Source of the DNA: an uncultured Fibrobacter sp.
Lineage (GTDB): Bacteria; Fibrobacterota; Fibrobacteria; Fibrobacterales; Fibrobacteraceae
NCBI RefSeq assembly: GCF_947305105.1
Contig: NZ_CAMZCS010000022.1
Span: forward strand, 1 to 54,677
Direction: 5' to 3'
DNA: 54,677 nucleotides
The notes below the pieces were generated by a model. That model saw only the letters and a program-made list of their open reading frames with translations. It made no database searches and was not told the DNA's origin. The position numbers and the translations under genes were made by a program. This document shows positions 1 to 54,677 of this stretch, piece by piece; position 1 is the stretch's first letter; each line of letters opens with the position of its first letter.

Positions 1-50
1 CGGCCATGTTCAAGCAAGCTTGACCGCGGCGCTCGCCTTACGCATTTGTC

Positions 51-113
51 CTACTGTCTACTTCCTACTTCCTACTGTCTACTTCCTACTTCCTACTGTC
101 TACTTCCTACTAC
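51..113. repeat. TACTTCCTAC-type tandem array, three 21-bp units
   Basis: Three 21-bp units start at 51, 72 and 93; the first two are identical and the third differs near its end. Each unit combines the words CTACTGTC and TACTTCCTAC. The same words recur near 42427-42450, 45821-45852, 46235-46266 and 53284-53298. The array can be read through in frame with the downstream ABC gene, giving a spurious N-terminal extension of repeated PTVYFLL, so the array is not coding. Confidence 0.85.
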
Positions 114-120
114 CTCATAC

Positions 121-229
121 CTCAAAGCGACCGAAGGTCGCGACCTCATACCTCACTCCTCAAAGGCGCGTCGCGCCGACCTCATACCTCATCGCTCAAA
201 GCGACCGAAGGTCGCGACCTCATTGCTCA
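121..229. repeat. Three hairpin-cored CTCAAA...CTCATACCTCA units
   Basis: Three units begin with CTCAAA at 121, 159 and 195 and end with a GACCTCAT(A/T)(C/G)CTCA tail. Between head and tail lies a perfect stem: GCGACC/GGTCGC with loop GAA (127-141 and 201-215), or GGCGCG/CGCGCC with loop T (165-177). Head and tail are conserved while both stem arms change together, which supports a folded structure in DNA or RNA. Confidence 0.8.
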
Positions 230-234
230 CTTAC

Positions 235-242
235 TATATTTC
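235..242 (+). promoter_or_regulatory. Putative -7 promoter element (TATATTTC) for the ABC ATPase gene
   Basis: TATATTTC resembles the Bacteroidetes -7 consensus TAnnTTTG. It ends 5 nt before the ATG at 248, so the transcript may start at or next to the start codon. No Shine-Dalgarno sequence lies between. Assigned by motif only. Confidence 0.4.
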
Positions 243-247
243 CCCTC

Positions 248-1090
248 ATGGCCGCAATCCTTTTGCAAGATGTTTCCTTCCGTTATCCGGGTGCCGGCGC
301 GCAAGCGTTGTCTTCGGTGAATCTCGAGATTCCGGAGGGCTCCTTCTTTGCGCTCCTTGGCCCGAACGGGGCGGGGAAGACGACGTTGCTTCGACTTTTG
401 TGCGGGCGTTTCGCGAATTTCGATGGCACTGTGGATGTGGCTGAACCATTGCGCTCCGACCGCGGTGTCCTCGACATGATGCGCTGTGGCGTGTTGCTCG
501 AGAACCCGGGGATTTATCCGAAACTCTCCGTCGAGGAATACCTGAGCTACTTTGCCGGGTTCTACGGGATGGTCGAGGGGGCTTGCCTTCCGGGGGGCTC
601 GTCGCGTGAACGTGCTGAAATGCTCGCTTCGCGGCTGGGCCTTGCAAACCTGAATTCCCGCATGGGGATGCTTTCGCTCGGGAACCGCCAGAAGGTGCAG
701 GTGCTGCGTGCGCTCCTGCCGAACCCGAAACTACTGATTCTGGACGAACCGGTGGCGAACCTCGACCCGGTCTCGCGTGAATGTGTCTGGAAAATGATAG
801 AGGACTGGCGCAACGAAGAGGGCGGCACGGCGATTGTCTGTTCGCATATTCTCGCCGAGATGGAAGAGTACGCCACGCATTATGCGATTATCGATGGCGG
901 GCGCATCCTGAAAGCCGGGAAAGCCTTGCCGGACGATTCTTGCAATACCGATTTTACCGTGAGGTTGACCGCACCTGTCGATGTTTCCGCCGTGAACCGC
1001 GCCTTGGAGGCTGCGGGAATTTCTGTGAGCGATGTGTCGGCGCAAAAGGGCTCGCTTGCGTCGATCTACCGCGAAACCGTCCACAAATGA
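248..1090 (+). CDS. ABC transporter ATP-binding protein
   Basis: A 280-residue ABC ATPase that would power a membrane transporter or ABC-2-type exporter. It has a Walker A motif GPNGAGKTT (residues 38-46), a degenerate signature [10 protein letters not shown] and Walker B LLILDEP followed by a D-loop NLDP. The open frame extends upstream to position 20 only through the repeat arrays, so the start is placed at ATG 248, right after a TATATTTC element and where homology to ABC ATPases begins ([15 protein letters not shown]). No permease gene adjoins it in the window, so the substrate is unknown; the partner may lie upstream of the window or be unlinked. The C-terminal ~60 residues resemble the accessory tail common in NatA/CcmA-like ATPases. 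Confidence 0.85.
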
Positions 1091-1119
1091 TTATTTTTAT
1101 CGTGAAATTTTGAGGATTT

Positions 1120-1818
1120 ATGCAATCTTGGACCGAAATTAAGAAAATCGAGAACCCTACCGAAGAACAGCAGCTTGAAGCTGTCAAATTGAACTGGTAT
1201 GCAATTAGTTTAATCCAGAATCCCACCGAAAATGTGCAGAAGGCTGCTTTTGAGCAGAATGTGCAGGCGATTCTTTATGTGAACGGCGGCCCCTGTGCGG
1301 TACTCGTTGAATCTTTCAATTCCATGGACGATGAATCGTTCGGCAAGGCGATTGCCGCCGAACCCAACTTGCTCAAGTTCGTGAACCGCCCGGAATTGCT
1401 CCGTGCCGCTATCCGTGCCGACTGGAAAATCATCCGCAAGATAGACAATGCGAGTGATGAACTTTGGGCCGAGGCGGTGCGCCAGAACATGGATGCTTTT
1501 AAGCTCGTCCGCCATCCCGGCGAGGCGACTTTGGTCGCGGCAATCGAGCACGACTGGCAGATTATCCAGGATGTGGAACGTCCGTCGGTCAAGATGCTTG
1601 TGGCTGCTGTCAAGCAGGACTACCACGCCTACGAATGCCTGAGTATCAAGTGCCGTACCGAAGAAATGCAGCTTGCCGCCGTCCGTGCCGACTGGCGCTG
1701 CATCGAACTGGTTTCTCGGCCGTCCGAGAACGTGCAGATGGAAGCCGTGAAGCAGAACAAGGTTGCTCTCCGCTTCATCAAGAACCCGGCCGAATCGGTC
1801 GTGGCTTACTGCAACTAG
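1120..1818 (+). CDS. Helical repeat protein (DUF4116-like ~23-residue repeats)
   Basis: A 232-residue protein made almost entirely of a repeat of about 23 residues with the pattern NPTEexqlaAVkqNwxaIxlI; units are seen from residue ~11 to the C-terminus (IENPTEEQQLEAVKLNW, IQNPTENVQKAAFEQN, VSRPSENVQMEAVKQN). This recalls DUF4116-type repeats, thought to form an alpha-solenoid; the exact family is not certain. No signal peptide or membrane segment is seen, so it is probably cytosolic. A GAGG at about 1111 precedes the ATG. It follows the ABC gene by 29 nt and could be co-transcribed. Its stop overlaps the convergent tamA-like stop within a shared CTAG (1815-1818). The function is unknown. Confidence 0.7.
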   Translation: MQSWTEIKKIENPTEEQQLEAVKLNWYAISLIQNPTENVQKAAFEQNVQAILYVNGGPCAVLVESFNSMDDESFGKAIAAEPNLLKFVNRPELLRAAIRADWKIIRKIDNASDELWAEAVRQNMDAFKLVRHPGEATLVAAIEHDWQIIQDVERPSVKMLVAAVKQDYHAYECLSIKCRTEEMQLAAVRADWRCIELVSRPSENVQMEAVKQNKVALRFIKNPAESVVAYCN

Positions 1819-3713
1819 AACGTGTGTGAAAGGTCAAACGCGAAGCGGCCCCAGGCGAAGGGCTCGCTTAGGCTCATGTCCTGGAACTGTTTCTTGAACG
1901 CGTAGTCAAGCCTGAACGTGAGGAACTGCCACCTGTAGCGGAGGCCGAAACCGAAGCTCGCGTCTTCTTCTTCTTCGTACAGCCCGTCGTCGGCGTCGGT
2001 GACCTTGGCCCAGTCGAAGAACTGCACGATTTGCCATTTGCGCCAGCTCCTGACGGGGATTGTCCAGCGGATTTCCTGGTTGAGCCTGAGGTATTGCGGA
2101 GTCAGGCCCGTGTTGATGACCTCTTTTTCCTTGCCGTTCTTGTCGGTTTCGGTGCTGGTATAGCTTGCGTAGATACTGCGGAAACGGTAGCCACGCACAG
2201 ACCTGGAACCACCTTGGTAGAACACGCGGGCGTCGTCTTCGATGGCCTCGTTGAAGAATCGGCCGCAGCTTCCGCTCAAGGCTCCGTAGAATGTCCAGAA
2301 GAGCGGGAAATAAAGGTTCGTGGTCGCTTCTGCGTAAGTATAGGGGTTGCCAATCATGTGCGGGGAATCGAGGCCTCCCTTCAAGTTGGTGCCAACGCCT
2401 GTTGTCGGGGCGAAGCGAATACCCTTGGTCGGGTTGAAGTAGTCGTCGGTGTAGTCAAAGGTGAGTGCCACTTCGGTCTTGAGCTTGAAGAGGCGTTCGT
2501 CGTTCTTGTCCACGTAACGGGTGTCGAACGTTCCGCGGAAACGGATGTGTTGCGTAATGCCGAAGGTGAGGTCTCCACGGTTGATGACTTCGTAACGCTC
2601 TTCGATGCTGTCCGGGTAGGCCGGGGGGTTGATTTTTTCGTGGTTGAACGTCAGTCGGTCTTCAAAGCGGATTGCCGTGGGAATCATCGTGAACGAGGTC
2701 CCGAACAGGAGCGGGTTTGCATAGCCTGCCGAAATTTCTTGCTTGTGCTGGGCTATCTGGAAGTTTGTCGAGAATTCGTTGAACCGCCCGAAGAAGTTCT
2801 TGTGTCGTGCGTAAGCCTGTGCGCCGAACCCGTAGATTTCTTCGAAGAAGAACCCGTAGCGGGCGTCTCCGGGGACGCGCTCCGTGACATTGAGGTGAAC
2901 GTCGGAAAGTCCGTCTGTGCGCAGGGAGTCTTCGAGGCGGATTTGTGTAAACAGTTGGGTCGAGAAAAGTTTGTTCTTGAAGGAGTTGTACTGCTTACCG
3001 TCGATGGTCTCTCCCTTGGGGATTCTCCAGAGTGACGAGAGCCAGGCTGTGTCGGAGAGCCCTTCTTCGCTCTTTTCCCCTCTGTTGCCACGGTCTTGCA
3101 CGCGAGCGGTTGTACTCCTGATGTTACCCATGATGACTTTGGCGCCCGGCCTTACGCTGATTTCCACGTAGATTTTCTTGTTGACCGTGTCGAGCATTTC
3201 CACCGACGAAACTTGCGTGTGCAGGAATCCTTCTTGCCTGTAAACGTCCATGATGGTTTGCATGTCTTTGGAAATGTCGTCTTGGGAATAATAGTTGTCT
3301 TTCGAGGTCTCTAGCGAGGTGGTCTTTATTTCGATGGCGTTCGTGTCGGGGGCGATGACCTTTGTCCCGCCAAAACGGTAACGCTCGCCTTCGTTGATGA
3401 AGATGATGTAGCCGCGCTGCACGCTGTCTTGCGAGATGTGTTCCCTGCGGATGTCCAGGCTCATTTCGAGGCTGAAATATCCGCGTGAGTAGTACAGCGC
3501 CTTGAGGTTCTCGATGGATAGGCGCATCAGAAAGTCTTGCTTGGTCGTGTCCAGCTGGCCGAACTCGTCGGGAATGTCGATTTGTTCTTCTATCTGGAAG
3601 TTGGAGAACACGTTGTTCCCACGGAATTCCATGTACCACGGATGCTTTATGCCTTCTTCGGCGAGGCATATCCCAATGAGGCAGGCGAGGAGGATGAGAA
3701 TCTTATTCGTCAT
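1815..3713 (-). CDS. tamA: Outer-membrane BamA/TamA-family protein (POTRA + 16-strand barrel)
   Basis: A 632-residue Omp85-superfamily protein. Residues 1-18 are a signal peptide (hydrophobic, ending CLA before EEG). Residues ~20-270 carry POTRA-like segments (YYSRGYFSLEM, YRQEGFLHTQVSSVEM), and the C-terminal half reads as a surface-antigen barrel (YKFRSIYASYTS-like loops, GLRYRWQFLTFRLDYAFKK) ending in Phe (DLSHTF), the outer-membrane insertion signature. The VRGYRFRSIY segment matches the conserved VRGY/F motif of the L6 loop. It overlaps the end of the upstream tamB-like gene by 4 nt (ATGA), indicating translational coupling. Family knowledge: TamA-TamB links inner and outer membranes and moves lipids or assembles proteins. 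The pairing favours TamA over BamA. Confidence 0.85.
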   Translation of the reverse strand: MTNKILILLACLIGICLAEEGIKHPWYMEFRGNNVFSNFQIEEQIDIPDEFGQLDTTKQDFLMRLSIENLKALYYSRGYFSLEMSLDIRREHISQDSVQRGYIIFINEGERYRFGGTKVIAPDTNAIEIKTTSLETSKDNYYSQDDISKDMQTIMDVYRQEGFLHTQVSSVEMLDTVNKKIYVEISVRPGAKVIMGNIRSTTARVQDRGNRGEKSEEGLSDTAWLSSLWRIPKGETIDGKQYNSFKNKLFSTQLFTQIRLEDSLRTDGLSDVHLNVTERVPGDARYGFFFEEIYGFGAQAYARHKNFFGRFNEFSTNFQIAQHKQEISAGYANPLLFGTSFTMIPTAIRFEDRLTFNHEKINPPAYPDSIEERYEVINRGDLTFGITQHIRFRGTFDTRYVDKNDERLFKLKTEVALTFDYTDDYFNPTKGIRFAPTTGVGTNLKGGLDSPHMIGNPYTYAEATTNLYFPLFWTFYGALSGSCGRFFNEAIEDDARVFYQGGSRSVRGYRFRSIYASYTSTETDKNGKEKEVINTGLTPQYLRLNQEIRWTIPVRSWRKWQIVQFFDWAKVTDADDGLYEEEEDASFGFGLRYRWQFLTFRLDYAFKKQFQDMSLSEPFAWGRFAFDLSHTF

Positions 3714-6700
3714 CTTTTCTCCTCCTGTTTGTAATCCGGTTCGATAGTTTCACAGTACCCCAGGTGCAACAGACATGGATTCCAGTAACGGTAAACATAG
3801 CCGAAACCGATGTTCTTTTCAATGCGGTTCTCGTTACCTTCGGTACCTGTGTTCGTCAAGTATTGCTTGGAAATCAGCATGCCGCTGAGGGAAAGGCTCG
3901 GATTGAGGTGGTTCTTGTGCGAATAATCCTTGTCCCTGAATACGGGCAAGGTGTAGTTGATGCCGAATTCCAGAGCCTGGTCGTAAGTCGGGGTTTCGCT
4001 CTGGTCTTGTGTGTAACCAAAGATGAGGCTCAGGTCTTTGACCCAGCGGTCCAGCGAGACAGGAATCTTGAAGTAGCTGGAATCTTTTTCGTTGGAGGCG
4101 TTGCTGTTGAACAGCATGACCTTCATGTCGATATCTCCGATGTAGTCGCCACCCAGCGTGCGGTTTGCGGTAGTGGTCAGGACTTTGCCGATAGCCTTGC
4201 CTGCAAGCTTGTTCCAGTCCGTCGCTTCGCCGTTGTCGTCTGCGATACACCCGAGGAAGATGTTGTAGTAAATGGCTGCCGAGGTGGCTTCGTTACCGCA
4301 GTTCGAACTGGGAATTGGTTGCGGGTTTGTGATGGTCCCTTGAATGTTCAAGCTGACAGGGCAGGTGTCCTCGTTGTCGTTATCGTCTGTTGCAGAGCAG
4401 TAGGGGAGTTCTTGCTGGCTTGAAACATCGACAACACCATGTTGCCACGGGACGTTGTTCCAGCTGATGTTGAAGGAATTCAGGTCGAACTGGTAGATGT
4501 CCTTGACTCCGATGAATCCGTTGTTCGAGTTGCCGACGTCGCCGCGCAACAGGGGCCTGTTTGTCGTGCCGAGGACCCAGATGTCGAACGTGAATGGGAA
4601 TTGGGCGAACGGAGTGATGATTTCTACGGAATCTTTCTGGGTTTCTGTAACGTGGACGGCGAGGTTGATGGGGCTTGCCGTGGAAATCTTTGTTTCTTGG
4701 GCGTCTTTCTTGCGCAACTTGATAATGGCGTTGTTGAACATCGTGATGAACTTGTCTATCGAATTCGGGGTGATTTCGATGTCCAGTTCTTTGGTGTAGA
4801 CAAGTTTGTCTACCAGCAGTTCCCCGTTCAGGGTCTTGTTCTGGATAATGCCGTCTTTGTTGTGGGGGATGTAGAGGTTGAATTTCCCGCTACCCATTGC
4901 GGTGGCATCGCCAAGGGTCTCGTCGTGGAACTGGTATTGGATTAAAGGGACTGTTGCCTTGATTGTCACGGAGTCATCCGAGTTTTCCAGAGAACCGTTG
5001 ATGTCGTCTGCGACAAACACGTGACGGGCTGTTTGGAATGTGTACCGGTCGGAATGGAAACTGAATTCCTTGAGTCTCAGACTGTCCATGTCGAACTGGA
5101 GCTTGCCCGAAACGGTTTCGCCGCTGTCGTTGCGCGTCTCCATTTCGTAGATGTCCAGTAAGGCGTTTTCCATGTGCCCGCGAACCTTGATGGGGAACTG
5201 GTAGCTGAACTTGGGGGGCTGGTACAGCGTGGAGTCCATGCGGATGTCTGCCGTGATACCCTTGATGCCTTCGCGCAAGTTGGCCTTCGCTTCGATCTGC
5301 AAGTCGGTCCGACTGATTTCGCTGATGGAACCCGGAATGAACCAGGAACCGTTGGCGTTCAATTTTCCTGTAAACACCAGATTCGTGTCGATGAAACCTT
5401 CGGCCCAGAGGTTGCCGCCGTTGTCGCTGTTGTGCGTGAGGCTCACGTGCCTTTCGGGCTTGAATACGTTGTCCACGATGACTTGCGTGTTTCCTGTCCA
5501 TCCGCCGCCGCCGATTCCGAGGTAGGCGCTCAGTTCAATTTTGCTTGCTTCGGCGAAAAGATTCATCTTGTGAATGCAGAAAAGCTGCGTGGGAATGTTG
5601 CTGAATTCGAGATCCCTGAAATCGATGTTGCCTACGAGCCCCTGCCCTTCGTTGTATGCGATGTCGCCAGTGATGAGGCCCGAGGAGAATGTCGTGTCGT
5701 TGAGGGGTTCAAGCAGGAGCGGAATGCCGAATTCGTGGGCCGACGCCCATGCGTGGATAACTTGCACCGGGAGTGTTCCCGTGGGTTCAAAGTCCGGGTT
5801 CGAATCGTTCGGCAAGATGAACGAAGCCTCGGCCTCGACCTTGTTGTGGTTGTGGATGGCTTCGAACTTGTCAATGAATATGGAATCCCCGTTTTGCCTG
5901 GCCCGAGTGTTCATCTGCAACTTGAACGGCTTGTATTCTCCGTCGACAGCGACATCGAGGCTTGCAATGTTTGTGTCGAAGTTCTTGTTGAAAAATCCCG
6001 TGACGTTGCCGCTCAGGTTCTCGTTGAACTTGAAACGGGCGAAGGGAATCGTCTCGAAGGCCACGTTGTCAGCCTTGCTCTGAATGGCTGTGGAGTCGAT
6101 GATGTAGATGTATGCCTGGCCGACGCCCCCGTGGCGCTGGGTGATTTTCCATGATGTGTGCGGATCCTTGTTGGCCCAGACAACATCGCCCACGAAGTCG
6201 AAGGTCTCCTTGGGCGTGTAGATGATGCCGTCGGAGAATACGATGCTGTCTTTGTACAGGTCGAGCGTGGTCTCCATGGAATCGGCCGTCATGTGGTAGG
6301 CGAAGGGGATGGTGTCGAACTTGACCAGGGCGTGCATGTGGGAGTCTTTGAACGAACCGTACACCTTGGTCGTCTTGCCCAGTACGAGGTTTCCTTTGCT
6401 CCAGTCAATGGCCCATGGTTCGTATGGGGAAATGTCGCCGACGTAGGTGATGTTGAAATCTTTTTCGAAGTTTATGTTTGCGTCGATGTTGGAACCCTGT
6501 CTCGTTTCCACGATGGCATGGATTTTCTTGCCACGGAGCTCGGCTGAGTGGATGGTGAGGTCGAGGGGCATTGTCTGCGGCCCGAACTGGGCATTCATGT
6601 TTTTGACGTTGCCGTAAAGGTCTATGTTGCCGTTTCTCCAGATATCGGCATCCAGCTCGATGGAGCCTCCTTCTCTGTTCTTGAGTTTCGCGTTGATGTG

Positions 6701-7591
6701 GATGTCCTTGTCGTTTCCATCGAACTCGATGGCAGCGTCTAGGGCGAGAAGCGGGTAGATTTCGCTTGCGTGGGCTTTTGCCGTTCCCTCGTAGGAAATT
6801 TCTCCTGAACTGATATTTGTCTTGACGTTCGCCTTGACATGGATGCCGGTTATTTGCGGTGCCTTTTGGGGCCAATCGAAGGGGAGCCACTCCTCCAGGT
6901 TGTCGACATCGGTTTCTACGCTGGAGGCGATGTCCAGCATGTTGTCTTTTGGAGCCATCACGACGAGGTCAAGGGAGTCGCCCTGCGAGTAGAGTTTGCC
7001 GTGGACTTTTAGATTGCTCGAACTGAAGTCTACGTTGATTTTTGTCCCTGCCGGGTGCGGGATTTGCGAGCCCTGGACGTTGCTTACTGCAAGGGCGGCT
7101 GATTGTTTCCCTTTGCTGTTGAGGGAGAATTTCTCGAAACTCCAGCTGTTGCCGTTGGATAGGGCGACGTTTCCCTTTCCGATATTCAGCTTGACCGGGA
7201 TGTAGAATTTTGCCTTTTCAGGAAATTCCGGGGATTCCAGGGTGGTTTCTTTTGTGCTGTCTTCGGGAGGGACTTCGATTTTTGCATCCAGTTCGCCGAG
7301 GTTGAGGGCTACGCCGCGGGATTGCGGATTCAGGAGGGTCAAGTCCAGGGACACGTTCCTGAGTATGACCGTCGTCGATCCGTTTACAACTTTGACGGAG
7401 TCCCAAGACGGATTGAGGAGTGAACCCTCGTGGTAGCCGTAGGGGATAATCGTCGTGTCCCCGAAGGTATGCTCGTTCGACAAATAGTATGGGACTATAT
7501 AATCAACAAACCAGGCGCATGCGGATATAGCGCCCACAACGATCATCGGGAAAAGGATGATCCTGAGGAATGTCGTAGCTACTTTTTTCAA
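3710..7591 (-). CDS. tamB: TamB-family translocation/assembly protein (AsmA-like, DUF490)
   Basis: A very large periplasm-spanning protein of about 1293 residues, with one N-terminal membrane anchor (VATTFLRIILFPMIVVGAISA) followed by long beta-rich, low-complexity repeats typical of TamB/AsmA lipid-transfer grooves. A conserved-looking C-terminal DUF490 region (about the last 400 residues) ends in a basic tail (KQEEKR). The start is uncertain: the frame is open to 7723 but has no ATG before the membrane helix. I chose TTG 7591, which gives LKKVATTF with the initiator read as Met. TTG 7600 or an internal ATG at 7546 are alternatives. The minus strand has TATATTC at 7602-7608 as a possible promoter element. 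It is translationally coupled to tamA. Confidence 0.8.
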   Translation of the reverse strand: MKKVATTFLRIILFPMIVVGAISACAWFVDYIVPYYLSNEHTFGDTTIIPYGYHEGSLLNPSWDSVKVVNGSTTVILRNVSLDLTLLNPQSRGVALNLGELDAKIEVPPEDSTKETTLESPEFPEKAKFYIPVKLNIGKGNVALSNGNSWSFEKFSLNSKGKQSAALAVSNVQGSQIPHPAGTKINVDFSSSNLKVHGKLYSQGDSLDLVVMAPKDNMLDIASSVETDVDNLEEWLPFDWPQKAPQITGIHVKANVKTNISSGEISYEGTAKAHASEIYPLLALDAAIEFDGNDKDIHINAKLKNREGGSIELDADIWRNGNIDLYGNVKNMNAQFGPQTMPLDLTIHSAELRGKKIHAIVETRQGSNIDANINFEKDFNITYVGDISPYEPWAIDWSKGNLVLGKTTKVYGSFKDSHMHALVKFDTIPFAYHMTADSMETTLDLYKDSIVFSDGIIYTPKETFDFVGDVVWANKDPHTSWKITQRHGGVGQAYIYIIDSTAIQSKADNVAFETIPFARFKFNENLSGNVTGFFNKNFDTNIASLDVAVDGEYKPFKLQMNTRARQNGDSIFIDKFEAIHNHNKVEAEASFILPNDSNPDFEPTGTLPVQVIHAWASAHEFGIPLLLEPLNDTTFSSGLITGDIAYNEGQGLVGNIDFRDLEFSNIPTQLFCIHKMNLFAEASKIELSAYLGIGGGGWTGNTQVIVDNVFKPERHVSLTHNSDNGGNLWAEGFIDTNLVFTGKLNANGSWFIPGSISEISRTDLQIEAKANLREGIKGITADIRMDSTLYQPPKFSYQFPIKVRGHMENALLDIYEMETRNDSGETVSGKLQFDMDSLRLKEFSFHSDRYTFQTARHVFVADDINGSLENSDDSVTIKATVPLIQYQFHDETLGDATAMGSGKFNLYIPHNKDGIIQNKTLNGELLVDKLVYTKELDIEITPNSIDKFITMFNNAIIKLRKKDAQETKISTASPINLAVHVTETQKDSVEIITPFAQFPFTFDIWVLGTTNRPLLRGDVGNSNNGFIGVKDIYQFDLNSFNISWNNVPWQHGVVDVSSQQELPYCSATDDNDNEDTCPVSLNIQGTITNPQPIPSSNCGNEATSAAIYYNIFLGCIADDNGEATDWNKLAGKAIGKVLTTTANRTLGGDYIGDIDMKVMLFNSNASNEKDSSYFKIPVSLDRWVKDLSLIFGYTQDQSETPTYDQALEFGINYTLPVFRDKDYSHKNHLNPSLSLSGMLISKQYLTNTGTEGNENRIEKNIGFGYVYRYWNPCLLHLGYCETIEPDYKQEEKR

Positions 7592-7734
7592 GTGCGTCAA
7601 GAATATAGAAAAAAAAGAGCCTGTTTTTTCGTAACTTGTTGTTTTATAATCACTTATGGAGGCCTTTCTTGGGGGGCTTCTGGTATGTCGCCTATCTGTA
7701 CGCTTGGCGTAACCATTTCGCAACGAACTTTTTT

Positions 7735-7742
7735 TATATTGG
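7735..7742 (+). promoter_or_regulatory. Putative -7 element (TATATTGG) for the parvulin-like lipoprotein gene
   Basis: TATATTGG follows a T-run and lies 49 nt before the ATG at 7792, in the divergent region shared with tamB. The identical octamer precedes the nitroreductase gene at 32724. Confidence 0.4.
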
Positions 7743-7791
7743 GCTTATCGGAACATTTTCCAGCCGTTTGGCTCATATGATGAGGACAGCA

Positions 7792-9864
7792 ATGAAAAAG
7801 AAGTTTTTGGCGCTCCTCGCGCTAGGTGCGTTATTGTTTACGGGGTGCAATTCCATTGGCGATAAAGACACCATAATTGGCCGCGTGAACGGCGAGTCAA
7901 TCTATCAGGAAGACATCGATTTGATGGTTCGCCTGCATGGAGAAAGCAGCAAGTCGGAACACGTGAAGTCATCAATTGCATCGCTGTTCAGCCGTAATGC
8001 CATCTATTCCGACGCCTTGACTCGTTTCCCCGAACTTAAGGACTCCTTGAAAAATCGCAGCCGGACGGTAGACAACTATCTTTTGACTTTTGCTTTCCAG
8101 CGCTTTTATGCGATGGACCGTCTGATGTTCAGTGATAGCGAACTCAAGGCTTATTTCGATGCCCATCGTTCCCTCTTTGGCGATACGACTGAGTACATGG
8201 TTGTCCGTGACCAGGTCGCAGAAAAGCTCTTCCTCGAGCGAAATGCGGATTCTTTGGCGGCATTCATCAAGAAAAAAGTAGCCGAAGGCGGAAATGTCGA
8301 CACGTCCAGCGAGCAGTTGAGCGCCCAGTTCATACGCGACTTTCGTGAAAGATTGGTCAATACGATGGGGGATTCCTTGGAAAAGGTCTACAACTTGGTT
8401 TTGGTGCCAATCGTTCCGCCGACCCCCGAGGAATATTACCAGAAACACAAGGACTGGTTCATGACAGAACCGGGATTTGAAGTTTACCACGTCGAAATGG
8501 CGGATTCTGTGGCTCTTGCTGCGTTGTTCTATACCGACAGCATGGATATCGAGGAATTCAAGAAGATTGCTCGCGATAATAGCATCAACAAGGAAACGGC
8601 GGCAAATGACGGTTATGTGGGGAAGGTCCTCGAAAAGCATGTGCTGCCTTATGGTATTGGCGACATGTCGCCGATGTTCGGACAGTTCAAAGATAAGCCG
8701 ATAGGTACTGTTTCCAAGCCGATTCGCACGTTCATGGGCGAAACGTTCCATGTGTTCTATCTTGCTGCGGTGGTCCCGTCCCGCCAGAAGACTCTTGAAC
8801 AGGTGCGTGTTGCCATCGATAACGAAATCAAGAACGGCATCAGTTACGACCTGGATTCTACGTATGTGCTGGTTACCTTGAATGGGGAACCTGTAGTCCG
8901 CGAAAGCGATGTCAATGACGTGTATGCCGCAAATATTAGCATACCGAAAAATCGCAGGACCCATGACAACATTGTCAATTCGTTGATGCAGAATATTGCT
9001 TTTGCTCACGAGGCTCGCAAGCGCAAGGTGGACCATTCTTGGGAATACAGGGCTCTGGTCCGCAATAGCGCTCTGGAGTTTGTGTGTAATTTGTTTGAAT
9101 ACAGAATTAGGCACGCTGTGGATTATCCTGAGGATACGCTCAAGGCTGTGTTCGATAAAATCGGAAATCCGGCGCACCCGAACTTGGGTTATGATGCTTC
9201 CCGTGAGGATATCTCTATTTGGCTCGAAATGCCGCGTTCCCTCATGAAGCGTACCTATTACTACCGCTTGGAAGATTTCCTGCCGGACGATTACGAAACA
9301 TCCGTGAATCGTTTGTTCTCCGAGACGATTGTTCCGTACCGCAATGCCAAGTGGGAGCGTGTCACGACAGATGCTTGGAGCAAAGCCAAGGTCTCCCTCT
9401 ATGTGGATTCTATCAACCTTTTGCCGCAAGAACGTTCGCTTGATTCTGCCGTTTTGGCCTTGGATTCGCTCTATCATGCGCAGCAACTGGAAAAAGTCAT
9501 TGTCGGTTGGGAAGGGCTGCGCAACCGTTATCCCGAGAACGACACGCTCGTGAAGAAAGCGACTTATGAGATTGCTCATGTGAAGAGCGAAACGAATGAT
9601 TTTGATCGTTCTCAGCGCGAGTACCGGTCGTACTACATGCTTTGGCCCGATGATCCTAATGCCGAGAAGGCCATGTTCAGCCGTGGGTTCATCCTCACCG
9701 AGAACATGCACAAGGATTCGCTTGCTCTCGAAGTCCTCGAAGAATTCAAGACGAAGTATCCCAAGAGCGAGCTGACCGAGTCGGCCGACTGGCTCATCGA
9801 GAACATCCGGTCCGGCGGAAAACTCGCCGACGATCTGATGAAGAAAATCGAAGCGGAAGAGTAG
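7792..9864 (+). CDS. Parvulin/SurA-like peptidyl-prolyl isomerase lipoprotein
   Basis: A 690-residue predicted periplasmic or outer-membrane chaperone. Start ATG 7792 is chosen because GAGGA lies just upstream and because it gives a short lipoprotein signal (MKKKFLALLALGA, lipobox LLFTGC, Cys19); upstream in-frame ATGs at 7777 and 7780 are possible. After the lipobox comes a SurA N-like segment (GRVNGESIYQEDIDLMVRLH), then a rotamase-like domain at ~residues 225-330 (EFKKIARDNS...GYVGKV...FKDKPIGTVSKPI). The C-terminal ~120 residues look like TPR helices (ALEVLEEFKTKYPKSELTESA). It is divergent from tamB-tamA, so the three genes may form an outer-membrane biogenesis locus. Family assignment is by motif, not by search. 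Confidence 0.75.
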   Translation: MKKKFLALLALGALLFTGCNSIGDKDTIIGRVNGESIYQEDIDLMVRLHGESSKSEHVKSSIASLFSRNAIYSDALTRFPELKDSLKNRSRTVDNYLLTFAFQRFYAMDRLMFSDSELKAYFDAHRSLFGDTTEYMVVRDQVAEKLFLERNADSLAAFIKKKVAEGGNVDTSSEQLSAQFIRDFRERLVNTMGDSLEKVYNLVLVPIVPPTPEEYYQKHKDWFMTEPGFEVYHVEMADSVALAALFYTDSMDIEEFKKIARDNSINKETAANDGYVGKVLEKHVLPYGIGDMSPMFGQFKDKPIGTVSKPIRTFMGETFHVFYLAAVVPSRQKTLEQVRVAIDNEIKNGISYDLDSTYVLVTLNGEPVVRESDVNDVYAANISIPKNRRTHDNIVNSLMQNIAFAHEARKRKVDHSWEYRALVRNSALEFVCNLFEYRIRHAVDYPEDTLKAVFDKIGNPAHPNLGYDASREDISIWLEMPRSLMKRTYYYRLEDFLPDDYETSVNRLFSETIVPYRNAKWERVTTDAWSKAKVSLYVDSINLLPQERSLDSAVLALDSLYHAQQLEKVIVGWEGLRNRYPENDTLVKKATYEIAHVKSETNDFDRSQREYRSYYMLWPDDPNAEKAMFSRGFILTENMHKDSLALEVLEEFKTKYPKSELTESADWLIENIRSGGKLADDLMKKIEAEE

Positions 9865-9865
9865 G

Positions 9866-9985
9866 GGTTAGGATCTAGGATTTAGAGGCTAGGGAATATA
9901 GTCGCGGCTACGCCGCCCAATGGGACGTACGAAGTACGTGATTATTTCCACTAGATTCTAGTCTCTAGTCTCTAGTCTCTCGTCT
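9866..9985. repeat. CTAG-rich word array with two hairpins upstream of ndk
   Basis: The segment carries at least six CTAG words, including three consecutive CTAGTCT units at the right end. Two perfect hairpins lie inside: GCGGC/GCCGC with loop TAC (9904-9916) and ACGTAC/GTACGT with loop GAA (9925-9939). The array ends just before the ndk promoter-like motif. Similar words (GAGACTAGAG) recur at 54610-54620. Confidence 0.7.
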
Positions 9986-9992
9986 AAAATCT

Positions 9993-10000
9993 TATATTTG
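9993..10000 (+). promoter_or_regulatory. Putative -7 element (TATATTTG) for ndk
   Basis: A full match to TAnnTTTG, 30 nt before the ndk ATG, directly after the CTAG-rich array. Confidence 0.5.
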
Positions 10001-10030
10001 ACTCACTCACAATAAAAGGTGGTATACCCA

Positions 10031-10483
10031 ATGGAAATGACATTCGCCATGATTAAGCCCAACGCCGTCAAGTCCGGCTTGGTGGGCCGTATTATTGACC
10101 GTTACATCAGTGCAGGCCTCTCTGTCTGCGCCGTGAAGATGCACCAGATGACTTCTGAAGATGCTCGCGGCTTCTATGCCGAGCACGTCGAGAAGCCCTT
10201 CTTCCCGGAACTCGAAGCCTACATGACCAAGGGCCCGTCCGTGATGCTCGCCCTCGGTGGCGAAAACGCCATTGCCAAGGTCCGCGCCATCAACGGTGCT
10301 ACCAATCCGGCCAAGGCGGAACCCGGTACGCTCCGCTACGATTTTGCCCCGTCCATGACCGAAAACGTCGTTCACAGCTCCGACAGCCCCGAGTCTGCTG
10401 CCCGCGAGCTCGACTTCTGGTTCAAGGCCGACGAACGCTACGCCTACGAGATGCCTTCTCTCAAGGCTTGCTGCGTCCTCTAA
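10031..10483 (+). CDS. ndk: Nucleoside diphosphate kinase
   Basis: A 150-residue enzyme that transfers the gamma-phosphate of ATP to nucleoside diphosphates through a phospho-histidine. The N-terminus TFAMIKPNAVKSGLVGRII is the family hallmark, and the catalytic histidine is His115 in ENVVHSSDSPESA (the NxxHxSDS active-site block). Length and layout match bacterial Ndk of ~140-155 residues. ATG 10031 is preferred over TTG/GTG starts further up because AAAGGTGG lies about 8-10 nt upstream. It lies 37 nt before sdhC and may be read into the sdh operon. Confidence 0.95.
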   Translation: MEMTFAMIKPNAVKSGLVGRIIDRYISAGLSVCAVKMHQMTSEDARGFYAEHVEKPFFPELEAYMTKGPSVMLALGGENAIAKVRAINGATNPAKAEPGTLRYDFAPSMTENVVHSSDSPESAARELDFWFKADERYAYEMPSLKACCVL

Positions 10484-10520
10484 GTTTCAAAAATAACCCC
10501 TCTCAAGGAGACACAACTCA

Positions 10521-11360
10521 ATGCAATGGATCGTCAAGTATCTTACCTCGTCCATCGGTAAGAAGCAGATCATGGGATGCACGGGAGCTCTGCTCGCTGC
10601 GTTCGTTTTTGGACACATGGTTGGAAATATCCAGCTGCTTAATCCGGACCCGGCTGCGGCTCAGGCTTCGTACAACTCGTACTGCCAGTTGCTGACGGGC
10701 TACAAGCCGTTCATCTATGGCGTCGAACTCGTCATGATTTGCGCTGCTGCCCTGCACATTTTCCTCGCTGTGACCCTGAAAATCGAAAACAAGGTCGCTC
10801 GCGGTTCTGTCGGTTATGATGTCAACGCCCGCAAGGGTACGAAGTCCTTTGCTTCGTTCACCATGATTTGGACGGGTATCATCGTTGCCGCGTTCCTCGT
10901 TTGGCACTTGATGACCCTCAAGTTCGGCGAATACTACCTGTACTCCAACCCGGACGTGTGGGATGGCAAGATTGTCCGTGACATGTGGCTCACGACCATC
11001 ATGGCTTTCTCCAAGCCGTGGCTCTCCGCCCTCTACGTGGTCGCCATGTTCGCTCTCGGCATGCACCTCTTCCACGCTATTGCCTCTGCGTTCCAGACGC
11101 TCGGCATTGCTCACCAGAAGTGGACTCCGCTTATCGAAAAGTTCGGCCTCGTCTATAGCGTCGTTGTCGCTCTCGGTTTCGCCGTTCTCGCTGCCGGTGC
11201 TTTCTACCTGTCTGGCAAGCCCGAAACGCAGGCCCTCATCGAAAAGTCCCGCGCCCTCCAGCCGCAGTATGAACAGCAGAAGGCCAACGAAGCCCAGAAG
11301 GCTAGCTTCGTGATTCCTTCTGTCGGTGAAGTTCAAGTTTCTCTCAACGCTGAATTTTAA
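10521..11360 (+). CDS. sdhC: Succinate dehydrogenase/fumarate reductase cytochrome b subunit
   Basis: A 279-residue integral membrane subunit of the b558 family that anchors the complex and passes electrons to or from quinone through haem. Five hydrophobic helices are visible, with candidate haem-ligand histidines in [27 protein letters not shown] and [11 protein letters not shown] single fused membrane subunit of this size is the Bacteroidetes/epsilonproteobacterial type (B-type), in contrast to the separate SdhC and SdhD of E. coli. A strong AAGGAGA lies before the ATG. In Fibrobacter, succinate is a main fermentation product, so the complex probably works mainly as fumarate reductase; that direction is inferred. 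Confidence 0.93.
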
Positions 11361-11371
11361 GGAGACCACTA

Positions 11372-13285
11372 ATGATTCTTGATTCTAAAATCCCCGGTGG
11401 TTCCATCGAAGAAAAGTGGACCAAGCATAAGTTCGAACTCAAGCTCGTGAACCCTGCCAACAAGCGTAAGTTCACGGTGATCGTGGTGGGTACTGGCCTT
11501 GCCGGTTCTTCTGCCGCTGCTTCTCTTGCCGAACTCGGATACAACGTCAAGTCTTTCTGCATCCAGGATAGCCCCCGTCGTGCGCACTCCATTGCTGCCC
11601 AGGGTGGTATCAACGCAGCCAAGAACTACAAGAACGACGGCGACTCCGTTTACCGTCTGTTCTACGATACCGTGAAGGGCGGTGACTTCCGCGCTCGCGA
11701 AGCCAACGTGCACCGTCTGGCCGAAAACTCCAACCTCATCATCGACCAGTGCGTCGCTCAGGGCGTTCCGTTCGGTCGTGAATACGGTGGCCTCCTCGAC
11801 AACCGTTCCTTCGGTGGTACGCAGGTTTCCCGTACGTTCTACGCTCGTGGCCAGACGGGTCAGCAGCTCCTCCTCGGTGCCTACCAGGCCCTCATGCGCC
11901 AGGTTGCTGCCGGTAAGGTCAAGATGTTCCCGCGTCGCGAAATGATGGACCTCGTCGTTATCGACGGCAAGGCTCGCGGTATCATCGTCCGTAACCTCAT
12001 CACTGGCGAACTCGAAAGCCACGTGGGTGACGCTGTGTGCCTTTGCACCGGTGGTTACGGTAACGTCTACTACCTTTCTACCAACGCCCAGGGTTCCAAC
12101 GTGACGGCTGCCTTCCGTGCCTACAAGCGCGGCGCTCTGTTCGCTAACCCCTGCTACACGCAGATTCACCCGACTTGCATTCCTCGCCACGGCGACCTGC
12201 AGTCCAAGCTCACCTTGATGAGCGAATCTCTCCGTAACGACGGTCGTATCTGGGTCCCGCGCAAGGCGGGCGATACCCGTAGCCCGGACCAGATTCCTGA
12301 AGAAGACCGTTACTACTACCTCGAAGAGAAGTACCCGAGCTTCGGTAACCTCGTCCCGCGTGACGTGGCTTCCCGTAACGCCAAGCAGGTTTGCGACGCC
12401 GGTCTCGGCGTGGGCAACACCAAGCAGGCCGTTTACCTCGACTTCGCCGACGCTATCCAGCGCATGGGCGTTGCCGGTGTGTCTGCCAAGTACGGCAACC
12501 TCTTCCAGATGTACGAGAAGATCACCGACGAAGACCCGTACAAGGTCCCGATGCGCATCTTCCCGGCTATCCACTACACCATGGGTGGTCTCTGGGTCGA
12601 CTATGATTTGATGTCCACCATCCCGGGCTGCTTCGTTCTCGGTGAAGCCAACTTCTCCGACCACGGTGCAAACCGCCTCGGTGCTTCTGCTCTTATGCAG
12701 GGCCTCTCCGACGGTTACTTCGTGATTCCGTTCACCATCGGCGGTTACTTTGCCGGCACCAAGCTCGAAAAGGTTTCCGAATCCGATGCCGCGTTCGAAG
12801 ACTGCAAGAAGCAGACCGAAGAACGCATCCACAAGCTCCTTTCCATCAAGGGTCACCGCACGGTCAACGATATCCATCGTGAACTCGGTAACATCATGTG
12901 GGAATATGTGGGCATGGCCCGTAACAAGAAGGGCTTGGAAACTGCTCTCGAAAAGATTCCGGCTCTCCGCGAAGAATTCTGGCAGAACGTCAACGTGCTC
13001 GGTTCCGAAGGTTCCTTCAACCAGAACCTCGAACGTGCCGGCCGTGTGGCTGACTTCCTCGAATTCGCCGAAGTGCTTACGCTCGACGCTCTGCACCGCG
13101 AAGAATCTTGCGGCGGTCACTTCCGTGAAGAAAGCCAGACCGAAGAAGGCGAAGCCAAGCGCGACGACGAACACTTCTGCTACGTGGGCGCCTGGGAATA
13201 CAAGGGCGACGGCGTGAAGCCGGAACTCTCCAAGGAACCCCTTACCTTTGATAACGTCCACCTTGTTACTAGGAGCTACAAATAA
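11372..13285 (+). CDS. sdhA: Succinate dehydrogenase/fumarate reductase flavoprotein subunit
   Basis: A 637-residue FAD-bearing catalytic subunit interconverting succinate and fumarate. It shows the dinucleotide-binding motif [20 protein letters not shown] (residues ~31-50), the covalent-FAD segment [13 protein letters not shown] and the active-site block [17 protein letters not shown]. Near the C-terminus are the FAD-binding [17 protein letters not shown] and a His-rich MGGLWVDY block. The wording of the active-site region ([23 protein letters not shown]) is that of the Bacteroidetes-type enzyme rather than E. coli FrdA. TAAGGAGACC supplies the ribosome-binding site. It lies 11 nt after sdhC and overlaps sdhB by 1 nt (TAATG). 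Confidence 0.96.
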
Positions 13286-14061
13286 TGAGCGGACTCAATT
13301 TGACTTTGAAGATTTGGCGCCAGAAGGATGCCAACACCAAGGGACAGTTCGAAACTGTCAAGATCAACGATGTTTCTCCGGACATGTCCTTCTTGGAAAT
13401 GCTCGACATTGTGAACGAAGAACAGATGAAGCAGGGCAAGGAAGGCTTCGCCTTCGACCACGACTGCCGCGAAGGTATCTGTGGTATGTGCTCTCTCGTC
13501 ATCAACGGTATGCCGCACGGCCCCGACCATGCGACCACCACCTGCCAGCTTCACATGCGCAAGTTCAAGGATGGCGACACCATCGTGATCGAACCGTGGC
13601 GCGCCGCCGCATTCCCGGTTATCCGTGACTGCGTTGTCGACCGTACCGCTTTCGACCGCATCATCCAGGCTGGCGGCTTCGTTTCCGTCAACACCGGTGC
13701 CGCTCCTGAAGCATCCGTGATTCCGGTTCCCAAGGCTGATGCCGACCGCGCCTTCGACGCTGCTGCCTGTATCGGTTGCGGTGCCTGCGTGGCTGCCTGT
13801 AAGAACGCTTCTGCAATGCTCTTCGTCTCTGCGAAGGTCTCTCACCTCAGCTTCTTGCCGCAAGGCAAGGTCGAGGCCAAGAAGCGCGTTTTGGCCATGG
13901 TCGCCCAGATGGACAAGGAAGGCTTCGGCAACTGCACGAACCTTTACGAATGCCAGGCTGCATGCCCGAAGGGTATCACCGTCGATTACATCGCCAAGAT
14001 GAACCGCGAATACCTCGGCGCTACCGTGACCTACGCCGAAAAGGTTTATGGTAAGGATTAG
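13285..14061 (+). CDS. sdhB: Succinate dehydrogenase/fumarate reductase iron-sulfur subunit
   Basis: A 258-residue electron-transfer subunit with the three expected iron-sulfur centres. The 2Fe-2S loop is [20 protein letters not shown] in the N-terminal ferredoxin-like half. The 4Fe-4S and 3Fe-4S ligands are in [18 protein letters not shown] and [15 protein letters not shown]. It carries electrons between FAD in SdhA and haem/quinone in SdhC. The start overlaps the sdhA stop (TAATG), so translation is coupled. It is the last gene of the sdhCAB operon; a terminator follows at 14167-14194. Confidence 0.96.
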
Positions 14062-14113
14062 TAAACAGTGGTTAGTGGTTGGTGATTAGGAATAATTGCC
14101 TCCACTACTTCTT

Positions 14114-14149
14114 GTCATTGCGAACCCCGAATAGGGGTGAAGCAATCTC
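14114..14149 (+). repeat. GTCATTGCGA...GAAGCAATC palindromic repeat, gene-less copy
   Basis: A 36-bp unit starting GTCATTGCGA and ending GAAGCAATCTC, with an inner ACCCC/GGGGT hairpin. Two inverted copies flank a GIY-YIG gene at 36913 and 37255; this copy has no gene next to it. Confidence 0.8.
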
Positions 14150-14166
14150 AATCCGGCATTAACAAA

Positions 14167-14194
14167 GGACCGCAGCGATGCGGCCTTTTTTTTT
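14167..14194 (+). terminator. Rho-independent terminator after sdhB
   Basis: A CCGCA/TGCGG stem with a GCGA loop (outer GG/CC pairs with one bulged A) is followed by nine T. Confidence 0.85.
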
Positions 14195-14200
14195 GCATTC

Positions 14201-14245
14201 TTGAAAATAAATTAGAAGTCAGTTTTGAAAATAAATTAGAAGTCA
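14201..14245. repeat. 21-bp direct repeat at the island's left edge
   Basis: Two identical 21-bp copies beginning TTGAAAATAAATTAG start at 14201 and 14225 (24-bp spacing), about 145 bp upstream of the putative island promoter. It could be an operator pair or an insertion footprint; nothing decides between them. Confidence 0.75.
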
Positions 14246-14386
14246 ACTGCTTGCGGAGTAGGGGGCTTTTTTTATGTGTATGTTATGTTGTGCGTCATTG
14301 TAATACGTTGTTCTGTTATATTATTACTTCGTTTGTAAAATAAAAATTACTTTGTTGCTTATCACGCTTTTTTGTCATGGATAGCT

Positions 14387-14394
14387 TATATTGA
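14387..14394 (+). promoter_or_regulatory. Putative -7 element (TATATTGA) for the island operon
   Basis: TATATTGA lies 47 nt upstream of the first island gene; the same octamer precedes the rSAM-associated lipoprotein gene at 39110. Confidence 0.4.
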
Positions 14395-14441
14395 AACATA
14401 CAATAATGTTATTTTAAACTTTTAAAAAAGAGAAAAATGAT

Positions 14442-15452
14442 ATGTCTGGTACACTAATTAGTATTGCTGGCGTTGACAACAAAATGGAAAATATTTTAGC
14501 GTCAAGAGCCGATATTAAAAGTCTAAGGCGTTTTTGTGATGCTACTCGTACGCCCGAAGAAAGAGCTGAGTTGGCGGAAAAAACAAAACTTCCTGTAGCC
14601 ACTATTACTCATTGGGCTGTTCAAGCTGAATTGCTTCGTATGGAGACAATGTCCTATGACATGGCGTACGAATTTGTTGAAGCCGGTATTTATTCTGTAA
14701 AAGAAATACAAAACACAAGTACTTCTGTAATTCTGGAAAAATTAAAGGAAGCAAATCCTCGTACAAATATCACGGAAGCTGTTATTCTGAAATTACAGAA
14801 GGCTAAAGTTGATTCTGCAAGGGATTTTGTTTGTGAAAAGCCTGTTTTAAAAGAAAAAATCATTACGGAAAATACGACCCCTAGCATTTATTCTGATTTG
14901 TCAAGTGTTATTACGGAACTGGGTAGGGGAGTTGCGCGCGCTCAACATGAATTGGATCTGAATTCATTGGATATCCAAAATGAAATTTTGAAAGATGACC
15001 GCTTGTATGGTATGGGACTACAGGCTACATGGTATGTGATGCCAGAAGTTGAATTTACCATGAAAATGGATTATTCGGTTTACGAAGAAAAAAGAGAAGA
15101 TGGAACTATTAGTAAAACTGATATTAGCGTATTACCTAGTAACGCGACATATTCAAACTTGTTCAAATCTTCAAAGAAAGAAGAGAGCTCTGTCAGGCTT
15201 AGAATAGTTCCGATTCCTGCGAATGATAAGTTTGTGACAAGGCGTTATATGTCGGATTTGAGCGCTGTTACGACCATGGAAGACTTGAAATCTGAATTTG
15301 AAAAGATGAGTATTTCAACCTATAAAATTACGCCAGAAGATGCCGTTGATTGGGACGATTCTACGAAGATAAAAGTGGTTGATCAGTATCCTTTGAAGAA
15401 TACCCTTTTGAACCTGGGTGTTGTTCCTGAAGTTGAAGTGAAGAAAATTTAA
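14442..15452 (+). CDS. DUF4332-like helix-hairpin-helix protein fused to the island's shared beta module
   Basis: A 336-residue protein of unknown function. The N-terminal ~120 residues match the DUF4332 pattern (LRRFCDATRTPEERAELAEK, then VATITHWAVQAELLRM and an AGIYSVKEIQNTS turn), a helix-hairpin-helix fold often able to bind nucleic acid or protein. Residues ~150-330 carry the module also found in the next three genes: an amphipathic stretch (ELGRGVARAQHELDLNSLDI), a beta segment (GMGLQATWYVMPEVEFTMKM) and an ending SSVRLRIVPIPAND. It is the first gene of the island, 47 nt after a TATATTGA motif, with a GAGAAA-type weak ribosome site. No secretion signal is seen. Confidence 0.7.
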   Translation: MSGTLISIAGVDNKMENILASRADIKSLRRFCDATRTPEERAELAEKTKLPVATITHWAVQAELLRMETMSYDMAYEFVEAGIYSVKEIQNTSTSVILEKLKEANPRTNITEAVILKLQKAKVDSARDFVCEKPVLKEKIITENTTPSIYSDLSSVITELGRGVARAQHELDLNSLDIQNEILKDDRLYGMGLQATWYVMPEVEFTMKMDYSVYEEKREDGTISKTDISVLPSNATYSNLFKSSKKEESSVRLRIVPIPANDKFVTRRYMSDLSAVTTMEDLKSEFEKMSISTYKITPEDAVDWDDSTKIKVVDQYPLKNTLLNLGVVPEVEVKKI

Positions 15453-15466
15453 CCTGGAGAAAAATT

Positions 15467-16078
15467 ATGGCTGATGAAAAGAAAGAATTTGCGCATCAAA
15501 TTGCTGTTGAAGGTAGACTTGTTAAAAGGGTGTTTGCAGCGCAAGATTTGATAACTCAATTAAATACATTGGTTTTAACTAAAGATGATGATAAAAAAAT
15601 ATTAAGCAATGTTTTCAATGATTTGGACAAAGCTAAAAAAGAATATGATGCGATGAATGATGCTTTGGAAAAAAAATCATCTGAATTGGCCCAAAAACAG
15701 GTCCAGCTTGATTCTACAATGATTGAAGCTGAGAACCAAAAGGCTGCTTATGTCAAAGCTCATAATGATTATTTGCAAATGAAGGAAAAATATGAAAATC
15801 TAGTAAAAAGTAACACTGTTACTTATTCGACAAATGATATATCAATATTTTTGAATGAAACAATAAAAAAATTTAATGATGAACATTCGTCTGATAATAA
15901 ACTCGCTCAATATGTCATTAACAGTATGGATGTTGATTTGAAGGTACGTGTGTTTGACGATAGTCAAAATGATAAAGAAAATCCTATCAAATTCGTTGCT
16001 CCTAGTGCCAACGAGACGTCTGAAGATAGTTTAAGTAGCATTAAAATTTCAATTCAGGCGGTGCCAATAACAAAATAG
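15467..16078 (+). CDS. Coiled-coil protein with C-terminal shared beta module
   Basis: A 203-residue protein of unknown function. Residues ~45-115 form a strong coiled coil (FNDLDKAKKEYDAMNDALEK through QLDSTMIEAENQKAAY). The C-terminal ~75 residues are beta-like, with VDLKVRVFDD and ending SLSSIKISIQAVPITK, which aligns with the ends of the neighbouring island proteins (SSVRLRIVPIP, SSLLRTRLVPVPP). It lies only 14 nt after the previous gene, with GGAGAAA before the ATG, so the two are surely co-transcribed. The coiled coil suggests oligomerisation; that is inference. Confidence 0.65.
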   Translation: MADEKKEFAHQIAVEGRLVKRVFAAQDLITQLNTLVLTKDDDKKILSNVFNDLDKAKKEYDAMNDALEKKSSELAQKQVQLDSTMIEAENQKAAYVKAHNDYLQMKEKYENLVKSNTVTYSTNDISIFLNETIKKFNDEHSSDNKLAQYVINSMDVDLKVRVFDDSQNDKENPIKFVAPSANETSEDSLSSIKISIQAVPITK

Positions 16079-16302
16079 TTATTTGACATAATAAAGGTTC
16101 ATTTTCATTCAGGAGGTTTGCCAAAAAGAGTGTAATGACCAAAATGGATTTCAGCAATGTGTTTGCTGAACGGTTTTGGGTTGCATTCAAAAAAGGAATA
16201 TAGTCGGATAAAAAAATAGTCTGAACAGGATGTTCGAAAAAGATATGCTTCTTTGGAAAAATCTTCTGTTTGCAAATTATTAATCAAAAAGGAATAATCA
16301 AT

Positions 16303-16872
16303 ATGGCGTCAATCGGACAAGAACTTTTGAATGTTCCGTTCGGGGATATGGTCATGCAGTTGGCAAATGCTATTGCTGAAGGTCAGTTCAAAATGGACAT
16401 GACCAGTTGCAAGATTGCTAAACTGATGGGCGACAAAGAGACGTGCGGAATTGAAATTCCTAATTTCGGTGATTCTTTGGAAGGTTCGGAAACAGTGTCC
16501 TTAATTGGAGCTGGATTTATGCCGACTTTTTATCAGTTTACTGATACAATCATTGAAGTTAAAATTTCCATTTCGATGTGTACTTCTGTTGAAGCCTCTG
16601 CATCGGCTAGCTTTACCTGCGCATGTGCATCTGTGAGTGCGTCCTTTTCGGCAAAGTATTCTTACTCTGCGGAAGGTTCTAGCTTGATTAGGACGAAAAT
16701 CACACCTGTTCCTCCCAACACGTTCATGCAGAAACTGCTGGATTTGAAGGCTCAGTTGGAACAGAAAAAATTCGAGAAAACTTTTAAGTTAATCGAAGAA
16801 AAAGTTGCGAAGGAAGAAACTGCTAGTGATAGCCCTGCTCCTGCAACTGAAACGAGTTCGGATTCTTCGTAA
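16303..16872 (+). CDS. DUF2589-like island protein, paralogue A
   Basis: A 189-residue protein of unknown function, clearly paralogous to the next gene. It starts SIGQELLNVPFGDMVMQL followed by an amphipathic helix (AIAEGQFKMDMTSCKI). Then comes a beta segment GAGFMPTFYQFTDTIIEVKI, an unusual Ala/Ser/Cys-rich insert (residues ~92-120) and the closing block YSYSAEGSSLIRTKITPVPP, then a charged helical tail. The organisation recalls DUF2589 proteins, recognised from memory only. ATG 16303 is preferred over an upstream ATG at 16270 because AAAAGGAAT precedes it and because its N-terminus matches the paralogue. Confidence 0.7.
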   Translation: MASIGQELLNVPFGDMVMQLANAIAEGQFKMDMTSCKIAKLMGDKETCGIEIPNFGDSLEGSETVSLIGAGFMPTFYQFTDTIIEVKISISMCTSVEASASASFTCACASVSASFSAKYSYSAEGSSLIRTKITPVPPNTFMQKLLDLKAQLEQKKFEKTFKLIEEKVAKEETASDSPAPATETSSDSS

Positions 16873-16944
16873 GAAAACGATTCGGTTACCTAAACAAATA
16901 AACAATTAACAACAAACAACAACTAACAAAAAAGGAAAAATAAT

Positions 16945-17592
16945 ATGAGTATTGGACAACAATTACTGGATGTGCCGTTCGGCGATATGGTGGCTAGCCT
17001 GGGTATGGCAATTGCTGAGGCTCAGTGTGCCTTGGATCACAATTCCATCGAAATTTTAAAATTGATGGGTGAAGCGGATACGGTTGAACTGCCTATGGTT
17101 ACCATGTCTTATCGGAGTGGTCAAAATAATCGAGACAAAAATTATGGCATAGAAATTGTCGATACCCCGTACAAAACATCGATGATTGGAGCCGGTTTCC
17201 AGCCGACATTCTATCAGTTTGCTGAAACGGTAATCGAAGTGAAAATGGCAATTTCCATGAGCTATGAATCTTCTTCGGAACGTAATGTCAAAACGGAAAC
17301 TAAAACCAACAAGAAAAACTTCTGGAGAAATAAGTCTACAGCAAGAACGACTACGGTAGATGCAACTTATTCTAGCAAGTATAATTACAGTGCAGAAGGC
17401 TCAAGCTTGCTGAGAACTCGTTTGGTTCCTGTTCCGCCTAATACGATTATTGCGCAAGTGATTGATATGAGAAATCAGGCAATGAACAAGATTTTTGAAC
17501 TTGAATCTCAGCGTGTAACTGCTGAAATTGAAGCTGCTACTAAGAAGCTGGAAGAAGAGCAAACCTCTCCAACCTCTTCAACTAACGAATAA
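16945..17592 (+). CDS. DUF2589-like island protein, paralogue B
   Basis: A 215-residue paralogue of the preceding product. Shared blocks are the N-terminus SIGQQLLDVPFGDMVASL, helix MAIAEAQCALDHNSIEIL, beta segment GAGFQPTFYQFAETVIEVKM and closing YNYSAEGSSLLRTRLVPVPP. It differs by a basic, Lys/Arg/Thr-rich insert (residues ~113-140) where paralogue A has an Ala/Ser/Cys-rich one, so the same scaffold displays two different loops. The 72-nt gap upstream is nearly G-free. AAAGGAAAAA supplies the ribosome site. A hairpin at 17640-17682 follows and may end this first transcription block. Confidence 0.7.
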   Translation: MSIGQQLLDVPFGDMVASLGMAIAEAQCALDHNSIEILKLMGEADTVELPMVTMSYRSGQNNRDKNYGIEIVDTPYKTSMIGAGFQPTFYQFAETVIEVKMAISMSYESSSERNVKTETKTNKKNFWRNKSTARTTTVDATYSSKYNYSAEGSSLLRTRLVPVPPNTIIAQVIDMRNQAMNKIFELESQRVTAEIEAATKKLEEEQTSPTSSTNE

Positions 17593-17639
17593 AAATTCTA
17601 ATGATTTGATACCGATTGTGTCGAATCTTTAGCTTGTTA

Positions 17640-17682
17640 AAATGAGCATTTTTGATGAAAAAATCATTGAAAGTGCTCATTT
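17640..17682 (+). terminator. Possible terminator or attenuator inside the island
   Basis: AAATGAGCA pairs with TGCTCATTT, with an inner TGAT/ATCA pairing, followed a few bases later by TTTTT. It would separate the shared-module block from the rest of the island. Confidence 0.45.
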
Positions 17683-17709
17683 ACAAATTTTTCCCTTCGA
17701 TAAAAAAAT

Positions 17710-19566
17710 ATGAATGAAAATGAAATTATAGATGAATCGTTATTAGAAAATATCGAAGGCTTATTGTTTTCGGAAGAATATGCTGATTCCGAAGACAACT
17801 CGTCAATTATATCCGAAATAGCCGATGCGGATATTCCTGCAGAAGAAGAAAATTCCAATGGGGATGGCGAAGATGCCTCGGCGAAGGGTTCTGGCAAGAA
17901 TGATTCTCAAAAAGCAAATGTTAAAGAAAATGTCTTAAACATTGATTTTTCTGAGGATTTTTTTGAAAATGGATTTGGTTCTCTTGCTATAGAAAAAATA
18001 CGGGATTCCATAAGAGGTAATAGAGGCTCAAAACGTTTTTTTATAGAAAAAAACTCTATAAAAAAAGATGGATTGATAACGAATTTTCCTGTATGGACTT
18101 ATGATGATTCTGAAAGGTCTTCTTTTGATTCTTGTATGAAGGCTGGTCTTGGCATCAAGTCCTTGCGTGAATCTGTAGAAAATTTAAAAATTATTAATGC
18201 TCCAGTTGTTGATTTGGAAAAGTCTGTTTTTCCTGTGGAAAATGTCTCTACGGCGGGGGGTTCGCGTTATTCTGTGGGGACAAGCAAAGAAGTTGAAAGT
18301 CCTTCTGTATGTACGGAAAAATCTAAGGCTCCTATAGAAAAAAGTAGACCGATGATTGCCGCACCTATTAAGGAGCCTGATGTTTCTAAAAAAACAGAGC
18401 CATTTGCAAATCGAAAAAAGACAAAACTTCCCGCAAGAGAGGTTCTTGGCGTAGAAAAGCCGAACAAGGTCGAAACCAGCAAAGATGCAAAATTCAGCGC
18501 CATAAGTACGGGACCATCTAAGGCTTCTAGAGATTCTGAAAAAACGAGTGCGATGTCGAATTTCGAAAAGCCGAAATTCGTCGCAAGAGAAGTACTTGGC
18601 GTAGAAAAGCCGAGTAAGGCAGAATCCAGTAAAGACGCAAAATTCAGCGCCATAAGTACGGAATCGTTAAAGGCTTCTAGAGATTCTGAAAAGACAAATG
18701 TGATGGCGGATTTCGAGAAACCGAAAACCGTCGCCAGAGAGGTTCTTGGCGTAGAAAAGCCGAACAAGGCCGAAACCAACAAAGATGCAAAGTTCAGCGC
18801 CATAAATCCGGAACTGTCTAAAGCTTCTAGAAATTCTGAAAAGACAAGCGCGATGCCGGATTTCGATAAACCGAAAACCGTCGCCAGAGAGGTTCTTGGC
18901 GTAGAAAAGCCGAGTAAGGCAGAATCCAGTAAAGACGCAAAATTCAGCGCCATAAGTACGGAATCGTTAAAGGCTTCTAGAGATTCTGAAAAGACAAATG
19001 TGATGGCGGATTTCGAGAAACCGAGATTCGTCGCAAGTGAAGTGCTAGGCGTAGAGAAACCGAGTAAACCAGAAACCGGTAAAGAATCGAAATTCAACTC
19101 TATAAATACAGAACCTCCCAAGGCTTCTTCTATTAATCCTGAAAAATCAAGGGATTCTATAAATTCGGAAAAAGTAAAGCCCGCGCCCCAAAAAGATTTC
19201 GCTGAAATAAAGAGTGATTATAAAAACATTGCTTCGAATAGCGCTATTTCTATTACAGGTGATAGAAGTCTTAATATGACGTCATCTTGTTCTCAAAAAC
19301 AAGATGAAATGTTTTTTGATACCGATAATAACGGTAAAAGAAATGCTTTTGAAAACGGGTCTTTTAATGTATTAAGAAAAGGTATTTTCAAATATATGGT
19401 TCAAAAAAGAACATCTTTCTTTTCTTTGACGGAACGATCTTTGACTAAAAAGAATATCGATAATGCTTTCGAAAAAAAATCAAGGATTTCGATGTTTAGT
19501 GAAAAAAGAATTTCTGCTTATGATTGTATGAAGAATGATTTTAAACGTAAAAAGGAACTATTTTAA
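17710..19566 (+). CDS. Large low-complexity protein with five 50-residue tandem repeats
   Basis: A 618-residue protein of unknown function. The N-terminal ~80 residues are very acidic. Residues ~240-460 hold five tandem units of exactly 50 residues (150 bp, the GVEKP core of each unit near 18450, 18600, 18750, 18900 and 19050) built around AREVLGVEKPSKAESSKDAK and FSAIST. They are Lys/Ser/Glu-rich and probably disordered. The C-terminal ~90 residues are basic and aromatic (KYMVQKRTSFFSLTERS, ending KRKKELF). Charge therefore runs from acidic to basic. There is no clear ribosome site; the ATG follows an A-run. Its stop overlaps the next start (TAATG). A scaffold or tether role is speculative. 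Confidence 0.6.
   Translation: MNENEIIDESLLENIEGLLFSEEYADSEDNSSIISEIADADIPAEEENSNGDGEDASAKGSGKNDSQKANVKENVLNIDFSEDFFENGFGSLAIEKIRDSIRGNRGSKRFFIEKNSIKKDGLITNFPVWTYDDSERSSFDSCMKAGLGIKSLRESVENLKIINAPVVDLEKSVFPVENVSTAGGSRYSVGTSKEVESPSVCTEKSKAPIEKSRPMIAAPIKEPDVSKKTEPFANRKKTKLPAREVLGVEKPNKVETSKDAKFSAISTGPSKASRDSEKTSAMSNFEKPKFVAREVLGVEKPSKAESSKDAKFSAISTESLKASRDSEKTNVMADFEKPKTVAREVLGVEKPNKAETNKDAKFSAINPELSKASRNSEKTSAMPDFDKPKTVAREVLGVEKPSKAESSKDAKFSAISTESLKASRDSEKTNVMADFEKPRFVASEVLGVEKPSKPETGKESKFNSINTEPPKASSINPEKSRDSINSEKVKPAPQKDFAEIKSDYKNIASNSAISITGDRSLNMTSSCSQKQDEMFFDTDNNGKRNAFENGSFNVLRKGIFKYMVQKRTSFFSLTERSLTKKNIDNAFEKKSRISMFSEKRISAYDCMKNDFKRKKELF
18432..19081 (+). repeat. Five 150-bp coding tandem repeats
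   Basis: Five direct repeats with a 150-bp period. Units 2 and 4 (about 18601-18720 and 18901-19020) are identical over at least 120 bp, while units 1, 3 and 5 have diverged, indicating recent duplication or gene conversion. Confidence 0.9.
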
Positions 19567-20228
19567 TGGTAACAGTAGGATTTGATGAACAGATTGAATT
19601 AATTGTTAAACAATTAATTGAAAAAATTAATACTGCAATATCTTTTGCTTTAGATGAATCTAAAAGCTTTGAACAAGCTGAGTTGATTTTCAATGAAGCG
19701 ATTACAGTATTGGTGTATTATCAATGTGGCGATACCGCTGCGGAGCAACTTATAAATTTTTCAAAGATTGCCTATTTTAGGAAAGAATGTCGAAAAGCTT
19801 TGTTGTTTGCGTCTGATGCAGTCGAAAAAAGTACATCGGAGGAAATGCGAAATAAAGCTTTAGACAATATTCATAATATGGCTTTTAAATTATTGGAGTA
19901 TATTCTGATCAATGAGAATAGTAAGGAATGTATAACTTTTGAAGATGTACAAGGCTTTATTATGCCTCAGGATTATTGCTTGGCGTTGCAAAATGCTTAT
20001 GATGCGAAGACCCGTATTAAAACTAAAGAAGACCAAACTTTTCTTACGGGCGTATTGACCAAGCTTTCTTTAGAAATGCTGAGACAAGGCCTGAGACAAG
20101 AAAAAAACAAGAATTATGTGGATGCATTATTACTGTTGAGAACGGTTCTTCCTTTTTTGAATCCCAAAAGAGCGGAACTCGTAAGTAAAGAAATCGAAAA
20201 ATTGGAGAAACTGAATCATGAAAACTAA
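19566..20228 (+). CDS. Helical island protein, TPR-like
   Basis: A 220-residue, almost wholly helical protein with regularly spaced hydrophobic helices (EQIELIVKQLIEKINTAISF, RKALLFASDAVEKST, YCLALQNAYDA), compatible with degenerate TPR repeats. No signal peptide, membrane segment or catalytic motif is seen. The start is translationally coupled to the preceding gene (TAATG), and its end overlaps the next gene by 11 nt, so the three products are made together. It probably mediates protein-protein contacts; family and partner are unknown. Confidence 0.6.
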   Translation: MVTVGFDEQIELIVKQLIEKINTAISFALDESKSFEQAELIFNEAITVLVYYQCGDTAAEQLINFSKIAYFRKECRKALLFASDAVEKSTSEEMRNKALDNIHNMAFKLLEYILINENSKECITFEDVQGFIMPQDYCLALQNAYDAKTRIKTKEDQTFLTGVLTKLSLEMLRQGLRQEKNKNYVDALLLLRTVLPFLNPKRAELVSKEIEKLEKLNHEN

Positions 20229-20820
20229 TCCGTTGCAAAACATTGCCGATACCCTTCTTAAAATGGATAAAAAAGCGGCGCTATTTTTGGCTGATCAAAA
20301 CTATGATGAAGCGCTTAATGCTTATGAAGAAATATTAAAGGCGCAAGAACAACTGAAATTGGAAAAACTTTGCGGCCAGACTTTGTTGAATATTGCCAAC
20401 ATATACATGGTTCTAAATGATTATGATAAAGCCTTTGAATGTATAAATAAAGCCGCTTCGTTAAAAACAATGCAAACGAATAATAATGATAGGGGTAATC
20501 TTAAACTTTGTTATGCCAATTGCTTGTTTAAGTTGGGTAAGGCGAAAGAAGCTGAATCAGAATTGAAAAAAGAACTGGTGAAAAATTACAGCAAAACATT
20601 GTATGGTAAAATGGAATTGATGCTGTTTTCATATTATATGGAAATCAATAACAAGGCCGCCGCAAGGACGAGTGTTGATAAAGCGATAAATCATTTTAAA
20701 CTGGACAAAAATACCAATGAATTGTTACGTGCTTTGCATGCCCGTGTCAATTATTTTAAATCAGTTGGCCAAGAACACTATGCCCGTTATGATGAAATTG
20801 AAATTGAAAGATTAATGTAA
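20218..20820 (+). CDS. TPR-repeat island protein
   Basis: A 200-residue protein with recognisable TPR units: LADQNYDEALNAYEEILKAQ, then LLNIANIYMVLNDYDKAFEC and YANCLFKLGKAKEAESELKK. TPR proteins usually act as adaptors in multiprotein assemblies. The gene overlaps the preceding one by 11 nt; the upstream LEKLN codons supply a GGAG-like site. No signal peptide is seen, and it lies 20 nt before the DUF6765-like gene. Together with the previous product it may form the adaptor part of the island system. Confidence 0.7.
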   Translation: MKTNPLQNIADTLLKMDKKAALFLADQNYDEALNAYEEILKAQEQLKLEKLCGQTLLNIANIYMVLNDYDKAFECINKAASLKTMQTNNNDRGNLKLCYANCLFKLGKAKEAESELKKELVKNYSKTLYGKMELMLFSYYMEINNKAAARTSVDKAINHFKLDKNTNELLRALHARVNYFKSVGQEHYARYDEIEIERLM

Positions 20821-20840
20821 AATTAAAAGGAGAATAATAA

Positions 20841-22736
20841 ATGAACTTAGACAGTCATTATTATGGAACGTATTTTATCGCAAGACAAGCAGGATGGAGT
20901 AATGAAGATGCTTGCAAAATCGCTTGGGCGGCAGAAACGGTTGATCAAGCATATTTAACGGAGTTGTCGAAATTATATAAAACAAAAAATTCAGATGCAG
21001 AAAAGAAGAATGTAGCACGAGTAACAACAATTCTGGATCCTTGGGATGATATGCGGAAAACCAAAACCTTTACGTATGCGTATAGGTATTGGATTATGTT
21101 CTCGTGGATGCCATTTCATTTCTTGCCCGAAATTCCCTCGAAGACACTAGATATTCCTGAGTTAGAATCAAATGTTGAATTTAAAAAATTAAATGACTCA
21201 GAAAGAGCACACGCCAAATTAAGTGAAAATATTTATAAAGAAGATTTTTTGCAAATATGCAAAACATCAACGAATTTGTGTAAAGAAATGATTGAAAAGG
21301 CTAAGAGTGTTTATAATGAGATTATGAACTATATTAAGCAGAATCTTCAATCGACTAATGATGAATATACCCCAGATGCTAATCAAATACAAGCGTATTG
21401 CGAAAGAAAGAGAGATGAAGCTTTGTTTAGAATAGGAATCTGCATGCATGTTTTGGCTGACACATGGTCTCATCAAGGGTTTTGCGGTAATGGTGATGTT
21501 TTTATAAACAATGTTAATGTTACAAAGAAAAATGAATATACTGATGAAGATGGAACAAAGATGTGGTTGGGGGATGCTTTTGCTGTAAGTGACTGTCATG
21601 TTTTTTCCACTTATTGGGCAGGGCATGGTACGGCATTGCATAATCCCGATATTCCAGCAATGGATTATAAGTATAAACATCCATACTCAAATATTGAGAT
21701 ACATGCAAACAATGTAGATCGTTTTTTAAAAGCGTTCTATCAAATGTATGTATCGCTTCGCTATATTTGCAATGATGAAAATAATTTTACGTTAGACGAA
21801 AATAGTGATAAGTTAAAGAACATAAAGCTTCAACAAAAAAACGAAAATTTATATAATATTTTAGAAAAAATTTTCAAAAACAGCAAAAAATATGAGGACA
21901 AAGACGAGGAAAATAAATGCACGGAATGGAAGAATGTGCTTCGCGAAATGTATGGAGAAAATAATTACTGTCCCAAATACTGTTTAACAGAATCAAACTC
22001 TTACAAAAAACTAGAAATTTTTTTGCATCCTGCGGAAGATCATCGAAATTTCATCATGGAAAAGATGGGATATGAAAACAAAATCCCAGTAATAACGAAA
22101 ATTATAGATAGCCTTGTTAATGGATCCTCAATAAATGATATCAAAATGGATTCTGATGGAAATGAACTTAAAAATGCGGATGAAAATAATGTTATTAGAG
22201 TTGACGTAACAGATTTTGATGATAAGTTAACATCGTATTTTGCAAAAGAGATGAAGAAGTTCGACGCAGTTAAAGTTGATGTAACAGATTTCAATGGTAT
22301 ATCAACATCATATTTTGCAAAAGAGATGAAGAAGTCCGACGCAGTTAAAGTTGATATAACAGATTTCAATGGTATATCAACATCATATTTTGCCAAAAAA
22401 GTAAATACAAAAGAAACGAATGCACAAGTTTATTATTTGGCAAGCGCTGACGATATTCCCGACACTGATTCAAATCCATCGTCAAGTCCCTCAACGGAGG
22501 CCTCTGCTGTAGCCTTAAATGATGGATCTTCAACCGATTCAAATCCTTCAAATGGAGGTAGTTCGACGGTTGCGTCAAATGGAGAAGCGAATTCAAGTTC
22601 TAATGGTAGTAATAATGGGGGTAATGTTACTATAGCTTCAAATAGTTATAATTCCGGTGTTTACGATTATAATCCAATTGGTGATTTCCATTATAATTTA
22701 GGCCCAAATTGTAAGGGCGATTCGAGAAATGCATAA
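20841..22736 (+). CDS. DUF6765-like predicted metal-dependent protein with repeat tail
   Basis: A 631-residue protein. The N-terminus DSHYYGTYFIARQAGWSNED and the later CMHVLADTWSHQGFCG block (residues ~200-217) match the DUF6765 pattern as I remember it, reminiscent of the His/Asp metal sites of zinc-dependent phospholipase C-like folds. Enzymatic activity is inferred. Residues ~454-520 hold three 25-residue repeats around VDVTDFNGISTSYFAKEMKK. The last ~100 residues are Ser/Asn/Gly-rich and end NLGPNCKGDSRNA, like a display or linker tail. No signal peptide is present, which is odd for such a tail. An AGGAGAA site precedes the ATG. Confidence 0.65.
   Translation: MNLDSHYYGTYFIARQAGWSNEDACKIAWAAETVDQAYLTELSKLYKTKNSDAEKKNVARVTTILDPWDDMRKTKTFTYAYRYWIMFSWMPFHFLPEIPSKTLDIPELESNVEFKKLNDSERAHAKLSENIYKEDFLQICKTSTNLCKEMIEKAKSVYNEIMNYIKQNLQSTNDEYTPDANQIQAYCERKRDEALFRIGICMHVLADTWSHQGFCGNGDVFINNVNVTKKNEYTDEDGTKMWLGDAFAVSDCHVFSTYWAGHGTALHNPDIPAMDYKYKHPYSNIEIHANNVDRFLKAFYQMYVSLRYICNDENNFTLDENSDKLKNIKLQQKNENLYNILEKIFKNSKKYEDKDEENKCTEWKNVLREMYGENNYCPKYCLTESNSYKKLEIFLHPAEDHRNFIMEKMGYENKIPVITKIIDSLVNGSSINDIKMDSDGNELKNADENNVIRVDVTDFDDKLTSYFAKEMKKFDAVKVDVTDFNGISTSYFAKEMKKSDAVKVDITDFNGISTSYFAKKVNTKETNAQVYYLASADDIPDTDSNPSSSPSTEASAVALNDGSSTDSNPSNGGSSTVASNGEANSSSNGSNNGGNVTIASNSYNSGVYDYNPIGDFHYNLGPNCKGDSRNA
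22201..22409 (+). repeat. Three 75-bp coding repeats
   Basis: Units begin at 22201, 22276 and 22351, each encoding VD(V/I)TDF...SYFAK. Units 2 and 3 are almost identical over their first ~50 bp. The third is cut short after about 58 bp. Confidence 0.85.
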
Positions 22737-22791
22737 TTGTTTGTGAAAAAAATAATGGCTATTTGGCTTTTGAAAAGGTTGTTGTCTAATT

Positions 22792-25530
22792 ATGAACAAA
22801 ATTTATTACAATCAAATTGAGCTTCTTGAATGGAATCAATTGTGTGTTTCGGTGAAGGATATGCCTGAGAACATACTTGCGGAAGCTTCGGGAAATGTTG
22901 TATTTCTTGCAAGAAAATTTTTTAATAGTGTGCTTAAGAGAAATGTATCAGTTCGTTTTTTTTTGCAGGTATTACTACATGAGTTTGTTCATATTTACCA
23001 ACAAGCAATTTTATCTTCTAAAATGCAAAGAGCAGAATTTGATGCTTTTATAGAAGAAAATCAGAATCAATTGGAATACGAAGCGTCTATAATTGCGCAA
23101 AGACTTGTTTTGACTGGAGAATGGAAAAAAATTTTAGGCATGTTTTTTTCAAAAAAAAATGCTGGGCGGCTTGGTCTTTGTTGCTATAGAAATGTGAAAC
23201 CGCTTACATGGGCTGTTGATGGGTATGCTTCGGCTTATATTAAAAATGGTAGCAAACATGTTGATCAATATAAAAAAACTATAGAGACGCTTTCTAAGGA
23301 TTATCCAGATGATTTGACAAAAATGTATTTGGATGTACAAACTGATTGTAAGGTTACTGGAATTCATGAAACATTTACTGTGGACGCTTTGGGGAAATTG
23401 CTGGATGATTTGTCCGCTTCTGTTCGTTTTAAAACAGCATTTGATGATGGGATAATAGAACGACATAACAATCTTGTTCGTCAAATTAATAAATGTAATG
23501 ATCAGATTAAAGCGTTGAAAATGTGGCATGATGAACTACTAAAAGAATCTTCTGAAAATGATATGACTCTTTTGTTGCAAGTGGATAAAGAAATTGAAGA
23601 CTGTGAAGATCAAATAAAAAAATATAAGGATCTAATAAAAATTAATCCAAATCAGCCTGTTGAATGGAATGAAAAATCTTATGTGGTGAAGACAGATGTA
23701 CATGCTTTTCGTGGAAATGGAAAGTGTACTGCTGTTGAATTTAATGCAATTGCTGATTCTGTTAGAACAGGAATTCGCGAAACTACATACATAAAACGTT
23801 TAAAAGATGAAGATGTATATGTTCTTATAAAACAAAAAAGTTCTTTTGCTGATGAACCTGTATTAAGAAAGTTAGATATGTCGTCTGTTATTTTGGGCTC
23901 TAGTGTAAATGACAGATTTCATTATGGCAATGTTGCGTTTGGAATACATTATATTGCGGAAGATGATTCGTTCTTAAATTCAAGTCATCATGGATTTATG
24001 CAATTTCTGCATTCAATGGATTGCAGTGGTGGCAATCGTCAATTAAATAGAAAAAAAATATTACGTTGGATGGAATTTTGTATAGATGTTTTCTATAATA
24101 TTGAGGTTGAACCCATCAATATTGATAGTGGTAAAAGAAAAAAAATTCAAGAATTGTCTTTTATTGATTATTTGACATTGATTGATGAAAAGGATGTTTT
24201 TTGGGCTATGATTGGAGAGATGCTCAAAAGTTCTGATAAAAATTTCCCTGTACAATATAAACCAAATACACAAAAAACTGAAGATGATCAAATTGAATTT
24301 GGACATAAAATTGTCGATTTTTTGAAAGAGCATGCAACATATCTTGTCGATGAATGGTATTGTGATGAAATTTGTATCAATTTCAAAGTTGAAAAGAAAT
24401 CAATGAGTTCTTTTGCTCAAATGACTATTGGAGAATTTTTTGGAAATAATTCCAAATTAGATGCGGGATCGGTTGCTTTAGGAATGGCTGTTCATATAAT
24501 CCAAGATAGCTTTGTTCCTTCGCATTCGAAAAGGTGTTTTAATCCATTTCAAGTCTTTCCATATGACGATTCGTTTGAGGTTGATGTTAAAAGTGAAGAA
24601 GATAATATTTCTATTAATATTGATGTTTTCAACATTGAGGAGTTTAAGGTATATGAAAAAAATTATGAGAAGAAAACGGATGGTATTGAAAAACAAAAAA
24701 AATTTCGCGATTATTTGACATTGATGGCGCCTCCCATAATTTTGTTTGCAGATTATAGTGAACAAGATGATAAAAAACATCAGCATGCAGATGTTTTTAT
24801 AAGGCCCTATCTTGTGGCTAATGGAAATGTTCAAAATAACTATGTAAATCCAAATGCAAAGTCTGGTAATAACCATACAGAATTTTATAAACATACATTA
24901 AATGCTGACATGGCGAGAGATTGCTCGGAAGCATTTTTATATATGGCTGTTGTTGGATATAGTAAAAAAGATATTATTGCTTTTGTGAAAGGTCTTTATA
25001 AATTGGCAGATCGTAACAAAATATTAAACAATACTCGTTCTGGTTTTCAGTATCAAAAAGAAGGAATTAAGGAGAGTGAGCAACTTTTGTGTTATAACAC
25101 AAAGCAAACATTAGTTATTCGTTCGATTATATATAAAAAAATGATTCAGAATATAAACGAAATGATATTAGACGTGGTCAAATCGTTTCCTTTCGATTTT
25201 ATTAGAAATAAGGGAAAGAAAATCGAAGGGTATTTAAAAAAAATAGATTTGATTAATAAATCATTTAGTGAAATATTAGATGACTGTATTTATATAAACA
25301 AGGAAATATGTTCTAAAGATGGTGATCCGTTGAAAAATCAAATGCGAAGTGGTGGGAAAGTCGTATTAAAACAGTTGTATGAAGAAATGATAAAATGTTG
25401 CAATAGTTGCGAACGCGTATTGGATTATTATGTGGGATGGAATAAATATAAAAATGACATGATAAAAAAAAGAATAAGTGCCTTTATTCAAGTAAGTTCG
25501 TTGGTGAATAACCTGAAAAAAGAATTATAA
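22792..25530 (+). CDS. Large protein with DUF4157-like HExxH site and a second His/Asp metal site
   Basis: A 912-residue protein. Residues 63-67 read HEFVH within LQVLLHEFVHIYQQ, followed ~27 residues later by LEYEASIIAQR; this arrangement (HExxH, then a Glu-rich E-x-E-A) resembles DUF4157-type metallopeptidases. A second region, residues ~370-600, has GIHYIAEDDSF, SSHHGFMQFLHSMDC and GMAVHIIQDSFVPSHSKR. The last resembles the HxxxDxxxPxH block of phospholipase C-like hydrolases and is partly parallel to the preceding gene product. The C-terminal third is helical and lysine-rich. No signal peptide or membrane helix is seen, so it acts inside the cell or uses a dedicated export route. Substrates are unknown. 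Confidence 0.6.
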   Translation: MNKIYYNQIELLEWNQLCVSVKDMPENILAEASGNVVFLARKFFNSVLKRNVSVRFFLQVLLHEFVHIYQQAILSSKMQRAEFDAFIEENQNQLEYEASIIAQRLVLTGEWKKILGMFFSKKNAGRLGLCCYRNVKPLTWAVDGYASAYIKNGSKHVDQYKKTIETLSKDYPDDLTKMYLDVQTDCKVTGIHETFTVDALGKLLDDLSASVRFKTAFDDGIIERHNNLVRQINKCNDQIKALKMWHDELLKESSENDMTLLLQVDKEIEDCEDQIKKYKDLIKINPNQPVEWNEKSYVVKTDVHAFRGNGKCTAVEFNAIADSVRTGIRETTYIKRLKDEDVYVLIKQKSSFADEPVLRKLDMSSVILGSSVNDRFHYGNVAFGIHYIAEDDSFLNSSHHGFMQFLHSMDCSGGNRQLNRKKILRWMEFCIDVFYNIEVEPINIDSGKRKKIQELSFIDYLTLIDEKDVFWAMIGEMLKSSDKNFPVQYKPNTQKTEDDQIEFGHKIVDFLKEHATYLVDEWYCDEICINFKVEKKSMSSFAQMTIGEFFGNNSKLDAGSVALGMAVHIIQDSFVPSHSKRCFNPFQVFPYDDSFEVDVKSEEDNISINIDVFNIEEFKVYEKNYEKKTDGIEKQKKFRDYLTLMAPPIILFADYSEQDDKKHQHADVFIRPYLVANGNVQNNYVNPNAKSGNNHTEFYKHTLNADMARDCSEAFLYMAVVGYSKKDIIAFVKGLYKLADRNKILNNTRSGFQYQKEGIKESEQLLCYNTKQTLVIRSIIYKKMIQNINEMILDVVKSFPFDFIRNKGKKIEGYLKKIDLINKSFSEILDDCIYINKEICSKDGDPLKNQMRSGGKVVLKQLYEEMIKCCNSCERVLDYYVGWNKYKNDMIKKRISAFIQVSSLVNNLKKEL

Positions 25531-25576
25531 ATGAAATTATATGCACACATCCTCTTCCCCAAAAAGGAATTATATA

Positions 25577-27388
25577 ATGGCAAATAACAATATCTTTGAT
25601 GGTTGTCCGGATCCCTTTAGTGTTGCTGAACTGATCAAGGGCGAACGAATCAATTGGTCTGAAAAAAAAGACGAGTATGATACTATCGCAGAATGCTTAG
25701 GCATAACTAAAAAGGGGTTTATGCAAAATGCTTCAACCCTTTTGAATCCGCAAATCTCAACAAATGCAAAAGGCAATTTTGTTGTTATTTCAGAAGAAGA
25801 TGCCGAGATAAGGCTTGATTCGCTACTGAAAAAGTTTGCGAGGCCGCAATCTAAAAAAAGTACAAAAATATCAAATCTTGAACAACGTCGCAAGGATGTT
25901 GTCAAATTCCTATTGCATAAGCAAGTCTCGGATGAAGCCAAAAAGAAGGTTCTCTATGATGACGATCTTTCTAGCCCTACAAGTGAAGATGATTTTTATT
26001 TGCCTGTAGGCTTAAAATGGAGAGATAAAGGGTATTTTTTCAATGAAACCGTTCATTGGCGTGATGTTTGCCAAAATGGCATTGGGGACTGTTATTTTCT
26101 ATCCGCTTTGTGCTCTATAGCTTTTGTCAATCCGTTTTTGATTAAGAATGTAACTGCGCTTAGGGGAAAATGGGGTAAAAAAACTGGAAGAATAGCAAAA
26201 TATGCCCCTTGGCATGCAATTGATTTTTATGTCCCCAATAGTAGCCAATACGAATCTTCTCAAGCTTGGAGCGACAAGAAAAAAACGGTACAGACAATTG
26301 TTGTGTCTGAAGATGTACTTGTAGATAAAGACGGTCTTAATTATGGTGCGAGTGGCCCTAAAGAGAAGTCGTATCGTATAAATGGGGGAAAGCTTCCAAG
26401 TAAAAAATCGAGCAAAGATCCGTGCTGGCCTGCGGTTTATGAAAAAGCTTACGCAAAATTTCTAGAAAAATGTACTTCTGATTATCCCTATATGCTGTCT
26501 AGGAATGCAGCGAATAATTGTGGTGTACGAGTTCCTCTTATAAATGGAGGGAAAGCTGCTGCGGCAATGAAGGAATTGCTACATACAGAAAAGGTGACTG
26601 TCAAGGATTTGTCTTCTTTGGATTGTGATGCAATCTATGAAATTGCTGAAAAAGCACATTTTCGACCATCTTGTGCGGCTATTCATCGTAAAACAAAAGT
26701 GATTAATGGGGAGAAAATCAGTTGTGGAAAAGATGGAACTGAAGAAGACTATTTGAATATAGGTCTTCATATTGGTCATTCGTATTCGCTTTTATTTGCA
26801 ATCACAAAAAACTCGAAAAAGTATGTAGTGCTTCGTAATCCACATGGTCGCAATCCTAAGCAGCTAAAGAAGAATCCAAAGGTTTATCATAAATCGTGGT
26901 TCATAAGAAGCGGTTTTAATCTGATGAATTCATATAGTGGGTGGATGGATGTTTTTATGGAGCTTGAGGGCAGTAACGATCCCTACAACTCAGATGGATT
27001 GTTCCTGCTAGAAGTTGACGAGTTTAAGCGCCTATTTCATGATGTGACATTTTACTCCGGTCCAGATTTGAGTTATGGATCTACAAATCTTGTGCCTGAA
27101 GATCCTGTTTTAAAAGTAAAGTTTAAAAACGATTATGTAAAACCTGTGAAAGTAAGAATTCAAAGTCAGGACCCCAAAACGGGGAATATTTCTACAAAGA
27201 CAATCACTTGGGCTTTGGGCTATAAAGAAAGCATTATGATAGATTTGTCTGAAAAAGGTATCAAGGATCGTTCTAAAGTGAGAATTGTTGTTCTTGTGAA
27301 TAATGAAACGAATTATTCTAGGTATTTCTATTACCATTCTAAAGCGTCCAGGACAATCAATTTTAATTACTGTCCTGAGACTCGTTAA
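25577..27388 (+). CDS. Calpain-like cysteine protease (peptidase family C2)
   Basis: A 603-residue protein with a full calpain-type catalytic triad: Cys172 in GIGDCYFLSALCS, His401 in GLHIGHSYSLLFAI and Asn421 in VVLRNPHGRN. Calpains are cytosolic cysteine proteases; bacterial members are scarcer and often regulatory or toxin-like. Residues ~1-150 are a pro- or adaptor region without a known motif. After the protease core, residues ~505-603 look like a beta-sandwich (VLKVKFKNDYVKPVKVRIQS). ATG 25577 is chosen because AAAAAGGAAT precedes it; an ATG at 25541 has no such site. No calcium-binding loop or signal peptide is seen. Natural substrates may be neighbouring island proteins; that is speculative. 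Confidence 0.8.
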   Translation: MANNNIFDGCPDPFSVAELIKGERINWSEKKDEYDTIAECLGITKKGFMQNASTLLNPQISTNAKGNFVVISEEDAEIRLDSLLKKFARPQSKKSTKISNLEQRRKDVVKFLLHKQVSDEAKKKVLYDDDLSSPTSEDDFYLPVGLKWRDKGYFFNETVHWRDVCQNGIGDCYFLSALCSIAFVNPFLIKNVTALRGKWGKKTGRIAKYAPWHAIDFYVPNSSQYESSQAWSDKKKTVQTIVVSEDVLVDKDGLNYGASGPKEKSYRINGGKLPSKKSSKDPCWPAVYEKAYAKFLEKCTSDYPYMLSRNAANNCGVRVPLINGGKAAAAMKELLHTEKVTVKDLSSLDCDAIYEIAEKAHFRPSCAAIHRKTKVINGEKISCGKDGTEEDYLNIGLHIGHSYSLLFAITKNSKKYVVLRNPHGRNPKQLKKNPKVYHKSWFIRSGFNLMNSYSGWMDVFMELEGSNDPYNSDGLFLLEVDEFKRLFHDVTFYSGPDLSYGSTNLVPEDPVLKVKFKNDYVKPVKVRIQSQDPKTGNISTKTITWALGYKESIMIDLSEKGIKDRSKVRIVVLVNNETNYSRYFYYHSKASRTINFNYCPETR

Positions 27389-27399
27389 AGGAATTGTTT

Positions 27400-28116
27400 A
27401 TGTCTATTCTAAGTAAAAAAATCGTTGCTCTTAATCGAGAACATCTTGAACAACTTATTGAAGAATGTATTAAAAAAGAGGGTTTAAATTGCGACCTTAA
27501 TTCCATTGATGTCTCTAAAGTGACCGATATGAGCGGCTTGTTCTATTGCTCTTCTTTCAATGGTGATATCAGTAAATGGAAAGTGAAAAATGTTACTGAC
27601 ATGAGCGAGATGTTCTGCGGTTCTGAATTTAATGGCGATATCAGCAAGTGGAAGGTGTCAAATGTTACTAATATGAACTGCATGTTCTTTAAATCGCAAT
27701 TCAACGGCGATATCAGCAAATGGGATGTGTCGAATGTAACTGATATGAACGGCATGTTCTGTAGGTCTAAATTTAATGGTAACATAAGCAAGTGGAAAGT
27801 TTCGAAAGTCACCGATATGAGTGGCATGTTCCTTAATTCGCAATTCAACGGCAATATTAGCAAATGGGATGTATCGAACGTGACTGATATGAATTGCATG
27901 TTTCAATTTGCCGATTTTAATGGCGATATTAGCAAGTGGAATGTGTCAAAAGTAGACAATATGGTTTTGATGTTTTATCATTCCAAATTTAATGGCGATA
28001 TTAGTAAATGGAATGTGTCTAAAGAGGCCGATATAAGCAGGATGTTCTTTTTTTCGGCTCTAGAAGATTCTGACAAAATACCTGATTGGTACAAAACTCG
28101 GCTATGGACATTGTAA
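27400..28116 (+). CDS. BspA-like/DUF285 repeat protein without signal peptide
   Basis: A 238-residue protein. After ~40 N-terminal residues it consists of six or seven repeats of about 25 residues with the pattern FNGDISKWxVSxVTDMxxMF, the DUF285 (BspA-family) repeat usually found on surface proteins of Mycoplasma and Bacteroidetes, where it mediates binding. This copy lacks a signal peptide or sorting tail, unlike most family members. It lies 11 nt after the calpain gene with AAAGGAAT in the gap, so the two are co-transcribed; it may be a partner or inhibitor. The stop codon leads straight into a bidirectional terminator. Confidence 0.75.
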   Translation: MSILSKKIVALNREHLEQLIEECIKKEGLNCDLNSIDVSKVTDMSGLFYCSSFNGDISKWKVKNVTDMSEMFCGSEFNGDISKWKVSNVTNMNCMFFKSQFNGDISKWDVSNVTDMNGMFCRSKFNGNISKWKVSKVTDMSGMFLNSQFNGNISKWDVSNVTDMNCMFQFADFNGDISKWNVSKVDNMVLMFYHSKFNGDISKWNVSKEADISRMFFFSALEDSDKIPDWYKTRLWTL

Positions 28117-28146
28117 AAAAACCTGTGTGGCACGTGTCCACACAGG
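28115..28146 (-). terminator. Terminator between the island and the beta-glucanase gene
   Basis: A perfect 9-bp stem, CCTGTGTGG (28122-28130) with CCACACAGG (28138-28146). On the minus strand it is followed by seven T (the A-run at 28115-28121), so it should end the glucanase transcript. It may also act on the plus strand. Confidence 0.75.
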
Positions 28147-28181
28147 CTGGTTGTTTGGGGGTGGGATTCTTTATGTGTATG

Positions 28182-29306
28182 TTATTTGGAGAAAACCTTG
28201 ATGTGTTGGCTGTTGTCCTTCTTCACCGGGACACCCTTGGCATTGAAGTAGCGCAGGTCGATGTTGTAGGCTTCGTGGGTGCGCGGAGCCTTGGGTATGG
28301 CCTGCTGTATGCTGCTGGATGATGCCGGATTTGGCGGGTTGTCCTGCTGCTGTGCGCTGCTAGAGGATGCCGGAGTCGGCGGGTTCTGTTGCTGTGCGCT
28401 GCTGGACGATGCCGGAGATGGCGGGTTATCCTGCTGTGCGCTGCTGGACGATGCCGGAGTCGGCGGGTTCTGCTGGCTCTTCAGGTCTCCTTCGGGATCG
28501 GTGGGCATCTGGCCGTTGAAGCCTTCCTGGCCCTTCTTAGTGAGGGCGATGATGACCATGCCGTCCTTGGTAAAGATGTTGCTCGGGCTGATATCGACTC
28601 GGTTGCCGTCAAATGTCCAGTCGCCTTTCAGCCAACGGGTACTGTTGAATGTATCGAAGTCGTCGCTCCAGTCCAGGGTAAAGTCGCTGCCGTTTTCACC
28701 TGCGCCCGGGGTGTACTTGTAGACCTTGACCCAGTTGATGAACTGGTAAACTGGCAGGATATTGTCGTTCCAGGCACCGACCCAGCCGGCGTCTTCGTGG
28801 GACCAGAGGTTGAAGCGGAGGCCTTGTTCCTTCTTGCCAAGGTCTTCCACTTGGTTGTTGTCTCCCTGTCCCTTGACTGTCTTGCGGATGACCTTGCCGT
28901 CGAGAATCCAGGCCACATAATCCGGAGTCCATTCCATGCCGTAAGTATGGAAGGATTCGTTGGATGCGGGGTTGATGGCGTGGTGGTCTTCGCTAGTCAC
29001 CTTGCGGTCCGGCTGTCCGTTTCCGGGGCCGAAGCCTGTAATGATGTTGGACTGGAAACTGTTGGGGTTCTTGCCCAGAATTTCGATATCCACTTCGACC
29101 CAGGGCTCGTTTCCGCCCAGGTAGGAATCGTTGTGGTAGAGGAACATGGAACTGACGGTTCCCGAACCGGCTGCCATTTTCATGCGCGCTTCGAACTTGC
29201 CGTACATCCAGGTTTCGCTGGTATAAAGTTCTGCACCTGAATAGTCTTTTGCGCTCACAGCAGTTACCGCCAATAGTCCAAATATTAAAGTCTTTTTCAA
29301 TGTCAT
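28182..29306 (-). CDS. 1,3-1,4-beta-glucanase (lichenase), circularly permuted GH16 of the Fibrobacter type
   Basis: A 374-residue secreted enzyme that cuts mixed-linkage beta-glucans. Residues 1-19 are a signal peptide (MTLKKTLIFGLLAVTAVSA). The catalytic ExDxE motif is in WVEVDIEILG (Glu71, Asp73, Glu75). The order of segments (catalytic strand near the N-terminus, FTLDWSDDFDTFNSTRWLKG near residue 210) is the natural circular permutation known from the F. succinogenes lichenase, with which many blocks agree (FEARMKMAA, SGTVSSMFLY, NPNSFQSNIITG, FINWVKVYKYTPG). Four PASSSSAQQ repeats and a basic tail follow. Start ATG 29306 follows AGGGGG; the longer frame to 29330 is less likely. It has its own terminator at 28115-28146. 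Confidence 0.93.
   Translation of the reverse strand: MTLKKTLIFGLLAVTAVSAKDYSGAELYTSETWMYGKFEARMKMAAGSGTVSSMFLYHNDSYLGGNEPWVEVDIEILGKNPNSFQSNIITGFGPGNGQPDRKVTSEDHHAINPASNESFHTYGMEWTPDYVAWILDGKVIRKTVKGQGDNNQVEDLGKKEQGLRFNLWSHEDAGWVGAWNDNILPVYQFINWVKVYKYTPGAGENGSDFTLDWSDDFDTFNSTRWLKGDWTFDGNRVDISPSNIFTKDGMVIIALTKKGQEGFNGQMPTDPEGDLKSQQNPPTPASSSSAQQDNPPSPASSSSAQQQNPPTPASSSSAQQQDNPPNPASSSSIQQAIPKAPRTHEAYNIDLRYFNAKGVPVKKDNSQHIKVFSK
28313..28472 (-). repeat. Four NPP(T/S/N)PASSSSAQQ coding repeats
   Basis: Four units of about 39-42 bp encode Asn-Pro-Pro and poly-Ser linkers between catalytic and C-terminal parts of the glucanase. Such linkers are typical of Fibrobacter secreted hydrolases. Confidence 0.85.
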
Positions 29307-29479
29307 ATAGCCCCCTGCAAACCCATACACACCCTAATTTTACTTTCTGGGAGGGGGCAAAACAAGACTTTCAACTGAAATAGGGGTAAATTCTGTATCA
29401 ACTGTATCGTTTTTTGTCCAAAATGACGGCATTTTTGGATTAAGTTGTTCCTTTGTCTAATTTATTTTGAAGTATAAGC

Positions 29480-29487
29480 TATATTTC
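29480..29487 (+). promoter_or_regulatory. Putative -7 element (TATATTTC) for the FISUMP lipoprotein gene
   Basis: TATATTTC lies 28 nt upstream of the ATG at 29516, in a region shared with the divergent glucanase gene. Confidence 0.4.
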
Positions 29488-29515
29488 CAAAAAACTAGTT
29501 TGTCAAAGGAGAACT

Positions 29516-30931
29516 ATGAAAAAATTAGTGCGTTCTTTCGGTTTGTCTGCTGCGGCTATGGCGTTTTTCGCTTGCAGTGGCGATGATGTTACAAAGGTTT
29601 ACGAAACCACCACACCGACTGTCGGTATGGATCTTGTCGCTGCCGGCGATGAAAGGCCTGATTGCGATGACGACCACGATGGGAAGCTCATTTACGTGGC
29701 TGATTCCAGCATGGCTTTTTTCTGCTCCAACAAGGAATGGTTGCCGTTTGGTGGCGAAACCATGAGGGGCCCGACAGGCGAACCTGGTGAAAAAGGCGAA
29801 ACCGGTGAAAAGGGCGACAAGGGTGAAAAGGGTGCCAAGGGCAGCAAGGGTGATAAGGGTGATGCCGGTGACGGTTGTACCTTGAGCGAAATCGAAGGCG
29901 GTGTCGTGGTCACTTGTGGTTCCGATGTCGATACTCTTTATAATGGCAAGGCCGGAGTCGGACAGAAGGGCGAACAGGGCGATGCTTGTTCCTTGAAGTC
30001 GTTGGATGGTGTCGGTGTTGAAATCACTTGCGGATCCGACGTGGACACCCTTTACGACGGAAAGGCTGGTTCGTCGACGGTTTCTGTTGAGGGCGGATGT
30101 ACGCTCGTTAGCGATGAAAATGGTGTCGTGACGTTCGCTTGCGAAGGTGGCGATGTTGTATTGAGCAAGGCTCTTTGTGGTTCTGCCGCATACGATCCGG
30201 CCGAAAGCTTCTGCCTCCTGGGCAAGGTGACCGCGTTGAGCGCAACTTGCGCTGGTGAAACAATTGACCAGCGTAAGCAGTTCTGCGACCCGCGCGAGGG
30301 TGGGCATGCGTATGACTACGTTGTTCTCGAATTTGGTGGCGTGACTCAGGTCTGGATGGCTCAGAATTTGAGCTATGGCACCGATTTGGAAGGTGAATCT
30401 ATTTGCAGCAACGGCACAGAAACTTGCGATGAGGCCGGACGCCTTTATGACTGGTGGTCTGCTGCCAATGTTGCAACATCGGAATCGAATACCAAGCAGA
30501 AGATGAACCAATCCTATTACCAGGGTATTTGTCCCGATGGCTGGCATATGCCGAACGAAACGGAACTTTATAATTTGCTCAACTATAATGGCAAGAATGC
30601 AAATGGCATGAGCTCTATGACTATGGGCAAGGCTCTCAAGTCCACGACTGGATGGGCAGAAGTGTCTACTGATGTGGATGGCAACGGAGAAGATTTGCTG
30701 GGCCTGAATATTGTGCCGTCTGGAAGTTTCTCTCCTGTTGAAGGTGATGCAGAAATCAGTGTTATTCAAGGTGAAGAATTGGCTGTTTTCTGGATTGCTT
30801 CCGAAGAGAAGGATAATAACGCATACACGAAGGCTTATACACTTGTGTTTGCAAACTATGCGGACAATACGATGTATAATCCGTCTCCGAAGGGCATCGG
30901 CGCTTCTGTCCGTTGCTTGATGGACCTCTAA
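29516..30931 (+). CDS. FISUMP-domain lipoprotein with collagen-like Gly-x-x segment
   Basis: A 471-residue predicted surface lipoprotein. Residues 1-20 form a lipoprotein signal (lipobox AFFAC, Cys20). Residues ~83-122 are a collagen-like run of Gly-x-x triplets rich in Glu/Lys (GEPGEKGETGEKGDKGEKG). Two related Cys-containing units follow (CGSDVDTLYNGKAG and CGSDVDTLYDGKAG). The C-terminal ~210 residues are the FISUMP/Fib_succ_major domain (QVWMAQNLSYGTDL, CPDGWHMPNETELYNLL, GIGASVRCLMDL), a family expanded in Fibrobacter and of unsettled function, probably adhesive. AAAGGAGAAC precedes the ATG. A strong terminator follows. Confidence 0.88.
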   Translation: MKKLVRSFGLSAAAMAFFACSGDDVTKVYETTTPTVGMDLVAAGDERPDCDDDHDGKLIYVADSSMAFFCSNKEWLPFGGETMRGPTGEPGEKGETGEKGDKGEKGAKGSKGDKGDAGDGCTLSEIEGGVVVTCGSDVDTLYNGKAGVGQKGEQGDACSLKSLDGVGVEITCGSDVDTLYDGKAGSSTVSVEGGCTLVSDENGVVTFACEGGDVVLSKALCGSAAYDPAESFCLLGKVTALSATCAGETIDQRKQFCDPREGGHAYDYVVLEFGGVTQVWMAQNLSYGTDLEGESICSNGTETCDEAGRLYDWWSAANVATSESNTKQKMNQSYYQGICPDGWHMPNETELYNLLNYNGKNANGMSSMTMGKALKSTTGWAEVSTDVDGNGEDLLGLNIVPSGSFSPVEGDAEISVIQGEELAVFWIASEEKDNNAYTKAYTLVFANYADNTMYNPSPKGIGASVRCLMDL

Positions 30932-30952
30932 TTTTTCGAGATGCGAATTTGT

Positions 30953-30977
30953 GGCCGCCTGCGGGCGGCCTTTTTTT
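30953..30977 (+). terminator. Rho-independent terminator after the FISUMP gene
   Basis: GGCCGCC pairs with GGCGGCC around a TGCG loop, followed by seven T. Confidence 0.9.
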
Positions 30978-30997
30978 ATGAGTTGTTTGAAAAATTC

Positions 30998-31005
30998 TAT
31001 CCTTG
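30998..31005 (+). promoter_or_regulatory. Putative -7 element (TATCCTTG) for the GH9 gene
   Basis: TATCCTTG differs from TAnnTTTG at one position and ends 4 nt before ATG 31010, only 20 nt after the preceding terminator's T-run. A leaderless transcript is implied. Confidence 0.35.
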
Positions 31006-31009
31006 TCAC

Positions 31010-32698
31010 ATGGATTTTAAAGGCCTGACCGCATACCTCCGTTACAATCATGTCGGCTACGCATGCCGCGCTCCCAAGCATTTTTTTGTCGCCATTAACG
31101 AGGGCGAACCGCTGGAAATTGCTGCGGGCAACCATGCACTTGCCGAGGGATATTTCACCTTTTCGGCCGAGGATATCGACGTTGTCTCGGGGCCCAAGTT
31201 CCAGATCGTTTCAGAAGCGGGCGAGGTCGCCTTGGAAGGGAATCTCGCGTATCGCGGCCCCTGCGAGTACAGTGGGGAAGTCTTGCTTGTCGGCGATTTC
31301 TCTGCGTTGACAGCGCCGGGCCGATACAAGATTTGCTGCGGAACGGAATCGCATTTTTTTGAAATCTCGGACCGCTGGTTGCTGTCCCAGTTGGACGCGA
31401 ACATCAAGTCTTTCTATTTCCAGCGCAGCGGCGTGGAACTGAAACCGGATACGGCGGGTAAGTGGGCGCGCCCCTTGGCGCATCTCGATTGCCAGATTGG
31501 TTTCCACCCTTCCATGAACCGCGAAGGGACGTGGAATGCGCATGGTGGCTGGTACGATGCCGGCGACTATGGCAAGTATATCGTGAATGGTGGCGTGAGC
31601 GTCGCGACGTTGATGCTTGCCTTGGAACTCGGTTCGGCTAAAGTTGCGCCCTCGCTTTCGGCTTTGCGCGACGAAATCCGTTTTGAACTGGAATTCTTTT
31701 TGCGCATGCAAGACAACGATGGCGGCGTGTTTTTCAAGGTCTCTCCGGAACACTGGGACACCTTTGTAACGCCTACTGTTTCGGACCACAGCCAAAAGCG
31801 CGTTGTGCTGGGCAAGTCTACGACTTCGACGCTTAACTTTGCGGCGGCTTTGGCGCAGGCGCATCGAGTGTTTGCCAAGACCGATCCCGATTTTGCGAAG
31901 GTTTGCCTTTCGGCTGCGGTCAAGGCTTATCGTTGGGCCGAGGAAAATTTCGATGTGGGGTTCCCTCCGTACACCGAAGGGAGTGGCCCGTACGGCGATG
32001 CACGGTATAGCGACGAGTTTTTCTGGGCCCGTGCGATGCTGTTCCGCGAGATGGGCGACATGCCTCTTGAGGATTGCATCCAGGTCCACGACCAACTTTA
32101 CCAAGACATGGCCGACATGCCGGCGCGGCCGGATATCAACTGGCACGACACCGAGAACCTGGCCTACATTGCGCTTGCCTTGCAAGACAGCGATTTGGAA
32201 CTCCGCGATAGAGCTCGCGAGGCTTTGGAGCACGAGGCCGACAAGATTGTTGCCTTGGCTACAGAAGATGCTTATGGCGTTGCATTGCGTTATTTCCCGT
32301 GGGGGAGTAACGGCGTGCTCGCTAACTACGCGCTGACATTGCTCGTGGTGAAGTCGTGGAAAGACAAGCCGGAATATCTCAACGCCGCTTTTGCACAAGT
32401 CGACTTCATCTATGGCCGCAATCCGGTGAACGTGAGCTTTGTGACCGGTTCGGCCTGGAGTTCGCCGATGTTCCCGCACCACCGTCTTTCGGGTGCGGAC
32501 GGAATCGTTGACCCGATTCCGGGTCTTGTTGTCGGCGGCATCAACGCCGACCGCCAAGACAAACATCGCGAACCGCATTATCCTAGCGCTTTGCCGGGAT
32601 TCGGTTATACGGACGAACAAGTTTCGTTTGCGAGTAACGAAGTTGCCATCAACTGGAGCGCCCCGCTTACGACCGTGCTTGCGTTGCTTTGCGTCTAG
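31010..32698 (+). CDS. Glycoside hydrolase family 9 glucanase without signal peptide
   Basis: A 562-residue GH9 enzyme. Residues ~1-95 form the Ig-like CelD_N domain (YLRYNHVGYACRAPKHFFVA, GRYKICCGTESHFFEI). The catalytic (alpha/alpha)6 domain follows, with Asp183/Asp186 in WYDAGDYGKY and the acid Glu544 in SNEVAINWSAPL; a GRNPVNVSFVTG block is also typical. All key residues are present. There is no signal peptide or lipobox at ATG 31010; the frame is open to 30941 but only through the terminator, and that extension is not a signal peptide either. It may be a cytosolic cellodextrin-trimming enzyme; GH9 members with other beta-glycosidase specificities exist, so cellulase is not certain. Confidence 0.88.
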   Translation: MDFKGLTAYLRYNHVGYACRAPKHFFVAINEGEPLEIAAGNHALAEGYFTFSAEDIDVVSGPKFQIVSEAGEVALEGNLAYRGPCEYSGEVLLVGDFSALTAPGRYKICCGTESHFFEISDRWLLSQLDANIKSFYFQRSGVELKPDTAGKWARPLAHLDCQIGFHPSMNREGTWNAHGGWYDAGDYGKYIVNGGVSVATLMLALELGSAKVAPSLSALRDEIRFELEFFLRMQDNDGGVFFKVSPEHWDTFVTPTVSDHSQKRVVLGKSTTSTLNFAAALAQAHRVFAKTDPDFAKVCLSAAVKAYRWAEENFDVGFPPYTEGSGPYGDARYSDEFFWARAMLFREMGDMPLEDCIQVHDQLYQDMADMPARPDINWHDTENLAYIALALQDSDLELRDRAREALEHEADKIVALATEDAYGVALRYFPWGSNGVLANYALTLLVVKSWKDKPEYLNAAFAQVDFIYGRNPVNVSFVTGSAWSSPMFPHHRLSGADGIVDPIPGLVVGGINADRQDKHREPHYPSALPGFGYTDEQVSFASNEVAINWSAPLTTVLALLCV

Positions 32699-32723
32699 TA
32701 CAAAGTTTTGCCGAGCCAAAAAT

Positions 32724-32731
32724 TATATTGG
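32724..32731 (+). promoter_or_regulatory. Putative -7 element (TATATTGG) for the nitroreductase gene
   Basis: Identical to the octamer at 7735; 20 nt before the ATG at 32752, with AAAGGAG between. Confidence 0.4.
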
Positions 32732-32751
32732 GAGAAAACAAAGGAGCCTAT

Positions 32752-33273
32752 ATGTCGTTCATGGATCTTGCCAAAAACCGTTACAGCTGCCGTGCCTTTA
32801 CCGACAAGGCGGTAGAACCCGAAAAACTCGCCCAGGTGCTCGAAGCGGGCCGACTTTCCCCGACGGCGGTGAATGCGCAGCCCGTGATTGTGAAGGTCAT
32901 CAAGTCGCCCGAGGCTTTGGAAAAGATTCGCGCCATTACCCGCATGGCTTACAATGCTCCCGTGGTTTTGATGGTCTGCTACGATGAACCCAACTGCTAC
33001 ACCGCCGAAAAGTACGACGACAAGTTCAATAGCGGCGTGATGGATGCAAGCATTGTCACCACGTCGATGATGATGCAGGCGACTGATCTTGGGCTTGCGA
33101 CCCTCTGGGCTCGCGGCTTCAACGCGGCAAGCATCGAAAGCGCTTTTGAATTCCCGGATAACTTGAAACTCGCTTGCCTCCTGGATGTCGGCTATGCCGA
33201 CCCCGAAAAAGGAGGCCCCTCGCCGCGCCACCCCGTGCGCAAGAGCATGGAAGAATTCGCGAGCGAAATTTAA
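32752..33273 (+). CDS. Nitroreductase-family flavoprotein
   Basis: A 173-residue FMN-dependent NAD(P)H oxidoreductase of the nitroreductase superfamily. The N-terminal FMN phosphate-binding block is KNRYSCRAFTDKAVEPEKL, followed by GRLSPTAVNAQPVIVKVI, and the C-terminal part has GLATLWARGF and LLDVGYADPE. The size fits single-domain family members. The start is ATG 32752, with AAAGGAG 6-7 nt upstream; an upstream in-frame extension lacks homology. The native substrate cannot be read from sequence. It is probably monocistronic. Confidence 0.88.
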   Translation: MSFMDLAKNRYSCRAFTDKAVEPEKLAQVLEAGRLSPTAVNAQPVIVKVIKSPEALEKIRAITRMAYNAPVVLMVCYDEPNCYTAEKYDDKFNSGVMDASIVTTSMMMQATDLGLATLWARGFNAASIESAFEFPDNLKLACLLDVGYADPEKGGPSPRHPVRKSMEEFASEI

Positions 33274-33459
33274 ATAGTTCTTTGATAAGAATCAATTTGC
33301 CTTCTTCAAGCGTGTAGATAGGCCTGCTGTTGTGTTCGGCATGGTACGAGCTTCTTCTTTCACCTCAACAAATGTCGGTTCCAAGGTTTTGGTACAGGCT
33401 TTCTAGAGGTGGTTGTCATCTTTTGCCATTCCAATAATCTATATTTCAAGGTGAAAATA

Positions 33460-33525
33460 GGGTTTTCTCTTGTTCTCTACTTGAAACTTCGACAATTTCA
33501 TACACAGAGGATAAGACGAACGCTC
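33460..33525. repeat. Duplicated intergenic segment, copy A
   Basis: Shares a core running CTCTACTTGAAACTTCGAC through ATTTCATACACA with copy B at 33824-33890. Both copies include a minus-strand ATG that would read MKLSKFQVE, but neither frame looks like a real gene. Confidence 0.8.
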
Positions 33526-33823
33526 ACGTCTGCGACCGGCAAGTGCCAGCCGCATCGTTTTGCTACATGGTCTATTGTTTAATAGCAGTTTGCCTGTACG
33601 CAAGCGGCCTTTGGACGCCTTTGGCGTCAGCTGTTGCGGTTTATGCATATCAGAATGTGAAACATTCTGCTGCGTATAAACCTAGCAAGCTTTTGGGGCG
33701 TGAGTTGTTTGCGTTTATTTGTGTAGGGCAGTCGAAGGCCTCAGGTAGGTAAATGCATTCAACTCCACGCCTTTTTTGTTTCCGAAAAAGACTGGATAAG
33801 TGCAGAACAAGGGTAAACTCGCT

Positions 33824-33890
33824 GAGTTTTGCTCTTGTCCTCTACTTGAAACTTCGACAATTTCATACACAAGGAATAAGACAATAACTC
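33824..33890. repeat. Duplicated intergenic segment, copy B
   Basis: Direct repeat of copy A at 33460-33525, 364 bp downstream. Sequences beyond the ~65-bp core differ between the copies. Confidence 0.8.
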
Positions 33891-34121
33891 GCCTTCGCCT
33901 GTGGGTTGCATGGGCGTAGTGTACCCTGGGCGTATTGTACGCTTAGGGTGGTGTGCCTTTGTAAGGTCCCTGAGCATGTTGAAGGGCCGAACAATTGCAC
34001 ATGTTGCGAGCTATTGTATTCTTTTGAAAATGTCGCGCTTTTAGGCGAGGAGTGAGTCGGCTCCCCGCCGTTTCTTTTTGCCCGCACCCCGGCCAAGCGA
34101 ACCGGCCAGAACCGCTCCCGC

Positions 34122-34143
34122 GAGAGTGAACTCGTTCACTTTC
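34122..34143. promoter_or_regulatory. Inverted repeat upstream of the methyltransferase gene, possible operator
   Basis: GAGAGTGAAC (34122-34131) and GTTCACTTTC (34134-34143) form a 10-bp inverted repeat around TC, with one G-T pair. It ends 16 nt before the start codon. Palindromes here often serve autoregulation in restriction-modification systems; that role is inferred. Confidence 0.5.
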
Positions 34144-34159
34144 TGAATGGAGCGACACG

Positions 34160-35131
34160 ATGACAATAAGTTCCAAGAGCGGCAAGTTCACTTTTATTGA
34201 CTTGTTTGCAGGAATTGGTGGAATGCGAATAGCATTTGAATCCGCAGGTGGAAAGTGCGTTTACACAAACGAATGGAATAAGTTTAGCCAAAAAACATAC
34301 TTTGACAATTTCGGTGATATGCCAGATGGAGATATTACTAAGGTTGACGCACAAACAATTCCAGATCATGATGTACTGGTGGCTGGCTTTCCGTGTCAGC
34401 CTTTTTCTATTGCCGGAGTTTCCAAGAAAAATAGTTTAGGAAGGGCAACAGGTTTTGAAGACAAAACGCAGGGAACATTGTTCTTTGATGTTTGCCGTAT
34501 TATCAAGGCGAAACGTCCGAAAGCGTTTATGCTTGAAAATGTCAAGAATCTTTGCAGTCACGATAAAGGCAATACGTTCAAGGTGATTCAAGAATCATTA
34601 GATGAACTAGATTACGAAATTTTTTATAAGGTCTTGGATGGTCAGAATTTTGTTCCACAACATCGCGAACGTATTCTCATTGTCGGTTTTGATAGGCAGA
34701 GGTTCGATACCCCAATAGATTTTAAGTTTGAAATAACTCCGGTAGAGCCGAAACCAACTATAAAAGATATTCTTGAGAAAAAACCTGATTCGAAATACAC
34801 CCTTTCTGACAAGTTATGGTGCTATTTACAAGCGTATGCAGCAAAACATAAGGCTGCAGGAAACGGCTTCGGCTATGGAATTGCTCCGCTAAATGGTGTG
34901 TCGCGTACCTTAAGTGCAAGATACTATAAAGATGGCTCGGAAATTCTCATTGCACAACGAAATAAAAATCCGAGAAGACTGACTCCACGCGAATGTGCAA
35001 GATTGCAGGGCTTTCCGGACTCTTTCAAAATAACCGTTTCTGATGGGCAGGCATATAAGCAATTTGGAAATTCGGTTGTCGTTCCGTTGATGGCGAATGT
35101 TGCGAGATTAATTGCAGAGAGGTTGAAATAA
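34160..35131 (+). CDS. DNA (cytosine-5) methyltransferase of a type II RM system
   Basis: A 323-residue m5C methyltransferase that protects DNA from the adjoining nuclease. Motif I is [15 protein letters not shown], motif [12 protein letters not shown] with catalytic Cys79, motif [10 protein letters not shown], motif [15 protein letters not shown] and motif [17 protein letters not shown]. The target-recognition region between motifs VIII and IX is short. GGAG lies 7-8 nt before ATG 34160. Both RM genes look more AT-rich than the flanking core genes, a sign of transfer. There is only a 1-nt gap to the nuclease gene, so they are co-transcribed. Recognition probably resembles a CCWGG-type site, judging only from the EcoRII-like partner. 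Confidence 0.93.
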
Positions 35132-35132
35132 A

Positions 35133-36302
35133 ATGCAAAATAATGCCCCCGACGCTATTAAGGTGGCTACATTGGGACAGAAAACATTTTGCAAGTTCTT
35201 ATCTGCGAATGATACTGATCCCATGCAAAGCCATCAAGCGGGAATCTATATTCCGCACAACAGTTCATCGATTTTATTCAATTCTCCTGGAGTAAAAGGA
35301 GATAATAAAGATAGATTCGTTTCTGTCTATTGGCATTTTGATGAAGATTTCGTTTCAGATGAAGTTAGGTTCATTTATTATGGGCGAAGCACAAAAAACG
35401 AATACAGAATTACGCATACACCTTTTTTCAAACCGGAATATACGGGTGCCTTATTTGTGTTTACCCAATGCGACGAAGACAATTATCAAGCATTTATTTT
35501 AAATACAGATGACGAAATAAATCAATTCTTGGATGCGTTTGGCCTTTCTCCTCATGAAACAAATTGCTTGATTGATGGTTGTAAGCCAACAAGTAATAAT
35601 GATTTGATAAAGGCTTTTATTCAAGATATAGATGATAAAGGGATTGATTTCCCCGATTCAAAAAGAATGTCTGCCGCAGCAAGAGATATTTGTGATAGGA
35701 CAATTTCTTCTCAATCACTGATACTAACAAATCCAGATAAGAAAATATTGGACTGGACTGATATGGAATACAATATTTTCAAAGCAGTAGAGTATTCTCG
35801 CTATGGAAATGTTGTTTCAAAGGGCTTCCTTTCAGTTGATGATTTTGTTGACATGGCAAACCAAGTCCTAAATCGGAGAAAAAGTCGTGCAGGAAAAAGT
35901 CTAGAACATCATCTCGCAGCAATATTTGACGGAAACCATTTGCCTTTTGAAGAACAGGTAGTGACCGAAGGAAATAAAAGACCTGATTTCATATTTCCAT
36001 CTAAAAAAGCATATCATGATTTGGCATATCCTACAAACAAACTGATTTCGCTTGCAGCAAAAACAACATGTAAAGATCGCTGGCGTCAGGTCATCAATGA
36101 AGCAGATCGACTGAAAGACGATTATAAATATCTGTGCACATTGCAACAAGGTATTTCTGTTGCTCAATTAAATGAAATGCAAGCAGAGAAGGTGAGGCTG
36201 ATTGTCCCTAAACCATATATCAAGACTTATCCTGAAGAACGTCGCAATGATATTTGGCCGTTAGATAAGTTTATCGCATATGTGCGGGAATTGTTTGCTT
36301 GA
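35133..36302 (+). CDS. EcoRII-family type II restriction endonuclease
   Basis: A 389-residue restriction endonuclease. The N-terminal half (~1-165) resembles the EcoRII effector-binding domain (MQSHQAGIYIPHNSSSI, RFVSVYWHF, VRFIYYGRSTKNEYRITHT). The C-terminal half holds the EcoRII-C catalytic core: EHHLAAIFDGNHLPFEEQ, then GNKRPDFIFPS (Asp285) and LAAKTTCKDRWRQV (Lys310), the family's PD...K active site. EcoRII is a type IIE enzyme needing two sites and cuts before CCWGG; relatives cut CCNGG or similar. The exact target here is not readable. It follows the methyltransferase directly (TAA A ATG). Confidence 0.85.
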   Translation: MQNNAPDAIKVATLGQKTFCKFLSANDTDPMQSHQAGIYIPHNSSSILFNSPGVKGDNKDRFVSVYWHFDEDFVSDEVRFIYYGRSTKNEYRITHTPFFKPEYTGALFVFTQCDEDNYQAFILNTDDEINQFLDAFGLSPHETNCLIDGCKPTSNNDLIKAFIQDIDDKGIDFPDSKRMSAAARDICDRTISSQSLILTNPDKKILDWTDMEYNIFKAVEYSRYGNVVSKGFLSVDDFVDMANQVLNRRKSRAGKSLEHHLAAIFDGNHLPFEEQVVTEGNKRPDFIFPSKKAYHDLAYPTNKLISLAAKTTCKDRWRQVINEADRLKDDYKYLCTLQQGISVAQLNEMQAEKVRLIVPKPYIKTYPEERRNDIWPLDKFIAYVRELFA

Positions 36303-36455
36303 GTTTTTTTGAAAAGTGAAGTGCGGCGTGTTTCTTTGCTTAATGGAAAAATGCATCTTTTTTTCACGCAGGAGCGTATAAATCAACTTATACGCCCCTC
36401 AATCAAAAAATAGGCAAAGAACCGCTTTTCGGTTATGTTTCGCCAGCCATTTTAC

Positions 36456-36523
36456 TGCTCATTGCTCATAGCTCACTGCTCACGGCTATTTCTCGTGCCT
36501 CGTGCCTCGAACCCCGAGCCTCT
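36456..36523. repeat. GCTCA- and GTGCCTC-word array
   Basis: Successive near-repeats of TTGCTCA/TAGCTCA/CTGCTCA are followed by CGTGCCTC and CCCGAGCCTC words. Related words occur at 121-229, 37447-37495 and 54592-54606. Confidence 0.6.
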
Positions 36524-36547
36524 ATTGCATTCCCAATAACCTTTTGG

Positions 36548-36555
36548 TATATTTA
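36548..36555 (+). promoter_or_regulatory. Putative -7 element (TATATTTA) for the 72-residue gene
   Basis: TATATTTA lies 72 nt before the ATG at 36628; assigned by motif alone. Confidence 0.3.
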
Positions 36556-36627
36556 CACCATGTAACCGAACGGTTGCCGCCTGGCGTTATGCCAGCATTC
36601 TTTTATGGACATAACAAAAGAGGAAAA

Positions 36628-36846
36628 ATGGCTCGCGAAATTCGAGAGACCCCGATTTTGTACGGCGAGGATGCTCGCCGGTTTCTAGCCCGTATGGAAG
36701 AGCGGCACCCGGAACCTCCGGAAGTTCGTGCCCAGCGCCTGCGGGATTACGAATTCATGAAAAAGGCTTACAAGCTGGGGATGGCCGAGAAGCGTGCCCG
36801 CGAAGCAGCCAACGGAGGTATCGACCCGTGCTTCGACAATGTGTAG
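36628..36846 (+). CDS. Small conserved-looking protein, possible antitoxin of a GNAT pair
   Basis: A 72-residue charged protein starting AREIRETPILYGEDARRFLA, followed by a helical, Arg/Glu-rich region. As I recall, short proteins beginning MAREI(R/K)ETP(I/V)L are common in Bacteroidetes next to a GNAT acetyltransferase, an arrangement consistent with a toxin-antitoxin pair. Here a GNAT C-terminal remnant lies ~440 nt downstream, separated by the GIY-YIG element. ATG 36628 is supported by AGAGGAAAAA; the frame is open further upstream without homology. The antitoxin role is inferred. Confidence 0.65.
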   Translation: MAREIRETPILYGEDARRFLARMEERHPEPPEVRAQRLRDYEFMKKAYKLGMAEKRAREAANGGIDPCFDNV

Positions 36847-36912
36847 ATAGTTCCAATTACAGTTTTATTCGGCTGGAACCGAGTAATGCGATAAAAAATT
36901 TCAGGTCTATTT

Positions 36913-36948
36913 GTCATTGCGAGGGGTGGAACACCCCGAAGCAATCTC
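36913..36948 (+). repeat. GTCATTGCGA repeat, left inverted copy of the GIY-YIG element
   Basis: A 36-bp unit with the hairpin GGGGTG/CACCCC and loop GAA (36923-36937). It lies directly before the GIY-YIG gene and is inverted relative to the copy at 37255-37286. Confidence 0.85.
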
Positions 36949-36952
36949 TGTC

Positions 36953-37243
36953 ATGCATGTTATGAAACCGGCGGTATATATACTTTTCAATAAACCGCGC
37001 GGTGTTCTCTATACAGGTGTTACCAATGACTTGCCTAAAAGAATGGTTGAACATAAGCAAAGGCTTCATGGATTTACGGCCAAGTACAATGTGACGAAAT
37101 TAGGACATTGCGAGTATTTTCAAGATATAAGGGATGCCATATTGCGTGAAAAGCAGATAAAGGCAGGCAATCGGAAAAAGAAAATAGAGCTAATTGAGTC
37201 GCAAAATCCCGAATGGAAGGATTTGTTTGAGAATGAATTTTGA
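36953..37243 (+). CDS. Single-domain GIY-YIG nuclease carried by a repeat element
   Basis: A 96-residue GIY-YIG endonuclease of the UPF0213/YhbQ size class. The motif is VYILFNKPRGVLYTGVTND, followed by KRMVEHKQ (Arg), the metal-binding Glu in ILREKQIKAG and a terminal NPEWKDL. Translation may start at ATG 36953 or 36962; the longer frame only reads through the flanking repeat. It lies between inverted GTCATTGCGA repeats and between a small gene and a truncated GNAT gene, so it is best read as a mobile or formerly mobile element. No Shine-Dalgarno sequence is clear; the repeat might provide expression signals. Confidence 0.85.
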   Translation: MHVMKPAVYILFNKPRGVLYTGVTNDLPKRMVEHKQRLHGFTAKYNVTKLGHCEYFQDIRDAILREKQIKAGNRKKKIELIESQNPEWKDLFENEF

Positions 37244-37254
37244 ATTTAGATTGG

Positions 37255-37286
37255 GATTGCTTCGCCTCTACGAGGCTCGCAATGAC
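37255..37286 (-). repeat. GTCATTGCGA repeat, right inverted copy of the GIY-YIG element
   Basis: On the minus strand it reads GTCATTGCGAG, a GCCTC/GAGGC stem with loop GTA, then GCGAAGCAATC. It shares its ends with the left copy but has a different, still self-complementary stem. Confidence 0.85.
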
Positions 37287-37440
37287 AATCCGGGAGCACG
37301 CCAACTTCCGTTTCCTTACTGTCGATGCCTACTTGAATGCAGTCCCGTTCTACGAGAAGAATGGTTTCCGCTTCATGAACGCCGTGGATAACGACCCGCA
37401 TACGCGCCTCATGTACTACGACCTGATGAATCTTGTGTAG
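37287..37440 (+). pseudogene. GNAT acetyltransferase C-terminal remnant
   Basis: About 50 codons (REHANFRFLTVDAYLNAVPF, then YEKNGFRFMN and HTRLMYYDLMNLV) match the final strands of GNAT N-acetyltransferases, including the FYEKNGF motif that packs on acetyl-CoA. The N-terminal acetyl-CoA-binding region is missing, being replaced by the GIY-YIG element, so the protein cannot be functional. It was probably partner to the 72-residue gene upstream. The frame also reads back through the repeat without a credible start. Confidence 0.7.
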
Positions 37441-37501
37441 CGGTTGGTGGTTAATAGGCCCGAGCCTTGAGCGTGGAACCCCGAGCTCCGTGCCTTTTTT
37501 C

Positions 37502-37509
37502 TACATTTG
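37502..37509 (+). promoter_or_regulatory. Putative -7 element (TACATTTG) for purB
   Basis: A full TAnnTTTG match after a T-run, 30 nt before the purB ATG, with AAAAGGACA between. Confidence 0.5.
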
Positions 37510-37539
37510 CTCCTGTAAAACTTAAAAAAGGACAAAAAT

Positions 37540-38982
37540 ATGCGCGATCAGTTCGAAAGCCCGCTTATCAAGCGTTACGCCAGCAAGGAAATGAGTTTCA
37601 TCTTCAGCCCGCAGTACAAGTTCCAGACTTGGCGCAAGCTGTGGATTTACCTCGCCGAATCCGAAATGGAACTCGGCCTCCCGATTACGCAGGAGCAGGT
37701 GGACGAACTGAAGGCCCACGAAAAGGACATCAACTTCGAAGTCGCCGAAGAAGAAGAAAAACGCCGCCGTCACGACGTGATGAGCCATGTTTACGCTTAC
37801 GGCGTGCAGTGCCCGAAGGCCAAGGGCATCATCCATCTCGGTGCAACGTCTGCATTCGTGGGTGACAACACTGACCTTATCCAGATGCAGCAGGCGATGA
37901 TTCTCGTGCGCAAGCGCCTTTGCCGCGTGATGGACAAGCTTTCCAAGTTTGCGATGGAATACAAGGACATGGCCCAGCTCGGTGCAACGCATTTCCAGGC
38001 CGCCCAGCTCACGACCGTGGGTAAGCGCGCTTGCCTCTGGCTCCAGGACATGCTCATCGACCTCGAAGAACTCAACTTCCTCATCGAAGTGCTTCCGTTC
38101 CGCGGAGTGAAGGGCACGACCGGTACGCAGGCCAGCTTCATGGATCTGTTCAACGGCGACGAAGAAAAGATTATGGAACTCGACCGCCGCGTGACTGCCA
38201 AGGCTGGCTTCAAGCGCGTGCTCACCATCACCGGTCAAACCTACACCCGTAAGTGGGACAACCGCGTGAACCAGGTGCTCAGCTCCATCGCTCAGAGCTT
38301 GCACAAGTTCGCTACCGACATGCGCCTCATGCAGGGCGTCAAGGAAGTGGAAGAACCGTTTGAAAAGACCCAGATCGGTTCCTCTGCCATGGCTTACAAG
38401 CGTAACCCGATGCGCAGCGAACGTATTTGCTCCCTCGCTCGTTTCGTGATGGCCCAGGTCAACAGCACCGCCTTCACTCAGGCGACGCAGTGGTTCGAAC
38501 GTACGCTTGACGACAGTGCGAACAAGCGCTTGGCAATTCCTGAAGCATTCCTCGCTATGGATGCTATGCTCATTATCGCAGAAAACGTGACCAACGGCCT
38601 CGTCGTTTATCCGAAGGTCATCGAAAAGCGCATCATGGCGGAACTCCCGTTCATGGCTACCGAAAACATCATCATGGAAGGCGTGAAGAATGGCGGCGAC
38701 CGTCAGGAACTCCACGAAGAAATCCGCGTGATGTCCATGGAAGCGGGCAAGGTCGTGAAGGAACAGGGCAAGGACAACGACTTGCTCGAACGCGTCTTGA
38801 AGAACGAAAAGTTCCAGAAGCTCGGCATCACCGAAGAAAAGCTCAAGGAAATCCTTGACCTCCGCAAGTTCGTGGGCCGCGCTCCTGGTCAGGTTGTGAA
38901 GTTTGTTTCTGAGGAAGTGCGTCCCGCTATCGAGGCTGTTCCGGATTGGAGCAATATCGACGCCGGTGAATTGAAAGTGTAA
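37540..38982 (+). CDS. purB: Adenylosuccinate lyase
   Basis: A 480-residue enzyme of purine synthesis that splits SAICAR and adenylosuccinate, releasing fumarate. It belongs to the fumarase/aspartase superfamily; the signature [15 protein letters not shown] is at residues ~282-296, and [15 protein letters not shown] and [19 protein letters not shown] supply the catalytic histidines. Its length and wording ([13 protein letters not shown]) follow the longer, eukaryote-like type. The ATG has AAAAGGACA upstream. The gene is monocistronic, with promoter-like TACATTTG in front and a terminator behind. Confidence 0.95.
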
Positions 38983-39020
38983 TTTGACGTACAACTTAGT
39001 ACGCCTTGCTATATGATACA

Positions 39021-39045
39021 AAAGCCCTTTTTTAGGGCTTTTTTC
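39021..39045 (+). terminator. Rho-independent terminator after purB
   Basis: AAAGCCCT pairs with AGGGCTTT around a T5 loop, with a short T tail. Confidence 0.85.
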
Positions 39046-39109
39046 GTGCATTGAATCACTCGGTATCGTTTTCTTTAAGCCCTTTTGACCCGCTTTGCGC
39101 AGATATACT

Positions 39110-39117
39110 TATATTGA
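39110..39117 (+). promoter_or_regulatory. Putative -7 element (TATATTGA) for the lipoprotein-rSAM pair
   Basis: TATATTGA, 19 nt before the chosen ATG at 39137; identical to the island element at 14387. Confidence 0.4.
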
Positions 39118-39136
39118 GCGTATAAGGAGAATGATT

Positions 39137-39817
39137 ATGGACATCCGGAAAAGCAAGGTCGAAAAGAATCGCGAATGGTCGGCCAATACACAAAAGGTGT
39201 TGGCTTCGTTTTTGGGGGTATCAGCGATTTCGATGTTTGCTGCGTGTGATTTGGCGACCTCTGGCGATGTTACTGCTCCAGATTCATCGGATAGCACTTA
39301 TGTGCCATCTGGTGATGTCGCCGATCCGGATGAAATAAGGCTGTCTTCTTCATCTCCATCTCCGGAGTCTTCATCTTCGTCTCCATCTTCGGTGTCTTCT
39401 TCTCAGCCCCGTTCTTCGTCGAGCCTCGGACCTGTCGGCGTTTCGTCAAGCAGTTTCTATCCGCCCTTGGCGGGGATTGTGATGCCTGAATCGTCGTCTA
39501 GCAGTTATCCCGTGGATACGCTTGAAATTACCTCCGGCGAAATCGTTCCACCGATGGAATCATCTTCGTCTTCATTGCCGTATTACGCCAACTCTTCCAG
39601 TGGTATCCTGGTGGAACTCTCTTCTAGCAGTTTCGTAACTCCTCCGCAATCTTCCAGCAGCGAAGAACCAGGGCCTTTGGCCGGTATCCCGGAATTGTCC
39701 TCCAGTAGCAGCGAGCCCGAACCTTTGCCTGGCGACCCGATTGAACCACCGGAGCCGCTGAGTGGCGACGTTGCTGATCCGGATCCTGTAATTCGCATTG
39801 ACGACCCGAAAGACTGA
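39137..39817 (+). CDS. Ser-rich lipoprotein paired with a radical SAM enzyme
   Basis: A 226-residue predicted lipoprotein: charged N-terminus (KSKVEKNREWSANTQK), hydrophobic core LASFLGVSAISMFAAC with lipobox Cys37, then a mature part made of poly-Ser runs and short acidic/proline repeats. The motif SGDV occurs three times (near residues 42, 58 and 209, twice as SGDVADPD) and PLAGI twice. ATG 39137 is preferred over 39131 because AAGGAG is 7 nt upstream. The stop overlaps the radical SAM start (TGATG), so the two are translationally coupled. This recalls the rSAM/lipoprotein pairs catalogued in TIGRFAMs; I infer it is the modification substrate, with the repeated motifs as candidate sites. 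Confidence 0.75.
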   Translation: MDIRKSKVEKNREWSANTQKVLASFLGVSAISMFAACDLATSGDVTAPDSSDSTYVPSGDVADPDEIRLSSSSPSPESSSSSPSSVSSSQPRSSSSLGPVGVSSSSFYPPLAGIVMPESSSSSYPVDTLEITSGEIVPPMESSSSSLPYYANSSSGILVELSSSSFVTPPQSSSSEEPGPLAGIPELSSSSSEPEPLPGDPIEPPEPLSGDVADPDPVIRIDDPKD

Positions 39818-40962
39818 TGAATCTCGTTCTTTCCCTCACGGAGCGGTGTAACCTGCGCTGCACCTACTGCTATTACAAGGTGAGCCACGAGGCCCGTTCT
39901 TTGGTGATGTCCAATGAAATTATGGAGGCCGCCATCAGGCTCGCTTTTGAACGGACGTTGTTTCTTGGGCAGCGTTTTTTGAACATCACGTTTTTTGGCG
40001 GAGAACCGCTTCTTTGCATGGATTCTGTCCGTAGGGGAGTGGAGTTCGCCAAGAGTCTTGTCGCCGGGCGTTTCGGGGATGAATTCGTTGTGGGCGTGGG
40101 TGCCGCTGAAAAATCCTCGCCTAAGTTTCGCCTGCGTTTTGCGGTGAACACGAACGGTACATTGTTAGACGATTCCATCATTGAATATCTGAAACGCGAA
40201 AATTTCCGCATATACCTTTCGCTTGATGGCCCTGAAGCACATCATAATATTTGCCGCAAGCAGGTGGGCGGGGCGGGCTCCTTCAAGCTTATTGAACCGC
40301 ACATTCCCGCATTGCGCAAACTCGACACGGTCGTGCTTTCGGTGGTGACCCGCGAGAATATGCGTTCGCTTTCGGATGCGGTGCGCTGGATACAGGCTCA
40401 GGGTTTAAGGAACATGACCGCCGCCGTGGATTTTGACGGCAAGTGGACAGGGGAGGAATTCGACGTTCTTGCGGCTGAATATGTGAAAATGGCCGGATTC
40501 TGGATGGAACTCAAACGCAAAAAAGTGCCATTTTACCTGGGGACGATTCAGGATAAGCTGAAATTCCGCCTGACGGGGCAACGTCACCGTACATCGAGTT
40601 GCCATGTGGCCGAAGGCATTGTCGCCTGTGCTGCGAATGGTAACCTTTTCCCCTGTACGCGGTTTATCTCCAGCAAAAAAGATGCTCCCTATATCATGGG
40701 CAACGTTTACGACGATCCGGCGAAAATTTTTGGCGGGGCCGTCGCCCAAGACGTCCGCGATTTCTTTGACCGCGACAAGGAAGACTGCAAGGGTTGCGCC
40801 CTGCGGTTCCGTTGCCATGCACACGAATGTGCCTGTACTTCGTTCTACTCCACGGGCAATATTCACGAGGTTTCCCCCGAGGTTTGCACACACGAACGTA
40901 TGCTCGCCGCGATATGCGACGATGCCGTGTCAGAACTTACAGATGTTTCAGGAAATAATTAA
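39817..40962 (+). CDS. Radical SAM/SPASM peptide-modifying enzyme
   Basis: A 381-residue radical SAM enzyme. The SAM cluster motif is CNLRCTYCYYK at residues ~11-18, followed by TFFGGEPLL (the GGE motif binding SAM). A SPASM-type C-terminus has Cys in SSCHVAEGIVACAANGNLFP and CTRF, and then in CKGCALRFRCHAHECAC and VCTHERM, enough for two auxiliary 4Fe-4S clusters. Such enzymes modify peptides or act as sulfatase maturases. No sulfatase lies nearby; the translationally coupled Ser-rich lipoprotein is the likely substrate. Sulfatase-type oxidation of Ser is one possibility given the poly-Ser runs, but thioether or C-C chemistry cannot be excluded. Confidence 0.88.
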   Translation: MNLVLSLTERCNLRCTYCYYKVSHEARSLVMSNEIMEAAIRLAFERTLFLGQRFLNITFFGGEPLLCMDSVRRGVEFAKSLVAGRFGDEFVVGVGAAEKSSPKFRLRFAVNTNGTLLDDSIIEYLKRENFRIYLSLDGPEAHHNICRKQVGGAGSFKLIEPHIPALRKLDTVVLSVVTRENMRSLSDAVRWIQAQGLRNMTAAVDFDGKWTGEEFDVLAAEYVKMAGFWMELKRKKVPFYLGTIQDKLKFRLTGQRHRTSSCHVAEGIVACAANGNLFPCTRFISSKKDAPYIMGNVYDDPAKIFGGAVAQDVRDFFDRDKEDCKGCALRFRCHAHECACTSFYSTGNIHEVSPEVCTHERMLAAICDDAVSELTDVSGNN

Positions 40963-40990
40963 TTTCCACCCAATCCAATCCGATTCAATT

Positions 40991-41050
40991 TTATGGCTTG
41001 AACGGCGGGATGTAATCATCATCGTCTTTTTTATTTTCTGTCTTTGCCAT
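40991..41050 (-). CDS. 19-residue small ORF, convergent to the radical SAM gene
   Basis: Reads MAKTENKKDDDDYIPPFKP. It has a strong ribosome site (AAGGAG at 41057-41062, ~7 nt upstream) and a TATATTTC promoter-like motif (41079-41086) in the right place, which is more support than most frames of this size get. The peptide is Lys/Asp-rich with a Tyr-Ile-Pro-Pro-Phe end. It might be a small structural or regulatory peptide, or a substrate of the neighbouring radical SAM enzyme. The function is unknown. Confidence 0.5.
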   Translation of the reverse strand: MAKTENKKDDDDYIPPFKP

Positions 41051-41078
41051 AAGACACTCCTTTTTCACATACACAACA

Positions 41079-41086
41079 GAAATATA
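41079..41086 (-). promoter_or_regulatory. Putative -7 element (TATATTTC) for the 19-codon ORF
   Basis: On the minus strand TATATTTC lies 28 nt before the ORF's ATG. Confidence 0.4.
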
Positions 41087-41166
41087 GATTCTTTGGTATG
41101 CCTTGGGGCGTGATTTACAGCGTCGTGTGATTTTGTTCACACGTTGTCGAAATGGAGCTAAAATGG

Positions 41167-42423
41167 CTAATTTAGGCCATAAAGGCGATTGTGGGCGAGG
41201 CAAACAGCGAGTTTCCCGTATTCTCGGACGAAATCTTCACGGGAAGGTGTGTCGCCGAGCGCTCTATAGAGCGCGCTCGAAAGCGTGCCGCGGGCAAGCA
41301 TCTGTTCCATGATGTTGCGGGAGACTTCGGTGAGGTCGCCTTTCACTGCATCGAAGACATGCTTCCAGAGCTCACCGGCGGTGCATGAGCCTTCCATGCC
41401 GAACACGGCCAGAAATTCGGACCAGTCAATGACGGTGTCTTCGGCGTCGCGGGAAGTTTGCGTCAACATTTCCGAGAGTCTTGCCGTATCAAAGTCACGC
41501 AAGAATTCCCGGTATTCCTTCATGGTGTGCGGCGCTTTTCCGTTTGCGAGTTTGCCGCTCGCGATGGCCTTGAGCGTCGCGATTTCAAGTTCCACGATGG
41601 CGATGTCTGCGTTCGGGCATTCCTGAATGTCCACAAGCCGGATTTCGATGGCACCGCGGTCAAAACGCGCGATGGCGCCCCGGCTGTTCAAGAAGAAATG
41701 GTTCAGCAGGTGCTCGGGGTCGTAGGGCGCAATGGCCTTCTTGACCTTGTCGAAAATCTGCGTATTGTACTCGTCGTAGGTGTACGCCTTTTCGGGAATT
41801 ACGAGGCCTGCAATTTCGGGAACCTTGTCCTGGTTATGGCGGTAAACCTCGATTCGTGCGTCCTTGAAGCCCGTGTATTTGCTGTCGAGGTAGGGACTGC
41901 TCGCCGCGATGGCGGGGATGAGCGGCAACAATAGGCGGATGGCCGCATGGAGCTCGCCGAATTCGTCGTCGCCATCAAAAGAGAGATTTAGGTGCGTGCT
42001 CTGCAGGTTCGCCCAGCCGTGGCCCTTGCAGTTGAAGATGCGGTCGTACGTTTGGTAGATGTCGAGGCAATCGTACGGCCAGAGCTGCATTTCGGCCGGG
42101 TCCATGAAGGGGTGCGCGGCGCTGGGCAGCAGCATGGCGCCAATTTTCTCGAGTTTCTTGTTCGCGCGGCGAATCTCGTGGAAGAACCGCTTGCCGAGCC
42201 CGTCGAAGGTGGACTTGGGGTGCGCGCACTTGAATTCGAGCACGTGGCTCACGAGTTCGTTCGAAAGGCCGATATCGTCGTATTCCACGTCGGAAAGCTG
42301 GTTGCCGTCCTTGTCCTTGCCGAGCGGGATGTCGGCGCGGGGCAGCACCTGCAGCGTTTCGCGGTCCACGATCATGAATTCCATTTCGACGCCGAAGCGT
42401 TCCCAAATCTTGTAGTTAGTCAT
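41167..42423 (-). CDS. Glutamate-cysteine ligase-like (GCS2 family) amidoligase
   Basis: A 418-residue member of the GCS2/YbdK carboxylate-amine ligase family. Motifs include FGVEMEFMIVDRE at the N-terminus (metal/ATP site), LEFKCAHPKSTF, GWANLQSTHLNLSFDGDDEF and AIEIRLVDIQECPNADIAI. It forms an amide bond between a glutamate-like carboxylate and an amine at the cost of ATP. It lies downstream of a RimK-like ATP-grasp gene on the same strand; such pairs have been proposed to make small peptides or modify proteins (Iyer and colleagues' amidoligase survey). The start ATG 42423 directly abuts a TACTTCCTAC repeat and has no Shine-Dalgarno sequence. Confidence 0.85.
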   Translation of the reverse strand: MTNYKIWERFGVEMEFMIVDRETLQVLPRADIPLGKDKDGNQLSDVEYDDIGLSNELVSHVLEFKCAHPKSTFDGLGKRFFHEIRRANKKLEKIGAMLLPSAAHPFMDPAEMQLWPYDCLDIYQTYDRIFNCKGHGWANLQSTHLNLSFDGDDEFGELHAAIRLLLPLIPAIAASSPYLDSKYTGFKDARIEVYRHNQDKVPEIAGLVIPEKAYTYDEYNTQIFDKVKKAIAPYDPEHLLNHFFLNSRGAIARFDRGAIEIRLVDIQECPNADIAIVELEIATLKAIASGKLANGKAPHTMKEYREFLRDFDTARLSEMLTQTSRDAEDTVIDWSEFLAVFGMEGSCTAGELWKHVFDAVKGDLTEVSRNIMEQMLARGTLSSALYRALGDTPSREDFVREYGKLAVCLAHNRLYGLN

Positions 42424-42426
42424 AAT

Positions 42427-42479
42427 AGTAGGAAGTAGACAGTAGGAAGTGGTTAGTGATTAGTGGTTGGTGGTTAGGG
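42427..42479 (-). repeat. CTAACCAC and TACTTCCTAC word array before the GCS2 gene
   Basis: Read on the minus strand, several CTAACCAC(C/T)AACCAC words lead into CTTCCTACTGTC and TACTTCCTACTATT, then the ATG. The same order occurs before hisD at 53261-53298. Confidence 0.8.
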
Positions 42480-42498
42480 CGTAGTGGCGTTCTCTCGT

Positions 42499-43989
42499 CT
42501 AATCCTCATGCTGATGTATCTTGTGTTGTGCGGCGTGCATGCGTTCCTCGATACGGCGACGCAGGCTCCTCATGATGGTAAGGTAGATTTTTTTCTTGCC
42601 GACCAAATCCTCGATACCGTGGTCGATACTCGGGTTGTCGTTCACCTCGATCACGACCGGGTGTCCGTGGATTTCCTTGAGGTCTACGCCGTAGAGCCCG
42701 TTACCGATAAGGCTTGCTACGCGGAGCGCCGTCTTCACGATGCCATGGGGCACGCTCTCGATGGGCAGGCAGTCCCACTTGCCGCAGGTGCCCTGCTTGT
42801 TTTTGCTGTCCCAGTTGTAGATTTGCCAATGGTTCTTGGCCATGTAGTACTTGCAGGCGTAAAGCGGCTTGCCGTCGAGGATTCCGATTCGCCAGTCAAA
42901 ATCGGTGGGGGTAAATTCCTGCGCGATGAGCAAATCGCTGTGCTCGAACATCGTGTCAAGAATTTCTTCGAGTTCTTCCTTGTTGTTCGCTTTCTTGACG
43001 CCGAGGCTGAAACTCGAATCGGGCGTCTTGATGACCATGGGGAAGCCGAGCTCCTTTGCGAGCGTGTGGCGGTTCTCGCTATGCACGATAATCGTCTTGG
43101 GCGCGGGAATCTTGCCTACGGTCATGAGTTCTTGCAAATAAACTTTATTTGAACAACGCAAAATGCTGTCGGGGTCGTCGATGACGGCGATGCCTTCGCT
43201 CTGGGCGCGGCGCGCGAACGCGTAAGTGTGGTGGTTCACGTTCGTCGTCTCGCGGATGAATATGGCGTCGAATTCGCCTACGCGGTGGTAGTCCTTCTTG
43301 GTGATGAGCTCCACGCGGAATCCCGTATCTTGCGCAGCCTCGATGAAGTTATGGATGGCCTGCTTGTTGCTCGGCGGTTCCACTTCGTCGGGGTTCACGA
43401 GGATGCCGAGGTCGTACACGTAGTCTTCGCTCTTGGCGGAGGTGTAGCGCGTCTTCTCGAAGTACTCGATAGCGAACTGGTCCACCATCTCCTTGTGCGT
43501 CTCGGGAATTTCGTCGACGCTGATGGGGCGGATGCTCTGGATGAACCATTTTTGCTTGAACACGAACTTGGCGCGGAGCAGCGGGGCCTGGAAAATGCGG
43601 TAGAGTTCCTGCGAGAGCTCCAGGTATTGGGCGCTCACGTTCTGGCCGAAGTAGATGGAGAGCACGAATTCGGTGCCGGTCAGTTTGTGCAGGCTCTTCT
43701 GGATGAGTTCGTCGATGTCGTCGCTGATGATTTTCACGACGGCTGGGGCCTTGAAGTCGCGGATGTTCTTGACGTTTGGGATGACCTTGTGGCCGCGCGC
43801 TTCGGCAAGCAGGCTCACGTAGTAGCCCTTGCTCTGGTAGCTGTAGTCGCGGCACAGGTTAAAAACGCGCACGCTCCTTTGCGTGGTGAACTCCGGATTG
43901 GTGAGGTAGTCTTTCGCCGATACGATTTCGGCTTCGGGAATGTGGAATTTCCAGTGTTTTGGATTGTTTACGACAATTATTTTTTTCAT
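42499..43989 (-). CDS. RimK-family ATP-grasp ligase with RLAN domain
   Basis: A 496-residue ATP-grasp enzyme. The N-terminal ~200 residues fit the RLAN (RimK-like ATP-grasp N-terminal) domain (VVNNPKHWKFHIPEAEIVS, SYQSKGYYVSLLAEARGHKV). The ATP-grasp domain follows at ~280-480, with PMVIKTPDSSFSLGVKK, LIAQEFTPTDFDWRIGILDG and metal-binding VVIEVNDNPSIDHGIED. It should ligate an amino acid, possibly glutamate, to a carboxylate on a peptide, protein or cofactor. It is likely in one transcription unit with the GCS2 ligase downstream. ATG 43989 lacks a clear ribosome site. Confidence 0.87.
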   Translation of the reverse strand: MKKIIVVNNPKHWKFHIPEAEIVSAKDYLTNPEFTTQRSVRVFNLCRDYSYQSKGYYVSLLAEARGHKVIPNVKNIRDFKAPAVVKIISDDIDELIQKSLHKLTGTEFVLSIYFGQNVSAQYLELSQELYRIFQAPLLRAKFVFKQKWFIQSIRPISVDEIPETHKEMVDQFAIEYFEKTRYTSAKSEDYVYDLGILVNPDEVEPPSNKQAIHNFIEAAQDTGFRVELITKKDYHRVGEFDAIFIRETTNVNHHTYAFARRAQSEGIAVIDDPDSILRCSNKVYLQELMTVGKIPAPKTIIVHSENRHTLAKELGFPMVIKTPDSSFSLGVKKANNKEELEEILDTMFEHSDLLIAQEFTPTDFDWRIGILDGKPLYACKYYMAKNHWQIYNWDSKNKQGTCGKWDCLPIESVPHGIVKTALRVASLIGNGLYGVDLKEIHGHPVVIEVNDNPSIDHGIEDLVGKKKIYLTIMRSLRRRIEERMHAAQHKIHQHED

Positions 43990-44292
43990 GATGGTGCGCG
44001 TGTGGCGTGCCCGAGTGGGGTTGCGTCGCGCGTGCTATAACCTCTTTGGTTTATGCACGATAAAATTACGAAATAAAATCCCCCGTGGCTATATGAAACT
44101 GTGTTTTTTTAGCAATACCCAAAGACAAGAGTATTTCATTACTCCTTCACGATATCGTGTAGCAAGCGGGAAATTCATTCAGTCATTGAGAATGGATGTT
44201 GTCGTTGTGAGAATAGGAACTCCAAAAACGCCTTTTTTCTATCTTTTTCCCTGTTCAAATATACAAGTGATTCCATCACAGGATTATTAATT
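43990..44292. other. 303-nt divergent intergenic region rimK-like/lysS
   Basis: No gene supported. The half near lysS is AT-rich and contains a perfect 12-bp palindrome CACGATATCGTG (44148-44159) and a TATCTTTT promoter-like element (44240-44247). The frame spanning 43940-44290 has no homology I recognise. Confidence 0.55.
44240..44247 (+). promoter_or_regulatory. Putative -7 element (TATCTTTT) for lysS
   Basis: TATCTTTT after a T-run, 45 nt before the lysS ATG. Confidence 0.4.
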
Positions 44293-45801
44293 ATGGCAAT
44301 GCAAGACATGAATGATCAGGTGCAGGCTCGCCTCGCGAAGCTTGCGAAGTTCAAGGAAATGGGCATCGAGGCCTATCCGCACAAGTTCAACCGCACGCAC
44401 GATTCCAAGACTCTCAAGGAAAACAAGGAAGCCCTGATGGCCAGCGGCGAGGAAGTCGCTTTTGCCGGCCGCGTGGTTCGTTTCAACCGCAAGGGAAAGA
44501 TGTGCTTTATGCACCTGAAGGACCGCTATGGCCGCCTCCAGGTGGTTTGCGCCCGCGACGAGGTGGGCGAGGAGAACTACGAAATCGTCAAGATGACCGA
44601 CCTCGGTGACTTTATCGGCGTGAACGGCTTCATGTTCGAGACGCAGACGGGCGAGTACTCCGTGCATGTGAAGAAGGTGACGATGCTCTCCAAGGCCGTG
44701 CGCCCGCTCCCGGTCGCCAAAGAAAAGGTTGACGAGAACGGCAACAAGGTCGTGTTCAACGAATTTGCCGACGTGGATACCCGCTACCGCCAGCGCTACA
44801 TCGACATGGCGCTGAACGACGACGTGAAGGACGTGTTCATCAAACGCTTCAAGATTCTGCAGGCTATCCGCGAATACCTGATCGAGAAGGGCTTTATCGA
44901 GGTCGAGACCCCGACGCTCCAGCCGATTTACGGCGGCGCGAACGCCCGCCCGTTCACCACGCACCACAACGCCTGCGACATGACGCTCTATCTGCGCGTG
45001 GCTCCGGAACTCTACCTCAAGCGCTGCATTGTGGGCGGCATGGAAAAGGTGTTCGAGTTCAGCAAGAACTTCCGTAACGAAGGCATGGACCGCACGCACA
45101 GCCCGGAATTCACCGGCCTCGAGTTCTACGAAGCCTACGCCGACTACAACGACATGATGGTCCACTTCGAGAACATCTACGAACGCGCCTGCATTGCGGC
45201 GAACGGCACCACCAAGATTGACTACCAGGGGAAGGAAATCGACTTCAAGGCCCCGTGGCCCCGCTACAGCATGATCGAGGCCATCGAGAAGTTCGGCGGA
45301 CTCAAGGTGAACGAGATGAGCGACGACGACATCAAGAACAAGATGGAAGAACTCGGCGGCCACCTCGACGGCGAATTCAGCCGCGGCCGCGGTATCCTCG
45401 AACTGTTCGAGCTCACCGTGGAAGACAAGCTCATCCAGCCGACCTTCATCAAGGACATGCCCACCGAAAGCACTCCGCTCTGCAAGAAGCACCGCACCAT
45501 CGAAGGGCTCATCGAACAGTTCGAGCCGTACGCTAACGGATGGGAACTGGGTAACGCTTATACCGAACTTAACGACCCCATCCGTCAGCGTGAGCTCCTG
45601 GAAGACCAGGTGCGCCGCGGCCGCGGTGGCGAAGGCGAAACGCACCCGATGGACGAAAACTTCATGCACGCGATCGAATCCGGCCTGCCGCCTACCGGTG
45701 GCGTGGGCTTCGGCATCGACCGCATGGTCATGCTCCTCACGAACCAGCAGACCATCCGCGATGTGCAGTTGTTCCCGCTCATGAAACCGGAGAGCTGCTA
45801 G
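44293..45801 (+). CDS. lysS: Lysine-tRNA ligase, class II
   Basis: A 502-residue class II lysyl-tRNA synthetase. The N-terminal OB-fold anticodon domain (~55-145) has VAFAGRVVRFNRKGKMCF. Motif 1 is near FIEVETPTLQPIYGGANARP, motif 2 is KVFEFSKNFRNEGMD, and motif 3 is GLPPTGGVGFGIDRMVML. It is close to the bacterial LysS length. There is no strong ribosome site (GGATTATTAAT before the ATG). The stop codon is inside a perfect hairpin with loop GAA (45797-45813). Confidence 0.95.
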   Translation: MAMQDMNDQVQARLAKLAKFKEMGIEAYPHKFNRTHDSKTLKENKEALMASGEEVAFAGRVVRFNRKGKMCFMHLKDRYGRLQVVCARDEVGEENYEIVKMTDLGDFIGVNGFMFETQTGEYSVHVKKVTMLSKAVRPLPVAKEKVDENGNKVVFNEFADVDTRYRQRYIDMALNDDVKDVFIKRFKILQAIREYLIEKGFIEVETPTLQPIYGGANARPFTTHHNACDMTLYLRVAPELYLKRCIVGGMEKVFEFSKNFRNEGMDRTHSPEFTGLEFYEAYADYNDMMVHFENIYERACIAANGTTKIDYQGKEIDFKAPWPRYSMIEAIEKFGGLKVNEMSDDDIKNKMEELGGHLDGEFSRGRGILELFELTVEDKLIQPTFIKDMPTESTPLCKKHRTIEGLIEQFEPYANGWELGNAYTELNDPIRQRELLEDQVRRGRGGEGETHPMDENFMHAIESGLPPTGGVGFGIDRMVMLLTNQQTIRDVQLFPLMKPESC

Positions 45802-45813
45802 GCGAAGCCTAGC
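45797..45813 (+). repeat. GAA-loop hairpin overlapping the lysS stop codon
   Basis: GCTAGGC and GCCTAGC pair around GAA; the lysS TAG (45799-45801) lies in the left arm. No T-run follows, so it is not a standard terminator. Confidence 0.75.
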
Positions 45814-45820
45814 TGCTCTC

Positions 45821-45852
45821 AGTAGGAAGTAGACAGTAGACGGTAGGAAGTA
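45821..45852 (-). repeat. TACTTCCTAC array, left inverted copy flanking the S23-type gene
   Basis: On the minus strand it reads TACTTCCTACCGTCTACTGT and TACTTCCTACT. It is inverted relative to the array at 46235-46266. In this orientation it supplies an AGGAAG that may act as ribosome site for the enclosed gene. Confidence 0.85.
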
Positions 45853-45861
45853 AAAGCTTTT

Positions 45862-46233
45862 ATGACTAATGGGTATAAAGATTTAGTTGTATGGCAACGG
45901 GCAATGGATGTTGCCGTTGAAGCCTATCGTCTTACTGGAAATTTTCCCAAAGAAGAGATGTATGGATTATCTTCTCAAATTCGTAGAGCTGCAGTGTCCA
46001 TTGCTAGCAATATTGCGGAAGGAGAAGGTCGAAAGACAAATAAAGAGTTCTATCATTTTCTCGGTATAGCTCTTGGGTCTAAATCGGAACTTGAAACACA
46101 AATTATTTTGAGTGAACGAGTAAATCTTTTAAAAGAACCAGAAACAGTTTCGATAAAAAAGAATTTGGACAACATTGGAAAAATGATCACTGCTCTTAGG
46201 AGAAAATTGAAAAAAGTGGGTGTGGAATCGTAG
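45862..46233 (+). CDS. Four-helix-bundle protein (23S rRNA IVP/S23 family)
   Basis: A 123-residue protein of the four-helix-bundle (S23, TIGR02436-type) family: YKDLVVWQRAMDVAVEAYRL, FPKEEMYGLSSQIRRAAVSI, the hallmark SNIAEGEGRKTNKEF, and a C-terminal helix pair. Family members are encoded in intervening sequences of 23S rRNA genes or scattered in genomes; they resemble Avd of diversity-generating retroelements. No reverse transcriptase or rRNA is near. The gene sits exactly between inverted repeat arrays and is more AT-rich than lysS and lolC beside it. Confidence 0.88.
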   Translation: MTNGYKDLVVWQRAMDVAVEAYRLTGNFPKEEMYGLSSQIRRAAVSIASNIAEGEGRKTNKEFYHFLGIALGSKSELETQIILSERVNLLKEPETVSIKKNLDNIGKMITALRRKLKKVGVES

Positions 46234-46234
46234 A

Positions 46235-46266
46235 TACTTCCTACTTCCTACTTCCTACTTCCTACT
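46235..46266 (+). repeat. TACTTCCTAC array, right copy flanking the S23-type gene
   Basis: Four consecutive TACTTCC units; the array ends 3 nt before the ATG of the lolC-like gene (ATTATG). Confidence 0.88.
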
Positions 46267-46269
46267 ATT

Positions 46270-47514
46270 ATGAAACTCGAACTTCTCATCGCCTGGCGCT
46301 ACTTAGGGGCTCAACGTAAGAGTCTCTTCGTTTCGCTTATTGGCATTTTCAGTATGCTTGGGGTATCCATCGGTGTGTTTGCGCTGGTGGTGGCTCTTGC
46401 TGCGGTTAACGGTTTCGAAGAAGAGGTCACGGCCCAGATGATTGGGAAGGACGCTCACTTCGAACTGATGTCTTACAATGCGCAACCGATTGTCGCTTAC
46501 GATAGCTTGATTAACGAAGTGCGAACCCGCGATTCTAGCGTGATTGCGTCTTCTCCGTTTATCATCTACAAGGTGGGCATCAGCTCCAAGAGGGTGAACG
46601 ACGGCATTGTGATTTATGGTATCGATGCCGAGACCGCGAAGGGCGTGACCGACATTTACAAGTACATCAAGTTCGGCAATTATTCTGTGGACAGCCTCGA
46701 AGACCTGAACGGCACGAAGCGTCCTGGGATTATCCTCGGTTCTGGCTTGGCGAACCGCCTCCGCGTGGTGGTGGGTGACAAACTTGTTTTGCAGACGTTC
46801 CAGAGCCCGGACGAGATGATTGGCTCGGCTGGCCCGAAGATGATGATGTGCGTGGTGAGCGGCATTTTCGAGACGGGCACTTACGAGTACGACGGAAATC
46901 TCGCTTATGTGGGCATCCCTGAATTGCAGCGCCTTTTGAACATGGGCGATGCCGTGACGGGAATCCAGTTCCGCATAAAGAACCACTGGCTTGCCGAGAC
47001 TGCGGTGGACAGTGTGTCAAATTGGCTCACGTACCCGTACTACGCGATGGACTGGAAGTCTAAGAATATCACGCTCCTCAAGTGGATGAATTACGAAAAG
47101 TTCATTGTGGCAGCGGTAATCTGCCTGATTATCTTGGTGGCGGCTTTCAACATCATCAGTTCCCTTATCATGGTGGTGATTGACAAGACAAAAGAAATCG
47201 GCATTCTCCGTAGCATGGGCTTCAGCAAGGCTGGCATCATGCGCGTGTTCATGCTCATGGGCAGTTTTATCGGCGTGGGCGGCACGGTTGTGGGCGGTTC
47301 TATCGGGCTAATCCTGTGCAAGTTGCAGGAGGCTTACCACTTTATCAAGTTGCCGGGCGATGTTTACGTGATTCCCTATTTCCCGATTTCTGTGCACCTG
47401 ATAGACGTTGTCCTTATATTTGTAATAGGTATCGCGCTTTGCGTGTTAGCGACAATCCTGCCCGCATGGAAGGCGAGCCGGCTTGATCCGGTGGGGGCGA
47501 TTAGACATGAGTAG
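46270..47514 (+). CDS. lolC: Lipoprotein-releasing ABC permease (LolC/LolE family)
   Basis: A 414-residue FtsX/MacB-type permease that takes lipoproteins from the inner membrane for transfer to LolA. One membrane helix at ~20-45 (SLFVSLIGIFSMLGVSIGVF), a large periplasmic domain (~50-265) and three C-terminal helices (FIVAAVICLIILVAAFNIIS, VFMLMGSFIGVGGTVVGGSI, LIDVVLIFVIGIALCVLATI). The N-terminal IAWRYLGAQRKSLFVS and KEIGILRSMGFSKAGI are family marks. It overlaps the ATPase gene by 8 nt. A single permease gene suggests a LolF-like homodimer; LolC versus LolE cannot be told. The start codon lies 3 nt after a repeat array, with no Shine-Dalgarno sequence. Confidence 0.9.
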   Translation: MKLELLIAWRYLGAQRKSLFVSLIGIFSMLGVSIGVFALVVALAAVNGFEEEVTAQMIGKDAHFELMSYNAQPIVAYDSLINEVRTRDSSVIASSPFIIYKVGISSKRVNDGIVIYGIDAETAKGVTDIYKYIKFGNYSVDSLEDLNGTKRPGIILGSGLANRLRVVVGDKLVLQTFQSPDEMIGSAGPKMMMCVVSGIFETGTYEYDGNLAYVGIPELQRLLNMGDAVTGIQFRIKNHWLAETAVDSVSNWLTYPYYAMDWKSKNITLLKWMNYEKFIVAAVICLIILVAAFNIISSLIMVVIDKTKEIGILRSMGFSKAGIMRVFMLMGSFIGVGGTVVGGSIGLILCKLQEAYHFIKLPGDVYVIPYFPISVHLIDVVLIFVIGIALCVLATILPAWKASRLDPVGAIRHE

Positions 47515-48184
47515 CTTGTTACAAACAATTGACCTTCGCCGCGTGTTCTCCGAAACGGGGGAGCAGCTCGAAATTTTGAAGGGCGTGAATTTCTCGATGG
47601 ATGCGGGGGAGCTTGTGGCACTTACGGGTTCCTCGGGTTCGGGCAAGTCCACGTTCCTCAATTTGGTCGGGATGCTCGATACTCCGACTTCGGGCGAAAT
47701 TTATTTCAAAGGCAAACCCCTTTCGAAGTTCAGTGGCGAAGAACGCGACATGTACCATCGCGTGCAGGTGGGCTTCGTATTCCAGTTCCATCATTTGTTG
47801 AGTGAATTTTCGGCTCTTGAAAATGTCTGCGTGCCGGGCCGCATTTTGGGCACGAGTTCGCATGAATGCCGGGAACGCGCCGAGATGTTGTTGGAAACGG
47901 TGGGACTCAAGGACCGCCTCAAACATCTGCCGCGTGAACTTTCGGGTGGCGAGCGCCAGCGTGTGGCGATTGCCCGTGCATTGATGAACCATCCGGACCT
48001 CGTTTTTGCCGATGAACCTAGTGGCAACCTGGACGAGGCGAATTCGGATTTGCTTAACCAGCTCTTTTGGGACTTGAATCAAAAATTCAACCAGGCTTTC
48101 CTTATCGTGACCCATGACGAAAAGTTGGCGTCTTTTGCGAAACGTCGTGTTGTCATGCATAATGGATTGATTCAGGAGGCGTAA
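47507..48184 (+). CDS. lolD: Lipoprotein-releasing system ATPase LolD
   Basis: A 225-residue ABC ATPase with Walker A GSSGSGKST (42-49), Q-loop region FVFQFHHLLSEFSALENVCV, signature LSGGERQRVAIARAL and Walker B LVFADEPSGNLDE. The FHHLLxEFsALENV wording is typical of LolD rather than MacB. ATG 47507 overlaps the permease stop by 8 nt and fits the N-terminus; an upstream frame start at 47483 would overlap more. It energises lipoprotein release, relevant for the several lipoproteins in this window. The clpC ATG follows 1 nt after its stop. Confidence 0.92.
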   Translation: MSSLLQTIDLRRVFSETGEQLEILKGVNFSMDAGELVALTGSSGSGKSTFLNLVGMLDTPTSGEIYFKGKPLSKFSGEERDMYHRVQVGFVFQFHHLLSEFSALENVCVPGRILGTSSHECRERAEMLLETVGLKDRLKHLPRELSGGERQRVAIARALMNHPDLVFADEPSGNLDEANSDLLNQLFWDLNQKFNQAFLIVTHDEKLASFAKRRVVMHNGLIQEA

Positions 48185-48185
48185 A

Positions 48186-50699
<2,514 letters not shown>

Positions 50700-50707
50700 T
50701 TTTTTTC

Positions 50708-50715
50708 TATCTTTG
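50708..50715 (+). promoter_or_regulatory. Putative -7 element (TATCTTTG) for adk
   Basis: A full TAnnTTTG match, 8 nt after the clpC stop, preceded by a T-run and 38 nt before the adk ATG; AAGAGG lies between. Confidence 0.5.
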
Positions 50716-50753
50716 TTCCCGAATTTCAACAATCAAACCCAAGAGGTCTAACA

Positions 50754-51407
50754 ATGGCTAAAATTCCTGCAGTCCTTATCTTTGGCGCTCCCGGTTCCGG
50801 CAAGGGTACCGTCGGTGCAAAGCTCGCTGCTACCACTTCCCTCAAGCACATTTCCACGGGCGACATCTTCCGTGGTATTGCCCCGTCCAGCGAATCCGGC
50901 AAGCTCCTCGCTTCTTACTCCAGCAAGGGCCTGCTCGTCCCGGACGAAGCCACTGTCGAAATCTTCGGCCGCTTCATCGAAGGCCTCATCAATACGAATA
51001 AGGTAAACCCGGATAAGGATACCCTTCTCCTCGATGGTATTCCTCGCACGGTTGCTCAGGTCAAGCTCATCGAATCCGTTGTCGACGTGAAGCACATCTT
51101 CGTGCTCGACATCAAGGACGAGAAGACCATCGTGGCCCGCCTCCTGAACCGCGCCAAGATCGAAGGCCGTAAGGACGACGCCGACGAAGCCGTGATCAAG
51201 AACCGCCTCAAGGTGTACAAGGAATCCACCGCCAAGGTGCTCGGCAAGTACAGCAAGTCCATCATCAGCCGCATCAACGGCGACAACACCCCGGACGAAG
51301 TGTTCTGCGACACTCTCGCCGCCTACGTGAAGTTCTGCAAGAGCGCTTGCAAGAAAGCCCCTGCTAAGAAGGCCGCCTGCAAGAAGGCTTGCAAGAAAGC
51401 TAAGTAA
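50754..51407 (+). CDS. adk: Adenylate kinase with Lys/Ala/Cys-rich tail
   Basis: A 217-residue adenylate kinase (ATP + AMP to 2 ADP). P-loop FGAPGSGKGTVGAKLA (10-25), AMP-binding STGDIFRG, LLLDGIPRTVAQ and RLLNRAKIEGRKDDADEAVI are present; the lid is short. The unusual part is the C-terminal ~24 residues, a histone-H1-like run of AKK/CKK units (KSACKKAPAKKAACKKACKK) with four Cys, absent from typical Adk. The tail could bind nucleic acid or metal, or cross-link; this is inference. It is followed by two hairpins and a terminator. Confidence 0.92.
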   Translation: MAKIPAVLIFGAPGSGKGTVGAKLAATTSLKHISTGDIFRGIAPSSESGKLLASYSSKGLLVPDEATVEIFGRFIEGLINTNKVNPDKDTLLLDGIPRTVAQVKLIESVVDVKHIFVLDIKDEKTIVARLLNRAKIEGRKDDADEAVIKNRLKVYKESTAKVLGKYSKSIISRINGDNTPDEVFCDTLAAYVKFCKSACKKAPAKKAACKKACKKAK

Positions 51408-51419
51408 GGCGAGTGTCGC

Positions 51420-51478
51420 GCAGGCATGCTTGCATGCCTGCATGACCGAGCCGATTGGCTAGCGCTACGAAGTAGCGC
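51420..51478. repeat. Two perfect hairpins after adk
   Basis: First, GCAGGCATGC (51420-51429) pairs with its reverse complement at 51432-51441 around TT. Second, GCGCTAC (51462-51468) pairs with GTAGCGC (51472-51478) around GAA. Neither has a T-run; the true terminator is 30 nt further on. Confidence 0.8.
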
Positions 51479-51510
51479 CAGTAATTCTTCAACTGGAATT
51501 GCAATAATGT

Positions 51511-51542
51511 CCCGGCCCCCTGCGGGTCGGGCTTTTATTTTT
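51511..51542 (+). terminator. Rho-independent terminator after adk, abutting the cimA promoter motif
   Basis: CCCGGCCC pairs with GGGTCGGG (one G-T pair), followed by a T-rich tract that runs directly into TATCTTTA. Confidence 0.85.
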
Positions 51543-51543
51543 C

Positions 51544-51551
51544 TATCTTTA
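51544..51551 (+). promoter_or_regulatory. Putative -7 element (TATCTTTA) for cimA
   Basis: TATCTTTA ends 5 nt before the ATG, the same spacing as at 235-242, implying a leaderless transcript. Confidence 0.4.
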
Positions 51552-51556
51552 CGCCC

Positions 51557-53251
51557 ATGAAAGTTTTTTTATACGACACGACCCTCCGCGACGGTAACCA
51601 AGACCGTAAGATAAGCCTTTCTCTAGCCGACAAGTTGCAGATTGCGCGAATTCTTGACCATTTCGGTTTTGACTACATCGAAGGGGGCTGGCCCAATCCG
51701 AGCAACCCGACCGACGAGGAATTCTTCCAGAAGATCAAGGAAGTCAAGCTGAAGCATGCGAAGATTGCTGCATTCGGTTCCACTCGCCGCCCGAAGGTGC
51801 TGCCCGAGAAGGACCCGTTGCTGCAGGCGCTCGTGAAGTCGGGCGCTCCGGTCAAGACGATTTTTGGAAAGAGCTGGGATTTGCACGTTACGGACGTTAT
51901 CCGCACGACGCTCGAGGAGAACCTCGACATGATCGAGTCATCCGTCGACTACCTCAAGGACCATTCCGAAGAGGTGATTTACGATGCGGAACATTTCTTT
52001 GACGGTTACAAGGCGAACCCGGAATACGCTCTCGAGACGCTGAAGGCGGCTGAACGCGGCCGCGCGGACTTTATCGTGCTTTGCGACACGAACGGCGGCA
52101 CGATGCCGTGGGAACTCGAGAAGATTGTGAAGGACGTGAAGAAGGTCGTCTCGACGCCTATCGGTATCCACGTGCATAACGATGCGGGCTTGGGCGTGTG
52201 CAACAGCCTGTTTGCCGTGAAGAGCGGCGCTACCATGGTGCAGGGCGTGGTGAACGGTTACGGCGAGCGTTGCGGTAACGCGAACCTCACGACTATCGCT
52301 GCAGACCTCCATTTCAAGATGGGCGCGAAGTTCTTTGCCGCGAAAAAGATTGCAAGGTTGCGCCAGCTGAGCAGCAACGTGGACCAGATTGTGAACCTGC
52401 CGAGCGACGTGCATGCCCCGTACGTGGGCGATGCGGCGTTCGCGCACAAGGGCGGTGCCCATATCGACGGCGTGATGAAGGTCAGCCGTAGTTTCGAGCA
52501 TATCGACCCGCACGAAGTCGGCAACGACCGCGTGTTTGTCACGAGCGATCAGGCGGGCGGTTCCCTTGTGGTGGAAAAGCTCAAGGCCATCAAGCCGGGC
52601 ATCGACAAGAAGGACCCGGTGGTGGGCAAGCTCCTCACGCTCATCAAGGAACGCGAGAATGCCGGCTGGCATTTTGACAGCGCCGAGGCGAGTTTCAAGC
52701 TGCTCGTGTATCGCCACCTGGGCATGGTGCAGGAGCCGTTCAAGGTTCTTGGCTACCGCGTGATTGAAGACAAGACTCCGCAGGGCGTGTCCGTTTCGCA
52801 GGCGACCGTCAAGCTCCAGATTGGTGACAAGATCAGCCATCAGGTGAGTGAAGGTGACGGCCCGGTGAACGCGCTCGATGCGGCGCTGCGCAAGGCGTTG
52901 CTCCCGTTCTTCCCGAACATGGCGAAGGTCAAGCTCGACGACTACAAGGTGCGTGTGCTCGGTTCCAAGGTGGCATCCGACGCGACGGTGCGCGTGTGGA
53001 CGACGTTTGGCGACGAGAAGGGCTACTGGAACGTGGTCGGCGTCTCGAGCAACATCATCGAGGCGAGCTGGATGGCGTTCGTGGACGGGCTCACGTACAA
53101 GATTCTCGTGGACAACAAGGTCATCGAGAGCGCGTACAAGCATATCGACGTGAAGCCGGTGGCCACGAAGGCTGCCGAGAAGGAAGAACCCGCACCGGTG
53201 AAAACGAAAAAATTGACAAAACGCCAAGTGAAGAGAGTTGCTGGCATCTAA
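51557..53251 (+). CDS. cimA: Citramalate synthase
   Basis: A 564-residue enzyme condensing pyruvate and acetyl-CoA to (R)-citramalate, the first step of a threonine-independent isoleucine route. The catalytic TIM barrel starts FLYDTTLRDGNQDRKISLSL; HVHNDAGLGVCNSLFAV gives metal ligands; a C-terminal regulatory LeuA-dimer-like domain begins near residue 410. The wording RDGNQ and GGWPNPSNPTDEEFF point to the CimA/TIGR00977 group rather than LeuA. The last ~35 residues are Lys/Glu/Pro-rich, a likely flexible tail. It has no Shine-Dalgarno sequence and a promoter-like motif right at the start codon. Confidence 0.9.
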   Translation: MKVFLYDTTLRDGNQDRKISLSLADKLQIARILDHFGFDYIEGGWPNPSNPTDEEFFQKIKEVKLKHAKIAAFGSTRRPKVLPEKDPLLQALVKSGAPVKTIFGKSWDLHVTDVIRTTLEENLDMIESSVDYLKDHSEEVIYDAEHFFDGYKANPEYALETLKAAERGRADFIVLCDTNGGTMPWELEKIVKDVKKVVSTPIGIHVHNDAGLGVCNSLFAVKSGATMVQGVVNGYGERCGNANLTTIAADLHFKMGAKFFAAKKIARLRQLSSNVDQIVNLPSDVHAPYVGDAAFAHKGGAHIDGVMKVSRSFEHIDPHEVGNDRVFVTSDQAGGSLVVEKLKAIKPGIDKKDPVVGKLLTLIKERENAGWHFDSAEASFKLLVYRHLGMVQEPFKVLGYRVIEDKTPQGVSVSQATVKLQIGDKISHQVSEGDGPVNALDAALRKALLPFFPNMAKVKLDDYKVRVLGSKVASDATVRVWTTFGDEKGYWNVVGVSSNIIEASWMAFVDGLTYKILVDNKVIESAYKHIDVKPVATKAAEKEEPAPVKTKKLTKRQVKRVAGI

Positions 53252-53260
53252 TGCCCATGA

Positions 53261-53298
53261 CCTAACCACCAACCACTAACCACTGTCTACTTCCTACT
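53261..53298 (+). repeat. CTAACCAC and TACTTCCTAC words abutting the hisD start
   Basis: CTAACCACCAACCACTAACC is followed by ACTGTCTACTTCCTACT and then the hisD ATG with no gap for a Shine-Dalgarno sequence. It has the same order and orientation relative to the gene as at 42427-42479. Confidence 0.85.
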
Positions 53299-54588
53299 AT
53301 GAAAATTGTAAAGGTTACTCCGAAATCTGCTGAAATCGAACGCATTTGCGGGCGCGAAGTCGCCCCGAGCAAGGAAATTCACGACAAGGTGATGCAGATC
53401 CTTGCCGACATCAAGAAGGGCGGCATCGCAAAGGCGACCGAATACGCCCAGAAGTTTGACGGCCTCACGGGCAAGAACCTCCGCGTGTCGGCTTCCGCTA
53501 TAGCGAAGTCTGCCACCAAGTGCCCGAAGGAACTCCAGAAGGCCCTGAAGCAAGCCATCAAGAATGTGCGCGATTTCCACCAGAACCAGATGGAAGAATC
53601 CTGGCTCATGGAAGGGAAGGACGGCGTGGTTCTTGGCCAGCGTATCCGCCCGATGAAGCGCGTAGGCCTCTATGTGCCGGGCGGCGCGGGCATCTACCCG
53701 AGCACCGTCATCATGAACGCGGTCCCTGCTCTCGTTGCCGGCGTGGAAGACATCGTGGTCGTCACTCCCATCAAGGGCGAAATCAACCGCGCTGTCGCAT
53801 TCGTGCTCCAGGAACTCGGCATTACAGAAGTCTACCACATCGGTGGCGCTCAGGCTATCGGTCTGCTTGCCTACGGTGCGAAGGATGCGAAGGGCAAAAC
53901 CGTCGTGGAACGCGTCGACAAGATTGTGGGCCCGGGCAACGTGTTTGCCGCTATCGCCAAGAAGGAAGTCTTTGGCGTAGTGGATATCGACATGGTGGCG
54001 GGACCCTCCGAAGTGCTCGTGATGGCAGACAACACCTGCGATCCGGACTTTGTCGCTGCTGACTTGCTCTCCCAGGCGGAACACGGTTCCGGCTTCGAGG
54101 CGGCCATCTGCATTACCGACAACATGGAAACCGCCCAGATGATTAGCGCCTGCGTGGATATCCAGGTCGAAAATTCCCCGAAGCGTGAACTCCTCGAGAA
54201 GGTGCTCGGAAACTTCGGGCGCATCCTCGTGGTGAAGGACTGGTTCGACGGCGTGGAAATCGCGAACCGCATCGCTCCGGAACATCTGGAAGTGATGACC
54301 AGCGAAGCCGAATCCATGGCGGCGCAGATTGAGAATGCGGGTGCCGTGTTTATCGGCCCGTGGTCCTCTGAGCCGGTGGGCGACTACTTTGCGGGCCCGA
54401 ACCACGTGCTGCCTACCAACGGCACGGGCCGCTTCTTCAGCCCGCTCGGCGTGTACGACTTCCTCAAGCGCATGAGCATCATCCGCTACAGCGAGAAGGC
54501 CATCAAGAAAAACGCGAAGGCCATTGCCGCCGTCGCGAACGAAGAGGGCTTTATCCACCACGCCGCCGCGGTACTCAAGAGACTGTAG
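53299..54588 (+). CDS. hisD: Histidinol dehydrogenase
   Basis: A 429-residue zinc enzyme catalysing the last two oxidation steps of histidine synthesis (histidinol to histidine with NAD). Motifs: RVGLYVPGGAGIYPSTVIMN, IGGAQAIGLLAYG, VDKIVGPGNVFAAIAK, DMVAGPSEVLVMADNT, LLSQAEHGSGFEA (Zn/catalytic His), APEHLEVMTSEAE and GPNHVLPTNGTGRF. Full length. There is no other his gene in the window. The start codon abuts a TACTTCCTAC repeat, with no ribosome site. Confidence 0.96.
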   Translation: MKIVKVTPKSAEIERICGREVAPSKEIHDKVMQILADIKKGGIAKATEYAQKFDGLTGKNLRVSASAIAKSATKCPKELQKALKQAIKNVRDFHQNQMEESWLMEGKDGVVLGQRIRPMKRVGLYVPGGAGIYPSTVIMNAVPALVAGVEDIVVVTPIKGEINRAVAFVLQELGITEVYHIGGAQAIGLLAYGAKDAKGKTVVERVDKIVGPGNVFAAIAKKEVFGVVDIDMVAGPSEVLVMADNTCDPDFVAADLLSQAEHGSGFEAAICITDNMETAQMISACVDIQVENSPKRELLEKVLGNFGRILVVKDWFDGVEIANRIAPEHLEVMTSEAESMAAQIENAGAVFIGPWSSEPVGDYFAGPNHVLPTNGTGRFFSPLGVYDFLKRMSIIRYSEKAIKKNAKAIAAVANEEGFIHHAAAVLKRL

Positions 54589-54677
54589 TTAGGCACGAGG
54601 CTCGAGAATAGAGACTAGAGATTACCTTTGACCACTTAGTGCTTTAGCACTTATGTGGGCATGGCCACCTTTAGGTG
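54589..54677. repeat. Intergenic word repeats and hairpin at the window end
   Basis: Contains GGCACGAGGCTCGAG and GAGACTAGAG words (reverse forms of the arrays at 36500-36523 and 9952-9980), then an AGTGCT/AGCACT hairpin with loop TT (54638-54651). No gene begins before the window ends. Confidence 0.6.

Follow-up and report, generated by a model that had tools for sequence, protein, structure and literature searches.

Fibrobacter is a genus noted for breaking down cellulose in the gut. Among radical SAM enzymes with two-cluster SPASM domains, the anaerobic sulfatase maturases (TIGR03942) do without an N-terminal RRE and act on proteins before export, and thioether chemistry is a common outcome for the radical SAM/SPASM class as a whole. 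PapB (NF047865), another SPASM enzyme, modifies several sites per substrate (PMC9413430). It requires Cys together with Asp/Glu, and the PapB literature describes leader binding to an RRE. Precursors of bufferins and other MNIO-modified products carry a Sec signal peptide that may double as a recognition element, and some of them are lipoproteins (PMC12452194). In the TIGR04133/TIGR04134 system, a radical SAM enzyme is encoded with Ser-rich lipoproteins, and the FibroRumin rSAM family (TIGR04136), named with reference to Fibrobacter, is part of a radical SAM peptide system. A genome-mining study listed no peptide clusters for Fibrobacteres (PMC4289311).

The gene pair and known enzyme families

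Here we describe a gene pair on the forward strand of a 54,677-nucleotide stretch of Fibrobacter DNA, analysed as a whole and called the window. The first gene (39137..39817) encodes a Ser-rich lipoprotein of 226 residues, a putative multi-site substrate. It is preceded by an AAGGAG ribosome-binding site (39124..39129) and runs from an ATG at 39137 to a TGA stop at 39815–39817. The start chosen in the initial annotation was right; a longer ORF from a TTG at 39095 was rejected, as it is not conserved. The second gene (39817..40962) encodes a radical SAM/SPASM enzyme of 381 residues, a putative maturase. The reported TGATG stop/start overlap (39815..39819) is real, because A39817 belongs to both the lipoprotein TGA and the enzyme ATG, a one-base overlap. 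Promoter and terminator scans returned nothing above chance.

The product of the first gene has the signal peptide and lipobox Cys of a bacterial lipoprotein. Its lipobox, FAAC (…ISMFAAC37), was seen by inspection and is present in most of the proteins that share its N-terminal leader; Cys37 (39245..39247) is the only cysteine of the protein. The mature part is 29% Ser and 16% Pro. Ser-richness by itself is unremarkable, because lipoproteins of TIGR04133 loci and other Fibrobacter lipoproteins are likewise Ser-rich. The window lipoprotein matched nothing in Pfam or NCBIfam, and no NCBIfam model matched the tested representatives of the other substrate types described below.

The enzyme was recognised by Pfam (Radical_SAM, 6.8e-15; SPASM, 6.7e-5). 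Its cluster motif CNLRCTYC (C11, C15, C18; 39847..39870) is invariant in the family alignment, and the SPASM cysteines comprise C262-x12-G275-x4-C280, C324-x2-C327-x5-C333-x4-C338 (assigned by eye) and C357 (40600..40887). Across 79 aligned enzymes, these cysteines are at least 97% conserved. The CX3CX2C motif and SPASM cysteines thus place the protein, at the superfamily level, among radical SAM/SPASM peptide maturases, and from the full SPASM set two auxiliary clusters are expected. An AlphaFold2 model (pLDDT 46, from 11 close sequences) was too poor and was not used for fold searches.

None of the best 25 NCBIfam matches of the enzyme reached its cut-off. The top match and closest characterised enzyme, PapB, scored 177 bits against a cut-off of 340, and a second close copy of the enzyme in the same genome scored 205. 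TIGR03942 gave 101 of 349 bits, and no sulfatase gene adjoins the pair; FibroRumin rSAM gave 53 of 400. In contrast to the RRE-dependent recognition described for PapB, the ORF begins right at the radical SAM core, without a separate N-terminal recognition domain.

The pair had been taken for the Fibrobacter version of the rSAM/lipoprotein systems, and in general layout, with Ser-rich lipoproteins next to a radical SAM enzyme, it does resemble TIGR04133/TIGR04134. At the family level this identification is contradicted, and we regard it as extremely unlikely: the enzyme's TIGR04133 score was 20.8 bits where 425 are required, whereas two true members on contig C9 of the same genome scored 624 and 594. 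The lipoproteins of the true members have short signals (MFYKHWKKIALALTGFFWASC, MNIRKHLRNLFLVSTALFWANC) that the leader profile misses. Enzyme family and signal peptides both differ, and there is no common leader, so two unrelated radical SAM/lipoprotein systems coexist in one genome. Each of the two TIGR04133 copies (L160 and L161, genome G000) lies amid several lipoproteins of another signal type. We found no paper describing the Fibrobacteraceae enzyme-lipoprotein family, and no family in NCBIfam or Pfam describes the system; the gene pair apparently belongs to an undescribed enzyme-substrate family of Fibrobacteraceae.

Leader, enzyme and their co-occurrence

Alignment of the neighbouring lipoproteins, a check suggested at the outset, revealed a conserved n-region. 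In the window lipoprotein this leader-like segment is MDIRKSKVEKNREWS (39137..39181), part of a 37-residue N-terminus of the form M[KDN]IxKxK[VI]… plus lipobox that is common to the leader lipoproteins. The aligned proteins start M[KDNE]Ix… and have the lipobox Cys at position 36–42, compared with about 20–22 in three examples of other lipoprotein kinds from the same genome. Within the window genome, a profile of the leader singled out five proteins and no others (E values of 2e-16 to 3e-10; next match, 0.2): the window lipoprotein and the members of a four-gene array on contig C36. All five adjoin the two close enzyme copies of that genome.

We counted both components across genomes, most of them metagenome assemblies. 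The enzyme occurs in 47 of 61 genomes of the genus, in one to four copies each. Leader and enzyme were both present in 45 of these genomes and both missing from 14; two had the enzyme only (one a fragmented assembly, the other with a deleted leader variant) and none the leader only. Fisher's exact test gave 5e-12, a value that is not corrected for phylogeny and overstates independence because the genomes are related, although the co-occurrence pattern also separates genera. The corresponding counts across the family were 62 with both, 46 with neither, two with the enzyme only and one with the leader only, and genera g5, g8 and g10 have both components. Among 168 genomes of the phylum, enzyme matches at E ≤ 1e-40 were confined to four genera, all Fibrobacteraceae, with no relatives outside the family at that threshold. 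Scanning genome contigs, a search limited to close relatives, returned only Fibrobacter and Fibrobacterales records.

Next to the enzyme, candidate substrates are nearly always found. After two partial duplicates of own-genome loci were left out, 105 of 108 distinct enzyme loci had an adjacent candidate, the adjacency that marks RiPP precursors. In 74 loci a leader lipoprotein lies upstream, and in 31 a small Lys/Ala-rich cytosolic protein with similar G[ILMD][PV] motifs lies downstream; the three loci outside both classes are L023 (at a contig edge), L050 and L098/L113 (from another genus). In a maximum-likelihood tree, the 79 enzymes fell into groups of 55 and 24 rows, each with 100/99 support. 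Essentially all enzymes of the larger group are beside lipoproteins, and nearly all of the sister group have a small Lys-rich protein downstream, without a recognised signal peptide; substrate architecture thus tracks the enzyme tree. Related enzymes without a neighbouring lipoprotein, which had been named as grounds for rejecting the pairing, do exist in the sister clade, but there a different candidate substrate with a similar motif is adjacent.

The initial annotation also held that the overlap forces co-production. This is too strong, because 18 of 65 nearest lipoproteins do not overlap the enzyme start and within an array the outer lipoproteins are uncoupled from the enzyme. In the other 47 the overlap is four bases (35), one base (11) or two bases (1). 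Translational coupling is common, not obligatory.

The gene purB is a recurrent upstream neighbour, adjoining most of the loci of the window type that have enough flank. In one such locus (L012/L091, contig C18 of genome G046), the purB gene beside the pair is split in two frames, possibly by a sequencing error or a frameshift. On the minus strand of the window, 41167-43989 holds a GCS2-type carboxylate-amine ligase gene and an RLAN/RimK ATP-grasp gene. A functional link to these was rejected, and we take them as mere neighbours, because unlike purB they lie beside only part of the loci of this type.

Could the enzyme act on something else, with the lipoproteins mere operon-mates? No modified lipoprotein is known, and some leader proteins sit away from any enzyme. 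Yet the leader occurs almost exclusively with the enzyme, across unlinked loci and four genera, the enzyme clades track substrate types, and the unlinked leader proteins keep the core motif described below. These observations make a bystander enzyme unlikely. The proposed pairing of an enzyme with a multi-site lipoprotein substrate is strongly supported at the sequence level by the conserved leader, the co-occurrence and the repeated motif, and the enzyme very probably modifies the lipoprotein.

Leader proteins without an adjoining enzyme (L140, L142, L143, L149-L156, and L144, L145 and L148 beside purB) come from genomes that encode the enzyme elsewhere. Some occupy the purB locus of the window pair, and some have no lipobox Cys. 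They are possible substrates in trans.

A Gly-centred core motif and three candidate substrate types

The repeats first noticed in the window lipoprotein, SGDV three times and PLAGI twice, were correctly described (0.019 and <0.001 expected from composition shuffles; P about 5e-5 each), but they fall within a wider motif that has eight sites instead of five. The pattern x[AGSPT]G[IVDEML][VPIL] occurs eight times against 0.5 expected. The sites are TSGDVT (39260..39271), PSGDVA (39308..39319), PLAGIV (39470..39481), TSGEIV (39533..39544), SSGILV (39599..39610), PLAGIP (39680..39691), PLPGDPI (39728..39739) and PLSGDVA (39761..39772). The motif glycines, located with [AGSPT]G[IVLMDENH][VPIL], are residues 43, 59, 113, 134, 156, 183, 199 and 210.

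Related proteins show the same enrichment. The window type (clade 1; 77–97% identity) consists of Ser-rich lipoproteins with PL[ASP]G[DI], TSGE[IV] and SGDV repeats; its best conserved site is TxGE..PP, the fourth site of the window protein. In shuffle comparisons, [AGSPT]G[IVLMDENH][VPI] gave 56 sites in clade 1 against 6.1 expected and 12 in other genera against 2.0; the unlinked leader proteins had 12 motif sites against 2.0, and [LTIP][AGSPT]G[IVLMDEN] occurs in 11 of 13 leader proteins away from enzymes against 1.9, with the motif classes in all of these counts shaped partly from the same sequences. Training and test data are separate only in the matrix test, where a matrix trained on clade 1 transferred to other genera (P = 3e-6), to the unlinked leader proteins (1e-8) and to the cytosolic partners (8e-6). 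For the cytosolic partners the effect was moderate (6 of 27 individually below 0.05), and the clade 2 signal came from one third of clade 2 members. In two clade 1 proteins, L022 and L021, loss of the repeats is nearly complete or partial.

In genera g5 and g10, where the enzymes are 48–49% identical, Ser runs separate PLSGDP/EAGVIA/PLSGVI repeats in the lipoproteins, and PLAGGI is present in that of g8. Unlinked leader proteins retain the motif without the Ser-rich linkers, and some without the lipobox Cys; PTAGIP, RATAGILEE and PLGGIM are examples that have outlasted the Ser runs.

Clade 2 consists of arrays of one to five lipoproteins ending in SM[VIA][TS]T[FYL]E..D (e.g. SMVTTFERDDIE), plus a GH[IV]xxP variant; the four-gene array of the window genome is of this type. 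The D is present in 69 of 70 proteins with this ending and the E in 67 of 70, whereas the S, M and T were fixed by the search pattern. Most of these SMVTTFE-type lipoproteins do not have the Gly motif, so a common chemistry for the family is at best possible. The partners of clade 3 enzymes are basic cytosolic proteins such as L034 (…RQPIGGVIVLD…GTAGLPVLE…), L073 (FIEGIPYPGP) and L121 (FIRGIPAPE). They do not have the lipoprotein leader; the RiPP-type arrangement of conserved leader and variable or repeated core is thus found, as regards the leader, in the lipoproteins only. Downstream of some clade 3 enzymes (L063, L070, L071, L076, L078, L120) are short proteins with cores such as PIGGKTPV, TTGGKTPL and NPSGGMTVL, whose N-termini (e.g. 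MEKVNIKVEKAAAECDVKKV) faintly resemble the leader.

Proposed mechanism and chemistry

Taken together, these features probably reflect a RiPP-like system of Fibrobacteraceae in which a leader-reading maturase modifies Gly-centred repeats before Sec export. The n-region leader, some 15–20 residues ahead of an ordinary lipoprotein signal, would be recognised by the RRE-less maturase. Modification would take place in the cytosol, using a 5'-deoxyadenosyl radical and the auxiliary clusters, at the repeated x[AGSPT]G[IVDEML][VPIL] motifs spaced by Ser runs. Export by Sec and lipidation of Cys37 would follow, leaving a linker-rich protein with multiple modifications displayed at the cell surface. Enzyme paralogues encoded in the same genomes may act on the SMVTTFExxD C-termini of the tandem arrays and on the G[ILMD][PV] sites of the cytosolic basic proteins. 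By analogy, bufferins offer a precedent for recognition through the signal-peptide region: according to preliminary evidence reported by the authors of the bufferin study (PMC12452194), the recognition sequence includes the signal peptide, although there the modifying enzyme is an unrelated non-haem iron enzyme and the cores are Cys-based.

What the modification might be is constrained by the substrate. Thioether chemistry is excluded for the window lipoprotein, because its sole cysteine is the lipobox Cys37. For the family, a PapB/QhpD/SCIFF-like (ranthipeptide) maturase joining Cys sulphur to Asp/Glu carbons would fit the best NCBIfam match of both enzyme copies, and 39 of 42 clade 2 substrates have a Cys among their last 40 residues, with E and D conserved in SMVTTFExxD. 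However, the PapB cut-off was missed by half, there is no CX3D repeat, the clade 1 motifs do not supply the required Cys and Asp/Glu, and no Cys was present in the searched region of 9 of 13 clade 1, 4 of 4 other-genus, 8 of 13 unlinked and 18 of 27 cytosolic candidates. We judge this alternative highly unlikely overall, while thioether chemistry is possible for clade 2.

Cyclophane formation of the GrrM, YhhB or DynA type, linking an aromatic ring to a residue two positions away, fares little better. These families match the enzyme at 65–100 bits, and there is a conserved F/Y in clade 2 cores and a conserved His in the GHI type. But no cut-off was reached and, since F, Y, W and H are all absent from positions −4 to +5 around 50 of the 67 clade 1 sites, cyclophanes seem very unlikely.

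Backbone chemistry is favoured because the residues flanking the motif Gly vary (A/S/G/P before; I/V/D/E/M/L after). The likeliest step may be hydrogen abstraction at C-alpha or C-beta of the Gly or the next residue, a suggestion we make tentatively. The tolerance for flanking residues would also suit a peptide epimerase generating D-amino acids next to Gly, a YydG/PoyD-like outcome with zero mass change. Against this, the enzyme has a full two-cluster SPASM Cys set, of a kind more typical of cross-linking or dehydrogenating enzymes, and no epimerase family was among the top NCBIfam matches; epimerisation is rather unlikely.

If the RiPP-like reading is right, Fibrobacter devotes a radical-chemistry system, apparently one without a name so far, to modifying its own lipoproteins at multiple positions; an array can supply as many as five putative targets. 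Since the sole Cys rules out a thioether on the window substrate, modification may yield a linkage or residue of a new kind. It is conceivable, though we would not presume it, that one enzyme family makes an unprecedented change, independent of Cys and aromatic residues, at Gly motifs both of multi-site surface lipoproteins with the leader fused to the signal peptide and of cytosolic Lys/Ala-rich proteins, also in trans. Further in-trans substrates can be sought with the leader profile, and co-expression would be a direct test of the system, since the enzyme and the repeated motif are short and the leader is conserved.

Two other loci of the window deserve mention. At 34160-36302 there is an EcoRII-type restriction-modification pair, a C5 cytosine methylase (PF00145) followed directly by an EcoRII endonuclease (EcoRII-N, EcoRII-C). 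At 29516-30931, a lipoprotein with a Fib_succ_major domain carries a collagen-like repeat insert (GEKGETGEKGDKGEKGAKG…) and is followed by a GH9 cellulase gene.
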